DNA from: Candidatus Saccharimonadota bacterium
GTDB lineage: Bacteria; Patescibacteriota; Saccharimonadia; Saccharimonadales; UBA4665
Length of the DNA stretch: 64,000 nt
Assembly (NCBI GenBank): GCA_024635495.1
Contig: JAGXIT010000004.1
Location: forward strand, 186,001-250,000
Direction of reading: 5' to 3'
The notes under the pieces are model-generated. The model was not told the origin of the DNA. It saw only the letters and a program-made list of their open reading frames with translations, and searched no databases. Positions 1 to 64,000 of this stretch are shown here, piece after piece. The translations under genes and the position numbers were made by a program. Each line of letters starts with the position of its first letter. Within the stretch, counting starts at the first letter, position 1.

Positions 1-2260
1 TGAGCCGCTCATCTTCACTCGTGGTACCATAGCGGATATATTGCAAGTTGGCTGGCAGACTTAGTTTGTTAGAACTACCGGTACTCGCATTTCCCCATAT
101 GTCATCATGCGCCTGCAGAATAAAGACGTGGTCAAATTCTAATCCTTTTGCCTTATATGCGGTCATTAGCTGCACGGCGTGAGTGCTCTGGGCGATTGGA
201 TGCGAATTGACAAGTGCAGCTTCTGCTGCCTCGTACATCGTGAAGAACTCTAGGAAGTCAGCAAGTTGAAGCTGATGGTCGCTGGCAACTTGGTGATCGC
301 GAAGTTTGGCCCGTATGACGCTGAGGTGTGAAACCGCCTCGTAATACTTTAGAGCGTCTTCTGCTCGTTGCTTCTCACCGAAGTAATATTGCTTGAGTGG
401 AGCGGTTCTGTCACCCTGCGGTGTAGCTACAGGTGAACTTCCGACAAGTTTGTCGAGAGTCAGCTCCAGCGGTTCGGCAGTGGTGACACCAGACAGTGCG
501 AGATAAAACGACACAGCTGGTGCTAGTGACCTTTTCTCAAGTGCAATTTCTGGCCAGGGCCGGGATTCGTCATGCTTAGCAAATTGCCAATTCACTTTCC
601 ATATTTCTGCCGGTTCGATGCGCCAGTACGGCAGGTTGAGTACGAGTGGAAAATATTCATTCGTGAGCGCTATATCATTCTTCGAGAGAGCCTGTAATAG
701 CTGAGCGGTGAGCCGAAGTCCTTGCACTATTTCCGTCTCCAGGATATTCTCTCGTTTCTCATAATTAACAGCGATATCGGCTTTATGCAAGAACGGTACA
801 AGGTTTTCAAGTAGGCGGTGTCGAGGTGCAAGTACAGCGATATCTGATGGATCAGTACCAGCACCTACAAGTTCGTTTATCTTGTGAGATACCCATGAGT
901 ATTCGCTTGCCTCAGCATCGAAAGCACGACGGCTAATTTCACTTTTTCCCGGCAACGATTCGTTCGCTGCTATAAGTAGCTTATCTATTCCCTCAATCTG
1001 TGTATGCAATCGGCCGCTAATCTGGCTTGCAATACGCTCCGCAACTCCCAATATGTCTTGATGTGAGCGGTAATTTTGTGTCAGATTGATGATGCTTACA
1101 TCACGAAATTTGCTCAAGAATTCCTGCATGTTTCCCAGATTAGCACCCTGAAATGCAAAAATAGCCTGATCGTCATCGCCGACAGCCATAATGTTTGGTC
1201 TGCCCTCGTGTACCGGGTGGTCGGCTATGCGCCGGACGAGTTCAAATTGTGATGGGTTTGTGTCCTGAAATTCGTCTAGTAAGATGTATTGGTATTGTTC
1301 TTGAAGGTTGTAGCGCAATTCGTCATTTTTTGTGATGCCCTCAATCGCCCTCAATATCATATCGTCAAAGTCATAGGCACTTTGACTCTGAAGAGCTGCT
1401 TCGTATGCTTCGTAGAGGTTGGCGAGTTCAGCCATCTTCTCACTCCGTGTCGGGTCGGTGAGAGTAAACTCATCCATGTCGTTCTTATGTAGCCAGGCAT
1501 CTTTCCATTCTCGCAATGGAGTTGGTGAGTTTTGCTCGTCGGCCTTTTCGTGGGCTTGTCTGAGCTCTGAGTATGCCTGCTCGGCTAGATCTCCTTTGAT
1601 TGTTCCCATGCCATCAAGTAGGCGCTGGTACTGACTCAATTTTTCAATCTTTTTTAGAGATATACCACCGGCGCTATTTACTATATCGTTGATGATGGGC
1701 TGCGCGGTCGCAATACAAACGAGGTTATCGTGAGCAATCCGGCGTAAATTATCTGGCGAGATTAGGTGCTGCTTGAGGTCGCTTATGGTGCCGACTACAC
1801 TTTTTATGTAATAACGCGCTGATAGTAGCGGGCTATCGAACGGTAGTTGACCGACGATATGTTCGATGATTTTGATTTGAGATAGCTCGTCAATCGGTCG
1901 TTCCATGCGGACATCGTCAGAACGTTCAAGGCCGACTTGTTGGAAGTATTCGCTGTAGCGTTTGATTATATCGCTGCCGAAGCTGTGATAGGTGCTGATC
2001 GTTACATCGTAAGCGGCGCTACCGATGAATCGCGTTAGACGTTCTCGCATGTTTTGTGCTCCATTCTCGGTGAATGTCAGACACAGAATATTAGCCGGAT
2101 TAACATCTGTTTTCTGGAGAATGTTCGCTACGCGGGCACTCAATAGTTGTGTTTTGCCAGTACCAGGACCAGCCAAGACGAGCAATGGTCCGTCGATCGC
2201 ATCGACAGCCTCTCGCTGAGCTGTATTCAGGCCCTTGTATACTTTTGCAAACTCACTCAT
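1..2260 (-). CDS. uvrD: UvrD/PcrA-type superfamily 1 DNA helicase, C-terminus cut by window edge
   Basis: ATP-dependent 3'-5' DNA helicase of the UvrD/Rep/PcrA family, acting in repair and replication restart. About 753 residues are visible and the frame is still open at base 1. Seen: Walker A AGPGTGKT (res 30-37), motif Ia LTFTENGAQNMRERL, Walker B LLDEFQDTNP (near 328), motif III GDDDQAIFAFQGA (near 360), motif IV NYRSH, and near the edge the motif V stretch TAYKAKGLEFDHVFI. The ATG at 2260 has no Shine-Dalgarno; a TACAAT box lies 7 bases upstream and is preceded by TGC (extended -10), so a leaderless start is likely. The C-terminal domain cannot be judged. Family call is firm; UvrD versus PcrA naming is not resolved. 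Confidence 0.93.
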   Translation of the reverse strand, partial: MSEFAKVYKGLNTAQREAVDAIDGPLLVLAGPGTGKTQLLSARVANILQKTDVNPANILCLTFTENGAQNMRERLTRFIGSAAYDVTISTYHSFGSDIIKRYSEYFQQVGLERSDDVRMERPIDELSQIKIIEHIVGQLPFDSPLLSARYYIKSVVGTISDLKQHLISPDNLRRIAHDNLVCIATAQPIINDIVNSAGGISLKKIEKLSQYQRLLDGMGTIKGDLAEQAYSELRQAHEKADEQNSPTPLREWKDAWLHKNDMDEFTLTDPTRSEKMAELANLYEAYEAALQSQSAYDFDDMILRAIEGITKNDELRYNLQEQYQYILLDEFQDTNPSQFELVRRIADHPVHEGRPNIMAVGDDDQAIFAFQGANLGNMQEFLSKFRDVSIINLTQNYRSHQDILGVAERIASQISGRLHTQIEGIDKLLIAANESLPGKSEISRRAFDAEASEYSWVSHKINELVGAGTDPSDIAVLAPRHRLLENLVPFLHKADIAVNYEKRENILETEIVQGLRLTAQLLQALSKNDIALTNEYFPLVLNLPYWRIEPAEIWKVNWQFAKHDESRPWPEIALEKRSLAPAVSFYLALSGVTTAEPLELTLDKLVGSSPVATPQGDRTAPLKQYYFGEKQRAEDALKYYEAVSHLSVIRAKLRDHQVASDHQLQLADFLEFFTMYEAAEAALVNSHPIAQSTHAVQLMTAYKAKGLEFDHVFILQAHDDIWGNASTGSSNKLSLPANLQYIRYGTTSEDERL

Positions 2261-2294
2261 TACCTATATTGTAGCAAGAAGCGAGTAAATACTA

Positions 2295-3500
2295 TTACGA
2301 GGTGCCACAGATTGGGCAAAGGTCTTCATGATCAAACTCAGCGGCCCACTGTTCAGCAGCGGCAGGAATAGATTCAAGCTCTAGAAATCCGCGTAAATCA
2401 GCGACGTCTCGCAAAAGCCAGCCAGCCCATCCATAGAAATGCATGCTCTTCCATACGAACGACGCCCAACGACGCCCAACGGGTGTGATATAGAATGGTT
2501 CTTTTGCTCGGTAAGCCAATTTTGGTCGGCCCTCGCGTTCAAATCGTAAATTGTGCACCACGAAATCTGCATCGTGCAGCGCAGTTTGTGCCATGCCGCT
2601 ATTTTTCGTCTCAGCATTGTCTCCAATGACAAAAATATCTTTTTGGCCTTCTGCTCGCAAAAACTCATCGACGAGAATTTTTTTGCGGGGGCTAAAAGTG
2701 AAATTATCTGGAGTAAAAAATGGATTGTTTGCCATGCCCGCAGTCCAGACGATAGTATGACTGCTAATCGGTTTACCCGACACGGTCAGCTCATTTGCAC
2801 TAGCTCCCTCGACTTTTGAATTGAGGTATAGTTTTACGCCAAGCTTACGTAATCGACGTTCAATCTTTCGACCAATGTACTTTGGCATACGTGGCATTAG
2901 GTGTGGCATTGCTTCGACGAGATCAATATGGACCGCGCGGTGTTTGATATGGTGGCGTCGCATCAACTCTCTCAGGTATGAACCCATGTCGCCCGCAAGT
3001 TCGATACCCGTTGGGCCGCCACCAACTATGATGTAATTCAGGTCTGGCTCGTGTGTTGCGATAAGTTGAGAATGCAAATGTCGCTTAAACGCCTCAACTT
3101 CGTGCAGTGACTTGATACCATATGAATTCTCAGCTAGTCCTGGTATGCCAAAATAGTTTGTAATAACCCCGAGAGCGATAATGAGCTTGTCATATAAAAT
3201 CGTCGATTTGTCATCAAGCATGATGGTGTGTCCTGCGGAATCGACACTTTCTAGTCGGGCAATTTTGAGTTCGATACCTTTGTTCTTTACAAGCCTTGCA
3301 AGTGGAATGATTGCACTATGCTCCGATCCACCGGTGGCCGTGTGATACAAGCGAGGGTAGAAATAGAAATCTTCCCTGTCAGATACAAGTGTGATCTCGG
3401 CAAAACTTTCTTTGGCGAGCTGCAGGGCGGCACGAACGCCGCCAAAACCACCGCCAACAATAACAATCTTTTGTTTTTCGCCACCCTGTTTATCAGACAT
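2295..3500 (-). CDS. ndh: Type II NADH:quinone oxidoreductase (NDH-2)
   Basis: Single-subunit FAD enzyme that oxidises NADH and reduces membrane quinone without pumping protons. The 401 residues show an N-terminal FAD Rossmann motif GGGFGG (16-21), a central NADH-binding GGGPTGIELAG (near 157), and the second FAD contact FVIGDNAE (near 290), the standard pyridine nucleotide-disulfide reductase order. It sits next to a flavin dehydrogenase and the bo3 oxidase operon, which fits a short NADH-quinone-oxygen chain. Odd: the protein ends in CPICGTS (395-401), a zinc-knuckle-like half site. The promoter TTGCAA-N18-TACAAT lies 9 bases before the ATG. A sulfide:quinone reductase is less likely because the catalytic Cys pattern of that family is not evident. 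Confidence 0.9.
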   Translation of the reverse strand: MSDKQGGEKQKIVIVGGGFGGVRAALQLAKESFAEITLVSDREDFYFYPRLYHTATGGSEHSAIIPLARLVKNKGIELKIARLESVDSAGHTIMLDDKSTILYDKLIIALGVITNYFGIPGLAENSYGIKSLHEVEAFKRHLHSQLIATHEPDLNYIIVGGGPTGIELAGDMGSYLRELMRRHHIKHRAVHIDLVEAMPHLMPRMPKYIGRKIERRLRKLGVKLYLNSKVEGASANELTVSGKPISSHTIVWTAGMANNPFFTPDNFTFSPRKKILVDEFLRAEGQKDIFVIGDNAETKNSGMAQTALHDADFVVHNLRFEREGRPKLAYRAKEPFYITPVGRRWASFVWKSMHFYGWAGWLLRDVADLRGFLELESIPAAAEQWAAEFDHEDLCPICGTS

Positions 3501-3509
3501 ATTAAACTA

Positions 3510-3539
3510 ATTGTAGCAATAAGCATGAGCAGCTTGCAA
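3510..3539 (-). promoter_or_regulatory. Promoter of ndh
   Basis: On the minus strand a -35 box TTGCAA (3534-3539) and a -10 box TACAAT (3510-3515) are 18 bases apart, with TGC just before the -10. The -10 ends 9 bases from the ndh ATG and no Shine-Dalgarno lies between, so the transcript would be nearly or fully leaderless. Confidence 0.65.
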
Positions 3540-3570
3540 ATGCATCGTTTTGCCCATAAGCTATAGGTAT

Positions 3571-5235
3571 ATGAAAAATCTCAAAGAAGCGCTACAAAAA
3601 TATGGTTTTCAAGGTGAGCTCGACGACTCAATCGAAGCGCTCGACTGGGCAAGCCATGATGCCAGTATGTATGAATTACGCCCCCAGATTGTGGCTCGTC
3701 CTTTAGATAGCCTTGATGTCCAACGCCTAGTGCGTTTCGTGACCGCCAATAAGAAAAAGAATGCTGACCTTTCGCTGACGGGTCGCTCCGCCGGAACTGA
3801 TATGTCAGGTGGTGCAATCAATGATTCCATCATCGTAGATTTTGGCGCACACCTTACCAAGGTAGGCCCTGTCTCAACCACCAGTGCTGTCACTCAGCCG
3901 GGTGTTTACTACCGCAATTTTGAAAAAGAGACCCTCAAGAAGCATTTGATTATGCCCTCCTATCCTGCTTCACGTGAGCTTGCGATGATGGGCGGGTTAG
4001 TAGCAAATAACTCTGGTGGAGAAAAATCACTTGAGTACGGAAAAGTTGAAGATTTTGTCATGGAGCTGAAAGTTGTTTTTGCTGATGGTAAAGAATATGT
4101 CGTCAAGCCGCTGACAAAAAAAGAGCTAGATGCCAAAATCAATCAAGGTGATTATGAGTCGAAGATTTATAAACGTGTATTTGATCTTTGTGAAGAACAC
4201 TATGACGAGATTAAGGCCGCCAAACCGGGAGTAAGTAAAAATAGCATGGGTTATATACTGTGGCGTGTCTGGGATCGTGAGACAGGCATATTTGACCTTA
4301 GTAAACTCATAGTAGGCTCTGAGGGCACGCTTGGGCTTGTCACTGAAGCGAAGCTTCGACTCGTGCCACATCGTGCACACTCGGGTTTGCTCGTATTGTT
4401 CCTCAAGAACATCAACGATCTCGGAGAGCTCATACCAAAAGTACTCGAATCGAAGCCTGCCACCTTTGAGAGCTTTGATGATCAGACACTGCTACTGAGC
4501 CTTAGGTTCATGCCAGCATTTTATAAATTGCTTGGATTTAAGCGGTTCATTCACCTGCTCTTCACTCTTATACCGGACGGCTTGCAGCTACTACGTGGGG
4601 TCCCTAAGCTTATACTTTTGATTGAGTTTAACGGTCACACAGAAGAAGAGGTCCGCCATAAAGTCCGTACGCTCCATACTACTTTGAAAAAATATCGCGC
4701 GCGCTATGAGATTAATGGTTTTGAAGAGGATGCTACAGAAGGTAAAAGTGAAAAGTTCTGGATCATGCGACGAAATAGTTTTCAAATATTACGTAGCAAG
4801 GTCAAAGACAAGCACACAGCACCATATATTGATGACTTCGTGGTCCCGCCAGAACACCTAGTCGAATTCTTGCCTGAGTTGCAAAAGATTATCAAGAAAT
4901 ACAAATTGTTTGCCACCATCGCTGGCCATATGGGTGACGGTAACTTCCATGTCATTCCTCTGATGAAAATTGAGGACAAAAAAGAGCGCGCTAAGTTGCA
5001 GCCTTCTCAGCGTGAAGTGAATAATCTTGTGCTCAAATATGGTGGTTCACTCAGCGGTGAGCACAATGACGGTATGGTACGTGGCCCGTGGCTCGAAGCG
5101 CAGTTCGGCAAGAATGTCTTTCAGATGTTCAAGGAAGTTAAAGAAATCTTCGATCCAGAAAATATATTCAACCCTCACAAAAAAACCGACGCTGATTGGG
5201 ACTACTCGTTCAAGCACATTCGTGAGCATTTTTAG
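3571..5235 (+). CDS. FAD-linked dehydrogenase, GlcD/D-lactate dehydrogenase type
   Basis: Flavoprotein of the FAD_binding_4 / FAD-oxidase_C family (VAO fold), which oxidises 2-hydroxy acids such as D-lactate, glycolate or D-2-hydroxyglutarate. The 554 residues carry the FAD-binding segment GRSAGTDMSGGAI (near 70-82), MMGGLVANNSGG, and the C-terminal domain motifs GHMGDGNFHVIPL and GEHNDGMVRGPW. There is no Fe-S extension, so this is the simple form. The ATG at 3571 is preferred over an upstream in-frame TTG at 3550. It is divergent from ndh and lies just upstream of cyoA, so it plausibly feeds electrons to the same quinone pool. The substrate cannot be read from the sequence. A paralog lies at 46731-48368. 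Confidence 0.85.
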   Translation: MKNLKEALQKYGFQGELDDSIEALDWASHDASMYELRPQIVARPLDSLDVQRLVRFVTANKKKNADLSLTGRSAGTDMSGGAINDSIIVDFGAHLTKVGPVSTTSAVTQPGVYYRNFEKETLKKHLIMPSYPASRELAMMGGLVANNSGGEKSLEYGKVEDFVMELKVVFADGKEYVVKPLTKKELDAKINQGDYESKIYKRVFDLCEEHYDEIKAAKPGVSKNSMGYILWRVWDRETGIFDLSKLIVGSEGTLGLVTEAKLRLVPHRAHSGLLVLFLKNINDLGELIPKVLESKPATFESFDDQTLLLSLRFMPAFYKLLGFKRFIHLLFTLIPDGLQLLRGVPKLILLIEFNGHTEEEVRHKVRTLHTTLKKYRARYEINGFEEDATEGKSEKFWIMRRNSFQILRSKVKDKHTAPYIDDFVVPPEHLVEFLPELQKIIKKYKLFATIAGHMGDGNFHVIPLMKIEDKKERAKLQPSQREVNNLVLKYGGSLSGEHNDGMVRGPWLEAQFGKNVFQMFKEVKEIFDPENIFNPHKKTDADWDYSFKHIREHF

Positions 5236-5284
5236 ATGCTAGATTTATAGCATAAACAAGATAGCCAGTGTACAATTGCTATAG

Positions 5285-6247
5285 ATGAAATGGGTGCTCA
5301 AGAGATTGTCGCAAATACAAATACCACGAATACCAATCGTGCCTCGCGTGGTTGTCCTTTTGGCTTGGTTACTAGGGCTGTGTTTGATCGCATTTGTCTT
5401 GTGGTTCGCTATGCATGGTCAGACAGTTGATGTGCTCCAAACTAGGGGTGAAATAGGTAATAGACAAAGAGATTTGCTCGTTTTCGCAAGCCTACTTGCG
5501 GTAGTCGTACTCATGCCTGTCTACATCATGCTTTTTGTGTTTGCCTGGAGATACAAGGAAGGTCATCACCGAAAATATACCCCGAAATGGGATGGCAACA
5601 AACGGTATGAAACGATTTGGTGGTCTGTACCTATCCTTATAGTATCGGTGCTTGCAGTCATTACATGGGTCACGTCTCACAGCCTTGATCCATACAAACC
5701 ACTGGCCTCCGATAAGAAACCATTACAAGTACAAGTTATTGCACTCGATTGGAAATGGCTTTTTATATATCCTGAATATCAAATAGCAAGTGTCAATGAG
5801 CTACAGATACCCGTTAACCGACCGGTAGAGTTCACCATTACTTCCGATGCGCCGATGAATTCGTTTTGGATTCCTCAGCTTGGCGGTCAAATTTATGCGA
5901 TGAGTGGCATGCAAACCAAACTACATCTCATTGCTGACGAGCCGGGAGAATACCGCGGCATGTCAGCCAATATTAGCGGTGAAGGTTTTGCGGATATGCA
6001 TTTTAAAACTTATGCAGAATCGCAAACTGATTTTAACCAATGGATCGACAAGGTGCATGGCTACGAGAACACCCGAGATCTTGATATGAGTTCATATAGT
6101 CATCTCGCGGAACCTGGTACTAGTGTCGTGCAGTATTATCACCTGCAAGACCAACAGCTCTTCTATAATGTTATGATGAAGTATATGGGTCATAGCATCG
6201 GAAGAGAGCAAACGAGCGAGATGACTAACATGGAGTACTCAAACTAA
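5285..6247 (+). CDS. cyoA: Cytochrome bo3-type quinol oxidase subunit II
   Basis: Subunit II of a heme-copper quinol oxidase. The 320 residues have two N-terminal membrane helices (about 20-44 and 65-90) and a periplasmic cupredoxin domain. The CuA ligands of cytochrome c oxidases are absent: the segment MNSFWIPQLGGQIYAMSGMQ and SGEGFADMHF match the CyoA pattern, so electrons come from quinol, not cytochrome c. No clear lipobox Cys is seen, unlike E. coli CyoA. The ATG has no Shine-Dalgarno; TACAAT (5271-5276) ends 8 bases upstream, suggesting a leaderless mRNA. First gene of a coupled cyoABCDE operon: its stop overlaps the cyoB ATG by one base. Confidence 0.95.
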   Translation: MKWVLKRLSQIQIPRIPIVPRVVVLLAWLLGLCLIAFVLWFAMHGQTVDVLQTRGEIGNRQRDLLVFASLLAVVVLMPVYIMLFVFAWRYKEGHHRKYTPKWDGNKRYETIWWSVPILIVSVLAVITWVTSHSLDPYKPLASDKKPLQVQVIALDWKWLFIYPEYQIASVNELQIPVNRPVEFTITSDAPMNSFWIPQLGGQIYAMSGMQTKLHLIADEPGEYRGMSANISGEGFADMHFKTYAESQTDFNQWIDKVHGYENTRDLDMSSYSHLAEPGTSVVQYYHLQDQQLFYNVMMKYMGHSIGREQTSEMTNMEYSN

Positions 6248-8223
6248 TGGAATTTTTTGCAAACCTACTTGGACGCATGGATCTGAGCTATTTTTGGCAC
6301 GGTTGGGTACAATTTGGCGCACAACTTACTCTCATAGGTGCCGTAGTGCTAGTCATTGGCTTGCTGACATATTTCAAAAAATGGAAGTGGCTGTGGCGAG
6401 AATGGTTGACGACACAAGATGCAAAACGTATTGGCGTTATGTATATTATTGTCGCGGTTGGGATGTTACTTCGAGGTGCCTCTGATGCTCTGATGCTGCG
6501 CCTCCAGCAAGCCCTCGCCAGCGGAAACTCCGAAGGATTTATTAGTTCTGATCACTTCCAGCAGATATTTACAGCTCATGGTACCATTATGATTTTCTTC
6601 GTTGCGATGGGGCTTATGTTTGGGCTCATAAACCTAGTCCTACCTCTGATGATTGGCAGTCGAGATGTCGCATTCCCAACACTAAACTCAACAAGCTTCT
6701 ATCTATTTCTTGCGGGCGTTGTACTAACAAACCTTTCACTTATTTATGGTGAATTCGGTTCAGCTGGCTGGCTAGCATATCCTCCGCTGAGTGAGCTTGC
6801 CTATAGCCCCGGGCCAGGTATTGACTATTGGCTTTGGAGCATACAGATAGCCGGTGTCGGCAGTTTACTGAGTGGCATTAATTTCCTGGTCACTATTCTT
6901 AAACATCGTGCCAAAGGGATGACACTTATGAAGATGCCAGTCTTCGTCTGGAGTGTCTTGGGTGCAATGATCTTGGTTGTTTTCGCCTTTCCGATACTGA
7001 CAGGCACGTTATTTATGCTATCACTCGACAGAAGCATGGGAATGCATTTCTTCACATCTGACTTCGGCGGTAACCCAATGATGTATATAAATCTCATTTG
7101 GGCATGGGGTCATCCGGAGGTATATATATTGATTTTGCCAGCGTTTGGGCTATTTGGTGAAGTCGTCGCGACCTTCAGCCGCAAGCGTCTATTTGGATAC
7201 AAGAGCATGGTTTGGGCACTGATGGCTATCACCGTATTATCCTATACCGTTTGGCTACACCACTTCTTTACCATGGGCGCAGGAGGTAACGTGAATGCGT
7301 TCTTTGGCATAATGACGATGATTATCGCCGTGCCGACTGGCGTAAAGGTATTTAATTGGCTTTTCACCATGTATCGCGGCAAGATATCGTTTGCCTCGCC
7401 GATGTGGTGGTTTATGGCCTTCGTCGCAACCTTCGCTTTGGGCGGTGCAACGGGTGTGCTGCTGTCTATCCCGGCTATCGATTTCCAGGTACACAACAGC
7501 CTCTTTTTGGTCGCTCATTTCCACAATGTCATCGTCGGTGGCGTCGTATTTGGCTACTTTGCAGGTCTTACCTATTGGTTCCCGAAGATTTTTGGCTTCC
7601 GTTTGCACGAGCGACTAGGCAAGGCTGCGGTAACACTATGGACGAGCGGATTCTTGCTTGCTTTCATTCCTCTGTATATCCTAGGCTTGCTAGGCGCAAC
7701 ACGTCGTCTTGATCATTACGACCCAAGCCTTGGCTGGCAACCGCTCTTTATAGTCTCGGGCATAGGTGCACTGCTCATCGGCCTTGGTATTGTCGTGCAG
7801 CTTGCACAGGTTGTCTACAGTATATGGAAGCGTCGCCAGCTGCGAGATACAACTGGGGACCCTTGGGATGGACGTACACTTGAATGGTCAGTTCCCTCGC
7901 CTGCCCCACATTATAATTTTGCTCGGTTACCAATAGTCTCAACTCGTGATGCTTGGTACGAAGCGAAACACGGTGGCAATCAGGTGTTTAGTGGCGAGTA
8001 TAAGGATATAGAACTTCCACGGAATACTGGGTTCGGTGTTTACGTTGGTATTCTCTCGGTACTGTTTGGATTTGGTTTTATTTGGCACCTATGGTGGCTG
8101 GTACTGCTCTCGTCAGTTGCTCTCATCTACGTAATCATTCGCCGCACCTATGATGAGAATATCACCTATGTTATTCCTGCCGCGGACGTTGAACGACTTG
8201 ATACTAGAAAGGCGGCCATATGA
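6247..8223 (+). CDS. cyoB: Cytochrome bo3-type quinol oxidase subunit I
   Basis: Catalytic heme-copper subunit of 658 residues that reduces oxygen to water and pumps protons. Key residues align with E. coli CyoB at a constant offset of +5: quinone-site R76, D80, H103 and Q106 (E. coli R71, D75, H98, Q101), low-spin heme H111, D-channel D140, and E291 in GHPEVYI. The CuB/heme region is present as WAWGHPEVY, VWLHHFFTMG and LVAHFHNVI, and the K-channel lysine is in TGVKVFNW. The oxygen site, proton channels and quinol site therefore all look intact. It overlaps cyoA by one base and cyoC by four. Offsets were counted by eye. Confidence 0.97.
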   Translation: MEFFANLLGRMDLSYFWHGWVQFGAQLTLIGAVVLVIGLLTYFKKWKWLWREWLTTQDAKRIGVMYIIVAVGMLLRGASDALMLRLQQALASGNSEGFISSDHFQQIFTAHGTIMIFFVAMGLMFGLINLVLPLMIGSRDVAFPTLNSTSFYLFLAGVVLTNLSLIYGEFGSAGWLAYPPLSELAYSPGPGIDYWLWSIQIAGVGSLLSGINFLVTILKHRAKGMTLMKMPVFVWSVLGAMILVVFAFPILTGTLFMLSLDRSMGMHFFTSDFGGNPMMYINLIWAWGHPEVYILILPAFGLFGEVVATFSRKRLFGYKSMVWALMAITVLSYTVWLHHFFTMGAGGNVNAFFGIMTMIIAVPTGVKVFNWLFTMYRGKISFASPMWWFMAFVATFALGGATGVLLSIPAIDFQVHNSLFLVAHFHNVIVGGVVFGYFAGLTYWFPKIFGFRLHERLGKAAVTLWTSGFLLAFIPLYILGLLGATRRLDHYDPSLGWQPLFIVSGIGALLIGLGIVVQLAQVVYSIWKRRQLRDTTGDPWDGRTLEWSVPSPAPHYNFARLPIVSTRDAWYEAKHGGNQVFSGEYKDIELPRNTGFGVYVGILSVLFGFGFIWHLWWLVLLSSVALIYVIIRRTYDENITYVIPAADVERLDTRKAAI

Positions 8224-8819
8224 CTGACGTGAAGAATACTGTCGCGCCGGCGCTGGAAGACGAATCACAAAAACCTTCAATCTTTGGTTTTTGGTTGTAC
8301 CTCATGACCGACACAGTGCTTTTCGCTAGCTTATTTGCAACATTCATTGTACTCAGGGGGCGCACAGCCGGTGGCGTATCTGGAGAGGAAATATTTAGTC
8401 TGCCTTACGTATTCATCGAGACGCTTATACTGCTTATCAGTAGTTTTGTGGCCGGCCTGGCGCTGTTTACGGCTCGTGCTAGGCGTAAGGCTCTCACTAT
8501 CAGCCTCCTGCTGGTTACTGGGCTGCTTGGGCTCGCCTTCCTCGCTATGGAGATTCATGAGTTCCGCACACTGGTCACAGAAGGTCATGGCTGGGGTACG
8601 AGCGCCTTCTTGTCGTCATACTTCACGCTTGTTGGTACACACGGCCTGCACATACTGATTGGTTTAATCTGGCTGGGCGTATCCATTATGTTTATCTTGC
8701 AGCGAGGATTTACCGACAGATTTTTGACGAGGCTTACTATGTGGTCAATGTTCTGGCACTTCCTTGATGTCATTTGGATTGGTATTTTCACTATCGTGTA
8801 TCTCGTGGGGATTGTCTAA
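8220..8819 (+). CDS. cyoC: Cytochrome bo3-type quinol oxidase subunit III
   Basis: Five-helix membrane subunit of the heme-copper oxidase (COX3 family), 199 residues, the usual length for CyoC. Seen: the N-terminal GFWLYLMTDTVLFASLFATF helix, the MEIHEFRTLV segment, GTHGLHILIGLIWL, and a C-terminal FWHFLDVIWIGIFTIVY, all family hallmarks. It stabilises subunit I and does not bind metal. The ATG overlaps the cyoB stop by four bases (ATGA), and its stop overlaps the cyoD ATG by one base (TAATG), so translation is probably coupled along the operon. Confidence 0.94.
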   Translation: MTDVKNTVAPALEDESQKPSIFGFWLYLMTDTVLFASLFATFIVLRGRTAGGVSGEEIFSLPYVFIETLILLISSFVAGLALFTARARRKALTISLLLVTGLLGLAFLAMEIHEFRTLVTEGHGWGTSAFLSSYFTLVGTHGLHILIGLIWLGVSIMFILQRGFTDRFLTRLTMWSMFWHFLDVIWIGIFTIVYLVGIV

Positions 8820-9220
8820 TGAAAAAGCACATTCAGCCATTACCAGATCACCGTAAGCCTACCATTACTGCCTACATTACCGGCTTTGTGCTGTCGCTCA
8901 CGCTCAGTGGTGCGGCTTTTGCACTGGTATGGGCATACCACATTAGTGATAACGAGCTGATGAGCCGAGGCTTGCTCCTCGCAATACTCACACTGTTTGC
9001 GATTGCGCAGATAGTTGTGCAGGCGACGTATTTCCTCCACATGTCAGCCGAGCGCCGAGCTCGTATGACGCTCGTGTCTGCCGCCTTTACCCTTGTCGTT
9101 ATTTTTGCAATTATCGTAGGTTCGATGTGGATTATGTACAATCTTGATTACAATATGATACCCGAGGACCCAACTCAGTACATCCAAAACGAAGAAAACA
9201 TTCACGTCACGAGTCAATAA
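8819..9220 (+). CDS. cyoD: Cytochrome bo3-type quinol oxidase subunit IV
   Basis: Small three-helix subunit of 133 residues (COX4 pro family), needed for assembly of the CuB site in subunit I. Helices are visible at about 18-42, 48-72 and 80-105, with the family-like QATYFLHM segment in the second helix. The ATG at 8819 overlaps the cyoC stop by one base; a longer in-frame reading from 8774 lies inside cyoC and is rejected. Its stop overlaps the start of the heme O synthase gene by one base. Confidence 0.9.
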   Translation: MKKHIQPLPDHRKPTITAYITGFVLSLTLSGAAFALVWAYHISDNELMSRGLLLAILTLFAIAQIVVQATYFLHMSAERRARMTLVSAAFTLVVIFAIIVGSMWIMYNLDYNMIPEDPTQYIQNEENIHVTSQ

Positions 9221-10086
9221 TGAAACAGACCATTCCCTTTCGAGCACTAATCGTGCTCACGAAGCCAGGCATAGTTGTTGGCAATGTGCTGGCGGCCATG
9301 GGTGGTTATGCAGTGGGGGCGACTGAGTTTTCATTGGTAACATTCCTGGCAACTATCGTCGGGGTGGCTGCAATAATTGCTGGTTCATGTGTGATAAATA
9401 ATTATCTTGACCGTGAAATTGACTCGCACATGTCCCGTACCGCTATGCGACCATCAGTGACGGGAGTTGTCTCGATGGCTTTCGGTATGTGGTACGCCGC
9501 AGCCCTACTAATTCTTGGTTTTGGTACTTTGCTATGGTTTACACCGTTTCTCACTGCTCTTATCGGACTATTTGGCGCTGTATTTTACGTAGTAGTCTAT
9601 GGCTATGCAAAAAGAAAAAGCTATTGGGGCACACTGGTTGGAGCGTTGCCTGGAGCGACACCTCCACTCGCTGGTTATGTTGCGGCTACAGCCGGGTTTG
9701 ATGCCGGCGCATGGCTTCTTTTTCTTATCATGATGGCCTGGCAGATGCCACATTTTTATGCCATCGCAATCTTTCGCCGAAAAGAATATGCTCGAGCTAA
9801 CATACCTGTTATCTCGGTGGCGAAAAGTATAGCAAGAGCTATATGGGAGATGCGATTCTACGGTGTACTCTTTGTCGTCCTAAACGTGTATTTTGTTTAT
9901 CTAGGCTATGCAGGTATAGTCTACGCCGTTTCGATGGTAGTTATCAGCCTGTACTGGCTACAGCCACTTCTCGGCAGCAACTGGCAAATTAATCCAGAAA
10001 AATCAGCACGTATCGTCTTCAGGCGCTCGCTTCTTGTGCTTTTTGCCTTCAGTATCTTATGGATGGCGACAGGTATCCTACGGTGA
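9220..10086 (+). CDS. cyoE: Heme O synthase (protoheme IX farnesyltransferase)
   Basis: UbiA-family prenyltransferase of 288 residues that adds a farnesyl chain to heme b to make the heme O required by subunit I. The prenyl-diphosphate-binding motif NNYLDREIDSHMSRT (NxxxDxxxD) is near residue 63, and YAKRKSYWGTLVGALPG and MAWQMPHFYAIAIFRRKEY match CyoE/CtaB. About nine membrane helices are expected. As last gene of the operon it completes a self-contained oxidase cassette. No gene for heme b synthesis is seen in this window, so heme b must come from elsewhere in the genome or from outside the cell. Confidence 0.95.
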   Translation: MKQTIPFRALIVLTKPGIVVGNVLAAMGGYAVGATEFSLVTFLATIVGVAAIIAGSCVINNYLDREIDSHMSRTAMRPSVTGVVSMAFGMWYAAALLILGFGTLLWFTPFLTALIGLFGAVFYVVVYGYAKRKSYWGTLVGALPGATPPLAGYVAATAGFDAGAWLLFLIMMAWQMPHFYAIAIFRRKEYARANIPVISVAKSIARAIWEMRFYGVLFVVLNVYFVYLGYAGIVYAVSMVVISLYWLQPLLGSNWQINPEKSARIVFRRSLLVLFAFSILWMATGILR

Positions 10087-10122
10087 TATTGCTGTCAGGA
10101 AAATCAGCGGTACACTTAGTAC

Positions 10123-11049
10123 ATGAGTAAAATACAGTCACATCTGATTCGCTATGTTGTATCACTCTGTGTACTCTCGGGTATTGTATGGCTTGGATGG
10201 CGCAATTGGCCTGTTCTTTACGCAAGTTTTTCGGTGATTGCTGATATATCTGTAGCTCACTTTTCGATCGGCATAGGTCTTGTACTACTCACTTTCGTTT
10301 TGGCTGCGCTGAGCTACCGAATGCTTGCCTTCCGCCAGTTGCGGTTGAGTGAACTGTTGACCGTCGAACTTGCATCAGCATTTATAAATAGATTAGTTCC
10401 TTCGGGTATCGGTGGCCTTAGCATTCATGGTTTATATCTGCACAAACGTAAACATACGGTGGCTGAAGCCACGGCCGTGGTGAGTGTGAACAATCTAACG
10501 GGCATAATCGTACATGTAACACTGCTCTGTCTTGTGCTTATACTCGTAGGCGGTGGCGCCCTGTTTTCAGGTGCGTTTACGACTAAGCAACTAGTACTGC
10601 CGGCCATACTCCTCACCACCGCCCTCTTTCTCCTATATATACCAAGAGCTAGGGCAAAAGTTGTAGGATTTCTACACAACTTAGGCAAAAGCCTGCGATT
10701 ATACGCCAAGGAGCCACGCAGGGTACTTTTTGCGGCTTCTGCGCTCGTGGCGCTGACATTCACGAATGTATTAATTCTCTATGTTATGACTCGTGCAGTT
10801 GGCATCTCGCTGGAGCTGCCACAGTTATTTATAATATTTAGTGCGGGTATACTTGTCGGTGCAGCCGTGCCTACACCTGGTGGTTTGGCGGGCGTTGAAG
10901 CTGGCTTAATTGCAGGCTTCCTTGCTTACGGCGTGGGTAGCGAACTTGCTATCGCCACGACACTCGCATTCCGTCTAATAACCTATTGGTTTCCCCTCGT
11001 TCCCGGGGGTATTGTTCTACTTTTTTCGAGAAAGAAATTATTCGGTTAG
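10123..11049 (+). CDS. Flippase-like membrane protein (UPF0104 / LPG-synthase TM region family)
   Basis: Integral membrane protein of 308 residues with about eight helices, resembling the lysylphosphatidylglycerol synthase transmembrane region (AglD/YbhN-like). Seen: INRLVPSGIGGLSIHGLYL near residue 90 and AAVPTPGGLAGVEAGLIAGF near 245, the paired Gly/Pro-rich motifs typical of this family. Such proteins often work with lipid-linked glycan or lipid export; the substrate here is unknown. TACACT (10111-10116) ends 6 bases before the ATG with TTGCTG 16 bases further up, so it probably has its own leaderless promoter and is not part of the cyo operon. Confidence 0.8.
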   Translation: MSKIQSHLIRYVVSLCVLSGIVWLGWRNWPVLYASFSVIADISVAHFSIGIGLVLLTFVLAALSYRMLAFRQLRLSELLTVELASAFINRLVPSGIGGLSIHGLYLHKRKHTVAEATAVVSVNNLTGIIVHVTLLCLVLILVGGGALFSGAFTTKQLVLPAILLTTALFLLYIPRARAKVVGFLHNLGKSLRLYAKEPRRVLFAASALVALTFTNVLILYVMTRAVGISLELPQLFIIFSAGILVGAAVPTPGGLAGVEAGLIAGFLAYGVGSELAIATTLAFRLITYWFPLVPGGIVLLFSRKKLFG

Positions 11050-11114
11050 TCTCCTATAAACAGCTCAGGTTTACCCTTATAAGACATAAGCGCTAGGAAA
11101 AATAATGATTCTAT

Positions 11115-11148
11115 GGTATTATTAGTGCAAGCAAGTGGTAATAATACC
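11115..11148. repeat. Inverted repeat upstream of the RRM gene
   Basis: GGTATTATTA (11115-11124) and TAATAATACC (11139-11148) form a perfect 10-bp inverted repeat around a 14-base spacer. It lies about 100 bases before the RRM protein ATG. It has no T-tract, so it is more likely an operator or mRNA leader hairpin than a terminator. Confidence 0.5.
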
Positions 11149-11246
11149 TCTCCGTCGACATAATTTGTGCTTCAAAATACTTACTATATCATCTTCGGTT
11201 AGCGATACTAAGCGCGTGTGATATTAGTTTAAAAAAGGATAAAATT

Positions 11247-11540
11247 ATGTCAATGAAACTATATGTAGGCGGATTGCCTTACTCAAGTACAGAAAAAGAA
11301 CTAGAAGATTTATTTGCTACGCACGGTACGGTTACCAGCGTAACAATTATCAAGGATCGTGACTCTGGCCAGTCAAAAGGATTTGGCTTTATTGAAATGT
11401 CAGAAGACGACGCAGCTCAAGCAGCTATTAAAGCTCTTGATGGTTACGAATTAGGCGGCCGAAAGCTCAATGTTAATCAGGCTCGTGAGCGTGATGACAA
11501 AGGTCCTCGTACTGGTGGCGGCTACCGCGACTCTCGCTAA
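11247..11540 (+). CDS. Single-RRM RNA-binding protein
   Basis: Small RNA-binding protein of 97 residues made of one RNA recognition motif. RNP2 LYVGGL (res 5-10) and RNP1 KGFGFIEM (near 45-52) are clear, followed by a short Gly/Arg-rich tail (GPRTGGGYRDSR) like that of cyanobacterial Rbp proteins. Bacterial members are often linked to cold or stress and bind U-rich or structured RNA. It has a Shine-Dalgarno AAAGGA about 8 bases before the ATG, unlike many neighbours, and a leader of up to about 200 bases that holds an inverted repeat. Targets are unknown. Confidence 0.93.
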   Translation: MSMKLYVGGLPYSSTEKELEDLFATHGTVTSVTIIKDRDSGQSKGFGFIEMSEDDAAQAAIKALDGYELGGRKLNVNQARERDDKGPRTGGGYRDSR

Positions 11541-11615
11541 TCTAGCTACATACACTATATAAATAGTCAGACACTTCTTGGTGCCTCAAACCTAAAACTT
11601 GAAGGTGGATATATA

Positions 11616-12668
11616 ATGCCGAAAATCAATAAGCATATTGAAATCGTGAGCTCTACTCAGAGTGTTCTTAGCTCTATGAGCAAAGAATCGCGAGATGAAA
11701 TCTACACTGTTCTTTCTCGGCATTATTCGAGGGTTGGCATCACTATTATTAATAATCTGACCGACTTGCAGGCCCTTGTCGCTCTGCGCCCTGACCTTGT
11801 ATTTCTCGGCATGAAGTTTATTCCTCTGGGCGATGATCTTCGAGGCGATGACAGGATTTGGCTGAGTGACCACCTAGAATCTGAAGGCATCTCACATACT
11901 GGGTCTAATAGCTCCGCGCACGAGCTTGAGCTTAATAAGCATTTATCAAAACAGCGCATGAACGATAGCGGCGTTATGACATCACCATCATTTATCTATC
12001 GTCAAAATGAGTCCACTATCACAAGCACACGCCTTACCTTTCCGCTTTTTGTGAAACCAAATGACAGAGGTGGCGGGCTAGGTATCGACGCTAATTCAGT
12101 AGCTTATGATATAGCTAGCATGAATTCAAAAATTGAGTATATTAGCAGTAAACTTGATTCTGATTCTCTTGTCGAAGAGTATTTGCCTGGCCGTGAGTTT
12201 AGCGTAGCGGTACTCAAGGATGAACATTCTGACGAATTTTCAGTCATGCCCATCGAACTAGTGGCTCCTACTGATGCGCAAGGCCACAGCATGCTGAGCG
12301 GCAAGGTAAAGATGTCGAATGTCGAGCAGGTGCATGAAGTGACAGACAAAACTCTTAGAGGTGAAGTCTGCACTCTCGCACTCGAAGCCTTTCACGCTCT
12401 CGGGGCTCGGGACTATGGGCGTATCGACATTCGCGTAGACGGTGCCGGTGTGCCGCACTTTCTTGAGGCAAATCTGCTACCAAGTTTAATAGGCGGCTAC
12501 GGCTCCTTCCCTAAGTCTTGTAAGCTAAACCTAGGCCTCCCGCACGAAGCTATGGTCGTCAGGATAGCCAACCTGGGGTTAGCTCATGGAAGCTCTGATA
12601 CTGCAGATAGCTTCGAGCAAGCACTAAGAAGCTCGTTTTTGCCGCAACTGAAACTCAGTTCTAACTAG
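11616..12668 (+). CDS. ATP-grasp enzyme related to D-alanine-D-alanine ligase
   Basis: Protein of 350 residues with the D-Ala-D-Ala ligase layout: an N-terminal substrate domain, then ATP-grasp with FPLFVKPNDRGGGLGI (near 141-156), EEYLPGREFSVAVL (near 188-201), and the C-terminal metal/phosphate site RIDIRVDG plus HFLEANLLPSL. The E-x-N metal ligand pair is present as EAN. It probably joins D-amino acids or related substrates for cell-wall synthesis, but no mur genes are adjacent, so another carboxylate-amine ligase role is possible. GAAGGTGG lies about 7 bases before the ATG. Confidence 0.78.
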   Translation: MPKINKHIEIVSSTQSVLSSMSKESRDEIYTVLSRHYSRVGITIINNLTDLQALVALRPDLVFLGMKFIPLGDDLRGDDRIWLSDHLESEGISHTGSNSSAHELELNKHLSKQRMNDSGVMTSPSFIYRQNESTITSTRLTFPLFVKPNDRGGGLGIDANSVAYDIASMNSKIEYISSKLDSDSLVEEYLPGREFSVAVLKDEHSDEFSVMPIELVAPTDAQGHSMLSGKVKMSNVEQVHEVTDKTLRGEVCTLALEAFHALGARDYGRIDIRVDGAGVPHFLEANLLPSLIGGYGSFPKSCKLNLGLPHEAMVVRIANLGLAHGSSDTADSFEQALRSSFLPQLKLSSN

Positions 12669-12686
12669 CATTTACCGGGCTTTAAA

Positions 12687-12710
12687 ACTTATATAAGGAC
12701 TTATATAAGT
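12687..12710. repeat. Two tandem short palindromes
   Basis: ACTTATATAAG occurs twice with one base between (12687-12697, 12699-12709). Each copy contains the palindrome CTTATATAAG. The pair lies between convergent genes and can fold into an AT-rich hairpin; it could help end transcription from both sides, but there is no T-run. Confidence 0.35.
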
Positions 12711-12727
12711 CTGCCAAATATACTCTG

Positions 12728-12976
12728 TTATTTACGAAAAACTTTCACGATACCTATGAGGACTATCGCGCCGACGACTGCTACCCAGAAACTGTACCAG
12801 TTGAACCCAGTTACACCTGTGTTGCCGAACAGCCCGTAGACGAAGCCACCAATGACCGCACCGACGATGCCGGTGAGGATATTGAGTAACACCCCCATAG
12901 ATTTATCTACGCCCATGACTAAGGACGCCAGCCAGCCAGCGAATCCACCCAAGATTATCCATGATAAAATTCCCAT
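12728..12976 (-). CDS. GlsB/YeaQ/YmgE-family stress membrane protein
   Basis: Small membrane protein of 82 residues, transglycosylase-associated family (PF04226-like). The family signature is visible: GGFAGWLASLVMG near residue 10, then a GVLLNILTGIVGAVIGGFVYG helix, and a third helix near the end. Members are induced by general stress; the molecular role is not known. A perfect Shine-Dalgarno AGGAGG precedes the ATG. It lies 61 bases downstream of a YggT-family gene on the same strand and may share its transcript. Confidence 0.88.
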   Translation of the reverse strand: MGILSWIILGGFAGWLASLVMGVDKSMGVLLNILTGIVGAVIGGFVYGLFGNTGVTGFNWYSFWVAVVGAIVLIGIVKVFRK

Positions 12977-13037
12977 ATATCCTCCTGTATTACGTAAACG
13001 ATGCTAGGTACTTAGAAACAGATTCAAAAAGTTTGTT

Positions 13038-13352
13038 TTATTTCTTGGTCGACTTAGAAGTAGCGCCAGTCAAGAAGTCTAGTAGTGCGACTAGTAGCAA
13101 TGCGATTATTGCGTACATGACGATGGCAAATAGTGTCGAGAACTCAAACACAAATTTATTTTCAAATACTGTGGTTGGGAATATTCCTCGAAAAGGTTCA
13201 AGCAATACGCTACTCATATTATATAGCCAGCCTACGAATGCATTGCCAGCATTTGCACCGAATAGTTTGAGTATAAACCTCAGACCTAGAAATAGTTCTA
13301 CGAGACTAAAAACTACGTAGATTAAATTATTCGTCAGATATCGTACATTCAT
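13038..13352 (-). CDS. YggT-family membrane protein
   Basis: Membrane protein of 104 residues with two to three helices and the YggT-type core LFLGLRFILKLFGANAGNAF followed by PFRGIFP. YggT proteins are small integral membrane proteins linked in other bacteria to osmotic stress and division; no catalytic residues are expected. AAGGAGG lies at good spacing before the ATG, and a TATAAT (13378-13383, minus) sits 25 bases upstream. A paralog with the same LRFxLxLxGANAxNxF pattern lies at 13695-14084. Confidence 0.8.
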   Translation of the reverse strand: MNVRYLTNNLIYVVFSLVELFLGLRFILKLFGANAGNAFVGWLYNMSSVLLEPFRGIFPTTVFENKFVFEFSTLFAIVMYAIIALLLVALLDFLTGATSKSTKK

Positions 13353-13377
13353 ACTACCTCCTTGATTGATACTTTAC

Positions 13378-13417
13378 ATTATAGTCCTGTCCGTCAAACC
13401 TATGGTATTTGATACCA
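13378..13417 (-). promoter_or_regulatory. Promoter and palindromic operator of the YggT gene
   Basis: On the minus strand TATAAT (13378-13383) lies 25 bases before the ATG at 13352. A perfect palindrome TGGTAT-N3-ATACCA (13403-13417) is centred 27 bases above the -10 edge, over the -35 region, where no good -35 hexamer is seen. This arrangement suggests control by a DNA-binding regulator. Confidence 0.5.
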
Positions 13418-13450
13418 GTTAACATTCAACCTCAACCTCGCTATTAACAA

Positions 13451-13483
13451 CGAAATAACACCACACGAGGTGGTGTTATTTCG
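13451..13483 (-). terminator. Intrinsic terminator, 14-bp stem
   Basis: CGAAATAACACCAC (13451-13464) pairs perfectly with 13470-13483 around a 5-base loop. On the minus strand it follows the stop of the 57-residue gene at 13501 and is followed by TTGTTAATAG. It probably ends the operon that begins at 14084. Confidence 0.7.
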
Positions 13484-13500
13484 TAGCTGAGAGTCTGGGT

Positions 13501-13674
13501 CTAGAGCCCAATATGTAGGTTTACTCCAAGTAGCAGAAGTGGCCAGACAACGACTGCAAGTATAGCTGAAAGTAGATCAGGAATTGACCCTAAATCTCCA
13601 AAGTATCCTCGATTACTTGCCACGATAACTCCAATAACAAAGTAAATGGTACTGCCTATAGATAAAAGATTCAT
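13501..13674 (-). CDS. Small two-helix membrane protein, 57 residues
   Basis: Short gene read directly from the minus strand: it starts MNLLSIGSTIYFVIGVIVAS and ends LLLGVNLHIGL. Two hydrophobic helices (about 5-19 and 32-52) are separated by a short loop NRGYFGDLGSIP. A Shine-Dalgarno-like AAGGG lies about 7 bases before the ATG. It lies 20 bases after the YggT paralog on the same strand and is followed by a strong terminator, so it looks like the last gene of that operon. No family is recognised; it resembles small stress-associated membrane proteins only in shape. Confidence 0.7.
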   Translation of the reverse strand: MNLLSIGSTIYFVIGVIVASNRGYFGDLGSIPDLLSAILAVVVWPLLLLGVNLHIGL

Positions 13675-13694
13675 GACATACCCTTGCTGAGAGA

Positions 13695-14084
13695 TTAATC
13701 TCGATTAAGCGTAACCAACCTAACGATTCCCCAGGCAATAAGTGAATAGACTATCATTGCGACCAGAGTATAAACCTCGAAGTGAGAAGTACCATAAGTA
13801 TAGTTATCGTAGTTGAACAAGCTAAAAAACGGCGCAACAAACGGATGGGACGTGCTATAGACAAAATCAGCGAAGCCATTGGTCGCATTAGCACCGAGTA
13901 GAGTTAGTACGAACCTTAGCCCAAGTACTACTAGAAGTAGGCCGGCTATATACCAAACTACTCTTGAGATTACATTTGTCTTATGCTCAGCATCGTCTTG
14001 TGAATTACTCGTTTCAGTGTTTTTCTGTACAGTATCACCGGTCCTGGTAGTTGTTTCTCTTACATTCTGCGTATCTTCAGTCAT
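13695..14084 (-). CDS. YggT-like membrane protein with charged N-terminal tail
   Basis: Protein of 129 residues: a polar, Thr/Asp/Glu-rich tail (about 1-38), then two to three membrane helices with the YggT-like core LGLRFVLTLLGANATNGFAD and PFVAPFFSLF. The tail is absent from the shorter YggT protein at 13038-13352. AAGGGAGA precedes the ATG. A Crp-type operator (14132-14147) and a TATTTT -10 box lie upstream, with the same spacing as at the regulator gene next door, so it is likely controlled by that regulator. Confidence 0.75.
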   Translation of the reverse strand: MTEDTQNVRETTTRTGDTVQKNTETSNSQDDAEHKTNVISRVVWYIAGLLLVVLGLRFVLTLLGANATNGFADFVYSTSHPFVAPFFSLFNYDNYTYGTSHFEVYTLVAMIVYSLIAWGIVRLVTLNRD

Positions 14085-14104
14085 ATTAGTCTCCCTTTGT
14101 TCTC

Positions 14105-14147
14105 AAAATAACACCTATCCACGAGTCAGTCTGTGCGCTAGGACACA
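14105..14147 (-). promoter_or_regulatory. Crp-type operator and -10 box of the YggT-like operon
   Basis: TGTGCGCTAGGACACA (14132-14147) is a TGTG-N8-CACA dyad. On the minus strand a TATTTT -10 box (14105-14110) lies with its upstream edge 29.5 bases from the dyad centre. This is the same distance as at the Crp-type gene itself and fits a class II activator position near -41.5. Confidence 0.6.
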
Positions 14148-14198
14148 AAGGCCAGAACAACCCCGTAATTAATAAGCTACTTCACTTCTAAGTCTTTG

Positions 14199-14876
14199 CT
14201 ATGCAAGTGCTTGCCGTAGTTTGGATAAATCAAGGATAGTAAGGAGATGGTCTGATTGATCAACTAATCCTTCTTCAAAAAGCACTTCCAATGCTCTGCT
14301 TGCCGTCTCCCTGGTCATATTGATAGAGTCGGCAATATCTTGATGAGTTATCGGAGCATTAATTAAGACTTGCTTGCCGTGCTTTTCACCAAATCTTTCA
14401 GACAAATTCAATAATTCAGCTATCATCCTTCCACGAGCTGATCTGAATTCTAATGTTTGTATCCTCTGGGTGTAGACAGTAATGATATTAACCGCCTGTC
14501 TCATTACTTCTTGAGATAGCCAAGTATTGGTACCCATAGCAGCACGGAGATTTTCTTTAGAAGCTCTGAGAACCGTCACGTCAGTCATCGCCTCGTAGTA
14601 CAACCCCGTCGTGTGAGCTCCATCTAGGGCCCATGGAAGCGGTATGAATTCATCAGGCTGGTGAATCAATAACAGATTACCATTACCAGCTTTTGATAAA
14701 GAAAACGCCTTCACGAAGCCTTCTTTGATGAGATACACTCCTTCAGGCTTATCGATGCCGTTGATTATCGTTTCGCCACTTGTAAACCGCAGCTCTACCC
14801 CATCACTAAAATGGGCGACAATACTCTCGTCCTTAGTTTCCTCCGTCGGTATACCAGCCAGTGGACTCATGGTCAT
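14199..14876 (-). CDS. Crp/Fnr-family transcription regulator
   Basis: Regulator of 225 residues with an N-terminal cNMP-type beta-barrel (about 20-130), a long dimer helix, and a C-terminal winged helix-turn-helix. The recognition helix TRETASRALEVL carries R189, E190 and R194, the same R-E-xxx-R pattern E. coli CRP uses (R180, E181, R185) to read TGTGA. No cysteine is present, so it is not an Fe-S FNR sensor, and the usual cAMP phosphate-binding loop is not obvious; the signal is unknown. TATACT (14884-14889) ends 7 bases before the ATG (leaderless type), and a TGTG-N8-CACA site lies just upstream, suggesting autoregulation. Confidence 0.9.
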   Translation of the reverse strand: MTMSPLAGIPTEETKDESIVAHFSDGVELRFTSGETIINGIDKPEGVYLIKEGFVKAFSLSKAGNGNLLLIHQPDEFIPLPWALDGAHTTGLYYEAMTDVTVLRASKENLRAAMGTNTWLSQEVMRQAVNIITVYTQRIQTLEFRSARGRMIAELLNLSERFGEKHGKQVLINAPITHQDIADSINMTRETASRALEVLFEEGLVDQSDHLLTILDLSKLRQALA

Positions 14877-14883
14877 GTTATGT

Positions 14884-14926
14884 AGTATATACCCCTGGAC
14901 ACTTTTTATGTGTGATGTGGCGCACA
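14884..14926 (-). promoter_or_regulatory. Crp-type operator and -10 box of the Crp-type regulator gene
   Basis: TGTGATGTGGCGCACA (14911-14926) is one base off the CRP consensus TGTGA-N6-TCACA. Its centre is 29.5 bases above the upstream edge of TATACT (14884-14889, minus strand), placing it near -41.5 from the expected transcription start. On the plus strand a TATGAT (14949-14954) stands 30.5 bases from the same centre, so the divergent small gene at 15056 may be controlled too. Confidence 0.65.
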
Positions 14927-15055
14927 GACTGCTCGGGGGCAGTTTCGATATGATTATACGTACAAGCTACCATTATGACGTACATCAGGGGGGTAAGGTG
15001 CTACGGGGACTGCTGGGCTATGTTCAATAACGAATCCAAATGAAAGGAGACAATT

Positions 15056-15271
15056 ATGTCCCATTCAGTTAGAGTAATATCGAACAAAAACCAAAGGCAA
15101 TCAAAAGTACATTTTCGACACTACATGGGTAATACTGATGAGCCAGACGATACCTCGTATCCTGGTGCGATGCAAGGGCAGCGAACGAGATCTCTTGAGC
15201 AATCAGATGGGTACTACGCGGTTGCGAGGAGACAGATTCGGCGAAGTGCTCAAAAATTAAGGACAAGTTAA
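15056..15271 (+). CDS. Small basic protein of unknown function, 71 residues
   Basis: Hydrophilic, Arg/Gln/Ser-rich protein with no membrane helix, beginning MSHSVRVISNKNQRQ. No family is recognised. Evidence that it is real: a strong Shine-Dalgarno AAAGGAGA 6-7 bases before the ATG, and a good intrinsic terminator right after the stop. It is divergent from the Crp-type regulator gene and shares its upstream operator region, with a TATGAT -10 at 14949-14954, so it may be part of the same stress response. An overlapping antisense frame of 65 residues has no comparable signals. Confidence 0.6.
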   Translation: MSHSVRVISNKNQRQSKVHFRHYMGNTDEPDDTSYPGAMQGQRTRSLEQSDGYYAVARRQIRRSAQKLRTS

Positions 15272-15279
15272 TAATAAAT

Positions 15280-15305
15280 AAAGGCCTCCAATCACGGAGG
15301 CCTTT
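15280..15305 (+). terminator. Intrinsic terminator after the 71-residue gene
   Basis: AAAGGCCTCC (15280-15289) pairs with GGAGGCCTTT (15296-15305) around a 6-base loop and is followed by TT on the plus strand. Confidence 0.8.
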
Positions 15306-15345
15306 TAGTCACAAAAAGCCGGGTCAAAAGATCCGACGTTTCGTA

Positions 15346-15377
15346 TGGCTGGGACGTTAGGATAGCGCTTCCCTCGC
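15346..15377. repeat. tRNA-Gln 3'-end fragment joined to a 20-bp repeat
   Basis: 15346-15363 matches the 3' end of tRNA-Gln (18548-18565) in the same orientation with one mismatch (TGGCTGGGACGTTAGGAT). It runs directly into TAGGATAGCGCTTCCCTCGC (15358-15377), which recurs exactly at 17224-17243. No complete tRNA can be folded here. Confidence 0.6.
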
Positions 15378-15452
15378 CTAAGCCGAACCCGTTCTATAGC
15401 CCCGAGAGGACTTAGGATAGCATATTTGGGTAAAAAGTTTGTGACTATAAGA

Positions 15453-16799
15453 CTACGGGTTAGTCTGGCCCAGCTGGTGCTTTATGTCTTTTAAGCGCTT
15501 ATCAATGTCTTTTCGATCGGCTGTGGAAGCAGATGATTCCCGAAGATAATGTCGAGCATTTTTTAGTAAACGTTCTAGTGGCTTGGCATGTGGTCTATCT
15601 GGTATTTGTTGAGCAAGTTCCGACAGCACATCTAATAAAGCATGTGTTACTACTATATTCTCACGTGCTTCAGTTTGTATTTGTGCAAAAGATTGGGTTA
15701 CGAAATCGTCCCAAGTTGGTCTGTTTAGAACGAGCAGCATCTTGCTATCTTTCAGCTCGCGGACCTGGCTAGGAAATTCCCTCTGCAAAAGTTGCGTCAG
15801 TCCATCACCCAAATACCATATGCAATAGGTAGCAGTCGTTGGGTCGTTGATTCCTGGAGACATTGCCTTTATGCCTATATCGACAAGTTGCCGTATAGCA
15901 AATAAAGGATCTTGTAGAAGTGACCGTTGACCATCTACAGTTACAGCAGAACGGATGAGGTTCCTGTTTTTTTTATCAAGCCGCTTATAGCCATATAGTT
16001 TTGCCAATGCTTGACCTTGCATGATAAAATCACCAATTCGCGGCAAGATATGCAATTGGTTGTTCTTCTTCAGGCTAAGTTTTTCTAAGACACCATCACT
16101 GATATATAGAACAAACCCAGCAAAGTCCGATTTAATAGTAATAAATTCCTTGCTCTTTGAGGGTGCGCTTATACGCTTTTTTTTGGATGAATCGACTCCT
16201 GAACCAATGCGGCTTGGGTATAGCTTGTTAATTTGATTCAACAGCTCACGATGAATCTTTTCTAGGATGGTGTTAGTCTGGAGAGAGGTCGCGGTATGGC
16301 TAATAAAATATATCAAAAGCCCGATACATATCAGCGCAAACATGATTGCAGCGGTGGTAGCAATTGGGGGGGCAAAACCTACACCGCCAACTTCTGCAGG
16401 GTCACGCACCGCTTTCAATATAAGTAGAGAATAGACAAACGTGGCGACGAAGGCACCAAGCACGATCTGGTTACCCCTGTCTGAGGTGAAATTACGCATA
16501 ACACGAGGCGTAAACTGTGCTGACGCTTGCTGTAGGGCTATGATGGTCAGCGAAAAGGCTATAGAAATAGTTGTAATAACGGAACCGGCTATTGTAGACA
16601 GAACATTTCTCGTGGCGCTTGGTGCGCCACCAAATAGCCACGATAGATTACTGCTCAGGTACGCGCTATATTGTCGGTCAAGATATAGAAGGAAATATGA
16701 CAGTATAACCGCGAATATAACTAGCACGGTTGGGGTGAACCAGAGCTTGGCTCTGACATTCTCCCACGTAGCACGTAGTTTTGCGAGAGTAACATCCAT
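15453..16799 (-). CDS. DUF2254 integral membrane protein
   Basis: Protein of 448 residues matching the DUF2254 layout: four membrane helices in the first 190 residues (about 18-40, 60-90, 110-135, 148-170) and a large soluble C-terminal part. Recognisable stretches are TIAGSVITTISIAFSLTIIA and RQLVDIGIKAMSPGINDPTT. The function of the family is not known. The promoter TTGACA (16828-16833) - N16 - TATTAT (16806-16811) ends 6 bases before the ATG, with no Shine-Dalgarno, so the transcript should be leaderless. It is one of few intact larger genes in a gene-poor, tRNA-fragment-rich stretch. Confidence 0.82.
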   Translation of the reverse strand: MDVTLAKLRATWENVRAKLWFTPTVLVIFAVILSYFLLYLDRQYSAYLSSNLSWLFGGAPSATRNVLSTIAGSVITTISIAFSLTIIALQQASAQFTPRVMRNFTSDRGNQIVLGAFVATFVYSLLILKAVRDPAEVGGVGFAPPIATTAAIMFALICIGLLIYFISHTATSLQTNTILEKIHRELLNQINKLYPSRIGSGVDSSKKKRISAPSKSKEFITIKSDFAGFVLYISDGVLEKLSLKKNNQLHILPRIGDFIMQGQALAKLYGYKRLDKKNRNLIRSAVTVDGQRSLLQDPLFAIRQLVDIGIKAMSPGINDPTTATYCIWYLGDGLTQLLQREFPSQVRELKDSKMLLVLNRPTWDDFVTQSFAQIQTEARENIVVTHALLDVLSELAQQIPDRPHAKPLERLLKNARHYLRESSASTADRKDIDKRLKDIKHQLGQTNP

Positions 16800-16805
16800 T
16801 TATAT

Positions 16806-16833
16806 ATAATACACCAAAAGTTGAATATGTCAA
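16806..16833 (-). promoter_or_regulatory. Promoter of the DUF2254 gene
   Basis: TTGACA and TATTAT are 16 bases apart on the minus strand; the -10 ends 6 bases before the ATG at 16799. Confidence 0.65.
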
Positions 16834-17066
16834 TGTATAGTTATTAAGTGGCGCTGGATTATCTGCGTAATAAGAGACCCATTAATTGTGTAATATAACC
16901 CCAGAAGTACTGCTGCTGCGATTAACTTGTATGGCCCTATTATATTCGGCTTATACTTGCTCAGCAGTTTATAAATAGCCCAAGTTAAGAAAATAGTCTA
17001 ATCTCCTAACACAAAGAGAAAGTTTGGACCATTAACGCATATAACAAGTACGATAAAGTCTGGCAT
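16830..17066 (-). pseudogene. Broken small membrane protein gene with an in-frame TAG
   Basis: A minus-strand frame of 79 codons from the ATG at 17066 encodes two hydrophobic segments with a basic middle (IYKLLSKYKPNIIGPYKL), interrupted by one TAG at 16998-17000. Downstream of the TAG there is no ATG to restart. It is most simply a decayed gene; stop-codon readthrough is an untested alternative. No family is recognised. The stretch 17067-17381 above it holds no gene that I can see, only repeats. Confidence 0.35.
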
Positions 17067-17132
17067 CACTGTAAGTTTAGCAGCCTGTATTAGGCGTAAG
17101 GCAGTACATTCTTAAAACATCAAAATTCAAAA

Positions 17133-17243
17133 TGGCTGGGACGGTAGGATGCGCTTCGCTTGCACGGTATTCGCTTTTCGGAATACATTCGTGCACACTC
17201 ATACCTGTACTTCAAATGCATGGTAGGATAGCGCTTCCCTCGC
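17133..17243. repeat. tRNA-Gln 3'-end fragment, hairpin and 20-bp repeat
   Basis: 17133-17150 (TGGCTGGGACGGTAGGAT) is an exact 18-base copy of the tRNA-Gln 3' end including CCA, in the same orientation as the tRNA at 18548. It is followed by an imperfect hairpin (17161-17172 with 17181-17195) and by TAGGATAGCGCTTCCCTCGC (17224-17243), an exact repeat of 15358-15377. This resembles an attachment-site remnant left by integration at a tRNA 3' end. Confidence 0.6.
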
Positions 17244-17381
17244 TTGCAGCTCGTCGTTTCTCCTTTCGCTTCGCTCACATACGCCGCCGAATCTATCTTG
17301 TTTCAAAAAACTTTTCTGGAGCTCAGATACTCCGACCTAAGCAATAAATAGGCCGAACATGTTGGGCCGTAGCGACTACTA

Positions 17382-17555
17382 TTACTCCCCGTCTTTCGCT
17401 CTAGTTATCAAGAGGATTGTCATAATAAACAATAATGCAGTGGCTAAATAATAAATAAAATTACTTTCCGGTTCTGGAAAGAAGAATAGCGTCAGGAGCC
17501 CAAGGAACGCTAGGGTTACAGCAATATATTTCTTATTCTTCGTTATAAACTTCAT
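17382..17555 (-). CDS. Small two-helix membrane protein, 57 residues
   Basis: Short minus-strand gene beginning MKFITKNKKYIAVTLAFLGL and ending LLITRAKDGE. Two hydrophobic helices (about 10-26 and 33-51) are joined by a short acidic loop FPEPESN; the basic N-terminus predicts both ends in the cytoplasm. The Shine-Dalgarno is weak. Directly upstream is a perfect 12-bp inverted repeat (17578-17630). No family is recognised, and a chance reading frame cannot be excluded, but the amphipathic design is convincing. Confidence 0.5.
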   Translation of the reverse strand: MKFITKNKKYIAVTLAFLGLLTLFFFPEPESNFIYYLATALLFIMTILLITRAKDGE

Positions 17556-17577
17556 GATACTTAATAATCTTATACCA

Positions 17578-17630
17578 TTACCGATCAGAATACACTATAC
17601 GTAGGTGGCCCTGGCGCATCTGATCGGTAA
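17578..17630. repeat. Perfect 12-bp inverted repeat
   Basis: TTACCGATCAGA (17578-17589) and TCTGATCGGTAA (17619-17630) are exact reverse complements, separated by 29 bases. It lies between the DUF5679-type gene terminator and the 57-residue membrane gene. It could be an operator, an RNA hairpin or the ends of a tiny element. Confidence 0.5.
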
Positions 17631-17653
17631 ATCAGGTTTACGTGAAATAACTA

Positions 17654-17681
17654 AAAAGCCTCCACCATTACAGTGGAGACT
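17654..17681 (-). terminator. Intrinsic terminator after the DUF5679-type gene
   Basis: On the minus strand CTCCAC pairs with GTGGAG (17073-type stem at 17673-17678 and 17660-17665) and is followed by CTTTTTAG, a typical T-tract. Confidence 0.7.
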
Positions 17682-17708
17682 ATTTAAAACTTTTGATTGT
17701 ATAGAAGT

Positions 17709-17900
17709 TTAGTAAGCTTTTGTTGCGCCGTCTTCTAGTGCTTTTTCGGCATTATCTTTAGACATCATCGCACAAACAGTCGTTCCACAGTGCTCGTGCT
17801 TTCCCTTGGCCATGAAACCACCTTTTTTAGTCTGATGAATCTCTGGTGCTGACAAATCAACGCCTTTTTCCTTACATTTGACACAGTATCCTGTAACCAT
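17709..17900 (-). CDS. Small cysteine-containing protein, DUF5679-like
   Basis: Protein of 63 residues starting MVTGYCVKCKEKGVDLSAPE. The opening GYCVKCKEK is the hallmark of DUF5679-type zinc-ribbon-like proteins; a second pair of cysteines follows at HCGTTVCAMM, so four cysteines could bind one zinc. Function is unknown. AAGGAGA precedes the ATG. The TATAAT -10 (17930-17935, minus) lies inside the palindrome CTGCTAT-T-ATAGCAG (17925-17939), which also supplies an extended -10 TGC, so repressor control is possible. Confidence 0.75.
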   Translation of the reverse strand: MVTGYCVKCKEKGVDLSAPEIHQTKKGGFMAKGKHEHCGTTVCAMMSKDNAEKALEDGATKAY

Positions 17901-17924
17901 AGCAATCTCCTTTAATTCAATTCA

Positions 17925-17939
17925 CTGCTATTATAGCAG
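17925..17939 (-). promoter_or_regulatory. Palindrome over the -10 of the DUF5679-type gene
   Basis: CTGCTATTATAGCAG is a perfect 15-base palindrome containing TATAAT on the minus strand. A protein bound here would block the promoter. Confidence 0.45.
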
Positions 17940-18111
17940 AGTTAATCATACCGCTTTTTCACTATATAGCCTAAACAGAGGTGATACATACAAGCTCTTA
18001 AGTAATATGTGACAGTTAAGACCGTGATTCATTCTCGTGGCTGGGGATGTGGGCCAGGAACTTTATAGAATGTGCTTAGCTTCTATGAAATAGAATACCG
18101 AAAAACTAGCG

Positions 18112-18282
18112 CTACTTTTCGACTCTGACGTCTTTGAAGGGAGTCCTATCGGACTTAATTTTAATAAATCTTCCGGTTTTCGTGTCACGCTCTGTATACT
18201 TCTTATTTCTGGGATTTAATACCTGCGAGCGCTCTTTAATACGGCCTATTCTTCCGTCACCTTTTGGTCCATTCTTTGCCAT
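18112..18282 (-). CDS. Conserved small basic protein, 56 residues
   Basis: Short gene read from the minus strand: it starts MAKNGPKGDGRIGRIKERSQ and contains VLNPRNKKYTERDTKTGRF. I recognise this MAKNGPKGDGR...SQVLNP pattern as a widespread family of small hypothetical proteins whose function is unknown. GAGGT precedes the ATG, and TATAAT (18320-18325, minus) lies 38 bases upstream. An 8-bp inverted repeat CAGAATAG/CTATTCTG (18334-18361) covers the -35 area. Confidence 0.72.
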   Translation of the reverse strand: MAKNGPKGDGRIGRIKERSQVLNPRNKKYTERDTKTGRFIKIKSDRTPFKDVRVEK

Positions 18283-18446
18283 AATTACCTCAATCAGTGT
18301 GTAATATTCTGCTACTATTATTATAACACCAAGCAGAATAGCTGAACAGGAATCTATTCTGTCTTTGTTTGGACTACTCTTGTAAGCTTAGGCTTTACGG
18401 GCTTTTACGACATAGCATCTTTTGGCCGAGCATGTAGGTCTGGTAC

Positions 18447-18472
18447 CAAAAAACCGACTTTGCAGTCGGTTT
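18447..18472 (-). terminator. Intrinsic terminator of tRNA-Gln
   Basis: AAACCGACT (18451-18459) pairs with AGTCGGTTT (18464-18472) around TTGC; on the minus strand it is followed by TTTTTTGG. It lies about 75 bases past the 3' end of tRNA-Gln. Confidence 0.75.
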
Positions 18473-18547
18473 GATGTTTACTGAGACTTATATCAAAACA
18501 GATTGATTTTGCTTAATATGCAATACTGTCATGTTTGGTGCAAGTCG

Positions 18548-18622
18548 TGGCTGGGACGGTAGGATTCGAACCTACGAATGCCAGTACCAAAAACTGGTGC
18601 CTTACCACTTGGCCACGTCCCA
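18548..18622 (-). tRNA. tRNA-Gln (anticodon TTG)
   Basis: 75 bases including an encoded CCA. Acceptor stem TGGGACG/CGTCCCA, D-arm GCCAAGTGGTAAGGC, anticodon stem CCAGT/ACTGG with loop TTTTGGT (anticodon TTG), T-arm GTAGGTTCGAATCCTAC. The U1-A72 start and overall sequence are typical of bacterial tRNA-Gln. Confidence 0.96.
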
Positions 18623-18717
18623 TTATGTTTTGAATGATTTTAAATTGTTAATGTCAGCAACAGCTTTGGTACTGTTACAAAGTAACTATTATCACGCGCT
18701 TTGCACTCGGACAGCCA

Positions 18718-18743
18718 GTGTCTTACTACTTGGTTTCATCCCA
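18718..18743 (-). pseudogene. Degenerate tRNA-Gln 5' half
   Basis: The minus strand reads TGGGATGAAACCAAGTAGTA and onward, resembling the acceptor and D-arm of the intact tRNA-Gln next to it at roughly three of every four positions. No anticodon or T-arm follows, so this is a remnant, not a second tRNA. Confidence 0.4.
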
Positions 18744-18785
18744 TCGGTAAGCGTTTGGTATTATACCGAAAACTGCCGATGATGG

Positions 18786-19526
18786 CTAGTAAGAAGCACC
18801 ACCGGACACGTCGAAGTACTCCTCTAATGTCGTAATACCCTGGGTATGCATGTCTGTGGCAAGTTTTGTGCCAATGTATCGGAAATGCCAAGCCTCGTGT
18901 TTGTACCCTGTTATCGCTGTCTTATCTGCTGGGTAGCGTAGCAGGAAGCCATATGTATATGCGTTCGCTGCGAGCCACTTCCCCTGTGCAGTATCTGCGA
19001 AGCAATTGTCGAGTGAGCAGCCACCGCCCTGAATATCAATTGTTAGACCAGTCTGGTGTTCGCTGTAGCCTGGCCGTGCGCTAAAAGTGTCCGTCTCGGC
19101 CATCCCGTATTGCGATACATAGCTATCATAGACTGTTTTTTGGTAAGAATACGAGCGGTAGCCACTCGTTGCCGCAATTGGGGCGTCAGCTGTGGCTGCA
19201 GCTGCTTGCATGTTCAGAAAAGCCTCTGCTGCTTCTGTGCGCATTCGCTGGCCATTACCAACGCTCGTGAGAGAAATGGGTGCATAATCGATTTGCTTTA
19301 GCGGATGTTGTTTGTTTACGATCACCTGAATACTTTTTGCAGATGTCGTATCATAAGTTGGCTTCACATCAGCGACAGGCTTATTTTGTGTCGGCGTAGT
19401 ATTCTTCGTGTCTTGGAGGCTTGGGGCTGTGGCTGTGTCTCTGATAAGCATCAAGACTGTGCCAATTACAATGATTCCTACTATGATGATAACAACGGTT
19501 CGAATACTTGTATTACGCATAGTCAT
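18786..19526 (-). CDS. VanY-type D-alanyl-D-alanine carboxypeptidase (M15B)
   Basis: Exported zinc peptidase of 246 residues that trims D-Ala from peptidoglycan stem peptides. A single N-terminal membrane anchor (about 10-30) is followed by a Thr/Pro/Lys linker and the M15B domain with SGYRSYSYQ, the zinc motif SEHQTGLTID (H then D) and EAWHFRY (the second zinc His with catalytic Glu). The metal ligands look complete. TATAGT ends 6 bases before the ATG with TTTGC before it, a leaderless-type start. A second-type carboxypeptidase (serine, S11) is at 52478-53734. Confidence 0.93.
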   Translation of the reverse strand: MTMRNTSIRTVVIIIVGIIVIGTVLMLIRDTATAPSLQDTKNTTPTQNKPVADVKPTYDTTSAKSIQVIVNKQHPLKQIDYAPISLTSVGNGQRMRTEAAEAFLNMQAAAATADAPIAATSGYRSYSYQKTVYDSYVSQYGMAETDTFSARPGYSEHQTGLTIDIQGGGCSLDNCFADTAQGKWLAANAYTYGFLLRYPADKTAITGYKHEAWHFRYIGTKLATDMHTQGITTLEEYFDVSGGASY

Positions 19527-19636
19527 GTTCTTACTATAGCAAACAAGTCTATAGAGACAGAGGGTTTCAGTACATCTCTGAGGAGTGTTATACTGCCAGT
19601 TAGAGAATCTATCAAAACTAAGGATATTGTTGTCAC

Positions 19637-20593
19637 ATGATTCAAAATGTAGCAGATGCTGCGGAATTCATTTCGCCGCTCCATATAAATGGCATGGACG
19701 GTCGTATGCTCCGCCTGCCAGCCAAAAAGAAGCACACTCGCGAAATACTCGTTATCTACGGACATCACTCATCACTTGAGCGTTGGTGGGGACTGGCGCA
19801 GAACTTTAATGATTATGGCGCGGTTACCATGCCAGACCTGCCGGGTTTTGGCGCCATGGATAGTTTCTATAAGATTGGCCGGTCAGCAACTCTCGATAGT
19901 TATGCGGATTATCTGGCTGCATTTATCAAAATGCAATATAGACGCAAAAAGGTCACTATTGTAGGAATTTCATTCGGTTTTCTTGTGGCAACACGTATGC
20001 TGCAACGCTATCCGGAATTAACATCCAGGGTTGAGCTACTCATAAGTGCTATGGGTTTTATGCATCAGGATAATTTCAAGTTTACAAAAACTCGCTTAAA
20101 TTTCTATGTGTACAGTGCGAAAATCATCTCGATACTGCCACTGCCTTTTATTTTTCGGCATACACTGCTGACGGCTCCACTGCTTCGTGCGTTTTATGCT
20201 CGGACTAGTAATGCAAGACACAAATTTGCTCAAGCGGGTGGTGAAGAAGAAGTCAATGCAATGATGGATATGGAGGTTGACCTCTGGCAAAATAATGATG
20301 TGCGAACGTATATGCGTACGACTATTGAGTTATTGACTGTTAATCACACGGAGGAAAAGATAAGTTTGCCAGTTTGGCATGTACACACCCTGAAGGATAA
20401 TTATTTTGATAATGAGATTATTGAACAGCAAATGAGAGTTATTTTTAGCGAGTTCAACCCCGCTCCAATTACTGCAAGGGCGCATGCACCAAGCGTAGTT
20501 GCTACCAAAATAGAATCTGCCGTATTTATTCCTAAGGATGTGCGCAAAATGTTTGGTCTTGCGTCAAAAAAGTCGGTGATGAAACTCAAATGA
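19637..20593 (+). CDS. Alpha/beta hydrolase
   Basis: Protein of 318 residues with an alpha/beta-hydrolase fold: the oxyanion region YGHHSSLERWW (near 41-51), PDLPGFG, and the nucleophile elbow GISFG (Ser at 112). A candidate catalytic His lies in TARAHAPSVVATK near the C-terminus. Substrate is unknown. It stands 16 bases before two GT4 glycosyltransferase genes on the same strand and may act in the same envelope pathway. No Shine-Dalgarno is seen. Confidence 0.8.
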   Translation: MIQNVADAAEFISPLHINGMDGRMLRLPAKKKHTREILVIYGHHSSLERWWGLAQNFNDYGAVTMPDLPGFGAMDSFYKIGRSATLDSYADYLAAFIKMQYRRKKVTIVGISFGFLVATRMLQRYPELTSRVELLISAMGFMHQDNFKFTKTRLNFYVYSAKIISILPLPFIFRHTLLTAPLLRAFYARTSNARHKFAQAGGEEEVNAMMDMEVDLWQNNDVRTYMRTTIELLTVNHTEEKISLPVWHVHTLKDNYFDNEIIEQQMRVIFSEFNPAPITARAHAPSVVATKIESAVFIPKDVRKMFGLASKKSVMKLK

Positions 20594-20609
20594 TATACTG
20601 GTACCAATC

Positions 20610-21749
20610 ATGAAAATTGGATTAATCTGCCCATACAGTCTGACCAAAGGTGGTGGCGTACAGGAAGTGGTGAAGGCATTGCAAACTGAGTACGAAAAGC
20701 TTGGCCACGAAGCTATTATTATTACGCCGCAACCAAAAGAGCCCTATAGTAAACACGATCGAAAGCTCATATTCCTAGGCTCTGCCGCAGACTTTAAGTC
20801 ACCTCTCGCGACAACTACACAGATTAGTGCCAGTGTGTTGACAGATGAAATAGATGCGATGCTAGAGTACGAGCAATTTGATGTTCTCCATTTTCATGAA
20901 CCATGGGTGCCGGTACTTAGTCGACAGATTTTGAGTCGAAGTCAAACAGCGAATGTCGCTACGTTTCACGCAAAGCTTCCCGAAACAATTGCGAGCCGTG
21001 CTCTTGCAAGAGTCATTACTCCTTACACGAAACCCCTACTGCGACACATAGACTTGTTTACTGCAGTCTCGGATGCTGCCTCAGACTATGTAAAGACTCT
21101 CACTGAGGCTGAAATTGAGATTGTGCCAAACGGTATTCACCTGGGTCATTATCGAAAGCCAGCTAATCTACAGCGAGCCCGAGGCCCCAAAACAATTCTT
21201 TACATAGGACGACTCGAGAAACGAAAAGGCGTCAAATATTTGCTTCAGGCATTTCAGTTGCTTGAAGAGCAGATCCCGGGTGTACGTTTGCTCATCGGTG
21301 GCGACGGCGTTGATCGCGAGAAACTCGAGGAGTTATCGGAAGAGCTTGAGCTAAAAAATATCGAATTTATGGGCTATATCGATGATCAAAAGAAGCGAGA
21401 GCTTCTACATACAACCGATTTATTCTGTTCGCCAGCAATCTTCGGAGAAAGTTTCGGTATTGTGCTACTTGAAGCAATGTCGAGTGGGCTAGTGACTGTG
21501 GCGGGAAATAATCCTGGCTACACTGCTGTTATGACAGGCCTCGGTCAATTATCTATGGTCGATCCTCGCGATACAAAAGAGTTTGCTCATCGGCTTAATC
21601 TATTATTGTCAGATGAAGGCCTCAGAGAACTCTGGAAATCGTGGGCAAAAAAACATGTCAGACAATTTGACTATCCGAAAGTTGCTCGCATGTATATTGA
21701 TGTCTATGAGCGGGCTATTGTTGAAGCTAATACGTCACAGACGGAGTAA
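20610..21749 (+). CDS. GT4-family glycosyltransferase
   Basis: GT-B fold glycosyltransferase of 379 residues, similar in layout to PimA-type mannosyltransferases. N-terminal acceptor motif GGGVQEVVKAL (near 14-24), central IYIGRLEKRKGVKYLLQAF, and C-terminal donor-binding FCSPAIFGESFGIVLLEAMS with the EX7E glutamates. It likely transfers a sugar from a nucleotide donor to a membrane glycolipid on the cytoplasmic face. TATACT lies 10 bases before the ATG. The next gene, a second GT4, starts 3 bases after the stop, so the two probably act in sequence. Confidence 0.88.
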   Translation: MKIGLICPYSLTKGGGVQEVVKALQTEYEKLGHEAIIITPQPKEPYSKHDRKLIFLGSAADFKSPLATTTQISASVLTDEIDAMLEYEQFDVLHFHEPWVPVLSRQILSRSQTANVATFHAKLPETIASRALARVITPYTKPLLRHIDLFTAVSDAASDYVKTLTEAEIEIVPNGIHLGHYRKPANLQRARGPKTILYIGRLEKRKGVKYLLQAFQLLEEQIPGVRLLIGGDGVDREKLEELSEELELKNIEFMGYIDDQKKRELLHTTDLFCSPAIFGESFGIVLLEAMSSGLVTVAGNNPGYTAVMTGLGQLSMVDPRDTKEFAHRLNLLLSDEGLRELWKSWAKKHVRQFDYPKVARMYIDVYERAIVEANTSQTE

Positions 21750-21752
21750 CCA

Positions 21753-22877
21753 ATGCGGATTGGCATAGTACTTGATGAATCGCTGGATGGCACCGATGGG
21801 GTTCAGCAGTATGTACTGCGGCTGACGGAGAGATTGAGGGCAGAAGGCCACGAAATATTCTATCTGGTTGGTGAGACTAGCAGACAAGACGTACCGAATA
21901 TTTATAGCCTAAGCAGGAACTTACACGTACGGTTCAATGGCAACAAACTATCAACACCCCTCCCTGCTTCTCGAAAACGCCTAAAAGCACTACTGGCTGA
22001 ACTAAATCTCGACGTATTGCATGTACAGGTACCCTACAGCCCCTTCTTGGCCGGAAGACTCATGAAACTTGCACCCAAAACTACTGCTGTCGTCGGTACG
22101 TTTCATATTTTGCCTTACTCACGCACGGCAACTATAGCTAATTGGATTCTCGGGCGCCTAAATCATCGCACTGCTCATCGTTTTAAAGAAATGATAGCAG
22201 TATCCAAGCCGGCTGCAGAGTTTGCGAAGCAGTATTACTCACTTGATTGTCAGGTGATACCAAATTGCTTTGATCTTAAGCATTTTTTGGTCCCGACACC
22301 GACCGTAAAAACGAAAAGTATCGTGTTTCTAGGACGGCTTGTTGAGCGTAAAGGGCCAATGGAGCTACTAAAGGCGGTTGCGTGGTTAGTTGAGCATGAA
22401 CTATGGCCGACCGGCTGGAAGGTTGTACTCGGTGGTAAGGGTGGCCTCATGCCGGCCCTCGCGGCCTACAGCGAACACATAGGCCTGGAGGACATCGTAG
22501 AGCTTACAGGATTTATAGCAGAGGAAGACAAGCCCGCATTTCTCGCGCAGGCCGATATCGCAGTATTTCCTAGTATCGCGGGAGAAAGTTTTGGTATAAG
22601 TCTACTGGAAGCTATGGCAGCTTCTCGTGGGGTTGTGCTCGCTGGTGATAATCCAGGATATAGATCAGTGATGGTTGGCTTTGAGGACCAATTATTTGAC
22701 CCTAGACAGACAGAGCAATTTGCTCAGCTATTACACAAGTGGATAGCCAAAAATGATGCACGCTCTGTTGTTTCTCAGGCCCAAAAAACATACGTACATC
22801 GCTTTGATGCTGCCGTTGTTGGAGATGAGGTTACCGATATATACACGAAAGCTTTGCAAAAAACCCGCACATCGTGA
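21753..22877 (+). CDS. GT4-family glycosyltransferase, second of a pair
   Basis: Protein of 374 residues with the same GT-B plan as its upstream neighbour: GTDGVQQYVLRL (near 13-24), IVFLGRLVERKGPMELLKAV, and FPSIAGESFGISLLEAMAAS with the EX7E pair. A GGAG Shine-Dalgarno at the end of the upstream gene precedes the ATG, fitting an operon. The pair arrangement recalls consecutive mannosylation or glucosylation of a lipid anchor, but donor and acceptor cannot be told from sequence. Confidence 0.87.
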   Translation: MRIGIVLDESLDGTDGVQQYVLRLTERLRAEGHEIFYLVGETSRQDVPNIYSLSRNLHVRFNGNKLSTPLPASRKRLKALLAELNLDVLHVQVPYSPFLAGRLMKLAPKTTAVVGTFHILPYSRTATIANWILGRLNHRTAHRFKEMIAVSKPAAEFAKQYYSLDCQVIPNCFDLKHFLVPTPTVKTKSIVFLGRLVERKGPMELLKAVAWLVEHELWPTGWKVVLGGKGGLMPALAAYSEHIGLEDIVELTGFIAEEDKPAFLAQADIAVFPSIAGESFGISLLEAMAASRGVVLAGDNPGYRSVMVGFEDQLFDPRQTEQFAQLLHKWIAKNDARSVVSQAQKTYVHRFDAAVVGDEVTDIYTKALQKTRTS

Positions 22878-22890
22878 CATAATTACTGTA

Positions 22891-23985
22891 ATGTCAGCAC
22901 TTTTTTCTCGAAATCCTCAAGATGTTAATCTCAACGTTTCAGTTAGGACAATTGTTCGTATCCTTTTGACTGTATTTGCAGGCTTGCTACTTGTGATAGC
23001 TATATCTAATAGTCTCCACAGCCTAACCTTGATTGGCATTGCGTTCTTCCTTAGTCTCGCACTTAACGCACCGGTGCATTGGCTCTCGGAGCATCTTCCT
23101 GGCCGACGTCGAGGTAGCCGTACAATGGCAACGGTCATATCAGTACTTCTTATCTTGGGGATTCTCGGTGGCTTTATAACTGCGTTCGCTCCACCACTAG
23201 CTCGACAGACGACTAAGTTTATCCAAAGCGTTCCACAAATCGTTAGTGACACCCGAAATGGTGACGGCCCAATTGGTCAATTTGTCGAGCGATATAATCT
23301 TCAGCCCCAAGTCGAAAATATATCACAAGATCTATCAAGTCGAGTTGGCAATATAAGTACAACTGCGATCGATGCTGTCGGTAAGGTGGGTAGCAGTATC
23401 ATATCCGTTTTGACCGTGCTAGTTCTAACTATCATGATGTTGCTCGAAGGACCCCGCTGGCGCTCTTTGTTCGAGAAACTCATACCACCAAAGCAAAAGA
23501 AACACGTGTTGAGCCTAGCCGACCAAATGAACAAAGTTATTCAAGGGTTCGTAAATGGACAAGTTACACTAGCTGCAATTGCTGCCGTGCTAATACTACC
23601 GGTATTTCTCATTATGGATGTCAGCTATCCTATAGCCTTGATGGTTATTGTGTTCATAGCTGGGCTCATTCCGATGGTTGGCCATATTATCGGCGCAACT
23701 ATCGTGACCACTGTTTCGCTCTTTCATTCATTGCCTGCAGCGATTGTTGTATTAGGATATTACATCTTGTATCAGCAAATCGAAAATTACGTAGTACAAC
23801 CCCGTATCCAGGCGAATACAACTAATCTATCGCCTTTGCTTGTGCTGATCTCAGTAGTTATTGGAGTGAACTTCGGTGGCTTACTAGGCGGGCTTGTCTC
23901 GATTCCTGTCGCTGGCTGTCTCCGTATCTTGGTTATCGATTATCTTGAGCGTCGAGACATGATAAACCAAGAACCTGTACTTTAG
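22891..23985 (+). CDS. AI-2E family membrane protein (YdiK/PerM type)
   Basis: Polytopic membrane protein of 364 residues in the AI-2E transporter family. Helices lie at about 20-60 and 70-95, then a soluble stretch, then a cluster near 170-340 with the family-like PVFLIMDVSYPIALMVIVFI and YYILYQQIENYVVQPRI. Members export small molecules or act as cation/proton antiporters; the substrate here is unknown. The ATG at 22891 is chosen over an in-frame start inside the upstream gene; CATAAT ends 7 bases before it. Confidence 0.85.
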   Translation: MSALFSRNPQDVNLNVSVRTIVRILLTVFAGLLLVIAISNSLHSLTLIGIAFFLSLALNAPVHWLSEHLPGRRRGSRTMATVISVLLILGILGGFITAFAPPLARQTTKFIQSVPQIVSDTRNGDGPIGQFVERYNLQPQVENISQDLSSRVGNISTTAIDAVGKVGSSIISVLTVLVLTIMMLLEGPRWRSLFEKLIPPKQKKHVLSLADQMNKVIQGFVNGQVTLAAIAAVLILPVFLIMDVSYPIALMVIVFIAGLIPMVGHIIGATIVTTVSLFHSLPAAIVVLGYYILYQQIENYVVQPRIQANTTNLSPLLVLISVVIGVNFGGLLGGLVSIPVAGCLRILVIDYLERRDMINQEPVL

Positions 23986-24006
23986 TTTTTTGAGAACCGA
24001 ACTTAT

Positions 24007-25407
24007 TTAAAGCCAATACCAGAGCGCTCCATTGGAGCTGTCCCGGACCCCAACACCCTGGGTTGTTAATTGTTCTCTGATTGCGTCCGATTGAGCCCAA
24101 TCTTGTTGTGCTCTAGCCTGCTCACGGCTCTCTATGAGCTGTTTTTGCCCCGGAGTGATGTCTTTCACTGCTGCAAGCTGTAAGCCCAGTAGCCTATCGA
24201 TTACGTTCAATATAGCGATGAATTCATCTGCGTTCGATACACAGCTACTATCAATTTGGTTAAAGACGGTATCGAGATACGCAAGAGCACCAGGTGTGTC
24301 TAGATCGTTCGTTAGTTTTACGAGTAGTTTCGAGCTGACATCTTGAGCATTCAGCGGCATAGGGACGCTGTCTCGAGCGCATGCTTGATAGCGCAACACA
24401 ACGACCGCTTGCCAATTCTTCAGTCTATTTGCGGCCGCTTCGAGGTTTTCCCACGTAAAATTACCCTCAGTACGATAGTGCTTTGCAAGCGTAAACATAC
24501 GGAAGTCATCTGTTCCATAGTCTTTATTCAAAATATCTTGAATGGTATAGATATTTCCAATAGATTTAGCCATTTTCTGGCCATCAGCCTTAAGGTGATT
24601 GTTGTGTATCCAGAATTGTGAAAATGGTTTGTCGGTGACTGCTTCTGTTTGCGCGATCTCATTGCTGTGGTGGACGGGTATATGATCGATTCCACCGGTG
24701 TGTATGTCGATTTGATCGCCGAGGGTTTCTCGTGCAATCGTCGAACATTCTAAGTGCCAACCCGGGAAACCAACTCCCCACGGGCTCTCCCACTCCATGT
24801 CACGCTTACTTCCCTTGTGGCTAAATTTCCAGATAGCAAAATCCGTTATATTCTTTTTTCCCTCAACGGGTACACGGGCGCCAGCCTCAAGCCCAGAAAT
24901 GTCGAGTCGAGCGAGCGCTCCATATTGATCCAGTTTGCTTGTATCAAAATACAGTCCATCGTCAGGAACAACATAGGTGAAGCCTTTTTCCTCAAGTATC
25001 TGAGCGAATACGATTTGCTGCTTTATGAAGTCAGTCGCTCGTTCAAGGCGTTCTGGCGGTAGCAGATTTAATAAGTCATATGCTTCGTGATTTGCTACGT
25101 CTATATACTTCCGAGCAATATCCCAAGCCGTGACGCCCTCTTGTCGTGCGCCTTTTTCCATCTTATCCTCACCGCTATCGTCGTCACTGGTTAAGTGCCC
25201 AACATCGGTGATATTCTGGGTGCGCTGAACTTTGTAACCGTTTGCTAGTAAGGTTCGGACCAATACGTCCCAGTAGATATACCCCAACCAATTACCAATG
25301 TGGGGCTGGCTATACACGGTAAGACCGCAAGTATACATTTTGACCGTATTATCTTGTAGGGGCTGTAAGTCGTCTATTTGTCTGGTAAGTGTATTGTACA
25401 GTTTCAT
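24007..25407 (-). CDS. cysS: Cysteinyl-tRNA synthetase
   Basis: Class I aminoacyl-tRNA synthetase of 466 residues that charges tRNA-Cys. HIGH-type motif PHIGN (near 36-40), KMSKS-type motif KMAKSIGN (near 273), and the active-site zinc ligands: Cys in MYTCGLTVYSQ, Cys in WHLECS, and His/Glu in HHSNEIAQTEA. The zinc site is intact here, in contrast to RecR, DnaX and LigA nearby. TATACT ends 6 bases before the ATG and there is no Shine-Dalgarno. Confidence 0.97.
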   Translation of the reverse strand: MKLYNTLTRQIDDLQPLQDNTVKMYTCGLTVYSQPHIGNWLGYIYWDVLVRTLLANGYKVQRTQNITDVGHLTSDDDSGEDKMEKGARQEGVTAWDIARKYIDVANHEAYDLLNLLPPERLERATDFIKQQIVFAQILEEKGFTYVVPDDGLYFDTSKLDQYGALARLDISGLEAGARVPVEGKKNITDFAIWKFSHKGSKRDMEWESPWGVGFPGWHLECSTIARETLGDQIDIHTGGIDHIPVHHSNEIAQTEAVTDKPFSQFWIHNNHLKADGQKMAKSIGNIYTIQDILNKDYGTDDFRMFTLAKHYRTEGNFTWENLEAAANRLKNWQAVVVLRYQACARDSVPMPLNAQDVSSKLLVKLTNDLDTPGALAYLDTVFNQIDSSCVSNADEFIAILNVIDRLLGLQLAAVKDITPGQKQLIESREQARAQQDWAQSDAIREQLTTQGVGVRDSSNGALWYWL

Positions 25408-25423
25408 AGTTATAGTATACCGC

Positions 25424-26434
25424 TCAAGCGTCTATTTCGTGGGTGAGTTCATCGAGTAGTTCCCCAGCTCGCTTCATGCATGCATTGTAGACTGTATCGT
25501 AGTCTCTACCGTCGGTTACTTTGAATCCAGCAGCATGCGCATGACCGCCACCACCTAATGATTCTGCAAGCTTGCCACAGACTGGATAACCGCTATTTGA
25601 GCGTAATGCCGCAGTAATGCGACCATCATCGTACGTTTTAAATACAATCGCGAGAGCGACGTCACGAGTCTGCAACATATCGGTTTGGATGAGTGGAGCC
25701 GGGTTATAGAGCGGACTGAACTCATAAATTTCAGACTGAGGTATACGCACAGAAGCTATTTGCGTGTCATGCGTAAACGAGGTTCGAGCAAGAAGTACAG
25801 CTTTGTAGCGATAAATCTTTTCAGGCATTTTACTGTATTCTCGGCGGGCTTCTTCGAGTGCAGGCCGGTTAACACCAATATCAGTGAGCTCAGCCATAAC
25901 CCGGTAGGTTTGCGCTGTAGTAAGTTCGTTCGTCAACCCCTGAGTATCACCGAGTATAGAGCTCATTATGAAGCCTCCTGAGACTGCATCAACTGTCCAA
26001 GAAAGCTTATTCGCGAGGGTAAATATGATTTCACCTGTTGAAGCAGCCTGCCCGTCAATAATTTGTACGTCAGTAAAGTCCAGTGGCCGTTCGACGGTTG
26101 CGTGGTGGTCGAGTACTATGCAAGGCTTCGACTTCACCCAGCTCAACTGCCCTGCGGTATCGAGGCGCTCTAATAAGGTATAAGTGCTTGCATCTACGAT
26201 GATACTGGCGTCAAATTGGTTCGGAAGGCTATCCACCACCCTGTCCCAACCCAATAAGTGACGAAGATACTCTGGCATCGTGACGCCGCAATACATCGTG
26301 ATATCCTTGCCAAGATTGCCCAAGATCTGTTCTAGAGCGAGTGCACTGCCTAGTGAATCAGCGTCAGGGTTATCTGCCTGAATAACGACAATATGCTGCG
26401 CAGCGCCAATAAGAGACTTAATATTATCTTCCAT
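25424..26434 (-). CDS. DHH-family phosphoesterase, NrnA-like (nanoRNase / pAp phosphatase)
   Basis: Protein of 336 residues with DHH and DHHA1 domains: DNPDADSLGSALAL (near 21-34), VDASTYTLL, the DHH motif LDHHATVERP, and the C-terminal GGGGHAHAAGFKV. NrnA-type enzymes degrade short oligoribonucleotides and pAp, finishing RNA decay. A cyclic dinucleotide phosphodiesterase role is possible in this fold, but no sensory or GGDEF-like domain is present. TACAAT ends 8 bases before the ATG. It ends 16 bases before cysS. Confidence 0.88.
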   Translation of the reverse strand: MEDNIKSLIGAAQHIVVIQADNPDADSLGSALALEQILGNLGKDITMYCGVTMPEYLRHLLGWDRVVDSLPNQFDASIIVDASTYTLLERLDTAGQLSWVKSKPCIVLDHHATVERPLDFTDVQIIDGQAASTGEIIFTLANKLSWTVDAVSGGFIMSSILGDTQGLTNELTTAQTYRVMAELTDIGVNRPALEEARREYSKMPEKIYRYKAVLLARTSFTHDTQIASVRIPQSEIYEFSPLYNPAPLIQTDMLQTRDVALAIVFKTYDDGRITAALRSNSGYPVCGKLAESLGGGGHAHAAGFKVTDGRDYDTVYNACMKRAGELLDELTHEIDA

Positions 26435-26521
26435 CTCCTAGTATTGTACCCGCCAAAGCATATAGAAACAAAAAACAATCAAGTTAGAGCACTACTCTAT
26501 ACCAATTATGTAAGTAGCGAG

Positions 26522-27130
26522 TTACAAAAGTTGTTGTCTACCCTCGAGCGCTCGACTAAGCGAGATTTGGTCAGCATATTCAAGGTCAACACCTATAGCC
26601 AATCCTCGAGCAAGTCGTGATATCTTAGTATCCCTATCACCAATTTGCTGTTGAATGTATAGCGCAGTAGACTCACCCTCGACGCTCGCATTTGTTGCGA
26701 GAATAATCTCCGTTACTTCATCTTCATCGATACGTTGTATCAGCTCTGCGATACGAAGATGTTCTGGCGTGACATTATCTATAGGAGATACAAGTCCGCC
26801 CAAGACGTGGTATGTTCCCTTGAAGCTGCCTGTCTTTTCTATCGCTATGATATCGAGTGGCTCTGCGACGACAGCAACGAGCTTTTTGTCACGCTTCGGG
26901 TCGTCGTATAGAGGTGAAACTTTTTCATTTGCGCCGATGATGGCGAATGTTTTTGGGCAATAGGCAATACCATCATGTAAGCTGGTGAGCGCCTCTGCGA
27001 TTGCGACTGATTTGCGTTGGTCTTGGCGTAGCAGATAATAGGCATATCGCTCTGCTGTGCGCGAGCCTACACCAGGTAGCGTTCCTAGTGTTCGTATCAA
27101 TTCTTCCAGAGCTGGAGGTAATAAATTCAT
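26522..27130 (-). CDS. recR: Recombination protein RecR lacking most zinc ligands
   Basis: RecR acts with RecO/RecF to load RecA at gaps. The 202 residues keep the helix-hairpin-helix LPGVGSRTAERYAYYLL (near 18-34), the Toprim core VVAEPLDIIAIEKTGSFKGTYHVLGG split across 87-112, and a Walker B-like C-terminal region. The usual C4 zinc finger (C-x2-C-x8-C-x2-C) is reduced to a single Cys58 in YCPKTFAIIGANEKVSPLYD; the other three positions are not cysteine. AGGA precedes the ATG and ybaB is 17 bases upstream, the classic ybaB-recR order. Confidence 0.94.
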   Translation of the reverse strand: MNLLPPALEELIRTLGTLPGVGSRTAERYAYYLLRQDQRKSVAIAEALTSLHDGIAYCPKTFAIIGANEKVSPLYDDPKRDKKLVAVVAEPLDIIAIEKTGSFKGTYHVLGGLVSPIDNVTPEHLRIAELIQRIDEDEVTEIILATNASVEGESTALYIQQQIGDRDTKISRLARGLAIGVDLEYADQISLSRALEGRQQLL

Positions 27131-27147
27131 TGAGTCCTAAATCGGGA

Positions 27148-27441
27148 TTACATACCAAGATTGCCGAGCATACCCATGAACGGCTGCATTTTTTCGGCTG
27201 CGATTCGCTGACTCTCGTTGATAGCGTCTTTCACTGCGTCTTCAATCCAACGCTCTAGCTCAGTAATATCTTCTACATCAATACGTGTTGGGTCGATATG
27301 AACCTTCTTAATTTTCTGTTCACCAGTAATCTCAACTCTTACTGCGCCATCACCTTGTTCAACGGTAATTGTTAGCTTCTGAAGCTCTTTTTGAACTTTC
27401 TTTACTTGCATAAGCATCTTAGCTTGGTCGAATCGGCTCAT
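27148..27441 (-). CDS. ybaB: YbaB/EbfC nucleoid-associated protein
   Basis: DNA-binding dimer of 97 residues with the usual order: an N-terminal coiled-coil helix (AKMLMQVKKVQKELQKL), a beta core VRVEITGEQKIKKVHID, and a C-terminal helix. AAAGGGAG precedes the ATG; a TACAAT lies about 30 bases upstream. It is followed directly by recR, an arrangement conserved across bacteria. Confidence 0.93.
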   Translation of the reverse strand: MSRFDQAKMLMQVKKVQKELQKLTITVEQGDGAVRVEITGEQKIKKVHIDPTRIDVEDITELERWIEDAVKDAINESQRIAAEKMQPFMGMLGNLGM

Positions 27442-27483
27442 AGTCTACTCCCTTTATTATTTCAACACTTATTGTACCAGATG

Positions 27484-28671
27484 TTACTCTGATTTTATGA
27501 TGTACACCTGCTTGGTTTCTGGTGCGCTTGGCCACGCAACATAGTATGCCCTAAGATGATACATTACCGAAAATGCAACTACGATGATGAGCAATGCGAC
27601 TCCTGCTGCCCGAGCGATTGGGTTTCTTGGAAAAACAGTCAGCCATTGATCTAGAATGAAATAGATACCTGCAGCGATGGTGAGATAAATAAATGGCATT
27701 AGTATTGTGAGATTCATGCCTCCGTTTGCTATCACAAGCAAGAGTGCTATGAGTATCGAACCTAGCAAGAAGTAGTTACTGTGTAGACGTGGACGCAACC
27801 ACAACGTCACCAAACCTGCGAGTAATAAAGTAACTTCCGCAATGTTAAGTAGCGGTGCGCCATATAGCGTATATTCTGAAGAGTAGTACCCACGATATAT
27901 AAGCGCTTCGCCAATATTTTTTGCATTATCGACTAGTCGATCCCAACTTGGCATAGTAGACGGCAAACCAGCGGCACCAGTAAATATCGACGTGTCTCTC
28001 GCGCCCGCCAAGATAAGCGGTGAAAGAAGTATCAAAAAGAGCAATGTTAATAAAACGGTGTGGAGTAGTCCTTGCTTGCGTATAAATGTAGCGGTTCGTG
28101 TGCCAAGTATGATGAGGCCGAGTACGGTGAACCAAATAGCTCCAGGTATGTAGAGTGAAAAACCAATCAATGCAACCAATACATATGCCGCAAGTGTTTG
28201 TCTGCGCGTGCGCTGGTACAAGAGTATGCTAGCCACAAGAACCAAAGGCACTAGAGACAGTATGAGTGGTTCACCGTAGCGTGCTACATGAAGAAACATG
28301 CTCGAGCCGACAAAGAGTGCAAGCCCAAGGATCGCAATCCTTTTAGAAAACCAATATCGTGCCACCCAGTAAAATAGTGCGACAAAGCCTATCGCAAAGA
28401 ATCCAGATATAATCCTTGTTGCAGCAAGATTATCTTGCCCGAGTGATGAAAGTCCTAAAACGAGAAGCTTAAACGGTGCATTGATGGGGTTGTGAATGAT
28501 TGTTTGTAGGCTTGCAGCGTCATTCTTGGCCGCCAACTCACCAGCAGTATACATGCCCTTTGTCGTATCGTTAGTCGCATACAGCAGCGCAGCTACCACT
28601 AACAATGCGCATAGTACTGCAACGATCCCTCGCCAATTTCTTTGAGCAAAATTTCGGATTTTATTAATCAT
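27484..28671 (-). CDS. Polytopic membrane protein, possible GT-C glycosyltransferase relative
   Basis: Protein of 395 residues with roughly ten membrane helices. The start (helix at 13-33, then an external loop with TTKGMYTAGELAAKNDAASL) and regular helix pairs recall the ArnT/PMT-type GT-C glycosyltransferases, which use polyprenyl-phosphate sugars outside the membrane. The acidic DE pair usual in the first loop is not clearly present, so activity is uncertain. It lies between dnaB and ybaB on the same strand with a TATACT and GGAG upstream. Confidence 0.6.
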   Translation of the reverse strand: MINKIRNFAQRNWRGIVAVLCALLVVAALLYATNDTTKGMYTAGELAAKNDAASLQTIIHNPINAPFKLLVLGLSSLGQDNLAATRIISGFFAIGFVALFYWVARYWFSKRIAILGLALFVGSSMFLHVARYGEPLILSLVPLVLVASILLYQRTRRQTLAAYVLVALIGFSLYIPGAIWFTVLGLIILGTRTATFIRKQGLLHTVLLTLLFLILLSPLILAGARDTSIFTGAAGLPSTMPSWDRLVDNAKNIGEALIYRGYYSSEYTLYGAPLLNIAEVTLLLAGLVTLWLRPRLHSNYFLLGSILIALLLVIANGGMNLTILMPFIYLTIAAGIYFILDQWLTVFPRNPIARAAGVALLIIVVAFSVMYHLRAYYVAWPSAPETKQVYIIKSE

Positions 28672-28713
28672 ATCTGCACGCTCCAGTATACACTACATCT
28701 GGTCTGCACCTGG

Positions 28714-30066
28714 TTATTCAGCGAAAGGATTTGCGTGGTTACTATCGATTGAGCGAATACGTTGCTTCTCTCGGTCGAAGTACAGCTCTATGGCACCTGT
28801 TGGCCCATTTCTGTGCTTCTTAATAAGTACATCCATGATGTTTTTGCGTTCACTGTCAGGCTCATAATAATCTTCGCGGTAGAGAAATGCGACAACATCT
28901 GCGTCTTGCTCGATAGAGCCAGACTCACGGAGGTCTGCAAGTTGTGGAATTTTAGGAGTACGACTTTCTACCGAGCGACTCAGCTGACTTAGGGCTATAA
29001 CCGGCACGTTCAATTCGCGGGCAATTCCTTTTAGTCCACGTGATATCTCTGATATTTCCTGTACCCTATTGCCTTCAGATGAAAATCGACTACCTCCACT
29101 CATCAGCTGTAAGTAATCAACAATAATAAGCCCAATGTTCTTTGTGTGTGCTTCTCTACGAGATTTTGTACGCAAATCACTGACTGTGATACCAGGGGTA
29201 TCATCAATAAAAATTTTCGCTTCAGAAAGAGTCCCCATCGCCTCGCCAAGCTTCTCGAAGTCTTTGTCGGTAAGTTTCCCTGTACGAAGTGCCCATGCAT
29301 CGACGCCAGATTCCATGGCTAGGAGTCGATCAACAAGCTGCTCTTTACTCATCTCGAGGCTGAATAACAGTACTGATTCTTTCGCTTTCGTCGCAATGCT
29401 ATGTGCGAGGTTAAGCACAAAAGCTGTTTTACCCATCGATGGGCGAGCAGCCAGGATAAATAGGTCTGAACGTTGAAGCCCTGCGAGTATATTATCTAGG
29501 TCACGGTAGCCTGTCGGAACGCCTCGAAGTTTATCTTTATCTTTATGTAAATCATCAAGACGTTCAAAACTTTCCGCTAGTACAGACTCAAGACTGACGA
29601 CAGTTTGTTTGATATGGTTTTGGCTCACCTCAAATAATCGAGATTCAGCTTCTTCTATTAGCTCACGCAAGTCTTTTGACTCGTCTTTGCCCAGATCTGC
29701 CATATCTGCACTTGCCGCAATCAGGCGTCGTCGGAGGGACGTTTGAGCGACGATATCAGCGTACTGCTCAACATGAGTGGCTGTCGGTACGAAGTTGGTT
29801 AGCTCAGTAAGATAGGTTGGGCCACCTATCATATCCAGGAACCCGCTGCCTTTTAGCTGATTTGCTAGCGTCAGAACATCTATAGGAGTGCGTTTTTCGT
29901 ATAATGCACTCATCGCTTCATAAATGCGTGCATGTTTTGAGTCAAAAAAATCGGTAGGGTTGATGCTGTCGGCTATCTTAACGATAGCATCGGTATCAAT
30001 AAGGATCGCACCAAGCAAGCTTGCTTCTGCGTCGGTATTTTGTGGTTGTGCTTGAGTTGTCGCCAT
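28714..30066 (-). CDS. dnaB: Replicative DNA helicase DnaB
   Basis: Hexameric 5'-3' helicase of the replication fork, 450 residues. N-terminal primase-interaction domain (about 10-115), then RecA-like core with Walker A ARPSMGKT (near 205-212), SLEMSKEQLVDRLL, Walker B IGLIIVDYLQLMSG, and the DNA-loop/arginine region LSQLSRSVESR. No intein. It starts 24 bases after the dnaX stop, so the two replication genes are probably co-transcribed. Confidence 0.97.
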   Translation of the reverse strand: MATTQAQPQNTDAEASLLGAILIDTDAIVKIADSINPTDFFDSKHARIYEAMSALYEKRTPIDVLTLANQLKGSGFLDMIGGPTYLTELTNFVPTATHVEQYADIVAQTSLRRRLIAASADMADLGKDESKDLRELIEEAESRLFEVSQNHIKQTVVSLESVLAESFERLDDLHKDKDKLRGVPTGYRDLDNILAGLQRSDLFILAARPSMGKTAFVLNLAHSIATKAKESVLLFSLEMSKEQLVDRLLAMESGVDAWALRTGKLTDKDFEKLGEAMGTLSEAKIFIDDTPGITVSDLRTKSRREAHTKNIGLIIVDYLQLMSGGSRFSSEGNRVQEISEISRGLKGIARELNVPVIALSQLSRSVESRTPKIPQLADLRESGSIEQDADVVAFLYREDYYEPDSERKNIMDVLIKKHRNGPTGAIELYFDREKQRIRSIDSNHANPFAE

Positions 30067-30090
30067 ATATTTCTAAATCACTTCCCGTGA

Positions 30091-31563
30091 CTATGATTCT
30101 AGCAGTTCGGCGCTGCCAAAAATATTGCTTATGGTTTTAACTGAGTCATTTGAGGGGCCATTCTGTGTATTTTTCTCTACGACGACGCATACAATCTTGG
30201 TCGGTTTCTTTCGTATCTCTTCAACGATAGCAGAGATAACGGCTCTATTGTTTGGTTCTGTAAATCGTTTCTGATGAAACGCGAATTTGAACTCGAGGGT
30301 CAAAGTATCGTCTGATATTTGCGGTTTAGCCATTCGGGCGATCCCATATAGAGTGTTGTGTGACTTCCTGATTGACTCTAGGACGGTCTGCCATAGAGCT
30401 GCTTCATCTGCGGACATTTGCTGAGCAGCTTCTTTTTGCCCATCATCTCGCTCTACTAGAACCTCTTGTGATTGAGCCGGTTCTGGCGCGACGGTATCAG
30501 TAGCAAGTGGCTTAGGTTCTGGCTTGGGTGGGGTTTGTTTCTGCATCGTGGGATCTTTGGGCTCTGCTGGGGTGGAATCATGAGTAGTACGCTGTTGAAT
30601 GGGCGTCGTGGCCTCGCCAGCGTAGGCATATTTAAGTATTGTTATTTCAAGAAGCGCCTTGGGCTTCCTGGATGCAGGTACGTCTATAAGATCTTTTAGT
30701 ATGTCTAACGTATTACGATCGAATGTATTATCTATGATCCCTCCACGAAGTATCTGGCTGATCTGTATTGCAATCATCGCAGGCTCATAGCCCTGGTTGT
30801 ATAGCTTATCGAGCTCTTGTGTACATTTGGCCGTATCATGACCCAGCATTGCTTCTACGAGTAAACGGATGAGCGTCGTTGGTGCTAGTCCCAAGAGACG
30901 CTCGACGTCGGCAACAGTGATAGCATCCGAACTGTTGCTGACTTGGTCAAGTAAGCTAATACTATCGCGGAAGCTACCATCACCGTGCTCTGCTATAAGC
31001 GTCAAGGCATCATCGTTAATCTGGATCTTTTCTTTTCCAGCGATATACTTGAGGTGTTCTACAACTTCTTCTGTAGAGACTGGGCGGAAAGTAAAGCGTT
31101 GCGTACGGCTTACAATCGTTTCTGGCAATTTGTAGGCCTCTGTTGTCGCTAGAATGAATATAACGTGGGCTGGTGGCTCTTCAAGCGTCTTCAGGAGGGC
31201 ATTGAATGCAGCTTTGCTGAGCATATGGACCTCATCGATGATAAATACTTTGTATGTAGCGCTGACCGGAGCGGCCGGAATCTTATCGCGCAAATCACGA
31301 ACGTCCTCAACTCCGTTATTGCTAGCAGCATCGATCTCAATGATATCCAGGTTGGAGTCTTCGCTATAGGGTATGCCGTTGACTTCGTGGGCGAGAATAC
31401 GAGCTATAGACGTCTTGCCAACACCCTTTGGGCCTGTCAATAAATACGCGTGCGCAATTTTGCCTGATTTCAGTGCGTTTGCGAGCGTGGTAGTGATGTG
31501 TTCTTGGCCGATAATTTCATTTAACGACTTCGAACGGTACTTTCGATATAAAGCCTTCCCCAT
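30091..31563 (-). CDS. dnaX: DNA polymerase III gamma/tau subunit lacking the zinc module
   Basis: Clamp-loader ATPase of 490 residues. Walker A GPKGVGKT (44-51), Walker B FIIDEVH (107-113), sensor 1 LATTE and the SRTQRFTF sensor region are present; the C-terminal third has a Pro/Lys-rich linker and a tau-like tail. Between helix ARILAHEV and IIEIDAASNNGV the family normally carries a four-Cys zinc module of about 25 residues; here only a short NGIPYSEDSNLD is left. The ATG at 31563 is preferred over an in-frame TTG at 31596, because TATACT ends 10 bases before it. A frameshift site for gamma is not evident. Confidence 0.93.
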   Translation of the reverse strand: MGKALYRKYRSKSLNEIIGQEHITTTLANALKSGKIAHAYLLTGPKGVGKTSIARILAHEVNGIPYSEDSNLDIIEIDAASNNGVEDVRDLRDKIPAAPVSATYKVFIIDEVHMLSKAAFNALLKTLEEPPAHVIFILATTEAYKLPETIVSRTQRFTFRPVSTEEVVEHLKYIAGKEKIQINDDALTLIAEHGDGSFRDSISLLDQVSNSSDAITVADVERLLGLAPTTLIRLLVEAMLGHDTAKCTQELDKLYNQGYEPAMIAIQISQILRGGIIDNTFDRNTLDILKDLIDVPASRKPKALLEITILKYAYAGEATTPIQQRTTHDSTPAEPKDPTMQKQTPPKPEPKPLATDTVAPEPAQSQEVLVERDDGQKEAAQQMSADEAALWQTVLESIRKSHNTLYGIARMAKPQISDDTLTLEFKFAFHQKRFTEPNNRAVISAIVEEIRKKPTKIVCVVVEKNTQNGPSNDSVKTISNIFGSAELLES

Positions 31564-31622
31564 TGCTTTATCTAGTATAGAGGTTTTGCCGCTCAAGAAC
31601 GAGTGTAGTTATTACAATTGCG

Positions 31623-32192
31623 CTATTTTACGAGTTTTTTATAACAGTTTGCACACAAGGATTCGTAGTCGACATTATCTTGACCATCTATAGCCACCTG
31701 TTCACCTTCGGCGGTAAATATTCCATTAATCTTGCGACCATTAAAGACCGCCTTCTTGCCGCATCGACAAATAGTTTTTATCTCTTGGATATCATGAGCA
31801 ATCTCCAATAGACGAGATGCGCCCGGAAAACCAATGGTTTGGAAATCGGTTCGAAGCCCGTACGCCATAAACGGGATATTCTTTTCAATAGAAAGCCAAA
31901 AAATCTCATCAACTTGTTTTGGGGTTAAAAACTGCGCCTCATCGATAAGTACACATGCGATATCTCGTAAATCACCAAGCTGTTTAGTAACAGACTCGGC
32001 CGGACCAACAAGTACATCAACTTCTCTGTCGATTCCAAGCCGTGAGATGATCTTCGTATCACCTTTCGTGTCAGTTGTGGGCTTCATTAAAAGAACGTGC
32101 ATGCCGCGTTCTTCATAATTGTGAGCTACTTGCATGATAGCAGTCGTTTTACCGCTATTCATTGCACTAAAACGAAAGTATAGTTTTGCCAT
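31623..32192 (-). CDS. tdk: Thymidine kinase
   Basis: Type II thymidine kinase of 189 residues that phosphorylates salvaged thymidine to dTMP. Walker A SAMNSGKT (9-16), the DEAQF loop (near 89), and the lasso-domain zinc ligands CRCGKK plus CANC at the end are all present. This gives a salvage route alongside de novo ThyX. It follows the 169-residue unknown gene by 18 bases. Confidence 0.95.
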   Translation of the reverse strand: MAKLYFRFSAMNSGKTTAIMQVAHNYEERGMHVLLMKPTTDTKGDTKIISRLGIDREVDVLVGPAESVTKQLGDLRDIACVLIDEAQFLTPKQVDEIFWLSIEKNIPFMAYGLRTDFQTIGFPGASRLLEIAHDIQEIKTICRCGKKAVFNGRKINGIFTAEGEQVAIDGQDNVDYESLCANCYKKLVK

Positions 32193-32210
32193 GCGCTTCC
32201 GTATATCTCG

Positions 32211-32720
32211 CTATAGCGCTGCTTCGAGTGCTGCCCATTCGGCTGCGCCATCGTCTTCTGGCAAGTTTACGCTTACTTGGTCACCTGGCTTAGCTTTGAA
32301 ATACGTCACACTTGCGAGTAATACTCTGAAATCTTTCTTGCCTACAGTCACGAAATAGTGACCATTCTCAAGCTTAAGACCACCGACGACTTGCTTACGA
32401 GGAATTGGCCCAATCTGCTTATACAAAAATGCACCGTCTTCAGCGATAGTAAGTTTAAGGATGTCACCTTGTACAAGTTTAGACTTGCTAGCGTAGTTTG
32501 CTGGAACCGGATAGACTTTGCCGTCGCTACCAACCATGTTTTGACCATCAAATACACCTTCGATGATTTTGCCGAGTATTTCATCGCTCACCTTAGCTTG
32601 TATTTTATCGTCATCTCCAACTAAACTGATCAGCAGTTCATTCGCTGCAGCTAAATTTGTTTCAGCTTCTTGTAACAAAGCTCGCAATCTTTTGATTTGT
32701 TTCTCTGGTATGTCGGCCAT
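32211..32720 (-). CDS. Unknown protein with N-terminal coiled coil, 169 residues
   Basis: Not recognised. The first 45 residues form an amphipathic helix (IKRLRALLQEAETNLAAANELL) likely to be a coiled coil. Residues 65-150 are beta-rich with VYPVPANYASKSKLVQGDIL and FKAKPGDQVSVNLP, a pattern suggestive of a small barrel such as those that bind RNA or translation factors. The tail is acidic (PEDDGAAEWAALEAAL). No membrane helix or signal peptide. It heads the tdk transcript, so a nucleotide or translation link is possible but not shown. The 206-base gap from 32721 to 32926 holds only its upstream region and the rplL terminator. Confidence 0.7.
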   Translation of the reverse strand: MADIPEKQIKRLRALLQEAETNLAAANELLISLVGDDDKIQAKVSDEILGKIIEGVFDGQNMVGSDGKVYPVPANYASKSKLVQGDILKLTIAEDGAFLYKQIGPIPRKQVVGGLKLENGHYFVTVGKKDFRVLLASVTYFKAKPGDQVSVNLPEDDGAAEWAALEAAL

Positions 32721-32877
32721 ACTTGCCTGCTTTCTGTTCTAGTTCCTCACACAGTTTATTGTGTATTCAATAAATCTTACTATAAAAGTATCATAGTGAC
32801 TACTCCAAGTCAAAATGCTGATTACAAAATACTAACACTTTTTTCCGCGTTTGTGGATAAATAATTTGTTTACAATA

Positions 32878-32910
32878 CTAAATCCACGCCCATTGAGAGC
32901 GTGGATTTAG
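32878..32910 (-). terminator. Terminator of rplJL
   Basis: CTAAATCCACGC (32878-32889) and GCGTGGATTTAG (32899-32910) form a perfect 12-bp stem with a 9-base loop, just past the rplL stop on the minus strand, followed by a moderately T-rich stretch. Confidence 0.7.
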
Positions 32911-32926
32911 TAGCTTAGATACTAAC

Positions 32927-33304
32927 TTAGCCGAGTTCGACTGTAGCGCCAGCAGCTTCGAGAGCTTTCTTGGCAGCTTCAGCGTCATCTTTGTTAGCCT
33001 TTTCGAGGACTACCTTTGGTACGCCGTCGACGATAGCTTTAGCTTCGCCGAGACCGAGACCTGTCAATTCCTTGACAGCCTTAATGACTGCAACTTTTTG
33101 CGCGCCTGCGTCCTTAAGTGTGACATCAAATTCACTCTTTTCGTCAGCAGCATCTGCGTCACCTGCAGCGGCAGGACCAGCAACAGCGACAGCTGCAGCA
33201 GCTGGCTCGATGCCGTATTCATCCTTGAGGATGGTCTTAAGTTCGTTTACTTCGAGAACGGTAAGCTTGGTTAGCTCTTCGGCGAGTTTCTTTACGTCAG
33301 CCAT
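32927..33304 (-). CDS. rplL: 50S ribosomal protein L7/L12
   Basis: Stalk protein of 125 residues with the N-terminal dimer domain, an Ala/Gly/Asp-rich hinge ([20 protein letters not shown]) and the C-terminal factor-binding domain [25 protein letters not shown] sits 6-7 bases before the ATG. It follows rplJ by 32 bases. Confidence 0.98.
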
Positions 33305-33336
33305 GATTATCTCCTAATTAATTTACGTTATATAAC

Positions 33337-33861
33337 TTAGGCCGAGGCCTTAGCTTCAACACCATCAAGCAACGCATGTAGGTTGCCGGAAAGTGCATTT
33401 GTGATGTCATTGACAGGTGAAAGCAGCATGGCGATAGCTTGAGCGATAAGCTGATCCTTGCCAGGCAATACTGCGAGCGCCTTAACATCTTCTGCGCCCA
33501 TGAAGGTGCCAGCTGCGTCAATCGCACCGACAAATTCTAGGGTTGGGTTTGCCTTAGCGAAGTTGTGCAATGCTTGCGCAGGTGCAACTTCGTCCTCAGC
33601 GTTAAACGCGTACAGCAACATACCTTCGAGGGCACTGGTGTCAGCGCCTCTGAGGGCTTCACTTTGCTGTACTGCTTTGATGACCAAGCGGTTCTTGATT
33701 ACCTTGACCTTCGTGCCATTGTCCTTAGCATCCTTGCGGAGCTGTTGGATTGCCTTCACGGTAGTGCCCTGGTACTTTGCAACCACGGTCATCTTGGAGG
33801 ATGAAAGTAAGTCAACAATTTCTGCGACTACTTCATCCTTTTGTAGTTTCGATAAAGCCAT
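33337..33861 (-). CDS. rplJ: 50S ribosomal protein L10
   Basis: Stalk base protein of 174 residues that anchors L7/L12 dimers. Typical N-terminal half (VVAKYQGTTVKAIQQLRKDA, VIKNRLVIKAV) and a C-terminal helix region ending ALLDGVEAKASA. AAGGAA precedes the ATG. Expression is expected to be autoregulated: the about 180-base leader upstream matches an L10 leader and contains a terminator hairpin. Confidence 0.97.
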   Translation of the reverse strand: MALSKLQKDEVVAEIVDLLSSSKMTVVAKYQGTTVKAIQQLRKDAKDNGTKVKVIKNRLVIKAVQQSEALRGADTSALEGMLLYAFNAEDEVAPAQALHNFAKANPTLEFVGAIDAAGTFMGAEDVKALAVLPGKDQLIAQAIAMLLSPVNDITNALSGNLHALLDGVEAKASA

Positions 33862-34040
33862 TCAGTGTTCCTTCCGGCTTTACTTAATATTGTGTGGCGT
33901 ACGATCGACCGTATACACCCCTGTTACATAAAGAAAACGCTCTTGTGTACCAAAAGCGTTTGTGCAATTCGAAATAATAATTTCATCGCCTCGGTGGCAT
34001 TCTTAGTCCGTTATTCACGGTCGCCACTGTCTTTGGTAAC
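33862..34040 (-). promoter_or_regulatory. L10 leader of rplJL with internal terminator hairpin
   Basis: The minus-strand leader contains the L10-leader-like segments ACCAAAGACAGTGGCGACCG and GGACTAAGAATGCCACCGAG. Downstream, AAACGCTCTTG (33935-33945) pairs with CAAAAGCGTTT (33951-33961) to make an 11-bp hairpin with one wobble, followed on the RNA by TCTTT. This gives an attenuator between promoter and rplJ, where L10-L12 binding would favour termination. Confidence 0.8.
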
Positions 34041-34046
34041 AGATGC

Positions 34047-34075
34047 ATTATAGCTGTTTTAACTGATTTTTGCAA
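34047..34075 (-). promoter_or_regulatory. Promoter of rplJL
   Basis: On the minus strand TTGCAA (34070-34075) and TATAAT (34047-34052) are exactly 17 bases apart, a near-consensus housekeeping promoter. Confidence 0.85.
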
Positions 34076-35093
34076 GAACTGATTTGGCTGCAGCAAGTTT
34101 ACCTAAGGCAAGTCTATTACGCGGGTATTCATCAAGTATGTCGTTGTACTCCGCGATGGCTTTTGAAAGAAACTCAGTATCTTTTTGTTGAACACCAATC
34201 TTTCGTAATTGGTCTGCGGGCCATAGCGCGAGATTTATGTTTGGAATCCCCTCATAACTTTCACTAACATCTGCAATTACTTGCTGAGCGAGAGTGTTAT
34301 CACCCTTTTTCGCAAGGTGTAAAACAAGACTACCGAGCTGTTTTGCTTTCTGGATATTGCGCGGATCAACCTCTGGATATATGCCCTTCATGAAATGTAA
34401 TTCAGAAGCAGCTGCCTCGTACTTTCCTCCTTCCAGAAAAAGATACAAGCGGTTGCGCCTCTCGATAATCTGACGTCCAAGAGTGGGGTTATAGAGGGCT
34501 ACAGTTAGAATATGGTTAAAATATTCCTTCCGTTCGTTAATAGGACGCTTTTCCAGGCGCTCCATCTCAGAACCATGGCTTAACCATGGATTAACAGTAA
34601 CCAATTCTTCAAATGAACGATTAAACCTTGAGTTTTGGACCACAAAACTACTGTCCATCTTAGCGATGGCTCGACGATTTTCTTCAATCTGTGCTGGAAC
34701 ACTCATGAGTTGTGTCTGTGTAAAAGCGCCTGTAATATTCCCATTGAAATCGGGTGAGTGGGCATCAATAAGATGAGCTAGGGAACCATTATTCACTGCA
34801 ATCGTGAAGACATGGTCATTCGCAAAAGCAACGTAGTGCGGCACTTTTGCAATTTCTAGCGCTTCAGAAAGCACGATATTGCTACCGTAGCAATTACTCT
34901 GCTGAGCTCTGCTGATAGCGTCAGGGCTTATTTCGATAGTACCGGCTCGTGCCCGCATGGGGGTAATACCTGCTCTCACAATATTACATACATCCTGTGC
35001 ACGCTCAAAAACATCTGGGTCATTACAGGCATTAACCGCTTCAAGCATTGTCGGTTCATCTTCGTTTGGAAGTTTGAGTCTATCAATATACAT
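34059..35093 (-). CDS. Transglutaminase-like protein with TPR-like tail
   Basis: Soluble protein of 344 residues. Residues 40-120 carry a transglutaminase/protease-type triad: Cys68 in SNCYGSN, His94 in ANDHVFTIAVN, and Asp110 in LIDAHSPDF. Residues about 200-340 are helical repeats resembling TPR (YNPTLGRQIIERRNRLYLFL, EYNDILDEYPRNRLALGKLA). This recalls SirB1-type transglutaminase-TPR proteins, whose targets are mostly unknown. No signal peptide. Its end overlaps the rplJ promoter region. Target and reaction type (crosslinking or hydrolysis) are unknown. Confidence 0.65.
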   Translation of the reverse strand: MYIDRLKLPNEDEPTMLEAVNACNDPDVFERAQDVCNIVRAGITPMRARAGTIEISPDAISRAQQSNCYGSNIVLSEALEIAKVPHYVAFANDHVFTIAVNNGSLAHLIDAHSPDFNGNITGAFTQTQLMSVPAQIEENRRAIAKMDSSFVVQNSRFNRSFEELVTVNPWLSHGSEMERLEKRPINERKEYFNHILTVALYNPTLGRQIIERRNRLYLFLEGGKYEAAASELHFMKGIYPEVDPRNIQKAKQLGSLVLHLAKKGDNTLAQQVIADVSESYEGIPNINLALWPADQLRKIGVQQKDTEFLSKAIAEYNDILDEYPRNRLALGKLAAAKSVLAKIS

Positions 35094-35202
35094 AGGTTTC
35101 TTACGATAAAAAATCGGCTATTTACGCCGAAGCATTTATATATAAAATACCCATGACGTCTCCATGTCAATATTTGAGAAGAGAATGGCGTATACTTTGG
35201 TC

Positions 35203-35688
35203 ATGATATCTATGATTGCTGCAGTGAGTGAAAACGGTGTGATTGCACGTAACGGTGCTCTTCCTTGGCGCGTACCCACGGATGTACAATATTTTTTAGA
35301 CAAAACACTCGGAAAAACAGTACTTACCGGGCGTAAAACCTTTGAAACTATAGTCGCAAAACGTGGTAGTTCGTTTCAGTCTGATAGACGAGTGTATGTC
35401 CTGACCCGTGACGTTAGCTATACCTGTTCAGATGTCACGATTCTCCATGACATAGCGGATGTCGATACTACCGGCGACGTGTGGGTGGTGGGTGGTGGTG
35501 AGATATACGGTGAAATGATTGAGGATGCCGACAGGCTCTACATCACCGAAATACATACAGTAGTAGACGGAGATACGTACTTTCCTGCTATTGATAAGTC
35601 AGTTTGGCATGAAATCTCCCGTGAGCCGCACAAAGCAGATACACAGAACGAGTTTGATTTCGACTTCATCATTTACGAAAGAAAATAG
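35203..35688 (+). CDS. folA: Dihydrofolate reductase
   Basis: NADPH-dependent reductase of 161 residues making tetrahydrofolate. Seen: ISMIAAVSENGVIARNGALP, PWRVPTD with the active-site acidic residue, VLTGRKTFETI, and VWVVGGGEIYGEMI. The ATG at 35203 is preferred: TATACT ends 6 bases upstream and the domain begins right there; in-frame starts at 35164 and 35185 add non-conserved residues. Its stop abuts the stop of the convergent tmk-thyX fusion with no gap. Pairing DHFR with ThyX is unusual because ThyX does not produce dihydrofolate. Confidence 0.95.
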   Translation: MISMIAAVSENGVIARNGALPWRVPTDVQYFLDKTLGKTVLTGRKTFETIVAKRGSSFQSDRRVYVLTRDVSYTCSDVTILHDIADVDTTGDVWVVGGGEIYGEMIEDADRLYITEIHTVVDGDTYFPAIDKSVWHEISREPHKADTQNEFDFDFIIYERK

Positions 35689-38031
35689 TTATTTAGTATC
35701 AAGATTGGTGAGTTTGTACTGCGTGTATCTTTCGGCAGCAAGTCTAGTTAGCTCTGGATCTTCGTCTTTGTTCACAAACTTCATACCCGCCGCAATGAGT
35801 GGGTGTACTTCTGCAATCTTCTCGTACATTTCATAGACAAGCTTGCGATAGCCAGGGTGCCCCTGAGGAGCAGTACGCAGCTCAATGAAGTGAAAAGCTT
35901 CGCGGGCATTCATAGTGACACGCCAACGCATCTTGTGGCCGAGAAGCGTCGCGTATTGAGCCTCAAGAGCATAACCCGCAGCCTGGAGTTGGCTATAGAG
36001 ATCAAGACTGATATCGAAACAACGCTCGTACTCATCACTCAAGCCAGCCTCTTCGACAAGTTTTGGTACGTCATAGCCGTGACGAGGTGTTAATTGCTGC
36101 CAACGTAGGTCATCGACAATACGGTGACGTTGCAGGTCACGAAAAATGCCGTAGTCACACATAAGATCGAAAGTGTAATGTATGTTTTCGAGGGCTCGTC
36201 CCGGGCGGTGGCGACGATTGAGCCGCTCGCCGATGTAACTCTTGAGGATTGATTCCTTCTTCGCGTAGGGCAACGCATCGGTTGCAGTTCTTATATCTGC
36301 CATCGATAGCTCGCTGTGGTCGTAGAGAATATCTGCGCTTACCTCTAGCTCATTACGTGGAACGTAAGACACAAGCTCTACCGCAGATGAGTCGCTCGTG
36401 GCATGTTTTGTCGACAATACACTATCTGCTATGTCCTTGACTGAATCGCGAGTATTTGCACGGTATGCGACCAATGCTCCACCACGCTCCGGTTTGTCGG
36501 CTCGCTCGAGGAAAGCTGGAATGACCTTCCGTGCCTCTTTGAGAATAGCTTTGCCAGTCTTTTGTGCTTCTGGCAGTTCGTCACTCAGCAAGTGCATGAT
36601 TAGGCTCTCGAGTGCTTGCCCGGAAGCATAAATGCCCACGGTCGATTTGGTTGCGACTGGCAGTATAGGCCTAATTGCATCACAGGCTTGAGCCTTCGTG
36701 GCGCTTTTCCACGCACCATCGTGCTCTTCTTGAGGTGTTTTCGAGTTTATGCGGACATATTCCGTCAGTTTCTTAACGAGGTCAGAGTATATCTCGAAGA
36801 TTGCATCCATCGACTGGACGTAACGTATTCTCACGTCTTTTTTGAGGCCGGTCGGTACGTGATAACGATAGTGACCTTGAGCGTCCTTTTGATCGAAATA
36901 TATATAGCGAGTTGACTGCTCGAGATAAGCGGCCAGGCGCCCCCACTCAAGCTTCTTCGTTAGAAGGTTGCTCGCGTTCTCAACCACGATGTGCTGGCCC
37001 ACAAGTTGTTGAACGGAATCATCGCCGTAGGCTGTGATGACGCGGTGCAGGAGTTGGCCATCCTTATCTTCTTTGCCAATAAACTCATCAAGCAGTGTGA
37101 TGCGCATATCATCACCCCGACGACTTAGCCGGGCCATGGCGGCCGCAACCGTAAGCGGCGCGATATTATTCGTGAAGGCATAGACGTTATCAGTCGTGTT
37201 CGTAACAAGTGGAGCAAGTGTTGCACGACCACTATCAGTAATCTCGTTGAGTCCTTGTGAGTTTTTAATGACCAGTGCGTTGTCTACGGAATTTTGTTCC
37301 GATGTTGCGGTGGCCACCGGCGGCTCTATAACGGGGGTAGTCTTTGCTGGTGGATTTGCAGCCAGGACTTCGGCAATGGATTGCGGCTCAGATTTTTGTC
37401 TTGTTGCCATTGCTGAACTTACGTGTCCCCATACTTCTTTGAATACTTCTTCGATACTGCCTGTTGCATGCACGACCGGTAAATTACGCTGCTTAGCTTC
37501 CCAGAGGTAGCCTGCTCGAACTCGTTCGTAGAAACCTTCGTCGAGGTTACCGAACTTGCCATGGCTCACTTTGCGTGCTCCTAATCGGTCGACGAGCACT
37601 TGTACTGGCGCATCGAGTACAACCATCATATCTGGCTGCATGTCACCAACGGCAAAGTCAATAATCTCATTAATGCGTTTGTAATCAGTAATGTCGCCAC
37701 GGCCATAATACTGATTTGCAAGCGTTGTCAGGTAGCTTCTATCAACCAGGCACGTGACCCCATTTGCGACGGCGTTACGAATAACCTCCAGTGACTGCAC
37801 TCGTGCAGCATTAAAGAGTAGGACTTCAGTTTCGGTCTTAGTGGGATAACGAGGATCAAGTAGTATGTGTCGAAGCGCTCGGGCGGTTAAATCATTTTGG
37901 CTGTCTGGTTCGCGCATAATCTTCACCGGTAAGCCAGCTTTTCTGAGCATGTCACCGACCATATTCACCATAGTCGTTTTACCGACACCTTCAGCACCTT
38001 CTATGACTATGTATTTACCAATTTGGGTCAT
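35689..38031 (-). CDS. Fusion of thymidylate kinase and duplicated ThyX-like thymidylate synthase
   Basis: Protein of 780 residues. Residues 1-212 are thymidylate kinase (Walker A EGAEGVGKT at 11-19, DRSYLTT near 117). A Pro/Ala/Ser linker (about 212-265) leads to two ThyX-like halves: one near 270-530 with EQSTRYIYFD, the other near 560-760 with QRHRIVDDLRWQQLTPRHGYD, in which RHR matches the ThyX flavin/dUMP motif though the rest diverges from RHRxxSxNExSxR. The fusion would make dTMP and convert it to dTDP in one chain. AAAGGTGA precedes the ATG and dcd lies 24 bases upstream in the same operon. Confidence 0.88.
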   Translation of the reverse strand: MTQIGKYIVIEGAEGVGKTTMVNMVGDMLRKAGLPVKIMREPDSQNDLTARALRHILLDPRYPTKTETEVLLFNAARVQSLEVIRNAVANGVTCLVDRSYLTTLANQYYGRGDITDYKRINEIIDFAVGDMQPDMMVVLDAPVQVLVDRLGARKVSHGKFGNLDEGFYERVRAGYLWEAKQRNLPVVHATGSIEEVFKEVWGHVSSAMATRQKSEPQSIAEVLAANPPAKTTPVIEPPVATATSEQNSVDNALVIKNSQGLNEITDSGRATLAPLVTNTTDNVYAFTNNIAPLTVAAAMARLSRRGDDMRITLLDEFIGKEDKDGQLLHRVITAYGDDSVQQLVGQHIVVENASNLLTKKLEWGRLAAYLEQSTRYIYFDQKDAQGHYRYHVPTGLKKDVRIRYVQSMDAIFEIYSDLVKKLTEYVRINSKTPQEEHDGAWKSATKAQACDAIRPILPVATKSTVGIYASGQALESLIMHLLSDELPEAQKTGKAILKEARKVIPAFLERADKPERGGALVAYRANTRDSVKDIADSVLSTKHATSDSSAVELVSYVPRNELEVSADILYDHSELSMADIRTATDALPYAKKESILKSYIGERLNRRHRPGRALENIHYTFDLMCDYGIFRDLQRHRIVDDLRWQQLTPRHGYDVPKLVEEAGLSDEYERCFDISLDLYSQLQAAGYALEAQYATLLGHKMRWRVTMNAREAFHFIELRTAPQGHPGYRKLVYEMYEKIAEVHPLIAAGMKFVNKDEDPELTRLAAERYTQYKLTNLDTK

Positions 38032-38055
38032 ATGCTAGTCACCTTTCGAAAGCTA

Positions 38056-38769
38056 TCAGTCATAACTCATGCCTTCGATTTTTGTGGGCATACGTCGCTC
38101 GTCACGGTATGCTTGCGGCAGCATGAGACTTGGCGACCAGCTTTTGATAAGTGTATCGATATCTGTGCCTGTCTGGTACTTGCCACTGAAGCCACCGTCA
38201 CGACCGGCACCGTAATTGCCATCGACTTCGCCGGTTTCGTGGAAGATGATCTGTGCAATGCGTTCGCCTACGGGCAAGACGACCATTTCACGATTGTTCA
38301 GGTTGTAGATTTCAAGGGTTAGACGGTTGATATAGCCTGGATCAATCCAGCCTGCATCGAAGCAGACTGCCACGCCATTGCGTCCCCAACTACTTCGGCT
38401 GCGTACTTCACAAGCTCCTGGTGGTTTAATGCCGAAAAATTCATGTGTATGTGCGAGAATCCTCTCGCCCGGTTTGAGCGCAATGACTGGATGATCGAGC
38501 GGAATGCCCTCTATTGGTCGGTGCCCATTCAGCTTCGCCCACTCACCATGCGCCATGGCTCTATACGGTCCATCGAAATATCGTTCAACATCTTCGCGGT
38601 CAAATGGGTTATATATCGTCCGCTCATTAGCAGGCTCAATTCTGTAAAAATAATAACCAAGTGTTACGTCGAGACTAGCATGACTGACATGTTTGTCATC
38701 AAAAGGATGGCATACGATGTGGTTGTCATTGATAGCTTGCCGAATCTGTTTATTGCTGTAGACGCTCAT
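38056..38769 (-). CDS. dcd: dCTP deaminase (dUTPase fold)
   Basis: Trimeric enzyme of 237 residues that deaminates dCTP to dUTP, possibly also hydrolysing it to dUMP. Motifs: SRSSWGRNGVAV with the Arg/Ser pair near 139-150, and GWIDPGYINRLTLEIYNL. The ATG at 38769 gives the normal N-terminus (MSVYSNKQIRQAI); the longer frame to 38868 adds a non-conserved leader. GGAGGG lies 13-18 bases upstream. It supplies the deoxyuridylate that ThyX needs, and sits in front of the tmk-thyX fusion. Mono- versus bifunctional activity cannot be told. Confidence 0.93.
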   Translation of the reverse strand: MSVYSNKQIRQAINDNHIVCHPFDDKHVSHASLDVTLGYYFYRIEPANERTIYNPFDREDVERYFDGPYRAMAHGEWAKLNGHRPIEGIPLDHPVIALKPGERILAHTHEFFGIKPPGACEVRSRSSWGRNGVAVCFDAGWIDPGYINRLTLEIYNLNNREMVVLPVGERIAQIIFHETGEVDGNYGAGRDGGFSGKYQTGTDIDTLIKSWSPSLMLPQAYRDERRMPTKIEGMSYD

Positions 38770-38855
38770 AGTGAAGCGAAACCCTCCATTACCTCTTGAT
38801 GAGCTCCCACCTGCCCTGTTGCTCTCTATTGTAAATTTCAAAAAGATATATAGCA

Positions 38856-38892
38856 ATACAGTCGGCACAATTTTACAACTGGCCGACTGTAT
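38856..38892 (-). terminator. Terminator of rplKA
   Basis: ATACAGTCGGC (38856-38866) and GCCGACTGTAT (38882-38892) form a perfect 11-bp stem after the rplA stop on the minus strand; a T-rich stretch follows about 10 bases later. Confidence 0.65.
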
Positions 38893-38907
38893 AGAGACGA
38901 ATGAAAC

Positions 38908-39924
38908 TTATTCGTTTGGATTTACGGTTACGCTCGGACCCATCGTGGTAGTGACATGTACAGCCTTGATGTAGACGCCCTTTACGCTAGCTGGCTTAGC
39001 ATTTTTTATACTAGTCATGACAGCGTTTGCATTTTCGAGTAATCGCTTACCACCGAAGCTTACCTTGCCAATAGCGAGGTGCACGATACCAGTTGTATCG
39101 ACGCGGAACTCAACTCGCCCGGCCTTGGCTTCTGCTACTGCCCTCTGGAGGTCAGTTGTGACGGTACCACTCTTAGGGTTTGGCATAAGGCCTCGTGGAC
39201 CAAGCAATCGAGCGTACTTGCCCAACTGAGCCATATTTGCTGGTGTTGAGACAAGAATGTCGAAATCAATTGTGCCCTTTTCAAGCAATTTCTTGATAGT
39301 TTCGATGCCCGAGACATCAGCACCTTCGATATTTTCCTCAGCGAATACCGCGACGCGGACGGTTTTACCGGTTCCTTGTGGCAGGGTGAGGTTGGTACGA
39401 ATGTTTTGATCAGCTTGTCGTGGATCGACGCCAAGGTTTACATGCAGTTCAACGCTCGCGTCGAACTTAACACCGCTAGTCTTGGTCGCTAACTCTACCG
39501 CCTCTTTGAGACTGTAGACTTTGTCTTTTTCGATAAGCTCAGCTGATTTGCGGTAACCTTTGCTGCGGCGCTCTAGTAAACTACGAGCTGGTTTGACTGG
39601 CTGTTTTGGCTTGTCGGCTGCAGCAGCTTCTGCTTCATCACGGTGTTTTTGGCTTTCAATCTTCTCAGCTTTTGCTTCGGCTTCTTCGAGGCCTTTTGCA
39701 CTTCGTTTGCCAGCTTTTGCAAGCTTAGTTTCAGCGTCAGCTTCTTCTGCTTGAATCTTTTCACCTTCTTCTGCAACTTCTAAATTGCCTGCCTCGACTG
39801 GCTCAACTGGTGTTTGGCTCATTGCAGCGATTGCTGCAGTTATCTGTGCGACGGTGTCTTTGCTCGTAACTTTTAAACCCATTTCCTGAGCCTCTTTAAG
39901 TAGATCTGCTTTTTTGACTGCCAT
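38908..39924 (-). CDS. rplA: 50S ribosomal protein L1 with long N-terminal extension
   Basis: 338 residues, of which about 115-338 are a normal L1 ([37 protein letters not shown]). The first 110 residues are extra: a helical segment [20 protein letters not shown] that resembles a SAP/Rho-N-type fold, then a highly charged Ala/Glu/Lys stretch. The ATG at 39924 has AAAGGAG at good spacing and is chosen over an in-frame start at 39969. Typical bacterial L1 is about 230 residues. L1 normally binds 23S rRNA and its own operon leader. Follows rplK by 78 bases. Confidence 0.95.
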
Positions 39925-40002
39925 GATTATCAACTCCTTTCGTGGTGCATGCGGCGTATCGCCTCCCACGTTAATATTTACTCTATAATTAAGCCTGTAA
40001 AA

Positions 40003-40431
40003 TTAGGCTTCTACTTCGACACCCATACTGCGCGCAGTACCAGCTACCATCTTCATGACAGCTTCGACATCATCAGTATTCATGTCCATTGCCTTATCTT
40101 CGGCGATTTTGCGTAAGTCAGCTTGGCTGAGCTTCTTTGCGATCTTTTCGCTATTAGGCTTGCCAGAACCCTTTTGTATGCCAAGCGCCGCACGTATGCG
40201 GTCGTCGGTTGGTTCTGCGACAACACGGAATGTCATAGTTTTGTCATCATATACAGTGATATGTGCAGTAACCATTTTGCCCATCATGTCTCGAGTAGCA
40301 TCATTAAACGGATTAATAAAATCCATCATGTTGACTCCGTATTGACCGAGGGTACTACCAACTGGGGGCGCAGCGGATGCCTGGCCACCTTTAATTTTTA
40401 GTTTCAAGTTTGCTTTGACGACTTTTGCCAT
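40003..40431 (-). CDS. rplK: 50S ribosomal protein L11
   Basis: 142 residues with the standard L11 start (LKLKIKGGQASAAPPVGSTL) and the C-terminal rRNA-binding domain ending IVKMVAGTARSMGVEV-like. It binds the GTPase-associated centre of 23S rRNA. AAGGAG precedes the ATG. Confidence 0.97.
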   Translation of the reverse strand: MAKVVKANLKLKIKGGQASAAPPVGSTLGQYGVNMMDFINPFNDATRDMMGKMVTAHITVYDDKTMTFRVVAEPTDDRIRAALGIQKGSGKPNSEKIAKKLSQADLRKIAEDKAMDMNTDDVEAVMKMVAGTARSMGVEVEA

Positions 40432-40624
40432 CTATTTCTCCTTATAATTACGAATATTCGCCACCCAGCGAGTGCCGGTTTGAAGCGTGGTTACTAATTC
40501 TCCTACCTTTTAGTAGTGCGTAACTGCGTTATTTTAGCAGTTTCTACCATAAAATACTAGGGTGGACAGCTAACACAGAAACTTTTCTTACTATATATTA
40601 TAACACAAAAGTCAATTGTATCAA
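40432..40624 (-). promoter_or_regulatory. Promoter and leader of rplKA
   Basis: TTGATA (40619-40624) and TATAAT (40597-40602) are 16 bases apart on the minus strand. The roughly 160-base leader that follows holds a hairpin AACTGC/GCAGTT and other pairing; L1 feedback binding is expected in such leaders but the site was not identified. Confidence 0.6.
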
Positions 40625-40646
40625 AATAGCTTCGTAAACTATACTG

Positions 40647-40895
40647 CTATATATCATTAGTTTTTTGGGACTGGTGTCTGTATTCCACGGCTAAGGCACT
40701 GAGACCGATTCCAGCTAGTGCACAAGCACCCGCTGTTATACCCAAGAACGCGGCCGAAGGCACCGACTCGGCTGTAAAAGCAAAATAGGTAGCAGCTGAA
40801 CCTGCAACGAAAGCTATCGAAGAAGCACTCGTAAACTCAAGTGACCGTTTTTTGGCATGCTCGGTGTCGATTTCACGAGGTTCTTTTTCGTTCAT
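40647..40895 (-). CDS. Small two-helix membrane protein of unknown function
   Basis: 82 residues: a charged N-terminus (EKEPREIDTEHAKKRS), two hydrophobic helices (about 25-43 and 48-69), and a polar tail. No family recognised. It starts 4 bases after nusG and is thus in the secE-nusG transcript, between nusG and the rplK promoter. It may be lineage-specific. Confidence 0.6.
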   Translation of the reverse strand: MNEKEPREIDTEHAKKRSLEFTSASSIAFVAGSAATYFAFTAESVPSAAFLGITAGACALAGIGLSALAVEYRHQSQKTNDI

Positions 40896-40899
40896 GGGG

Positions 40900-41445
40900 C
40901 TACACTCGTTTTACTTGAAGGCTGTCGAGTTCGACTGGTGTTTCACGGCCAAACATATTGACGAGAACTTTGAGCTTACCTTTTTGTGGGTCAATCTCAT
41001 TAACAGATCCGTCGAAGCCTTTGAATGGCCCGTCGATGATACTGACAACTTCGCCAATGGCAAAATCTATCTTGTGCTTTGGTTGCTCGAGGCCCATGCG
41101 TTTTTGAATCTTCTCGATTTCATCTGGGTCGACTGGAGTTGGCTCCGTGCCGCTACCGACGAAACCAGTCACGCTTGGAGTGTTACGTACGATGTACCAA
41201 GCATCTTCGCTCATCTTCATCTGTACGAGTACGTAGCCCTGGAATATGCGCTTCTCGACGATTTTACGCTTACCATTTTTAATCTCGATCTGCTTTTCTT
41301 TCGGTACAAGTGCCTGGAAAATCTTATCTTTCATGTCAAGTGACTCGGCGCGTTGGCGGATACTCTCGGCAACTTTCTCTTCGTAGCCGCTGTAGGTGTG
41401 GATTGCATACCACTGCTTGCTTGTGTCGTAACGCTTATTATTCAT
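40900..41445 (-). CDS. nusG: Transcription termination/antitermination factor NusG
   Basis: 181 residues with the NGN domain (WYAIHTYSGYEEKVAESIRQ, IFQGYVLVQMKMSEDAWYIV) and a C-terminal KOW domain (FAIGEVVSIIDGPFKGFDG). It binds RNA polymerase and links it to Rho or ribosomes. Follows secE by 15 bases, the classic order secE-nusG. Confidence 0.97.
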   Translation of the reverse strand: MNNKRYDTSKQWYAIHTYSGYEEKVAESIRQRAESLDMKDKIFQALVPKEKQIEIKNGKRKIVEKRIFQGYVLVQMKMSEDAWYIVRNTPSVTGFVGSGTEPTPVDPDEIEKIQKRMGLEQPKHKIDFAIGEVVSIIDGPFKGFDGSVNEIDPQKGKLKVLVNMFGRETPVELDSLQVKRV

Positions 41446-41460
41446 ATCTCTTAGTACTCC

Positions 41461-41892
41461 TTAATTCAACAATATCTGTCTAAATAATTTATCAAGTCCG
41501 TAATCTACCAAAGCAATGAATAAGCCGAAAGCTACTGAAAATATAAGGACTGCGCCGGTAAGCCGGAAGCTTTCGTGCCTGGTTGGCCAAGTAACTTGCT
41601 TCAGCTCTTTCCAGCTTGACTTAAAATATCCAAAACCAAGCATGCGGCCAATAAATTGTATGGCTCGGAGGCGGAAGAACCATCGTAGTCCGTGGCCAAT
41701 TTGCTTGAGAGGTGGCTTGTGACTAACCCATGCAAATACTTTTCCGACGTACTTCAGTGCCTGCAATAAATAACGTACTGGCCAAAAGAAACCAGTCCAA
41801 AATGCTTTGCCCAAATCTTGGTTCTCGCTTGTGTTCTTATTAGAAGTTTTCTTCGCCACTCCCTTTTCTCTCTTTCTGGATTTACGTGGCAC
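41461..41892 (-). CDS. secE: Preprotein translocase subunit SecE with N-terminal extension
   Basis: 143 residues: a basic N-terminal tail, an extra hydrophobic/aromatic segment near 30-85, and the conserved SecE core SSWKELKQVTWPTRHESFRL followed by one membrane helix. SecE clamps SecY in the export channel. Bacterial minimal SecE is about 60 residues, so the front half is lineage-specific. The frame opens with GTG at 41892; a second GTG at 41859, preceded by a purine-rich AGAGAGAAAAGG, is an equally plausible start. Confidence 0.88.
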   Translation of the reverse strand: MPRKSRKREKGVAKKTSNKNTSENQDLGKAFWTGFFWPVRYLLQALKYVGKVFAWVSHKPPLKQIGHGLRWFFRLRAIQFIGRMLGFGYFKSSWKELKQVTWPTRHESFRLTGAVLIFSVAFGLFIALVDYGLDKLFRQILLN

Positions 41893-41917
41893 ATGGCGTG
41901 CGTTGTCTTACCAAATT

Positions 41918-41981
41918 AAAAAACCTACAGTTAGTTGTAGGCGTTCATGTCAATAATACGCTATTCGTTAAGGCAAATCAA
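41918..41981 (-). promoter_or_regulatory. secE promoter followed by a terminator-like hairpin
   Basis: TTGATT (41976-41981) and TATTAT (41953-41958) are 17 bases apart on the minus strand. About 5 bases after the expected start, CCTACA and TGTAGG (41924-41941) form a 6-bp hairpin followed by TTTTTT. This looks like a small attenuator or a 5'-end stabilising hairpin ahead of secE-nusG. Confidence 0.55.
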
Positions 41982-41999
41982 GATGGTATAGTAGTGTCT

Positions 42000-43508
42000 A
42001 TGCACCTATGGCTATTGCTCTGGCTGATTGTAGCCGTCTCTGAAACATTGCTCTATGTATTTTCAAGCACCAGCTTTTTTGCCCGTAAAAACGTACGTGT
42101 ATTTTTGGGTACGGTACTCCTCATTTCTATACTTGCTACAGCGATTGGGATATTGGCTGCAGACTGGAGGGTTTGGTTGGCGCCAGCTTTCGTGACTCCC
42201 TATCGATTAGTTAACGTCGCTCGATATATGAAATACCGTCTGCAGCCAGACAGACTCAGATCAGTTTCGCTACAAGCTCACATATGGCTGATAGTCTTGC
42301 AGATTTTGCTATTTGCGATTGGATGGTTTGCCTTTCAAATATCAGTGGTAACGCTTTTCGGCGTCATTTTGAGCGTGCAGCTGGTCGTCATACTAGTACT
42401 ACTTCGTTCGACTATCCAGACGTGGGAAAACGCCAAGCCTACGAAAACAGAGCACCACTACACCGACAAGGAACTGCCTTCACTGAGTGTGCTGATACCG
42501 GCGAGGAATGAAACAGAAGAACTGCAGCGCTGCCTCTCAAGCCTGACGAGAAGTGATTATCCCAAGCTCGAAATCTTAGTCTTGGATGACTGCTCACAAG
42601 AAAGACGCACACCTGAGATTATTCGCAGTTTTGCGCAAAGCGGTGTTCGATTCATTAAGGGCGTCGAACCAGAAGAAGCAAACTGGGTTGCAAAAAACCA
42701 TGCCTGTGAGCAATTGCGCACTGAGGCTAGCGGCTCGATGCTGCTCTTTACTAGTGCAGATACGGAATTTGATCCAGGTACACTTCGTGTCATGGTTGAG
42801 CATATGCTCACCGAGAACGACGATATGTTAAGCGTTCTTCCACGAAGGTTGCCGCAGGATGTACGCACTATGTCATTCCTACAGCCCATGCGGTACTATT
42901 GGGAGCTTTGTCTGCCGAGGCGCATGTCTAAGCGGCCGCCAGTACTGAGCACCTGTTGGATGATACGCTCAGACAGGCTAGACGAATATGGTGGTTTTGA
43001 TTCTGTTAGGCAAAGCATATCTCCAGAGTCACATTTTGCTCGCAAGGCAGTGATTGCAGACGCCTACAGTTTCTTGCGCTCAAGTGACGGCTTGGAGGTC
43101 TATAGCATTAAAGATCAGGCTACTCAGTACAATACGACGATACGACTTCGCTACCCACAGTTGCATCGAAGACTCGAGCTTGTGACGCTTACATCATTAT
43201 TTGAATTACTGTTCTTAGCTGGTCCATTTGCCGGTATGGTGCTCAGCTTCTTCTTGCCATACACAATGGCGTTTGGACTCGCTTGGGCTGCGGCAGCGCT
43301 CGCGATTGAGGTGACATACTATTACGCTGCTGTCGAGACTCGCCATGCCACTTTCTTTGTAGCGTTAGTAACTGCGCCATTCGCAATTCTCGTAGACATT
43401 TACATGTTGCACACATCATTGCTCAAATACGAATTCGATGACGTGTATTGGCGCGGTAGAAGCGTTTGTGTACCAGTAATGCGCGTTGAGTCACGCTCAA
43501 AAATTTAG
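42000..43508 (+). CDS. GT2-family membrane glycosyltransferase
   Basis: 502 residues: N-terminal membrane helices (about 1-20, 33-55, 95-130), a cytoplasmic GT-A domain starting LPSLSVLIPARNETEELQRC with LEILVLDDCSQ and the D-x-D-like SADTEFDPGTL, then C-terminal helices. The layout resembles hydroxyl-carotenoid or cellulose-synthase-like glycosyltransferases that act on lipid acceptors. Substrates are unknown. The ATG at 42000 is chosen because TATAGT (41987-41992) ends 7 bases upstream; a longer frame back to 41886 would overlap the secE control region. Confidence 0.82.
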   Translation: MHLWLLLWLIVAVSETLLYVFSSTSFFARKNVRVFLGTVLLISILATAIGILAADWRVWLAPAFVTPYRLVNVARYMKYRLQPDRLRSVSLQAHIWLIVLQILLFAIGWFAFQISVVTLFGVILSVQLVVILVLLRSTIQTWENAKPTKTEHHYTDKELPSLSVLIPARNETEELQRCLSSLTRSDYPKLEILVLDDCSQERRTPEIIRSFAQSGVRFIKGVEPEEANWVAKNHACEQLRTEASGSMLLFTSADTEFDPGTLRVMVEHMLTENDDMLSVLPRRLPQDVRTMSFLQPMRYYWELCLPRRMSKRPPVLSTCWMIRSDRLDEYGGFDSVRQSISPESHFARKAVIADAYSFLRSSDGLEVYSIKDQATQYNTTIRLRYPQLHRRLELVTLTSLFELLFLAGPFAGMVLSFFLPYTMAFGLAWAAAALAIEVTYYYAAVETRHATFFVALVTAPFAILVDIYMLHTSLLKYEFDDVYWRGRSVCVPVMRVESRSKI

Positions 43509-43509
43509 A

Positions 43510-44616
43510 TTATTTCATATTTGGGATGAAGATTGTAAAAGTCGAACCTTCATTTAAGACGCTTTCAAGATTGACTTCAGCATGAATTAGGCGCGCTAAT
43601 TTAAGCGCTACATAGAGACCAAGCCCCGTGCCGCTGGTGCCCTTCAGCCGATAATCTTCTGAGCGATAAAACTTATCAAAGACACGTTCTTGATCTGCTT
43701 TACTTATACCAATGCCTGTGTCAGAAACGGTAAAAAGCACGCCGTCTGGTTTAGGCTTTGCACCGATAACCACGCTACCCTTTTCAGTATATTTGATAGA
43801 GTTCGTAATGAAATTCTGTAATACCTCACGTACGTACAGCTCACTGGAGGTGATTGATTCGAGGTGCGGGTCAATGTCCCCACGTAGCGCTAATCCTTTA
43901 GCTTTAGCCTCTTCCTGATAGCTTTGAATTAGATCTGTTGTAAGCTCGTGTGGATTAATGCTCCCAATTTCAAGAGTAAGCTTGCCTCGCTCGGCACGAC
44001 TTAGTGTCGATAGATCATTGACCATACCTGCAAGAAATATTACTTGTTCATGGGCTACTTTGAGAGCTTCTGCAACAACAGGGTTAATATTTGGCTCACG
44101 GCCGATGATAAACTCAGCGTTGCTAATATTGCCTTCCGCAATTGCAATTGGAGTGCGTAGTTCGTGGCTGACGACACTTATGAACTCATCACGCTCCTCT
44201 TCGAGTGATTTCTCGTGCGTAATATCGCGGAGTAGTATGACATAGCCCTTGTCACCCTTTTCGCCGTAGCCTAGGTGTACTGGTGCGATAGAAAGGTACA
44301 TGTTACTGCGACTACCATCTGTGTAATGGAGTAATAAGTCACGGTTACTTGTCGCGCGTTTGGTGCTTTTTATGAGTTCATCAACTTCAACTACTTGGCC
44401 GTTTTTATCGTATAAGTTTAGATATTTACCCAGGCGTCGGCCTTTGATGCTTCCATTTATATCGAGAATATTCAATGCGGCGCCGTTATATAGTACAACT
44501 CGAAATGCATCATCGACGGCTATCACGCCATCGGCCATACTACCGATAAGACTTTCGAGGCGCTCGTGCTCTAAGGCCACTTCAAGATTTTCGTTTGTGC
44601 CACCCTTGTTCATCAT
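43510..44616 (-). CDS. Cytoplasmic PAS-domain sensor histidine kinase
   Basis: 368 residues without a membrane helix. A PAS domain (about 20-130, VIAVDDAFRVVLYNGAALNI) precedes a PAC-like stretch, then the H-box VVSHELRTPIAIAEG, N-box QNFITNSIKYT, G1 VSDTGIGIS and G2 GTSGTGLGLYVALKL. All catalytic boxes look intact. No response regulator gene is adjacent, so it is an orphan here. As a soluble sensor it probably reads redox, ligand or oxygen state. CATACT ends 7 bases before the ATG. Confidence 0.92.
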   Translation of the reverse strand: MMNKGGTNENLEVALEHERLESLIGSMADGVIAVDDAFRVVLYNGAALNILDINGSIKGRRLGKYLNLYDKNGQVVEVDELIKSTKRATSNRDLLLHYTDGSRSNMYLSIAPVHLGYGEKGDKGYVILLRDITHEKSLEEERDEFISVVSHELRTPIAIAEGNISNAEFIIGREPNINPVVAEALKVAHEQVIFLAGMVNDLSTLSRAERGKLTLEIGSINPHELTTDLIQSYQEEAKAKGLALRGDIDPHLESITSSELYVREVLQNFITNSIKYTEKGSVVIGAKPKPDGVLFTVSDTGIGISKADQERVFDKFYRSEDYRLKGTSGTGLGLYVALKLARLIHAEVNLESVLNEGSTFTIFIPNMK

Positions 44617-44621
44617 AGTAA

Positions 44622-45368
44622 CTAGTATGCCATATCATCATCTAAAGCAGTAGCACTTTGTCTTGGCGTTAAGGCGGGCTGCGTGTGACGTACCAATTTT
44701 GCTGTCGAGCGTGCATAGGGCAGTAGTTCTTCTAAGCGTGCCCAAAAGTCGGGGCCATGATTCATCTGTTCCGTGTGAGTTAACTCGTGAGCTATCACAT
44801 AGTCGATTTGGCTCCACGGCAGCTGAAGAAGGTATATGTTGAATATGAGGTTTTTGTGGCTGTCACAGCTTCCCCATCTGCGTTTGAGCTCTTTGGCCTG
44901 TATAGTCGAATACGTCATATTATGAGCCGCTGCGAAATATGCAACTCTATCTGGGAGAAGCTGTAATGCTTCCTTTTTAAGCGCCCGTTTGGCCGCTGTA
45001 GTCGCTCGAAGCTGTACTAGCGAGCTAGTAATTGATTCTCGAGGATGTACACGTATCAGGACTCTTGTACTTGTAACCCTGGAAGAAGTACTCGAGCCTA
45101 AAGCTACCGTTTCGAACACGATGGTGTGTTGCTTACCGATTTTGCTGCCATTTTCGAGTAGTGTCTCGACTTGAGCTTGCGGTAGTTTCGCTTGAATCCA
45201 GTCTGCTTGCTGGGCGACAAATTTTACTGCTGTCCGGTAGGCAACCCAGGGCGGTAAGGATACTCTCACTCCACTTTGGGTGAGGCTTAGTCGAATAGAC
45301 CGTGAACTCGCCCGCTTCGTAAATGCAACGCTACCAACTCCGGGTACGTCTATGTGTCTTGCTGGCAT
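44622..45368 (-). CDS. YgjP-type zinc metallopeptidase-like hydrolase
   Basis: 248 residues of the YgjP/SprT-like family (M48-related). The zinc motif is VIAHELTHTEQMNHGPDFW: HExxH followed by H about 9 residues later. RWGSCDSHKNLIFNIYLLQL is the other family hallmark. The substrate of this family is unknown; a link to restriction or protein turnover has been proposed. Its stop is 5 bases from the histidine kinase start on the same strand. Confidence 0.88.
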   Translation of the reverse strand: MPARHIDVPGVGSVAFTKRASSRSIRLSLTQSGVRVSLPPWVAYRTAVKFVAQQADWIQAKLPQAQVETLLENGSKIGKQHTIVFETVALGSSTSSRVTSTRVLIRVHPRESITSSLVQLRATTAAKRALKKEALQLLPDRVAYFAAAHNMTYSTIQAKELKRRWGSCDSHKNLIFNIYLLQLPWSQIDYVIAHELTHTEQMNHGPDFWARLEELLPYARSTAKLVRHTQPALTPRQSATALDDDMAY

Positions 45369-45375
45369 AGAATGC

Positions 45376-46038
45376 CTACTGTATGTTGATATTCCGGCGG
45401 TTCATGTCTACTCGACCCGCACCAGGATTAGGTATCAAATTTATGAGTCCAGGCCTGCCGGTTTTCACCGCATGCACATCTAGCTGTATAAGACGTTTTT
45501 CCATCAAGTGACGCATAATTGCATTCTTCTGCATATTGAATACATGCTTACCACTCAAAACAACATATCGCTCAGTCATTTCAGGGTTTTGCATACCACT
45601 GAGTAGCTCACGGAAAGTAGCGGGGTCAATTTCTTGAGCGTATTTATCATCATGTTTGCGACGATCTCGGTTTGTTGCTCTCTGAAATGCAGAATCTGGA
45701 TCAATCTGGAGCCAAAGAAGAACTGGTTCTGCGCCGAGCTTTAGTGCCATATTACGAAGTGAACGACGCTGGCTGAGCCGCATAACATTTGTATCGAACA
45801 CTACGCTCATCCCTGCGCTCAAAAACTCACCAGACATATAGGTCATCAGACTATTTACAATATGGTTTTCGTCATTACTGTACGTGGGCTTCTCGAATAA
45901 CTCAGCTCGGATGCGGTCAGCCTGTACATGAGCAGCGTTGAGTTGTGAGCAAATTTGACGTGATACGAATGTCTTGCCTGAGCCTGGCATTCCATACAAT
46001 AAAATCAAAAGGGGTTTGGTGGGCTGTAATTTTGCCAT
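45376..46038 (-). CDS. P-loop kinase of the AAA_33/polynucleotide-kinase type
   Basis: 220 residues starting with Walker A GMPGSGKTF (16-24), then VQADRIRAELFEKPTY, VVFDTNVMRLSQRRSLRNMA and LWLQIDPDSAFQRATNRDRR, a typical zeta-toxin/PNK-like kinase plan. It phosphorylates an unknown small molecule or nucleic-acid end. The C-terminus (LINLIPNPGAGRVDMNRRNI) is polar. The ATG at 46038 is used instead of an in-frame TTG at 46086. Confidence 0.75.
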   Translation of the reverse strand: MAKLQPTKPLLILLYGMPGSGKTFVSRQICSQLNAAHVQADRIRAELFEKPTYSNDENHIVNSLMTYMSGEFLSAGMSVVFDTNVMRLSQRRSLRNMALKLGAEPVLLWLQIDPDSAFQRATNRDRRKHDDKYAQEIDPATFRELLSGMQNPEMTERYVVLSGKHVFNMQKNAIMRHLMEKRLIQLDVHAVKTGRPGLINLIPNPGAGRVDMNRRNINIQ

Positions 46039-46140
46039 GTCTGCATATATGTATAGCAAAAAACTCCTCTCACGACAAGCAAGCAAATCTATAACTTGTA
46101 CGCAAGTCGGTTTTCAATGCTAATTATTTCGATAATATAC

Positions 46141-46176
46141 ATACAAAAAGCCCATCTTTCGATGGACTCTTTGTAT
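46141..46176 (-). terminator. Terminator of the tRNA-Leu/tRNA-Val transcript
   Basis: On the minus strand CCATC-GAAA-GATGG, extended by ATACAAA/TTTGTAT, is followed by CTTTTTGTATG. It lies right at the 3' end of tRNA-Val. Confidence 0.75.
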
Positions 46177-46252
46177 GGTGGGTGATGAGGGACTCGAACC
46201 CCCGACCCTCTCGGTGTAAACGAGATGCTCTAGCCAACTGAGCTAATCACCC
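46176..46252 (-). tRNA. tRNA-Val (anticodon TAC)
   Basis: 77 bases including encoded CCA. Acceptor GGGTGAT/ATCACCC, anticodon stem TCTCG/CGAGA with loop TTTACAC (anticodon TAC), T-arm with GGTTCGAGTCC. Confidence 0.96.
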
Positions 46253-46260
46253 GTGATTTA

Positions 46261-46345
46261 TGGTGCGAACGAGAGGACTTGAACCTCCACCCATTGCTGG
46301 ACTACCACCTCAAGGTAGCGCGTCTACCAATTTCGCCACGTCCGC
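46261..46345 (-). tRNA. tRNA-Leu (anticodon GAG)
   Basis: 85 bases including encoded CCA, with a long variable arm. Acceptor GCGGACG/CGTTCGC (one wobble), anticodon stem CTACC/GGTAG with loop TTGAGGT (anticodon GAG), T-arm GGTTCAAGTCC. It lies 8 bases upstream of tRNA-Val on the same strand. Confidence 0.96.
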
Positions 46346-46397
46346 ACGAATAAAAAGGAGAATAACTACGTTATGTTATCTGTTTTTTGCTAAAAAC

Positions 46398-46724
46398 TCA
46401 AGTGGTACGATGTTTTTTCTTTCTTTGAGTGACTGAGCGTCCCCTGCGGTAGCCTCTGCGAAAGTTTTTGTCATGCATCATACGGCGCTCAGCAAAAGAA
46501 CTGAGCCCTCGGAGTGCAACGTACAGCCAGATTATGTTTAGTAAACTACTTATGTAGACATGCTTGTTCCAAGTGTAGGTTAGCATTAATACGCTACCCA
46601 GTATATTGTCTAACTCGTACCAAGCCGATGATACTTTCCAGTATCCACTATTTATGCGCCAAAAACCAAAGAGTATTAATAAACCACCAGCTAATCCTAT
46701 GTAATCGTAGTGATCAAAAGACAT
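46398..46724 (-). CDS. CBU_0592-like small membrane protein
   Basis: 108 residues with three hydrophobic helices (about 8-25, 38-53, 56-74) and a strongly basic tail (RRGYRRGRSVTQRKKKHRTT). The start DYIGLAGGLLILFGFWRINS followed by YELDNILGSVLML fits the CBU_0592-like domain, of unknown function. It is 6 bases past the GlcD-type gene stop. Confidence 0.6.
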   Translation of the reverse strand: MSFDHYDYIGLAGGLLILFGFWRINSGYWKVSSAWYELDNILGSVLMLTYTWNKHVYISSLLNIIWLYVALRGLSSFAERRMMHDKNFRRGYRRGRSVTQRKKKHRTT

Positions 46725-46730
46725 AGGTGT

Positions 46731-48368
46731 TTAGCTGCGGGGCATGTGGTTATAGAGGTGTCCAAGGCTATATGAATTGCGTAAAAGTGAACGGACGTTT
46801 TCTTTTGTGGCGCTTACTTTGACGCCTGGGTTCATAATCTCATAGGGATCAAATATCTTTTTTAAGGCTTCGAAGATAGCTATGACTTCCGGGCTATACA
46901 ATGTGCTTAGATATGGTCCGCGCAATCGTCCATCGTTGTGCTGAGCTGAGATTGAGCCACCAAGCTTAGTGACAAGGCTGTAGTATTCATCCATGAGCTT
47001 GAATGCCTTTTGCCTATCGCCTATTTCGGACAAGTTCAAGAATGGGTATAGGTGTAAATTACCCTCGCCTATCGGGCCCCAGAGTGCAACCTCAAGTTGC
47101 AATGTTTTACAAAGTGCGTACGTAGCGGTAATGAGTTCGTAGAGTTTGTCTACAGGAACTATTGCATCTTCGATGAGTGGTAATGGTTTTACTTCTTTAT
47201 TACTATGTGACAACAATGTTGCCGTGGCGTGTCGAATCTTCCACAATTTACCTATTTCGTGTGGGTCTGACTCTTCTTTAGTCTCGACCGAATATTCTTC
47301 TAGTATTTTTCGAATGTGCTTCAGGGTCTTTTTGCGCTGCCTGTCTGCCGGATCGTCAACCTCTATTATAAGCGCAGCTCCTGGCATGGTTCCGGGCAGT
47401 ACTTCTTTCAACTGGTTTGGGTTGAGCTCTTGAACTTTTCGGAGTAGATTACCATCAACGAATTCGATAGCGCTTGGTCTTTGTGCCAAGTCACGTAATT
47501 TTTTACTAGCATCACAGGCTTTTTGCACCTCATCAAAGAAAGCAGCGAAAACTATTGTTTCGGGGTTGTAAGCTTCAGTTTCACTGGTGATTTCAGTGAC
47601 AATACCAAGTGTACCTTGCGAACCAACGAATAACGGAGTGAGGTCAAAGCTTCCGTCTTTCAGCTTGATGCCTGCTAGATTATATCCTGCAGTGTTGTAG
47701 GCTACGCTGGGATATCCCTTTTCGATAACTTCTTTATGTTCTTCTATGAGCTTGTCGACAGATCGATATATCTCACCCTCGAACGTAGTCAGGCCAAGTT
47801 TCTTATTGAACTCGCGCTTATGCAAGCGCTTGGTTTCGATAACTTCTCCGTTCGCCAGCACCACACGGAGTGATTTTACATAGTCACCCGTCACGCCGTA
47901 TTTAATAGATTTATGACCTGCGGCGTTATTTGCAACTGCTCCACCAATAGTGCTGTACTCGATACTTGCTGGGTAGGCCGGCAAAAACCGTTCGTGCGTG
48001 TGAAGCGTTTGCTGCGCACGTCCATAATTAAGGCCAGGTTCCATCGTAATGATGCCTGACTTAGAATCAAGCTCAACAATCCTATTCATATGAGCCGGAA
48101 ACGCCATGATGATGCCATTTCCTATCGCAGCACCTGTCATATCTGTGCCACTGCCACGGGCTGTGATCGGTATCATTCGACCACGCTCAGCGAGCTGCCA
48201 AGCAAAACGTGCAGTCTTGCGGACATCGTTTTCGTTCCGCGGATAGACCACGATACTTGGGGCTAGAGTAAATATACTGTTATCAGTCGCAAAGTGCCGA
48301 CGGGCATCAGCGCTCGTCATCACTTCACCCAGTAAATGTTCTTGTAGATAATGTGCGACTTTGCTCAT
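46731..48368 (-). CDS. FAD-linked dehydrogenase, GlcD/D-lactate dehydrogenase type (second copy)
   Basis: 545 residues, same family as 3571-5235. FAD-binding segment ARGSGTDMTGAAIGNGI (near 70-86), STIGGAVANNAAGHKSIKYG, and C-terminal GPIGEGNLHLYPFL with AQHNDGRLRGPYLS. No Fe-S domain. The two copies share the layout but differ throughout, so they are not a recent duplication and may use different 2-hydroxy acids. GGAGG lies about 13 bases before the ATG. Confidence 0.85.
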   Translation of the reverse strand: MSKVAHYLQEHLLGEVMTSADARRHFATDNSIFTLAPSIVVYPRNENDVRKTARFAWQLAERGRMIPITARGSGTDMTGAAIGNGIIMAFPAHMNRIVELDSKSGIITMEPGLNYGRAQQTLHTHERFLPAYPASIEYSTIGGAVANNAAGHKSIKYGVTGDYVKSLRVVLANGEVIETKRLHKREFNKKLGLTTFEGEIYRSVDKLIEEHKEVIEKGYPSVAYNTAGYNLAGIKLKDGSFDLTPLFVGSQGTLGIVTEITSETEAYNPETIVFAAFFDEVQKACDASKKLRDLAQRPSAIEFVDGNLLRKVQELNPNQLKEVLPGTMPGAALIIEVDDPADRQRKKTLKHIRKILEEYSVETKEESDPHEIGKLWKIRHATATLLSHSNKEVKPLPLIEDAIVPVDKLYELITATYALCKTLQLEVALWGPIGEGNLHLYPFLNLSEIGDRQKAFKLMDEYYSLVTKLGGSISAQHNDGRLRGPYLSTLYSPEVIAIFEALKKIFDPYEIMNPGVKVSATKENVRSLLRNSYSLGHLYNHMPRS

Positions 48369-48447
48369 GCCTAATCTATTCCTCCAAGTAATGTTTAATC
48401 TGTCGTTATCATACCATAACCAGTTTACGCGTGTGTAGGCATAATTT

Positions 48448-48468
48448 TGGTGCGGACGAGAGGACTTG
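48448..48468. repeat. tRNA-Leu 3'-end fragment
   Basis: TGGTGCGGACGAGAGGACTTG matches the 3' end of tRNA-Leu(CAG) at 48613 and of tRNA-Leu(GAG) at 46261 with one mismatch each, in the same orientation. Past it the sequence diverges. A weaker inverted T-arm-like copy (GGTTCAAGTCTTCT) is at 48555-48568. The 48469-48573 stretch holds nothing else I can name. Confidence 0.55.
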
Positions 48469-48573
48469 CATTGATAAGCTCGCTACCGCGCAAAAGCGCT
48501 GACTGCTCGGCCAAGCTTTGACTTCGAGCACAGCCACAGGTTATTCACGCCTCCGGTTCAAGTCTTCTAACGA

Positions 48574-48614
48574 CAATACAACAAAACGACCATAAAGGTC
48601 GCTTGGTTGTATTG
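48574..48614 (-). terminator. Terminator of tRNA-Leu (CAG)
   Basis: On the minus strand CGACC-TTTAT-GGTCG is followed by TTTTGTTGT; outer arms CAATACAAC (48574-48582) and GTTGTATTG (48606-48614) also pair. It begins at the CCA end of the tRNA. Confidence 0.75.
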
Positions 48615-48698
48615 GTGCGGATGAGAGGACTTGAACCTCCACAGAGTTGCCCCTACTAGTCTCTGAAACTAGCGCGTCTACCATTTCGCCACATCCGC
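48613..48698 (-). tRNA. tRNA-Leu (anticodon CAG)
   Basis: 86 bases including encoded CCA, long variable arm. Acceptor GCGGATG/CATCCGC, anticodon stem CTAGT/ACTAG with loop TTCAGAG (anticodon CAG), T-arm GGTTCAAGTCC. Confidence 0.96.
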
Positions 48699-48805
48699 AT
48701 AGTGTCTAAAGCTTAAACTAGACGTTAGTTTACTATCATTACCGACAAAAATAATAACCTAGTGTTGCCAGCCTATGGTAGCCGTTTTTAAGATTATAGG
48801 CAAGA

Positions 48806-50596
48806 TTACTTTGGTATTTTGCCGGTTTTGATTTGCCAGTTCTGGACTGAGTAATAACGGTCCGAATCACTATTTATTGAGTGTTCGACAAGCCCAACCA
48901 CTTTACCTCTAGTAATATAAATATCGTTAGGTTGGAACAATGCGATTGCTGGTACGTCTTTTTGCCATGCTTTTAAGAACGCTGCGTACTTTAACGTACG
49001 AGTCGTCGAGTCACTACGGGTTCTGCCCGACTCAAGAGCAGTATCGGCCTCTGCTGAATTGTATTCCGAGAAGTTCAAGCGATTAGCACTTCTGAGATCG
49101 GCTTCTGAGCTGTCCCAGTATACGAACACGTCAGGGTCGACTCCTATGGATATGGTGTGAAGGACCGCCGTATAGTCGTGTCGGTTTACGGTTGCTCTAA
49201 AGTCAGCAGAAATTTGCGGCACTAATTGCATTTCTACCCCAAGCTTCTTCCAAGCATCTTTCAGGTAGGTACCAACTGCCCGACCCTCTGGTGTATTTTC
49301 GATAATAAGCTGAAAGCGTAGGTCCTGCTTTTCTTTACTTCGTATCATACTACCTTCAGAGTATTTCCAGCCGGCCTTGTCGAGAATCGTTTTTGCGCTT
49401 TCGAGGTTATAAGACGCTTGATCAAATTTCTTGTCATAGCCTAATTGTCCTATAAGGAGTGGGCCTCGTGCGGGCGTCACCTGAAAATCAAAAATTTTTA
49501 AGATCTCTACTTGGCTAACGCTAAGTTGTAGTGCGCTTCGGACAGCCTTATCTTTCATGACACCTTCACTATTTTTGAAAAATACCATTGTTTCGGCGGT
49601 AAGTGGAAACCGATACACGTATGAGTCTGAGGTGTAATGTAGCTCTTCGGGAATTGTTTCTAGTCCTGCGATGGCAATAATGGCGCGCTTTTGATACGCA
49701 GATACAAGCTGCTCACGAGATTCATAGGTGTGCAATATAAAACTTGCGAGCTTTGGTGCTCCATCATGATACTTATCATAAGGTTTAAGCTGGATAAGAT
49801 CGGTAGCGATACCTGACGCGGTATCACTACCAAATTGCAATCCATCCCATTCGAATGGCCCGGTGCCAATTGGTGCGGTAGAATTAAATTTACTCGCTTG
49901 AATGTCTTCGGCCGGAATACCTGCTAGTTTGTGCTGCGGAACGATGCCAGTGGTAAGACTGTATGGAAATGACGTCAGTATGTTCGGAAGCGTAAAACGT
50001 ACGCTAAAATCATCTATTTTATCTATGCGGATTCCCTGCCAACTGTTGAAGAATGGCGACTGTACGTCAGGATTTTGGATTAATTTATAGGTGAAAACCA
50101 CATCATCGGCAGTAAATGGCTTACCGTCATGCCAACGTATATTTTGCTTGAGGTGAACTGTGTATTTTTTGGCACTTGCATCGACATCATAATTTGAAGC
50201 GAGGTCACTCACAAGTTTGTTTGAATCATCATACTTGAATAAGCCAGAAAAAATGAGATGCGATACGCTGGCGTCAACCTTGCTGGTCGCAAACAATGGA
50301 CTTGCGGTTGAATATGTACCTATTATCCCTTCATCATATACACCACCAGGAACAGGCCCTGAAGTCAAAAAGTACTGATTGAGATTTACGGTCTGAAAAA
50401 CAGTTAATATTGGCAGTAGAAGCACGAGAAAAACCCAACCGACAATGAATCGTTTCACCTGCCAGAGATGTATAAACCTATCGAAAAAGTTGTCGTTAAA
50501 TCTCTCGTCAGCATACGAGCGAGCTTCCTCGACTTGCTTGCGATGACGACGAAACAACCTGCGCATACGTAAACGGGTTCGTCGATCTACTATCAT
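48806..50596 (-). CDS. Membrane-anchored peptide-type solute-binding protein (SBP_bac_5)
   Basis: 596 residues of the OppA/DppA family. Residues 1-50 are cytoplasmic and very basic (RRTRLRMRRLFRRHRKQVEE), a single helix spans about 53-72, and the rest is the extracellular two-lobed binding domain with KYTVHLKQNIRWHDGKPFTA, the family signature, near 140-160. There is no signal peptidase site or lipobox, so it stays anchored by its N-terminal helix. No ABC permease or ATPase genes are adjacent. It likely captures oligopeptides, which a reduced-genome organism would need to import. Confidence 0.87.
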   Translation of the reverse strand: MIVDRRTRLRMRRLFRRHRKQVEEARSYADERFNDNFFDRFIHLWQVKRFIVGWVFLVLLLPILTVFQTVNLNQYFLTSGPVPGGVYDEGIIGTYSTASPLFATSKVDASVSHLIFSGLFKYDDSNKLVSDLASNYDVDASAKKYTVHLKQNIRWHDGKPFTADDVVFTYKLIQNPDVQSPFFNSWQGIRIDKIDDFSVRFTLPNILTSFPYSLTTGIVPQHKLAGIPAEDIQASKFNSTAPIGTGPFEWDGLQFGSDTASGIATDLIQLKPYDKYHDGAPKLASFILHTYESREQLVSAYQKRAIIAIAGLETIPEELHYTSDSYVYRFPLTAETMVFFKNSEGVMKDKAVRSALQLSVSQVEILKIFDFQVTPARGPLLIGQLGYDKKFDQASYNLESAKTILDKAGWKYSEGSMIRSKEKQDLRFQLIIENTPEGRAVGTYLKDAWKKLGVEMQLVPQISADFRATVNRHDYTAVLHTISIGVDPDVFVYWDSSEADLRSANRLNFSEYNSAEADTALESGRTRSDSTTRTLKYAAFLKAWQKDVPAIALFQPNDIYITRGKVVGLVEHSINSDSDRYYSVQNWQIKTGKIPK

Positions 50597-50615
50597 GTTT
50601 CGAAATTACTCCGTT

Positions 50616-50831
50616 CTAGACTATGATGACACTGAGCAAAAGCGAGAGTGTGAAGACAAGTCCTGTGACAACAGTCAATTGATAGATGGTTTTATCAGTA
50701 CCACGACGTTCCGTGTTGACTTCACCCGTACTACCAATGCCTGCACCTAAAGACGCGCCTCTTGTCTGCACTAATATCAGTAATGTCAGTAATAACACTG
50801 ATACGATTGAAACGTAGTTATATATACTCAT
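50616..50831 (-). CDS. secG: Preprotein translocase subunit SecG
   Basis: 71 residues, two helices (about 3-20 and 50-70) with the SecG-type linker LVQTRGASLGAGIGSTGEV. It overlaps the holin-like gene by 4 bases and lies 19 bases before the solute-binding protein gene, all on the minus strand. Confidence 0.88.
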   Translation of the reverse strand: MSIYNYVSIVSVLLLTLLILVQTRGASLGAGIGSTGEVNTERRGTDKTIYQLTVVTGLVFTLSLLLSVIIV

Positions 50832-51205
50832 CGTCTTTCTAGTATAGCGGTCATAAGATAATTTACCAAGCCAATGATCAAACCAGTTAGTACTGCAGCG
50901 CCAAAGCCATATATGTGCAATGGATCATACAGTAATGCAGCTAGGTAAACCGTTATGCCATTGATAATTATCATAAATAGACCAAGAGTGAGTACTAGTG
51001 CGGGCACACTAATAATGACGAGGATTGGTCGTATGACGGCATTTAGTACTGCCAGGATTGCTCCGGCAATAATAATCACACCCAACTGTTGCTGAAAGTC
51101 GATAGCACCATTTAGTAAGCCTGCTGCGATCCATAGGCCAAGGCTGCTCACTAACCAGCGAAGGAGTAGTGAATATAGGATTCCTTTTTGATGACCTGTG
51201 CTCAT
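50828..51205 (-). CDS. Phage holin family IV-like membrane protein
   Basis: 125 residues with four helices in the PF04020-like layout (LLRWLVSSLGLWIAAGLL, AGAILAVLNAVIRPILVI, LTLGLFMIIINGITVYLAAL, VLTGLIIGLVNYLM). Despite the family name such chromosomal proteins are not part of a phage; there are no phage genes nearby. Role unknown. Co-transcribed with secG. Confidence 0.8.
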   Translation of the reverse strand: MSTGHQKGILYSLLLRWLVSSLGLWIAAGLLNGAIDFQQQLGVIIIAGAILAVLNAVIRPILVIISVPALVLTLGLFMIIINGITVYLAALLYDPLHIYGFGAAVLTGLIIGLVNYLMTAILERR

Positions 51206-51211
51206 AGCTCT

Positions 51212-52459
51212 CTATAGTAAAACATATGCACTATGCGAGCAATTGTCACTTAAATTACTATTTCCTGAGGAGGTAATGAGAATATCATCTTCTATCCTGA
51301 CACCAATGCCCTCTTCTGGAATATATATACCCGGTTCGCAAGTCAACACCATGTTTTCTGCTAGGGGCGCATCGTAGTTACCAACGTCGTGAACGTCTAG
51401 GCCTAAGAAATGAGACGTGGCATGAGGATAATAGTGTCTAATCTGATAAATATCTTTGGTATTATCGATAAGTTTTAGGCGAACAAGAGCTTCACCCATA
51501 TACGCCACGACCGTTTCTTCATAGTCGCGCAACATGGCTCCCGGCTTCAATAGAGCAAGCGCACGTGTTTGCACGCCTGTTACTTCATCTATGACAGCCT
51601 GTTGGCGAGCGGATGGTTTGCTCATCGAGACTGTGCGAGTTATATCGGCAGCATAGTGCTCTACTTCGGCGCCAATATCAATAACCGTCAGATCATGAGG
51701 GTCAATTACTTGGCTGTTTTCGATATAGTGCAACGTGGTGGCCCTCGAACCGCTTGCTACTATCGGTTGATAAGCATGATTCGCTATACCAGTTGAGCGA
51801 AAATGATTCGTGAAGGCCGCTTCAACCCCAAATTCAGTACCGATGTGTTTGAGTGTTTTACTATCACGAAGTGCGTCAAAGGTAGTGGTAGTAATATCTA
51901 TCGCGTGTCGCATAGCGTCAAGCTCTTGGGGCTGTTTGATTACACGAAGGTCCGAGAGCGCCGTCGTAATATCTTCGATAACGATCGAAGGGTGACCACG
52001 CCTCAGAGAGGATACTATTCGTTGTGCTGCAGGATTTGTGTACATACCCTCATCGCTGAGATATTTCTTCTCAGGCGGTATGGTGTACACATGCGCGTGT
52101 AAAGCTGCTTGTTCTCCGGCGAGCTTTATACCTTCGGATAGTGAAATAATAGTGTCTATACCAGATATTTCTTGCAGCATTCTTGTGTCTAATGCCCCAT
52201 CAAATACAGCCTTTGTTTCACTAATATTTGGAACGAGTAGGTATTCAGTACCATTTGCTTCGATGAGTAGCCCAAGATCAGGGATTGAAAGCCCTGTGAG
52301 GTACCAGAAATTACTCTCTTGCTGGAACGGATAGCTAGCGTCAGCAGTTCTTTGCAAAAGCCCGTTTCCTACGCAAAGTATTGGGTAAGGGCGTGTGAGT
52401 GAGTCTCGTAACTTTTTTCTGTTCAGGGAGAAGAAGTCGCTTGTAAAATGTGATTTCAT
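51212..52459 (-). CDS. pepP: Xaa-Pro aminopeptidase (M24B)
   Basis: 415 residues: an N-terminal AMP_N domain (about 1-140, with FQQESNFWYLTGL) and a C-terminal creatinase/aminopeptidase P domain. Metal ligands are seen in VIDIGAEVEHYAADITRTV (two Asp), HYYPHATSHFLGLDVHDVG (His), VLTCEPGIYIP (Glu) and VRIEDDILIT (Glu). Cleaves the first residue before proline in peptides, in the cytoplasm, fitting peptide scavenging. TATACT lies 12 bases before the ATG, no Shine-Dalgarno. Confidence 0.94.
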   Translation of the reverse strand: MKSHFTSDFFSLNRKKLRDSLTRPYPILCVGNGLLQRTADASYPFQQESNFWYLTGLSIPDLGLLIEANGTEYLLVPNISETKAVFDGALDTRMLQEISGIDTIISLSEGIKLAGEQAALHAHVYTIPPEKKYLSDEGMYTNPAAQRIVSSLRRGHPSIVIEDITTALSDLRVIKQPQELDAMRHAIDITTTTFDALRDSKTLKHIGTEFGVEAAFTNHFRSTGIANHAYQPIVASGSRATTLHYIENSQVIDPHDLTVIDIGAEVEHYAADITRTVSMSKPSARQQAVIDEVTGVQTRALALLKPGAMLRDYEETVVAYMGEALVRLKLIDNTKDIYQIRHYYPHATSHFLGLDVHDVGNYDAPLAENMVLTCEPGIYIPEEGIGVRIEDDILITSSGNSNLSDNCSHSAYVLL

Positions 52460-52477
52460 AGTCGCGCTTAGAGTATA

Positions 52478-53734
52478 TCAGAGATGTGGAATTCGCGAAG
52501 CACGCCACCACAAGCTTGGGCCTAAGGCAGCTCTGTCAATAAGAAGCGTTGTACTTGTCCTAATTGCTCCGGCATCTATCTCGAGTGCTCCTAAGGTCAC
52601 TATATCTGTTCCTATAGTCTCATGGACGGTGTATCTTGTGGAAACTTGGCTCCCTCTCCATCTCAAAATATTGACTGCATATTTCGAGACGATTTGGGTG
52701 GTGCTGCCCCATTCAGTCACAACCTTACCAAGCACGTCTCCCTTTTCGATCAATTGAATTGACTCAAAGTTCTGAGCAATACTTTTTACTAATGCCTCGC
52801 TACTGGTAATGGCATCAAGCAAGCTAGCTTGCCTCATGACCGCGCCGCTAATCTCAATCGTCTTACCGGCGACACGTATATCTGCCGTAAATGCCAAGGC
52901 ACCTTGATTGCCATCATTGTTCCCTGTTTTTAAGCCGTTTATGCCACCTACGCCCAGGGCACGATTATAATTGTAAACAAGTCCAACATTCGGCAATTCT
53001 ACGCTTTTTTTGGCAGCAATCTCCATAATGACCGGTTCTTGTCGGGCTATTTCTGCAAGCTCAGAGATGTCTTCAGCCGTACTGGTCGTAGAAACATCGA
53101 GCCCGGATGCGTCGCTACCGACATGAGTCTTAACCAGCTCGTTCCTCAATACAAAGTCATTGGCGTACGAAGCATAGGCATCAAGACTACCAAACGACCA
53201 AATTGCGAGGGAGTCTGCAATGTTATTCGCAGATGGGATTAACATAGCTTCGAGCGCTTCATATTCAGTCATCTGGCTACCTTCGTACACTGGAATATTT
53301 GAGCCGTTTTGCTCTAGCTGATATTTATATAGTGCGGCATCTCCTCTGCTAAATGTGATGGTTGGGCCCTGTTCGCCAAGCTCGAGCGGATGTTTTTCGA
53401 GCACACAAAGTGCAGTGATGACTTTAGCTATGCTTGCTGTTGCCACTGGTGTATTCGGACCGTTTGTACCGAGCAGCCCGTATCCTGTGGCTCGAATAGC
53501 AGCTTGACCCGTTGTCGGCCAGGCTAGATTAACTCTCTCGGCTTGTCTTGCGAGCTTGGCTGTGTCTAGCGTCAAGGCTGCCGAAGGTAAGGGTCTCAGG
53601 GCATTTATGAACAATAACGAGATAAACAAGCCCGCCACTAGTGCCGTAGAGATACGTAAAGTTCGATTACGTTTACGGACTCGAAGCTGCCGCTTTCTTT
53701 TTTCATATACTTTATCTGTGCGTATGAGTCTCAT
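52478..53734 (-). CDS. D-alanyl-D-alanine carboxypeptidase, serine type (S11)
   Basis: 418 residues: N-terminal anchor helix (about 28-48), then the penicillin-binding transpeptidase-type domain with SIAK (SxxK, near 101), SANN (SxN) and NGLKTGNNDGNQG (KTG). Catalytic residues are complete. It removes terminal D-Ala from peptidoglycan and is sensitive to beta-lactams by family. It is separated from pepP by 18 bases and complements the zinc VanY enzyme at 18786. Confidence 0.9.
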   Translation of the reverse strand: MRLIRTDKVYEKRKRQLRVRKRNRTLRISTALVAGLFISLLFINALRPLPSAALTLDTAKLARQAERVNLAWPTTGQAAIRATGYGLLGTNGPNTPVATASIAKVITALCVLEKHPLELGEQGPTITFSRGDAALYKYQLEQNGSNIPVYEGSQMTEYEALEAMLIPSANNIADSLAIWSFGSLDAYASYANDFVLRNELVKTHVGSDASGLDVSTTSTAEDISELAEIARQEPVIMEIAAKKSVELPNVGLVYNYNRALGVGGINGLKTGNNDGNQGALAFTADIRVAGKTIEISGAVMRQASLLDAITSSEALVKSIAQNFESIQLIEKGDVLGKVVTEWGSTTQIVSKYAVNILRWRGSQVSTRYTVHETIGTDIVTLGALEIDAGAIRTSTTLLIDRAALGPSLWWRASRIPHL

Positions 53735-53819
53735 GTATAAATAATAATAGCATTACCTATACTTTGTTTTAGGTGCTTACGGTATACTAGTAGGGTAGAC
53801 ATATAAGCAAGGAGGAATC

Positions 53820-54386
53820 ATGATATTCGCAATAATTATTGTTGTATTCATACTAATCGCCGTATTGGTCGGTATATACAACGGACTCGTACGTACAAAC
53901 ATTCGCACCGAAGAAGCATGGAGTGATATAACAGTACAACTTAAGCGCCGTGCAGATTTGATTCCAAACCTTGTCAGCGCCGTCAAGGGGTACGCAAAGC
54001 ATGAGAGTAGCGTATTTGATGCTGTTACCAAAGCTCGTTCAGAGACAATCAACGCTACAAATAATGGCCCAGAAGCGACTGCTAAGGCTGAGGGCGGCTT
54101 CCAGCAAGCCCTAAAGAGCTTGTTCGCAGTAGCAGAAGCTTACCCAGATCTTAAAGCTTCTACAAACTTTCAGCAGCTACAAACAGAGCTCACCGACACC
54201 GAGGATAAAATCCAAGCTTCTCGCCGTTTCTACAACACGTCTGTCCGTGACTTCAATACAAAGCGCAAAGTCTTCCCGTCAAATATTTTTGCAAACATGC
54301 TTGGGTTTAAAGTAGACAAAGAGTTCTTCGATGTCGACGAAGCCGAAGCATCCAAGATACAAAACCCAACAGAAGTATCGTTCTAG
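53820..54386 (+). CDS. lemA: LemA-family protein
   Basis: 188 residues: one N-terminal membrane helix (about 1-20) and the LemA helical bundle with NLVSAVKGYAKHESSVFDAV and RRFYNTSVRDFNTKRKVFPS. AAGGAGG sits ideally before the ATG and TATACT lies about 40 bases upstream. LemA proteins are often co-encoded with HtpX, as here (37 bases downstream), and may help membrane-protein quality control. Confidence 0.95.
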   Translation: MIFAIIIVVFILIAVLVGIYNGLVRTNIRTEEAWSDITVQLKRRADLIPNLVSAVKGYAKHESSVFDAVTKARSETINATNNGPEATAKAEGGFQQALKSLFAVAEAYPDLKASTNFQQLQTELTDTEDKIQASRRFYNTSVRDFNTKRKVFPSNIFANMLGFKVDKEFFDVDEAEASKIQNPTEVSF

Positions 54387-54423
54387 TTTAAAACTACTAT
54401 TAAACGAGTAATTTGTCTTTGAT

Positions 54424-55296
54424 ATGTATAGTGAAATAGCAAGCAATAAGCGTAAAACCATCTTTATTTTGATTGGTTTTGTCATATTTGTCGGTTTATT
54501 GGGTTATCTAATCGGCCTCATGTACGACAGCCCTTCACTGGCAATCGCTGGATTAGTATTTGGGGTGTCATATGCGCTCATTACGTATTTTAGCGGTATG
54601 AAGATGAGCCTGTCGGTCAACGGCGCAAAAGAGATACAAAAATCTGACAATCCTAGGTTGTGGCGTGTGGTCGAGAATCTCTCGATAACAGAAGGCATGC
54701 CTATGCCACGCGTATTCATCATGGATGACCCTGCCCCGAATGCCTTCGCAACTGGTAGAGACCCCTATCACGCAGCAGTTTGTACTACTACTGGATTGCT
54801 CTCTATCATGAACGATGCAGAGCTTGAGGGCGTAATGGCTCACGAGCTCGGACATGTCAAAAATTACGATGTACGTGTCAGTATGATTGCGTTCGCTTTG
54901 AGTGCTGCGATAGCTATATTGGCTGACTTCATATTGCGTATGACCTTATTCCGCGACAGAGACAGCAATACTAGCCCAGTCGTATTGCTCATAGGTGTTG
55001 CTGCAGCGATAGTTACTCCTCTGATAGCAGTGATGATTCGTATGTCTATTTCACGCAAACGAGAATATCTCGCCGATGCCACCGGCGCAATGACCACAAG
55101 ATACCCCGAAGGACTTGCAAATGCTCTCGAGAAGATTTCAAGTCATGGCAGTGCGACACGCAAGCAGAATACTTCAACCGCGCATTTATTCTTCGCCAAC
55201 CCTCTCAAGAAATCAGCTATCAGTAGTATGTTCGCCTCTCATCCGCCTATCGATGACCGGATAGCTAGATTACGAGAGATGAACACTCATGTCTAA
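54424..55296 (+). CDS. htpX: Membrane zinc metalloprotease HtpX
   Basis: 290 residues of the M48B family: two N-terminal helices (about 15-55), the zinc motif MAHELGHVKNYD near 140, two more helices, and SRKREYLADATGAMTT carrying the third ligand Glu. It degrades misfolded membrane proteins. Its stop overlaps the next gene start by 8 bases. Confidence 0.95.
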   Translation: MYSEIASNKRKTIFILIGFVIFVGLLGYLIGLMYDSPSLAIAGLVFGVSYALITYFSGMKMSLSVNGAKEIQKSDNPRLWRVVENLSITEGMPMPRVFIMDDPAPNAFATGRDPYHAAVCTTTGLLSIMNDAELEGVMAHELGHVKNYDVRVSMIAFALSAAIAILADFILRMTLFRDRDSNTSPVVLLIGVAAAIVTPLIAVMIRMSISRKREYLADATGAMTTRYPEGLANALEKISSHGSATRKQNTSTAHLFFANPLKKSAISSMFASHPPIDDRIARLREMNTHV

Positions 55297-56242
55297 AAAA
55301 CATTCAGGACCCAAAACAAAAACCTCAAAAAGCCCTAGACGACTCGCTGCACCTAAACGTGTACTGTGGCGCCCGAAGACTTGGCGCCGCAAACCTGTAA
55401 TACAATATCCCAAGCTACCCAAAGCCAGGCTGATACTCGTTGAGGCGTACCGAAATCTTATGCCCATGCGGTATGTCATGCTCGGTATAACTAGCATCTA
55501 TGGAATCGGTGTATTGCTATTTGTACGAGCGCTGTCGGCAGTGGTAGATATTCAATCATTAAGAAGCGCAGTAAATGACATCACAACCAATGCTTTTGAG
55601 TCAAAGATAGTAGAGCTTGGCGTCCTCTTCAACTCAAGCAGCTCATCTGCCAGCAGTAGTGGCACTCTATTTCAGATCATACTATTCATCATCTGTAGCC
55701 TTGCTCTTATCTGGGCGCTCCGAACTTCTATAGCGAAACACAAAGTCACAACCAAAGCCTCATTCTATGACGGCATGCAGCAGCTGATACCTTTTAGCCT
55801 TGTCTTGCTTATCGTGAGCCTGCAGATGCTGCCACTTATTATTAGTTCGTACCTATACTCGACACTTATTTATAATGGTATTGCCGTGACTGGTTCTGAG
55901 CAATTTATCGCGTTCTTGCTGATATCCATGATTGCTCTCTGGTCTCTTCGTATGCTAACTGGCGGTGTATTTGCGCTCTATATCTCAACCTTACCAGCAA
56001 TGACACCTATTATGGCACTTAGGAGCGCACGCGAGCTTGTACACGGACGAAGACTACTCATCTGGCGTAAGTTTATCTATATTATCTTCGTCATACTATT
56101 TGGTACAACCTTGCTTGTATTGCCGTTCTTATTTGCCTGGCCTTCGGCGTCCGTATGGGTATTCTACGTGGCATCAATTTTCTGGCTACCACTCGCCCAT
56201 GCATATTTGTATAGTCTTTATCGGGACATGCTCAAAAAATGA
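55289..56242 (+). CDS. Polytopic membrane protein of unknown function
   Basis: 317 residues: a very basic N-terminus (PKTKTSKSPRRLAAPKRVLW) and about six helices (near 65-90, 125-145, 165-190, 205-235, 260-285, 288-305). No family is recognised. It overlaps htpX by 8 bases and ligA by 4, so it is in one transcript with both. An Ala-rich motif LRSARELVHGRRLLIWRKF between helices recalls DUF975-like membrane proteins but this is weak. Confidence 0.65.
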   Translation: MSKKHSGPKTKTSKSPRRLAAPKRVLWRPKTWRRKPVIQYPKLPKARLILVEAYRNLMPMRYVMLGITSIYGIGVLLFVRALSAVVDIQSLRSAVNDITTNAFESKIVELGVLFNSSSSSASSSGTLFQIILFIICSLALIWALRTSIAKHKVTTKASFYDGMQQLIPFSLVLLIVSLQMLPLIISSYLYSTLIYNGIAVTGSEQFIAFLLISMIALWSLRMLTGGVFALYISTLPAMTPIMALRSARELVHGRRLLIWRKFIYIIFVILFGTTLLVLPFLFAWPSASVWVFYVASIFWLPLAHAYLYSLYRDMLKK

Positions 56243-58266
56243 GTGGTTCTATACCGACGGAGATTCGCGACCGTGTAACGCAGCTACGTGCACTCATAAA
56301 TGACTATCGATATCACTATCACGTGCTTGATGAGTCTACTATGAGCGAAGCAGCAGCAGATAGCCTCAAACACGAGCTCACACAGCTCGAAACACAGTAC
56401 CCCGCTCTCGTGACTCCAGATAGCCCGACGCAGCGGGTAGCTGGTGTGGCTCTCGACAAGTTCACCAAGGTTGAGCACCAGATCCCTATGATTAGCCTAA
56501 ATGATGTTTTTGACCAGAAAGAGGTCGAAGCTTGGTTGGCTCGTATACATAAGCTTCTCCCGCAAGATAAACATGAATTCTTTTGCGATATTAAGATGGA
56601 CGGCCTCGCTTGTGCGCTCGTCTATGAAGACGGCATGCTCACTCAGGCGATTACGAGGGGTGACAGTCGTGTCGGTGAAGATGTGACGGCAAACATACGA
56701 ACTATTCAGAATATCCCCCTTAAACTACGTGTGGATGCTGCATATGCGCGTTTGCTCAAGGGACGAACAGAAATTCGCGGTGAGATTATCATGACTAAGT
56801 CAGACTTCGCTGCACTAAACGAGCGCCAGCGCGCCGAGGACAAAGCAGAGTTCGCAAACCCTCGCAACTTAGCTGCCGGCACTATCAGGCAGCTTGACCC
56901 AAAACTGGTTGCAGCTCGGCCGCTACAGTTCCGTGGCTACGATATGATTCGTGGCGATCAAGCCGATATTCCGAGCTACGATTATGCCTACGCAGCAATG
57001 CGAGCACTGGGTATTACTAATAATTCAAACGCAACCACGCTCAATTCACTCGAAGAAGTCATGAGCTATGTACATACCTGGGAAGAAAAACGTCAAAGTC
57101 TTGATTTCAATACCGACGGACTTGTCATAAAGATTAATGACAAGAAAATTTACAAAGACTTAGGTGTCGTGGGCAAGACCCCACGTGGTGCCGTCGCTTA
57201 CAAATATGCCGCCGAAGAAGCTACGACGACCATCACAGACATCGTAATATCTATAGGTCGCACTGGCGCAGCGACTCCTGTCGCAGTATTTAACCCCGTA
57301 CAGATTGCGGGTACGACCGTGCAGCATGCCAGTCTTCATAACGCCGATGAAATCGAAAGGCTTGATGCCCGGCGCGGGGACACCGTCATCATATATAAAG
57401 CTGGCGATATCATCCCGAAAGTTCAAGCGGTGTTGAAAGAACTACGACCGAAGGATACAAAACCTTTTGATTTCAAAGCAGAGCTGAATCGGCAATACCC
57501 AGAACTTGAGTTTGAGCGACTCGAGGGTGAAGTGGTCTACAGGGTAAAAGGAACCAATTCTGAGCTTATCTTGATGCGCTCTCTTGAGCACTTTGCATCA
57601 AAAGGTGCATTAGATATAGACACGTTAGGAGAAAAGAACGTCGAAGCGCTCGTAAATGCCGGCCTCGTAGAAGACCTAGCGGACATCTACACCCTCACAC
57701 GAGAGCGACTGCTTGGCATCGACCGTTTTGCGGCTATATCTACTGATAAGCTCATTGCTGCAATTGCCGCCAAGAAAACCCCACCACTCGAACGCTTTCT
57801 TTATGGTCTAGGTATCCGCCACGTCGGTGCGCAAACTGCAATCGACCTTGTAAATGCCTTTGGCTCAATCGAAACTCTCGAACATGCTACCCAGGATGAG
57901 CTTCTTGCAGTTGATGGCATAGGCGTCGTCGTCGCAGAGTCAATAGAAGCGTGGTTCGCGGACGAAGATAACGTCGCCTTGCTTACAAAGTTCACCGAAC
58001 TTGGCGTTCGGCCCTATTTCGAGAAAAAGTCCGGGAGCCTAAATGGCAAAAGCTTCGTTGTAACCGGTACACTCGAAAGTATGGGGCGAGATATTGCTGC
58101 TGACCGTATACGAGCTCTTGGAGGCACTTTTCAATCTTCAGTGGCGAAAGACACAACCTATCTAGTGGCCGGGGCAAATACTGGCGCTAGCAAACGCAAA
58201 AAGGCCGAAGCCTATGGCACTATTATTATCGATGAAGCCTCGTTTCTCGCCCTGCTACAGGCTTAG
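56239..58266 (+). CDS. ligA: NAD-dependent DNA ligase LigA lacking the zinc finger cysteines
   Basis: 675 residues in the normal LigA order: Ia domain (about 1-70), adenylation core with catalytic Lys119 in CDIKMDGLA, OB domain, a zinc-finger position (about 408-445), HhH repeats (about 515-585) and a C-terminal BRCT domain from GKSFVVTGTLES (near 603). At the zinc position the four cysteines (CPxCG ... RCxNxxCPAQ) are gone: PFDFKAELNRQYPELEFERL leads straight into FASKGALDIDTLGEKN with no Cys. All other catalytic elements look intact, so the enzyme is probably active without zinc. Confidence 0.95.
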   Translation: MSGSIPTEIRDRVTQLRALINDYRYHYHVLDESTMSEAAADSLKHELTQLETQYPALVTPDSPTQRVAGVALDKFTKVEHQIPMISLNDVFDQKEVEAWLARIHKLLPQDKHEFFCDIKMDGLACALVYEDGMLTQAITRGDSRVGEDVTANIRTIQNIPLKLRVDAAYARLLKGRTEIRGEIIMTKSDFAALNERQRAEDKAEFANPRNLAAGTIRQLDPKLVAARPLQFRGYDMIRGDQADIPSYDYAYAAMRALGITNNSNATTLNSLEEVMSYVHTWEEKRQSLDFNTDGLVIKINDKKIYKDLGVVGKTPRGAVAYKYAAEEATTTITDIVISIGRTGAATPVAVFNPVQIAGTTVQHASLHNADEIERLDARRGDTVIIYKAGDIIPKVQAVLKELRPKDTKPFDFKAELNRQYPELEFERLEGEVVYRVKGTNSELILMRSLEHFASKGALDIDTLGEKNVEALVNAGLVEDLADIYTLTRERLLGIDRFAAISTDKLIAAIAAKKTPPLERFLYGLGIRHVGAQTAIDLVNAFGSIETLEHATQDELLAVDGIGVVVAESIEAWFADEDNVALLTKFTELGVRPYFEKKSGSLNGKSFVVTGTLESMGRDIAADRIRALGGTFQSSVAKDTTYLVAGANTGASKRKKAEAYGTIIIDEASFLALLQA

Positions 58267-58272
58267 TAATAC

Positions 58273-58302
58273 TTGACAGTAACACCCTAAAAGGGTTATG
58301 TT
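58273..58302 (+). promoter_or_regulatory. Promoter of the candidate small RNA
   Basis: TTGACA (58273-58278, consensus -35) and TATGTT (58297-58302) are 18 bases apart. There is no open reading frame downstream on this strand before the terminator. Confidence 0.7.
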
Positions 58303-58308
58303 TATAGT

Positions 58309-58420
58309 AATTCGTGCGCTCATGCGGCGCTTGAAATAAAAACATTTAAAACAAAATGAGCTTCACCCGCCGCGGGTGGGCGCGCACGAAAAAAGGCCGG
58401 ATATACGTATTCGGCCTTTT
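58309..58420 (+). ncRNA. Candidate structured small RNA, about 110 bases
   Basis: Starts about 7 bases after a consensus-like promoter. TTCGTGCGC (58311-58319) pairs perfectly with GCGCACGAA (58382-58390) to close the RNA with 9 bp. Inside are an A-rich unpaired region (58331-58358) and a hairpin CACCC-GCCGC-GGGTG (58364-58378). The terminator follows directly. It does not match 6S, SRP RNA, tmRNA or RNase P by motif that I can see. The start base is inferred. Confidence 0.6.
58391..58420 (+). terminator. Bidirectional intrinsic terminator
   Basis: AAAAGGCCG (58391-58399) pairs with CGGCCTTTT (58412-58420). A-run before and T-run after let it serve the small RNA on the plus strand and the 63-residue gene on the minus strand. 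Confidence 0.8.
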
Positions 58421-58440
58421 AAATTGAAAATAACTATTTA

Positions 58441-58632
58441 CTATTCTTCGTCACGAACAATTGCTTCAAAGCTGTATCGATTCAAAATGTCTGTATCCGT
58501 TGGTGAGCGTTGGGCATTTGAGAGACTATCCCAAATGGCTTGCTGGCTAAACTGAGAAAAATCAGTAATAACTTCATTCACTTCTGCTGCCTCTATTGGA
58601 GGTGAAGGATATTGACTTTCAGGGTTGTTCAT
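58441..58632 (-). CDS. Small acidic protein of unknown function, 63 residues
   Basis: Acidic, soluble, Ser/Asn/Glu-rich: starts MNNPESQYPSPPIEAAEVNE and contains FSQQAIWDSLSNAQRSPTDT. No family recognised. It is followed by a terminator shared with the small RNA. Shine-Dalgarno is weak; existence is supported mainly by position and composition. Confidence 0.45.
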   Translation of the reverse strand: MNNPESQYPSPPIEAAEVNEVITDFSQFSQQAIWDSLSNAQRSPTDTDILNRYSFEAIVRDEE

Positions 58633-58713
58633 AGTTTGATACTACTAAATTTGTATTCCTAGCACAAGACCCTATATCTTGGTACAATAACCGTTGTTAG
58701 CTCATGTACTTAT

Positions 58714-58789
58714 AGGGGAGTAGCTCAGTTGGTAGAGCACTGGTCTCCAAAACCAGGTGTCGCAGGTTCAAGTCCTGTCTCCCCTGCCA
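58714..58789 (+). tRNA. tRNA-Trp (anticodon CCA)
   Basis: 76 bases including encoded CCA. Acceptor AGGGGAG/CTCCCCT, D-arm with AGTTGGTAGAGC, anticodon stem CTGGT/ACCAG with loop CTCCAAA (anticodon CCA), T-arm GCAGGTTCAAGTCCTGT. The standard CCA anticodon supports TGA being a stop in this organism. Confidence 0.97.
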
Positions 58790-58835
58790 TGATTAATTCT
58801 AAACCTCCTTCTTGGATGTTTGTTATGATAAGGAT

Positions 58836-59438
58836 ATGAAACAAGTAATTGTGATACATGGTGGAACGACGTTTGAAGATTACGACGACTATACGAAGTA
58901 CCTTGCCACCAAACCAATCTCGCTAGAACGCTTCGCCTACAAACCTATGTGGAAGGAACTTCTCCAAGAAAAGCTTGGGCATGATTATCAAGTCCTCTTA
59001 CCAAGTATGCCCAACAAGACGAATGCCCGCTACAGCGAGTGGGAAATATGGTTCAAGCACCTGACAGAGCTATTTACAGATGATTGTATACTCATCGGCC
59101 ACTCAATGGGTGGTATATTCCTAGCGAAGTACCTATCGAAGCACAAGTTTCCAGTCAAGATAAAGGCTACGATACTTATTGCAGCTCCGTACGAAGACGC
59201 TACGGAGGAGGACTTAACTGATTTTAAACTCGATGCCATATCTGCTTTGTTCGTTTCACAGGCGGGTGAAACAACGCTATTCTTTGGCTCTGATGATCCA
59301 GTTATAGTCATGAGTGAAGTCGAAAAATACCGACATAACCTCCCAGATGCTAGCTTCAATATCATGTCTGCCCCGGACCACTTCATGCGCGCAGAATTTC
59401 CTGAGCTTATACAGCATATTCGAAGTGTCTCAGACTGA
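58836..59438 (+). CDS. Alpha/beta hydrolase, RBBP9/YdeN type
   Basis: 200 residues. VIVIHGG (4-10), then the nucleophile motif GHSMGG (Ser90), LFFGSDDPVI carrying the Asp, and SAPDHFMRAEFPEL carrying the His: a full triad in the RBBP9/YdeN serine-hydrolase layout. Substrate unknown. The ATG at 58836 follows TATGAT by 6 bases; the longer frame from 58812 is not supported. Confidence 0.82.
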   Translation: MKQVIVIHGGTTFEDYDDYTKYLATKPISLERFAYKPMWKELLQEKLGHDYQVLLPSMPNKTNARYSEWEIWFKHLTELFTDDCILIGHSMGGIFLAKYLSKHKFPVKIKATILIAAPYEDATEEDLTDFKLDAISALFVSQAGETTLFFGSDDPVIVMSEVEKYRHNLPDASFNIMSAPDHFMRAEFPELIQHIRSVSD

Positions 59439-59514
59439 GCACATAAGCTTAGTTATATTTTGCATTGTGCTCATACTTGCATACTGATCATCTATAGATG
59501 ACAATACTATAACT

Positions 59515-60117
59515 ATGACTGCATATAGGCCATCTAGACCCGGTACCCCCGAAGGGGGCTATTCTAGCCATGCTCAGAACGTTGGTGCAGAAATGGGTAG
59601 TAGATACCCTAACCTAACGAGGAAAATTGCTGCCGCAAAGGCTGATACTGAACGCTCGAAAATTTTCGATGACAATACTCCCATTCAAACAGATATTTCT
59701 GCCTTTGCAGCATTAACGCAGGGCGAACTACGATTGTTTGATTCATTCTCACGATGGAGTGACGGCATTGAACATGATAGAGCATTAACACCTGCGAGAG
59801 TCAGCCGACGACTCAACAAAGTATCTGAGAGGATAGGTAGCATATCAGTTGAAAATAGTATTCTTATCTTGAGCCAGGCCACACTACTCGAGAAACTTCC
59901 ACATAAAGAAACGGGCAATGTAACGTTATTGACCAGAAACGCGCTTGCTGAGGCAACGCTCACGGCTAAATACGGGCGAATTGCAGCCGCAGAAATACTC
60001 GACATACCTGAGGCTACGATATCGTCACGGTTGAGGGAATCTGTACAGCAGACTGAGATGGTGAACCTGAGCACATTGACGAGAGCTATTTTCAGCAGAG
60101 GTATGCTTGAATCGTAA
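59515..60117 (+). CDS. Unknown protein with possible C-terminal helix-turn-helix
   Basis: 200 residues, soluble and mostly helical. The first 35 residues are polar and Gly/Ser/Pro-rich, probably disordered. Near 163-180 KYGRIAAAEILDIPEATISSRL reads like a helix-turn-helix (split here at the motif IPEATISSRL). No family recognised, so a DNA-binding role is only a suggestion. No Shine-Dalgarno before the ATG. Confidence 0.6.
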   Translation: MTAYRPSRPGTPEGGYSSHAQNVGAEMGSRYPNLTRKIAAAKADTERSKIFDDNTPIQTDISAFAALTQGELRLFDSFSRWSDGIEHDRALTPARVSRRLNKVSERIGSISVENSILILSQATLLEKLPHKETGNVTLLTRNALAEATLTAKYGRIAAAEILDIPEATISSRLRESVQQTEMVNLSTLTRAIFSRGMLES

Positions 60118-60197
60118 TTGTACGCAATCATTAGTTACGAATGCCAAGAATACACTAAGAACTTCTTTAGTAACTTATCAGTACAATTTTATGAAGC

Positions 60198-60638
60198 ATG
60201 ATTGCACATATGCCGTCTCGTGAGACGTATATTCATACTGTAAATACAGCTATATTGGGAAGCACTGCGTTAGTTTCGAAGCTTCACCCGGAGTCCCCCG
60301 ATATTATTCCTCAAGTGGCTTACGATAGTATGGCGCACCCTTTGCTTGGATATATTGGAGCGTATGCCGCTTCTAAACTGGTTTCTTATCGACAGACGTT
60401 TTGTACTGCTTTTTATATGGCGGGTGCGACGACGGTTAATTTTTTAACTGAAATAAGCCAGGACGCAATACTGAAGCCTGAGCATCCATTTTATAGTCCT
60501 AGCCAGATGCCAGAAACTATCAAAGATTATAGTTTTACACTTGGGGGTGCAGCTATATTCGCTGGGATAGACCGGGTTATAAGAAGACGAAAAGAGAGTC
60601 AGGAGCTAACGACCATGCAATCTGCTCTAGACAGATAA
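60198..60638 (+). CDS. Small membrane protein of unknown function
   Basis: 146 residues with two or three weak hydrophobic helices (about 14-28, 52-66, 73-92) and a late one near 118-130. Motifs such as HPLLGYIGAYAASKLVS and TVNFLTEISQDAIL recall VanZ/DUF2238-like membrane proteins but no clear match is seen. TACAAT lies about 11 bases upstream. Confidence 0.55.
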   Translation: MIAHMPSRETYIHTVNTAILGSTALVSKLHPESPDIIPQVAYDSMAHPLLGYIGAYAASKLVSYRQTFCTAFYMAGATTVNFLTEISQDAILKPEHPFYSPSQMPETIKDYSFTLGGAAIFAGIDRVIRRRKESQELTTMQSALDR

Positions 60639-60705
60639 CACTTCCCTGTCGTTAACCATCACGATAAAATTGGCGAACAGCGCCCAAAAAGCCTATACTG
60701 ACACT

Positions 60706-61386
60706 ATGATTTTCAAGACTGAGGGAGCTTCTGAGGCTGCAAAACATGTCGCCGCAACTATTGATCATGAGCTCAAACAACACCGAAAGGTACTTTGGCT
60801 TGTTTCTGGTGGATCTGCCATCGATATTCAAGTTAATGTTATGAGTCTACTCAGTAAATCGCATGAGCGGTATATAGAGAATCTCACCATACTCCCTGTG
60901 GATGAAAGATACGGCCCTTTCGATCATAAAGATTCAAATGCTGCACAATTAGGGCAAGCTGGATTCAACCCAACACCTGCATTGTGGCTCGATGTTTTAA
61001 GTGATAATTTGTCGTTTGAGCAAACAGTGTCCCGATACGATGCGCTCGCCAAAAAGCTTATCGAAAAATCCGACTATGTCGTCGCTACTCTAGGACTGGG
61101 CACAGACGGACACACCGCTGGTATTTTGCCACAGTCCCCCGCCATCAAGGAGGATATGGCAAGTGTCGTTGGCTATATTTGGAGAGATTATAAACGTATG
61201 ACTATTAGTCCAACCGTCTTTATGCGCATTGATGCGGCATATGTTTTTGCCTACGGCGATAAGAAGCAGGAAGCTCTACAGCGACTGTTTAATAACAGCG
61301 AAAGCGTCAGCAAACTGCCAGCAAAACTTCTCTATGATATTACAAATAGTACAGTCTATAATGATTACATAAAAAGTGAGGAGTAA
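60706..61386 (+). CDS. pgl: 6-phosphogluconolactonase (DevB/SOL type)
   Basis: 226 residues of the NagB/SOL superfamily. Seen: KVLWLVSGGSAIDIQVN (phosphate loop), LTILPVDERYGP, and VATLGLGTDGHTAGILPQSP (active-site His). Hydrolyses 6-phosphogluconolactone, the second step of the oxidative pentose phosphate pathway. The ATG at 60706 is preferred: TATACT ends 6 bases upstream with TTGGCG 18 bases further up; a frame from 60670 overlaps that promoter. First gene of pgl-gnd-zwf. Confidence 0.92.
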   Translation: MIFKTEGASEAAKHVAATIDHELKQHRKVLWLVSGGSAIDIQVNVMSLLSKSHERYIENLTILPVDERYGPFDHKDSNAAQLGQAGFNPTPALWLDVLSDNLSFEQTVSRYDALAKKLIEKSDYVVATLGLGTDGHTAGILPQSPAIKEDMASVVGYIWRDYKRMTISPTVFMRIDAAYVFAYGDKKQEALQRLFNNSESVSKLPAKLLYDITNSTVYNDYIKSEE

Positions 61387-61389
61387 CAG

Positions 61390-62310
61390 ATGAAAATTGC
61401 TATACACGGCCTTGGTCGTATGGGCATGCAGATTGCACGCAAATTGGCTGAGAGCGGGGACCACGAAGTCATCGTCCATAATCGGAGCAAAGAACCAATC
61501 GATTTAGCCGTCACTTATGGTGCAGTTGCAGCCTACTCATCAGAAGACGTCGTAGCGGCTTTCAAAGATGAGCGCGCTATCGTTTGGGTGATGTTACCAG
61601 CTGAAATAACTGATGCTGTTGTAGTAGACTGGACCTCGAAGCTCCCGCAGGATTCAATAGTAATCAATGGCGGAAACTCTGATTTTCGGCAGACGAAACT
61701 CCTCAACGAAAAAGTGAAAGCCGCAGGTTGCCATCTGATAGATATCGGTGTCAGTGGTGGTGTATGGGGTTATCAGAATGGCTTTCCACTTATGTGCGGT
61801 TCCGACGATGAAACTGTTTTTCAAGAAATTGAGTCTGCACTCAAAACATTAGCCCAACCGGGTGGCATGTATAAAAGATTTGGTGAGAGTGGCGCTGGCC
61901 ACTATGTCAAGATGGTGCACAACGCTATTGAATATGGCATGATGCAATCTCTCGGCGAAGGGTTCCGGATGCTTCACGATGGCCCTTACAAGTCGATTGA
62001 TTTGGCTGGTGCAGCAGATTTATGGCAGCACCACAGTGTTATTACGAGCTGGCTCACCGAGCTCAGTCGTGATGCTCTCGCTGAAGACCCAGAGCTTAGT
62101 ACAGTAAGTGGCTACGTCGCTGAAAGCGGTGAGGCGCGTTGGACCCTAGAGGCAGCTAAAGAACTTGGTATTGACCTCCCGGCAATTCAATCTGCTTTCG
62201 ACGTACGACTGGCGTCTCAGAATGGTGAGACAAACTTTGCTACCAAAGTTGTTGCAGCACAACGAAATAAATTCGGCGGGCACAATCTAAACGGCGAAGG
62301 TCGAGCATGA
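61390..62310 (+). CDS. gnd: 6-phosphogluconate dehydrogenase, short (YqeC/GndA-like) form
   Basis: 306 residues, the short form rather than the about 470-residue long form. N-terminal Rossmann motif GLGRMGMQIARKL (near 7-19), IVINGGNSDFRQT and GVSGGVWGYQNGF around the substrate site, and GAGHYVKMVHNAIEYGMMQ with the catalytic Lys. Oxidatively decarboxylates 6-phosphogluconate. Short forms are often NAD-dependent; cofactor not proven. AGGAG precedes the ATG and the stop overlaps zwf by four bases. Confidence 0.94.
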   Translation: MKIAIHGLGRMGMQIARKLAESGDHEVIVHNRSKEPIDLAVTYGAVAAYSSEDVVAAFKDERAIVWVMLPAEITDAVVVDWTSKLPQDSIVINGGNSDFRQTKLLNEKVKAAGCHLIDIGVSGGVWGYQNGFPLMCGSDDETVFQEIESALKTLAQPGGMYKRFGESGAGHYVKMVHNAIEYGMMQSLGEGFRMLHDGPYKSIDLAGAADLWQHHSVITSWLTELSRDALAEDPELSTVSGYVAESGEARWTLEAAKELGIDLPAIQSAFDVRLASQNGETNFATKVVAAQRNKFGGHNLNGEGRA

Positions 62311-63692
62311 ATGAACAGCTAGACACCCCTCTAATCATTATAATATTTGGCATAAGCGGCGACTTGTCTCAGCGTAAGTTATTGCCAGCTCTCTACCACC
62401 TCATGAAACGCGATGAACTACCAAGTGATTTACGGATTGTTGGCGTTAGCCGACGCAATATTGAAGTCGCAAGCGTATACGAAAATCTGCATGAGCGTAT
62501 CGCCGAAGATGACCTTGATAGCGAAACACTGAGCCGCCTACAAGCATCTACTGAAATGTTTCAACTCGATACCGAATCCAAGGAAGCTTATGCAGCGTTC
62601 AAGGAACATCTCCGTAATGTGTCGGATAAACTTGGCGATGGAGTTAGCCGTATCTACTACCTCTCTATCCCGGCGCAGGCGTTTATGACTGCGGTGCACT
62701 ATCTAGGCGAGACCGGTCACCACGAACCCTTCGCAAGCGACAGCGAACGTCCACGAATCCTCATCGAAAAACCATTTGGTTATGACACTCATTCCGCGAA
62801 AGAACTAGTCAGCGTCGTCGACGAGCACTTTGGTGAGCTTCAGGCTTATCGAATCGACCACTATCTCGCAAAAGAGACGGCTCAAAATATCCTGACATTT
62901 CGATTCCGTAATCCGCTTTTCAAATCAATTTGGAACGCCAAACATATCGAGCAAATAAAAATTGTAGCGCATGAATCAATAGGCATCGAGAACCGTGTCT
63001 CTTTTTACGAACAAACGGGGGCCCTACGTGACTTTATTCAGAGCCACCTCATACAATTACTTGCCTTGGTTGTCATGGAAGAGCCTGACAGTTTCGAGAG
63101 CCATGACATACACGCCGCAAAGTTGCGACTTCTTGAAGACATCAAGACTATTTCTACAGATGAAGTTTCTGCGATAGCACTCAGGGGCCAATACGATAGC
63201 TACCGGCATGAGGTCGGCAACAAAGACAGCCTAACCGAAACGTTTGCACGGTTGACGCTGCACGTGCACAACGCACAGTGGCGGGACATTCCTATGGTAC
63301 TTGAGACCGGCAAAGGTCTGCGCGACAAGACATCCAAGATACTAGTTACCTTCAAAAATGAAGATCCCGAATGTGGGCCAAATATACTTACCTTCCGTAT
63401 TCAGCCGAGAGAAGGCATCACCATGTCACTTCAGGCAAAACGACCGGGTCTCGATAAAGACACCGAGACCGTAGAAATGGAATTTGATTACGAAAAATCC
63501 TATGGCAATACAACCGAAGCGTACGAAAGAGTGATTATCGATGCGATTCGGGCCGACCAGTCGTTGTTTGCCTCTGCTGACGAAGTTCTTTCGAGTTGGA
63601 GAATTATGGAAAATGTACTTACCTCATGGCAAAAAAATAGCCATGATTTGCGTATTTATCCTATCGGATCACCTGCTGAAGAAATAAACTAA
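62307..63692 (+). CDS. zwf: Glucose-6-phosphate dehydrogenase
   Basis: 461 residues: FGISGDLSQRKLLPALYHL (cofactor loop), EKPFGYD, and the active-site RIDHYLAKE (canonical RIDHYLGKE), with catalytic His in DFIQSHLIQLLALV. First step of the oxidative pentose phosphate pathway. ATGA overlap with gnd shows translational coupling. No glycolytic genes are in the window. Confidence 0.97.
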   Translation: MNEQLDTPLIIIIFGISGDLSQRKLLPALYHLMKRDELPSDLRIVGVSRRNIEVASVYENLHERIAEDDLDSETLSRLQASTEMFQLDTESKEAYAAFKEHLRNVSDKLGDGVSRIYYLSIPAQAFMTAVHYLGETGHHEPFASDSERPRILIEKPFGYDTHSAKELVSVVDEHFGELQAYRIDHYLAKETAQNILTFRFRNPLFKSIWNAKHIEQIKIVAHESIGIENRVSFYEQTGALRDFIQSHLIQLLALVVMEEPDSFESHDIHAAKLRLLEDIKTISTDEVSAIALRGQYDSYRHEVGNKDSLTETFARLTLHVHNAQWRDIPMVLETGKGLRDKTSKILVTFKNEDPECGPNILTFRIQPREGITMSLQAKRPGLDKDTETVEMEFDYEKSYGNTTEAYERVIIDAIRADQSLFASADEVLSSWRIMENVLTSWQKNSHDLRIYPIGSPAEEIN

Positions 63693-63721
63693 TTATTTTG
63701 TAATTTCTCTTACAAAATTGC

Positions 63722-63750
63722 TTGTGCTTGTATCGAGAGAAGCGTATAAT
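63722..63750 (+). promoter_or_regulatory. Promoter of the last glycosyltransferase gene
   Basis: TTGTGC (63722-63727) and TATAAT (63745-63750) are 17 bases apart, about 48 bases before the ATG at 63799. Confidence 0.65.
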
Positions 63751-63798
63751 TCTCGTTGTAAACACAACCGCAATGCGGAAAAGAGAACAGACAAACAT

Positions 63799-64000
63799 AT
63801 GAAGGTACTTATGCTAGGGTGGGAGCTTCCCCCACATCATACAGGTGGAATGGGTATCGTATGCTATCAAATGTGTAGAGAACTTGCAAAAACTGGTGCC
63901 GAAATTGAATTTGTCCTCCCCTATACTGCCGATTTCTCACATATTAATTTTATGAAGATTAACCCCGCTGTACCTCATGATGTCGATGAAATTCACGGTG
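63799..64000 (+). CDS. GT4/GT5-type glycosyltransferase, N-terminus only
   Basis: 67 residues are visible before the window ends. MKVLMLGWELPPHHTGGMGI is the typical N-terminal strand and Gly-rich acceptor loop of GT-B glycosyltransferases, close to glycogen/starch synthase style. The rest lies outside, so the class is provisional. Confidence 0.75.
   Translation, partial: MKVLMLGWELPPHHTGGMGIVCYQMCRELAKTGAEIEFVLPYTADFSHINFMKINPAVPHDVDEIHG

Follow-up and report, generated by a model that had tools for sequence, protein, structure and literature searches.

Within the 64-kb window examined here, which belongs to contig C5 in a Candidatus Saccharibacteria genome of 820 kb, lies a gene for a 225-residue protein with a candidate operator on either side, a yggT-like gene behind it and a divergent gene for a small basic protein (Table 1). 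Pfam matches to PF00027 (38.0 bits; cut-off 27.5), PF13545 (56.6 bits; cut-off 27) and PF00325 (25.9 bits; cut-off 21) place the protein in the Crp/Fnr superfamily, with a predicted cyclic-nucleotide-binding-type N-terminal domain and Crp-type winged helix. None of the NCBIfam equivalog cut-offs was reached by this protein, and identities as a CRP equivalog (score 33.1 versus a cut-off of 266) and as an NtcA equivalog (47.7 bits versus 244.95) were both rejected. The small basic protein matched no Pfam or NCBIfam model.

The 57-residue hydrophobic ORF behind yggT is probably carried on the same transcript, for which a downstream hairpin is a possible end point; our terminator scan did not call this hairpin. 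Behind it, at 12728-13352, lie another YggT gene and one of Transgly_assoc (GlsB/YeaQ-type), and no operator was seen for either. The neighbouring YggT paralog passes the PF02325 cut-off with 31.6 bits. No Rfam match was detected in positions 12000-17500 of the window.

Table 1. Genes, candidate operators and promoter elements of the regulator locus (window coordinates).
Feature	Position	Strand	Remarks
Hairpin AACACCACC-TCG-TGTGGTGTT	13454..13477	minus	seen in sequence
Hydrophobic ORF	13501..13674	minus	57 aa; directly behind yggT; no Pfam match
YggT-like membrane protein	13695..14084	minus	129 aa; PF02325 match (25.2 bits, just below cut-off 27); conserved family
-10 box TATTTT, yggT promoter	14110-14105	minus	29.5 bp from O2 centre
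GAC (KAC), -35-like element adjoining O2	14129..14131	minus	from KAC comparison
Operator O2, TGTGTCCTAGCGCACA (minus strand)	14132..14147		upstream of yggT; counterparts in G013, G217, G172, G221
Crp/Fnr-family regulator	14199..14876	minus	225 aa; Pfam domains, orthologs; ATG at predicted transcription start (leaderless)
-10 box TATACT, regulator's own promoter	14889-14884	minus	29.5 bp from O1 centre; 7 nt before ATG
Operator O1, TGTGATGTGGCGCACA	14911..14926		common to regulator (minus) and small-protein (plus) promoters; conserved in 24/28 copies
GAC (KAC), -35-like element adjoining O1	14927..14929	plus	target direction; from KAC counts across operators
-10 box TATGAT, small-protein promoter	14949..14954	plus	30.5 bp from O1 centre
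5' leader of small-protein gene, ~95 nt	14961..15055	plus	sequence partly conserved
Small basic protein	15056..15271	plus	71 aa; regulon core target

Composite operator-promoter sites

A sequence-only reading of this DNA had reported TGTG-N8-CACA dyads at both operator positions, each centred 29.5 bases from a -10 box, and a divergent TATGAT 30.5 bases from the second centre; every one of these elements was recovered as described. The two dyads are the only exact copies in the window, where 0.89 would be expected by chance, a count which is not significant by itself and was rejected as evidence. When the -10 box was included in the pattern (TGTG-N8-CACA-N21-TATNNT), the genome-wide scan suggested by the same reading returned zero-mismatch matches only at O1 and O2, and three matches with one mismatch, all inside ORFs. 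It is on this composite site, a dyad combined with a -10 box 29.5 bp from its centre, that significance rests.

Measured from the operator centre to the first -10 base, the 29.5 bp distance places the operator over the -35 region with its centre at -41.5, on the assumption that the -10 hexamer occupies -12 to -7 relative to the predicted start sites. This position and overlap are those of a predicted class II Crp-dependent promoter. Our promoter scan found no promoter-like site with a near-consensus -35 at these operator places. Usually (16 loci), a single operator serves two mirror-image promoters, that of the regulator and that of a divergent target such as the small basic protein. Promoters on the target side possess a KAC trinucleotide immediately after the operator, forming a -35-like element at approximately -33 to -31; it was identified at 13 of the 16 shared operators, at all nine separate target operators, and at none of the seven operators lacking a target on that side (13/16 versus 0/7, Fisher p=0.0005). 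The element is missing from the regulator self-promoters.

Among 28 regulator copies compared (27 named loci and the window copy), the -10 box ends 6 or 7 nt before the regulator start codon in 26. Since a Shine-Dalgarno sequence would not fit into this interval, the regulator mRNA is predicted to be leaderless, and the fixed relation also supports the placement of the -10 boxes. Separately, among the 55 long ORFs of the window, 11 show a -10-like hexamer at 6-7 nt ahead of a start codon, the corresponding figure for internal start codons being 3.2%; leaderless genes thus look common in the source genome, e.g. the predicted case of the DUF2254 gene at 15453-16799.

Conservation and regulon content among relatives

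Of the 392 genomes of the order, 23 possess a regulator ortholog (E<=1e-45; 54-76% identity), a few of them in two copies. The named relatives among these are mostly Candidatus Saccharibacteria MAGs. Because orthologs are spread over several families, yet absent from all six further genomes searched within the genus of the source genome, the system appears patchily distributed, having apparently often been lost or moved horizontally. Upstream of the regulator gene, the operator TGTGCG-N4-RTCAC or a close variant is retained in 24 of the 28 copies, at distances to the -10 box of 29.5 bp (17 copies), 28.5 bp (5), 27.5 bp (1) and 31.5 bp (1). Two of the four copies without a full operator retain a half-site at the right distance. 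The invariant motif columns reach 2 bits and flanking columns in these upstream regions average 0.27 bits, which points to selection on the operator and not to recent descent. Across ortholog-bearing genomes, pairs of TGTG-N8-CAC and TATNNT show their peak at a distance of exactly 29.5 bp, with 29 of 110 pairs (p=1e-7); in 23 genomes lacking the ortholog, 14 of 116 pairs fall at this distance (p=0.17). Thus the dyads are conserved in relatives and their spacing is not random; the opposite outcomes had been named by the sequence-only reading as refuting its proposal. In one relative, an operator (TGTGCGTAATATCACG) was also found upstream of what remains of another regulator copy, a short piece interrupted by stop codons (G013:C3:21087-21356), probably a decayed duplicate of the regulator.

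Homologs of the small basic protein were found in 10 of the 392 genomes, nine of which also possess the regulator (Fisher p=1e-11); in the sole exception (G026), the operator is likewise missing. The gene is almost always preceded by the composite site, which is kept where the gene is unlinked to the regulator (G013; gene on C1, regulator on C6) and where it is located downstream of it (L182, L184). Its leader contains a sequence partly conserved across relatives, GGAGG...TTGCTRGGCTTTGTTC. A structured RNA in this leader was rejected as unconvincing (consensus energy -0.86 kcal/mol, 8 pairs). A short upstream ORF, sought by eye, was also rejected, as it is not retained in all relatives. In one relative (L176:4542-5840), a PAS histidine kinase is encoded as the divergent target, and its N-terminus may be similar to the small basic protein.

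The same composite site precedes yggT in G000, G013, G217, G172 and G221, including a case in which yggT and its site lie on a different contig (C8) from the regulator (C6; G013). A yggT homolog with 71% identity in a genome without the regulator (G011) has no operator. As 6 of the 11 strong yggT homologs in regulator-bearing genomes lack the site and 5 have it, yggT appears to be a lineage-restricted member of the regulon, confined to a few genera. Distant yggT homologs were also observed in two genomes without a regulator ortholog (L231, L232). TGTG-type sites are present there too, at 29.5 bp from a -10 box, and these homologs may be controlled by another Crp paralog. Genes for DUF5670 proteins carry the composite site in G058, G153 and G217, in the last case on a different contig (C2) from the regulator (C6). 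A BON-domain protein, the PAS histidine kinase, an ABC transporter and a DUF2142 protein were each found as a target in a single case.

Proposed mechanism, signal and alternative readings

We consider it probable that the locus encodes a class II Crp-type autoactivator whose regulon is small, local and concerned with the envelope or stress. A dimer of the 225-residue protein would bind TGTGCG-N4-RTCACA operators over the -35 region, with the operator centre at -41.5, and activate its own gene in a positive feedback loop through a leaderless mRNA, the divergent small-protein gene from the mirror side of O1, and yggT together with the 57-residue ORF from O2. The regulon of relatives would add DUF5670 and possibly the BON-domain protein, PAS histidine kinase and ABC transporter, and it is because of this target content, YggT included, that an envelope or stress function is suggested. 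The sequence-only reading had likewise proposed a class II activator of itself, a YggT-like operon and the small basic protein; conserved sites, their spacing and the recurring targets support this proposal, while activation as such is inferred from promoter geometry.

An autorepressor, which would bind over the -35 region to block its own and the divergent promoter until released by a signal, is improbable. Negative autoregulation is common, the operator at -41.5 covers the -35 region, and the -10 box of the regulator's own promoter is a good one, all of which would suit repression. However, repressors tolerate many positions, whereas 22 of the 24 self-promoters here keep a distance of 28.5-29.5 bp, which is likewise fixed at targets on both sides; furthermore, the sites have no near-consensus -35 and the self-promoters no KAC, and poor -35 boxes combined with a fixed site at -41.5 are characteristic of class II activation.

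It is less probable still, and in our judgement very unlikely, that the operators, though genuine, are read by one of the other two Crp-type paralogs in the source genome (35% and 27% identity to the regulator), or jointly. Paralogs with a similar recognition helix are present in nearly every genome, the related ones examined share the RExxxR helix, and the sites at the L231 and L232 yggT homologs occur where the ortholog is absent. Against this, the sites track the ortholog across genomes and loci, the 29.5-bp peak is not significant in genomes with paralogs only (14/116), and a fixed self-operator is not common to paralog genes, no rule that all Saccharibacterial Crp paralogs carry it having been seen among the paralogs examined. 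Chance dyads devoid of regulatory meaning, which would agree with the dyad count in the window, are refuted by the comparative data, i.e. conservation and fixed geometry across dozens of diverged loci, and retain next to no probability.

R189, E190 and R194 of the regulator, noted previously as the residues with which CRP reads its site, are all present; R189 and E190, which align with CRP R180 and E181, are invariant in 24 orthologs, and R194 is kept in most and lost in a few. In a profile alignment, the cAMP-contact residues of CRP (E72, R82, S83, T127 and S128) are replaced by L80, T90, G91, Y135 and T136, and identity as a cAMP-responsive CRP was rejected on this basis. The protein has no cysteine, and FNR-type Fe-S sensing, which requires four cluster cysteines, was also rejected. 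Because of these replacements and absences, signalling through cAMP or an Fe-S cluster is unlikely, in keeping with the earlier suggestion of a pocket without such features; a ligand-free state, as in SdrP and DdrI, would fit as well as the new signal proposed alongside. The orthogroup carries a conserved PLPWALDG...TGLxYEAM signature, with P-x-P-W and Y94 invariant in the phosphate-binding cassette region, and Y135 is an invariant tyrosine at the CRP T127 position. Most paralogs examined have a distinct FPLIWAxTG...Y form in place of P-x-P-W/Y94. With cAMP-contact and Fe-S residues missing and Y135 replacing T127, regulator activity is probably set by the amount of protein or by a non-nucleotide ligand near the conserved signature. 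A more specific picture, which we regard as doubtful, is that of a ligand-free activator using one operator for two mirror-image class II promoters, one of them its own leaderless promoter, as an envelope-stress positive-feedback switch in ultra-small Saccharibacteria, or alternatively a new sensor of a hydrophobic or aromatic ligand with a PxPW/Y94/Y135 pocket.

The regulator resembles E. coli CRP in profile-defined domain make-up, the R-E recognition pair, a TGTGA-N6-TCACA-like candidate site and the predicted class II position at -41.5, but differs in its replaced cAMP contacts, its low equivalog score, and a local instead of global regulon. FNR shares superfamily and the proposed class II use but recognizes TTGAT-N4-ATCAA, unlike the TGTG-type site here, and the regulator has no cysteine, hence no Fe-S cluster. 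PrfA, a glutathione-activated member of the superfamily, is reported to use one operator for the divergent hly and plcA promoters; this arrangement is also predicted for the regulator, whereas organism, operator sequence and targets differ. No paper on the shared PrfA operator was found in the open-access literature searched.

The best functional analogue of the regulator appears to be SdrP (TTHA1359) of Thermus thermophilus, which is described as independent of an effector, as acting in stress and as probably a class II activator whose site overlaps the -35 box (PMC8465061, PMC12937710). In DdrI of Deinococcus radiodurans, a tyrosine at the S128 position helps to fill the cAMP pocket (PMC11253593), whereas the regulator has its tyrosine at the T127 position; an Arg-Glu salt bridge is a DdrI feature. 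Both proteins are activators, as proposed for the regulator, and share with it the Crp superfamily and a CRP-like operator; they are distinguished from it by its small, local regulon, the operator common to mirror-image promoters, and the PLPWALDG/TGLxYEAM signature. The open-access literature searched contained no paper joining Saccharibacteria with a Crp-type regulon. The parts are of known kind, the regulon is undescribed in the open-access papers searched, and its anatomy is partly unusual.

The sequence data define the regulator, resolve its operator to single bases and delimit two subtypes of promoter and a core set of targets, and a likely envelope or stress function is indicated for small orphan proteins. 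Together, these features offer a testable entry into gene control of host-dependent bacteria, in which manipulation is difficult.
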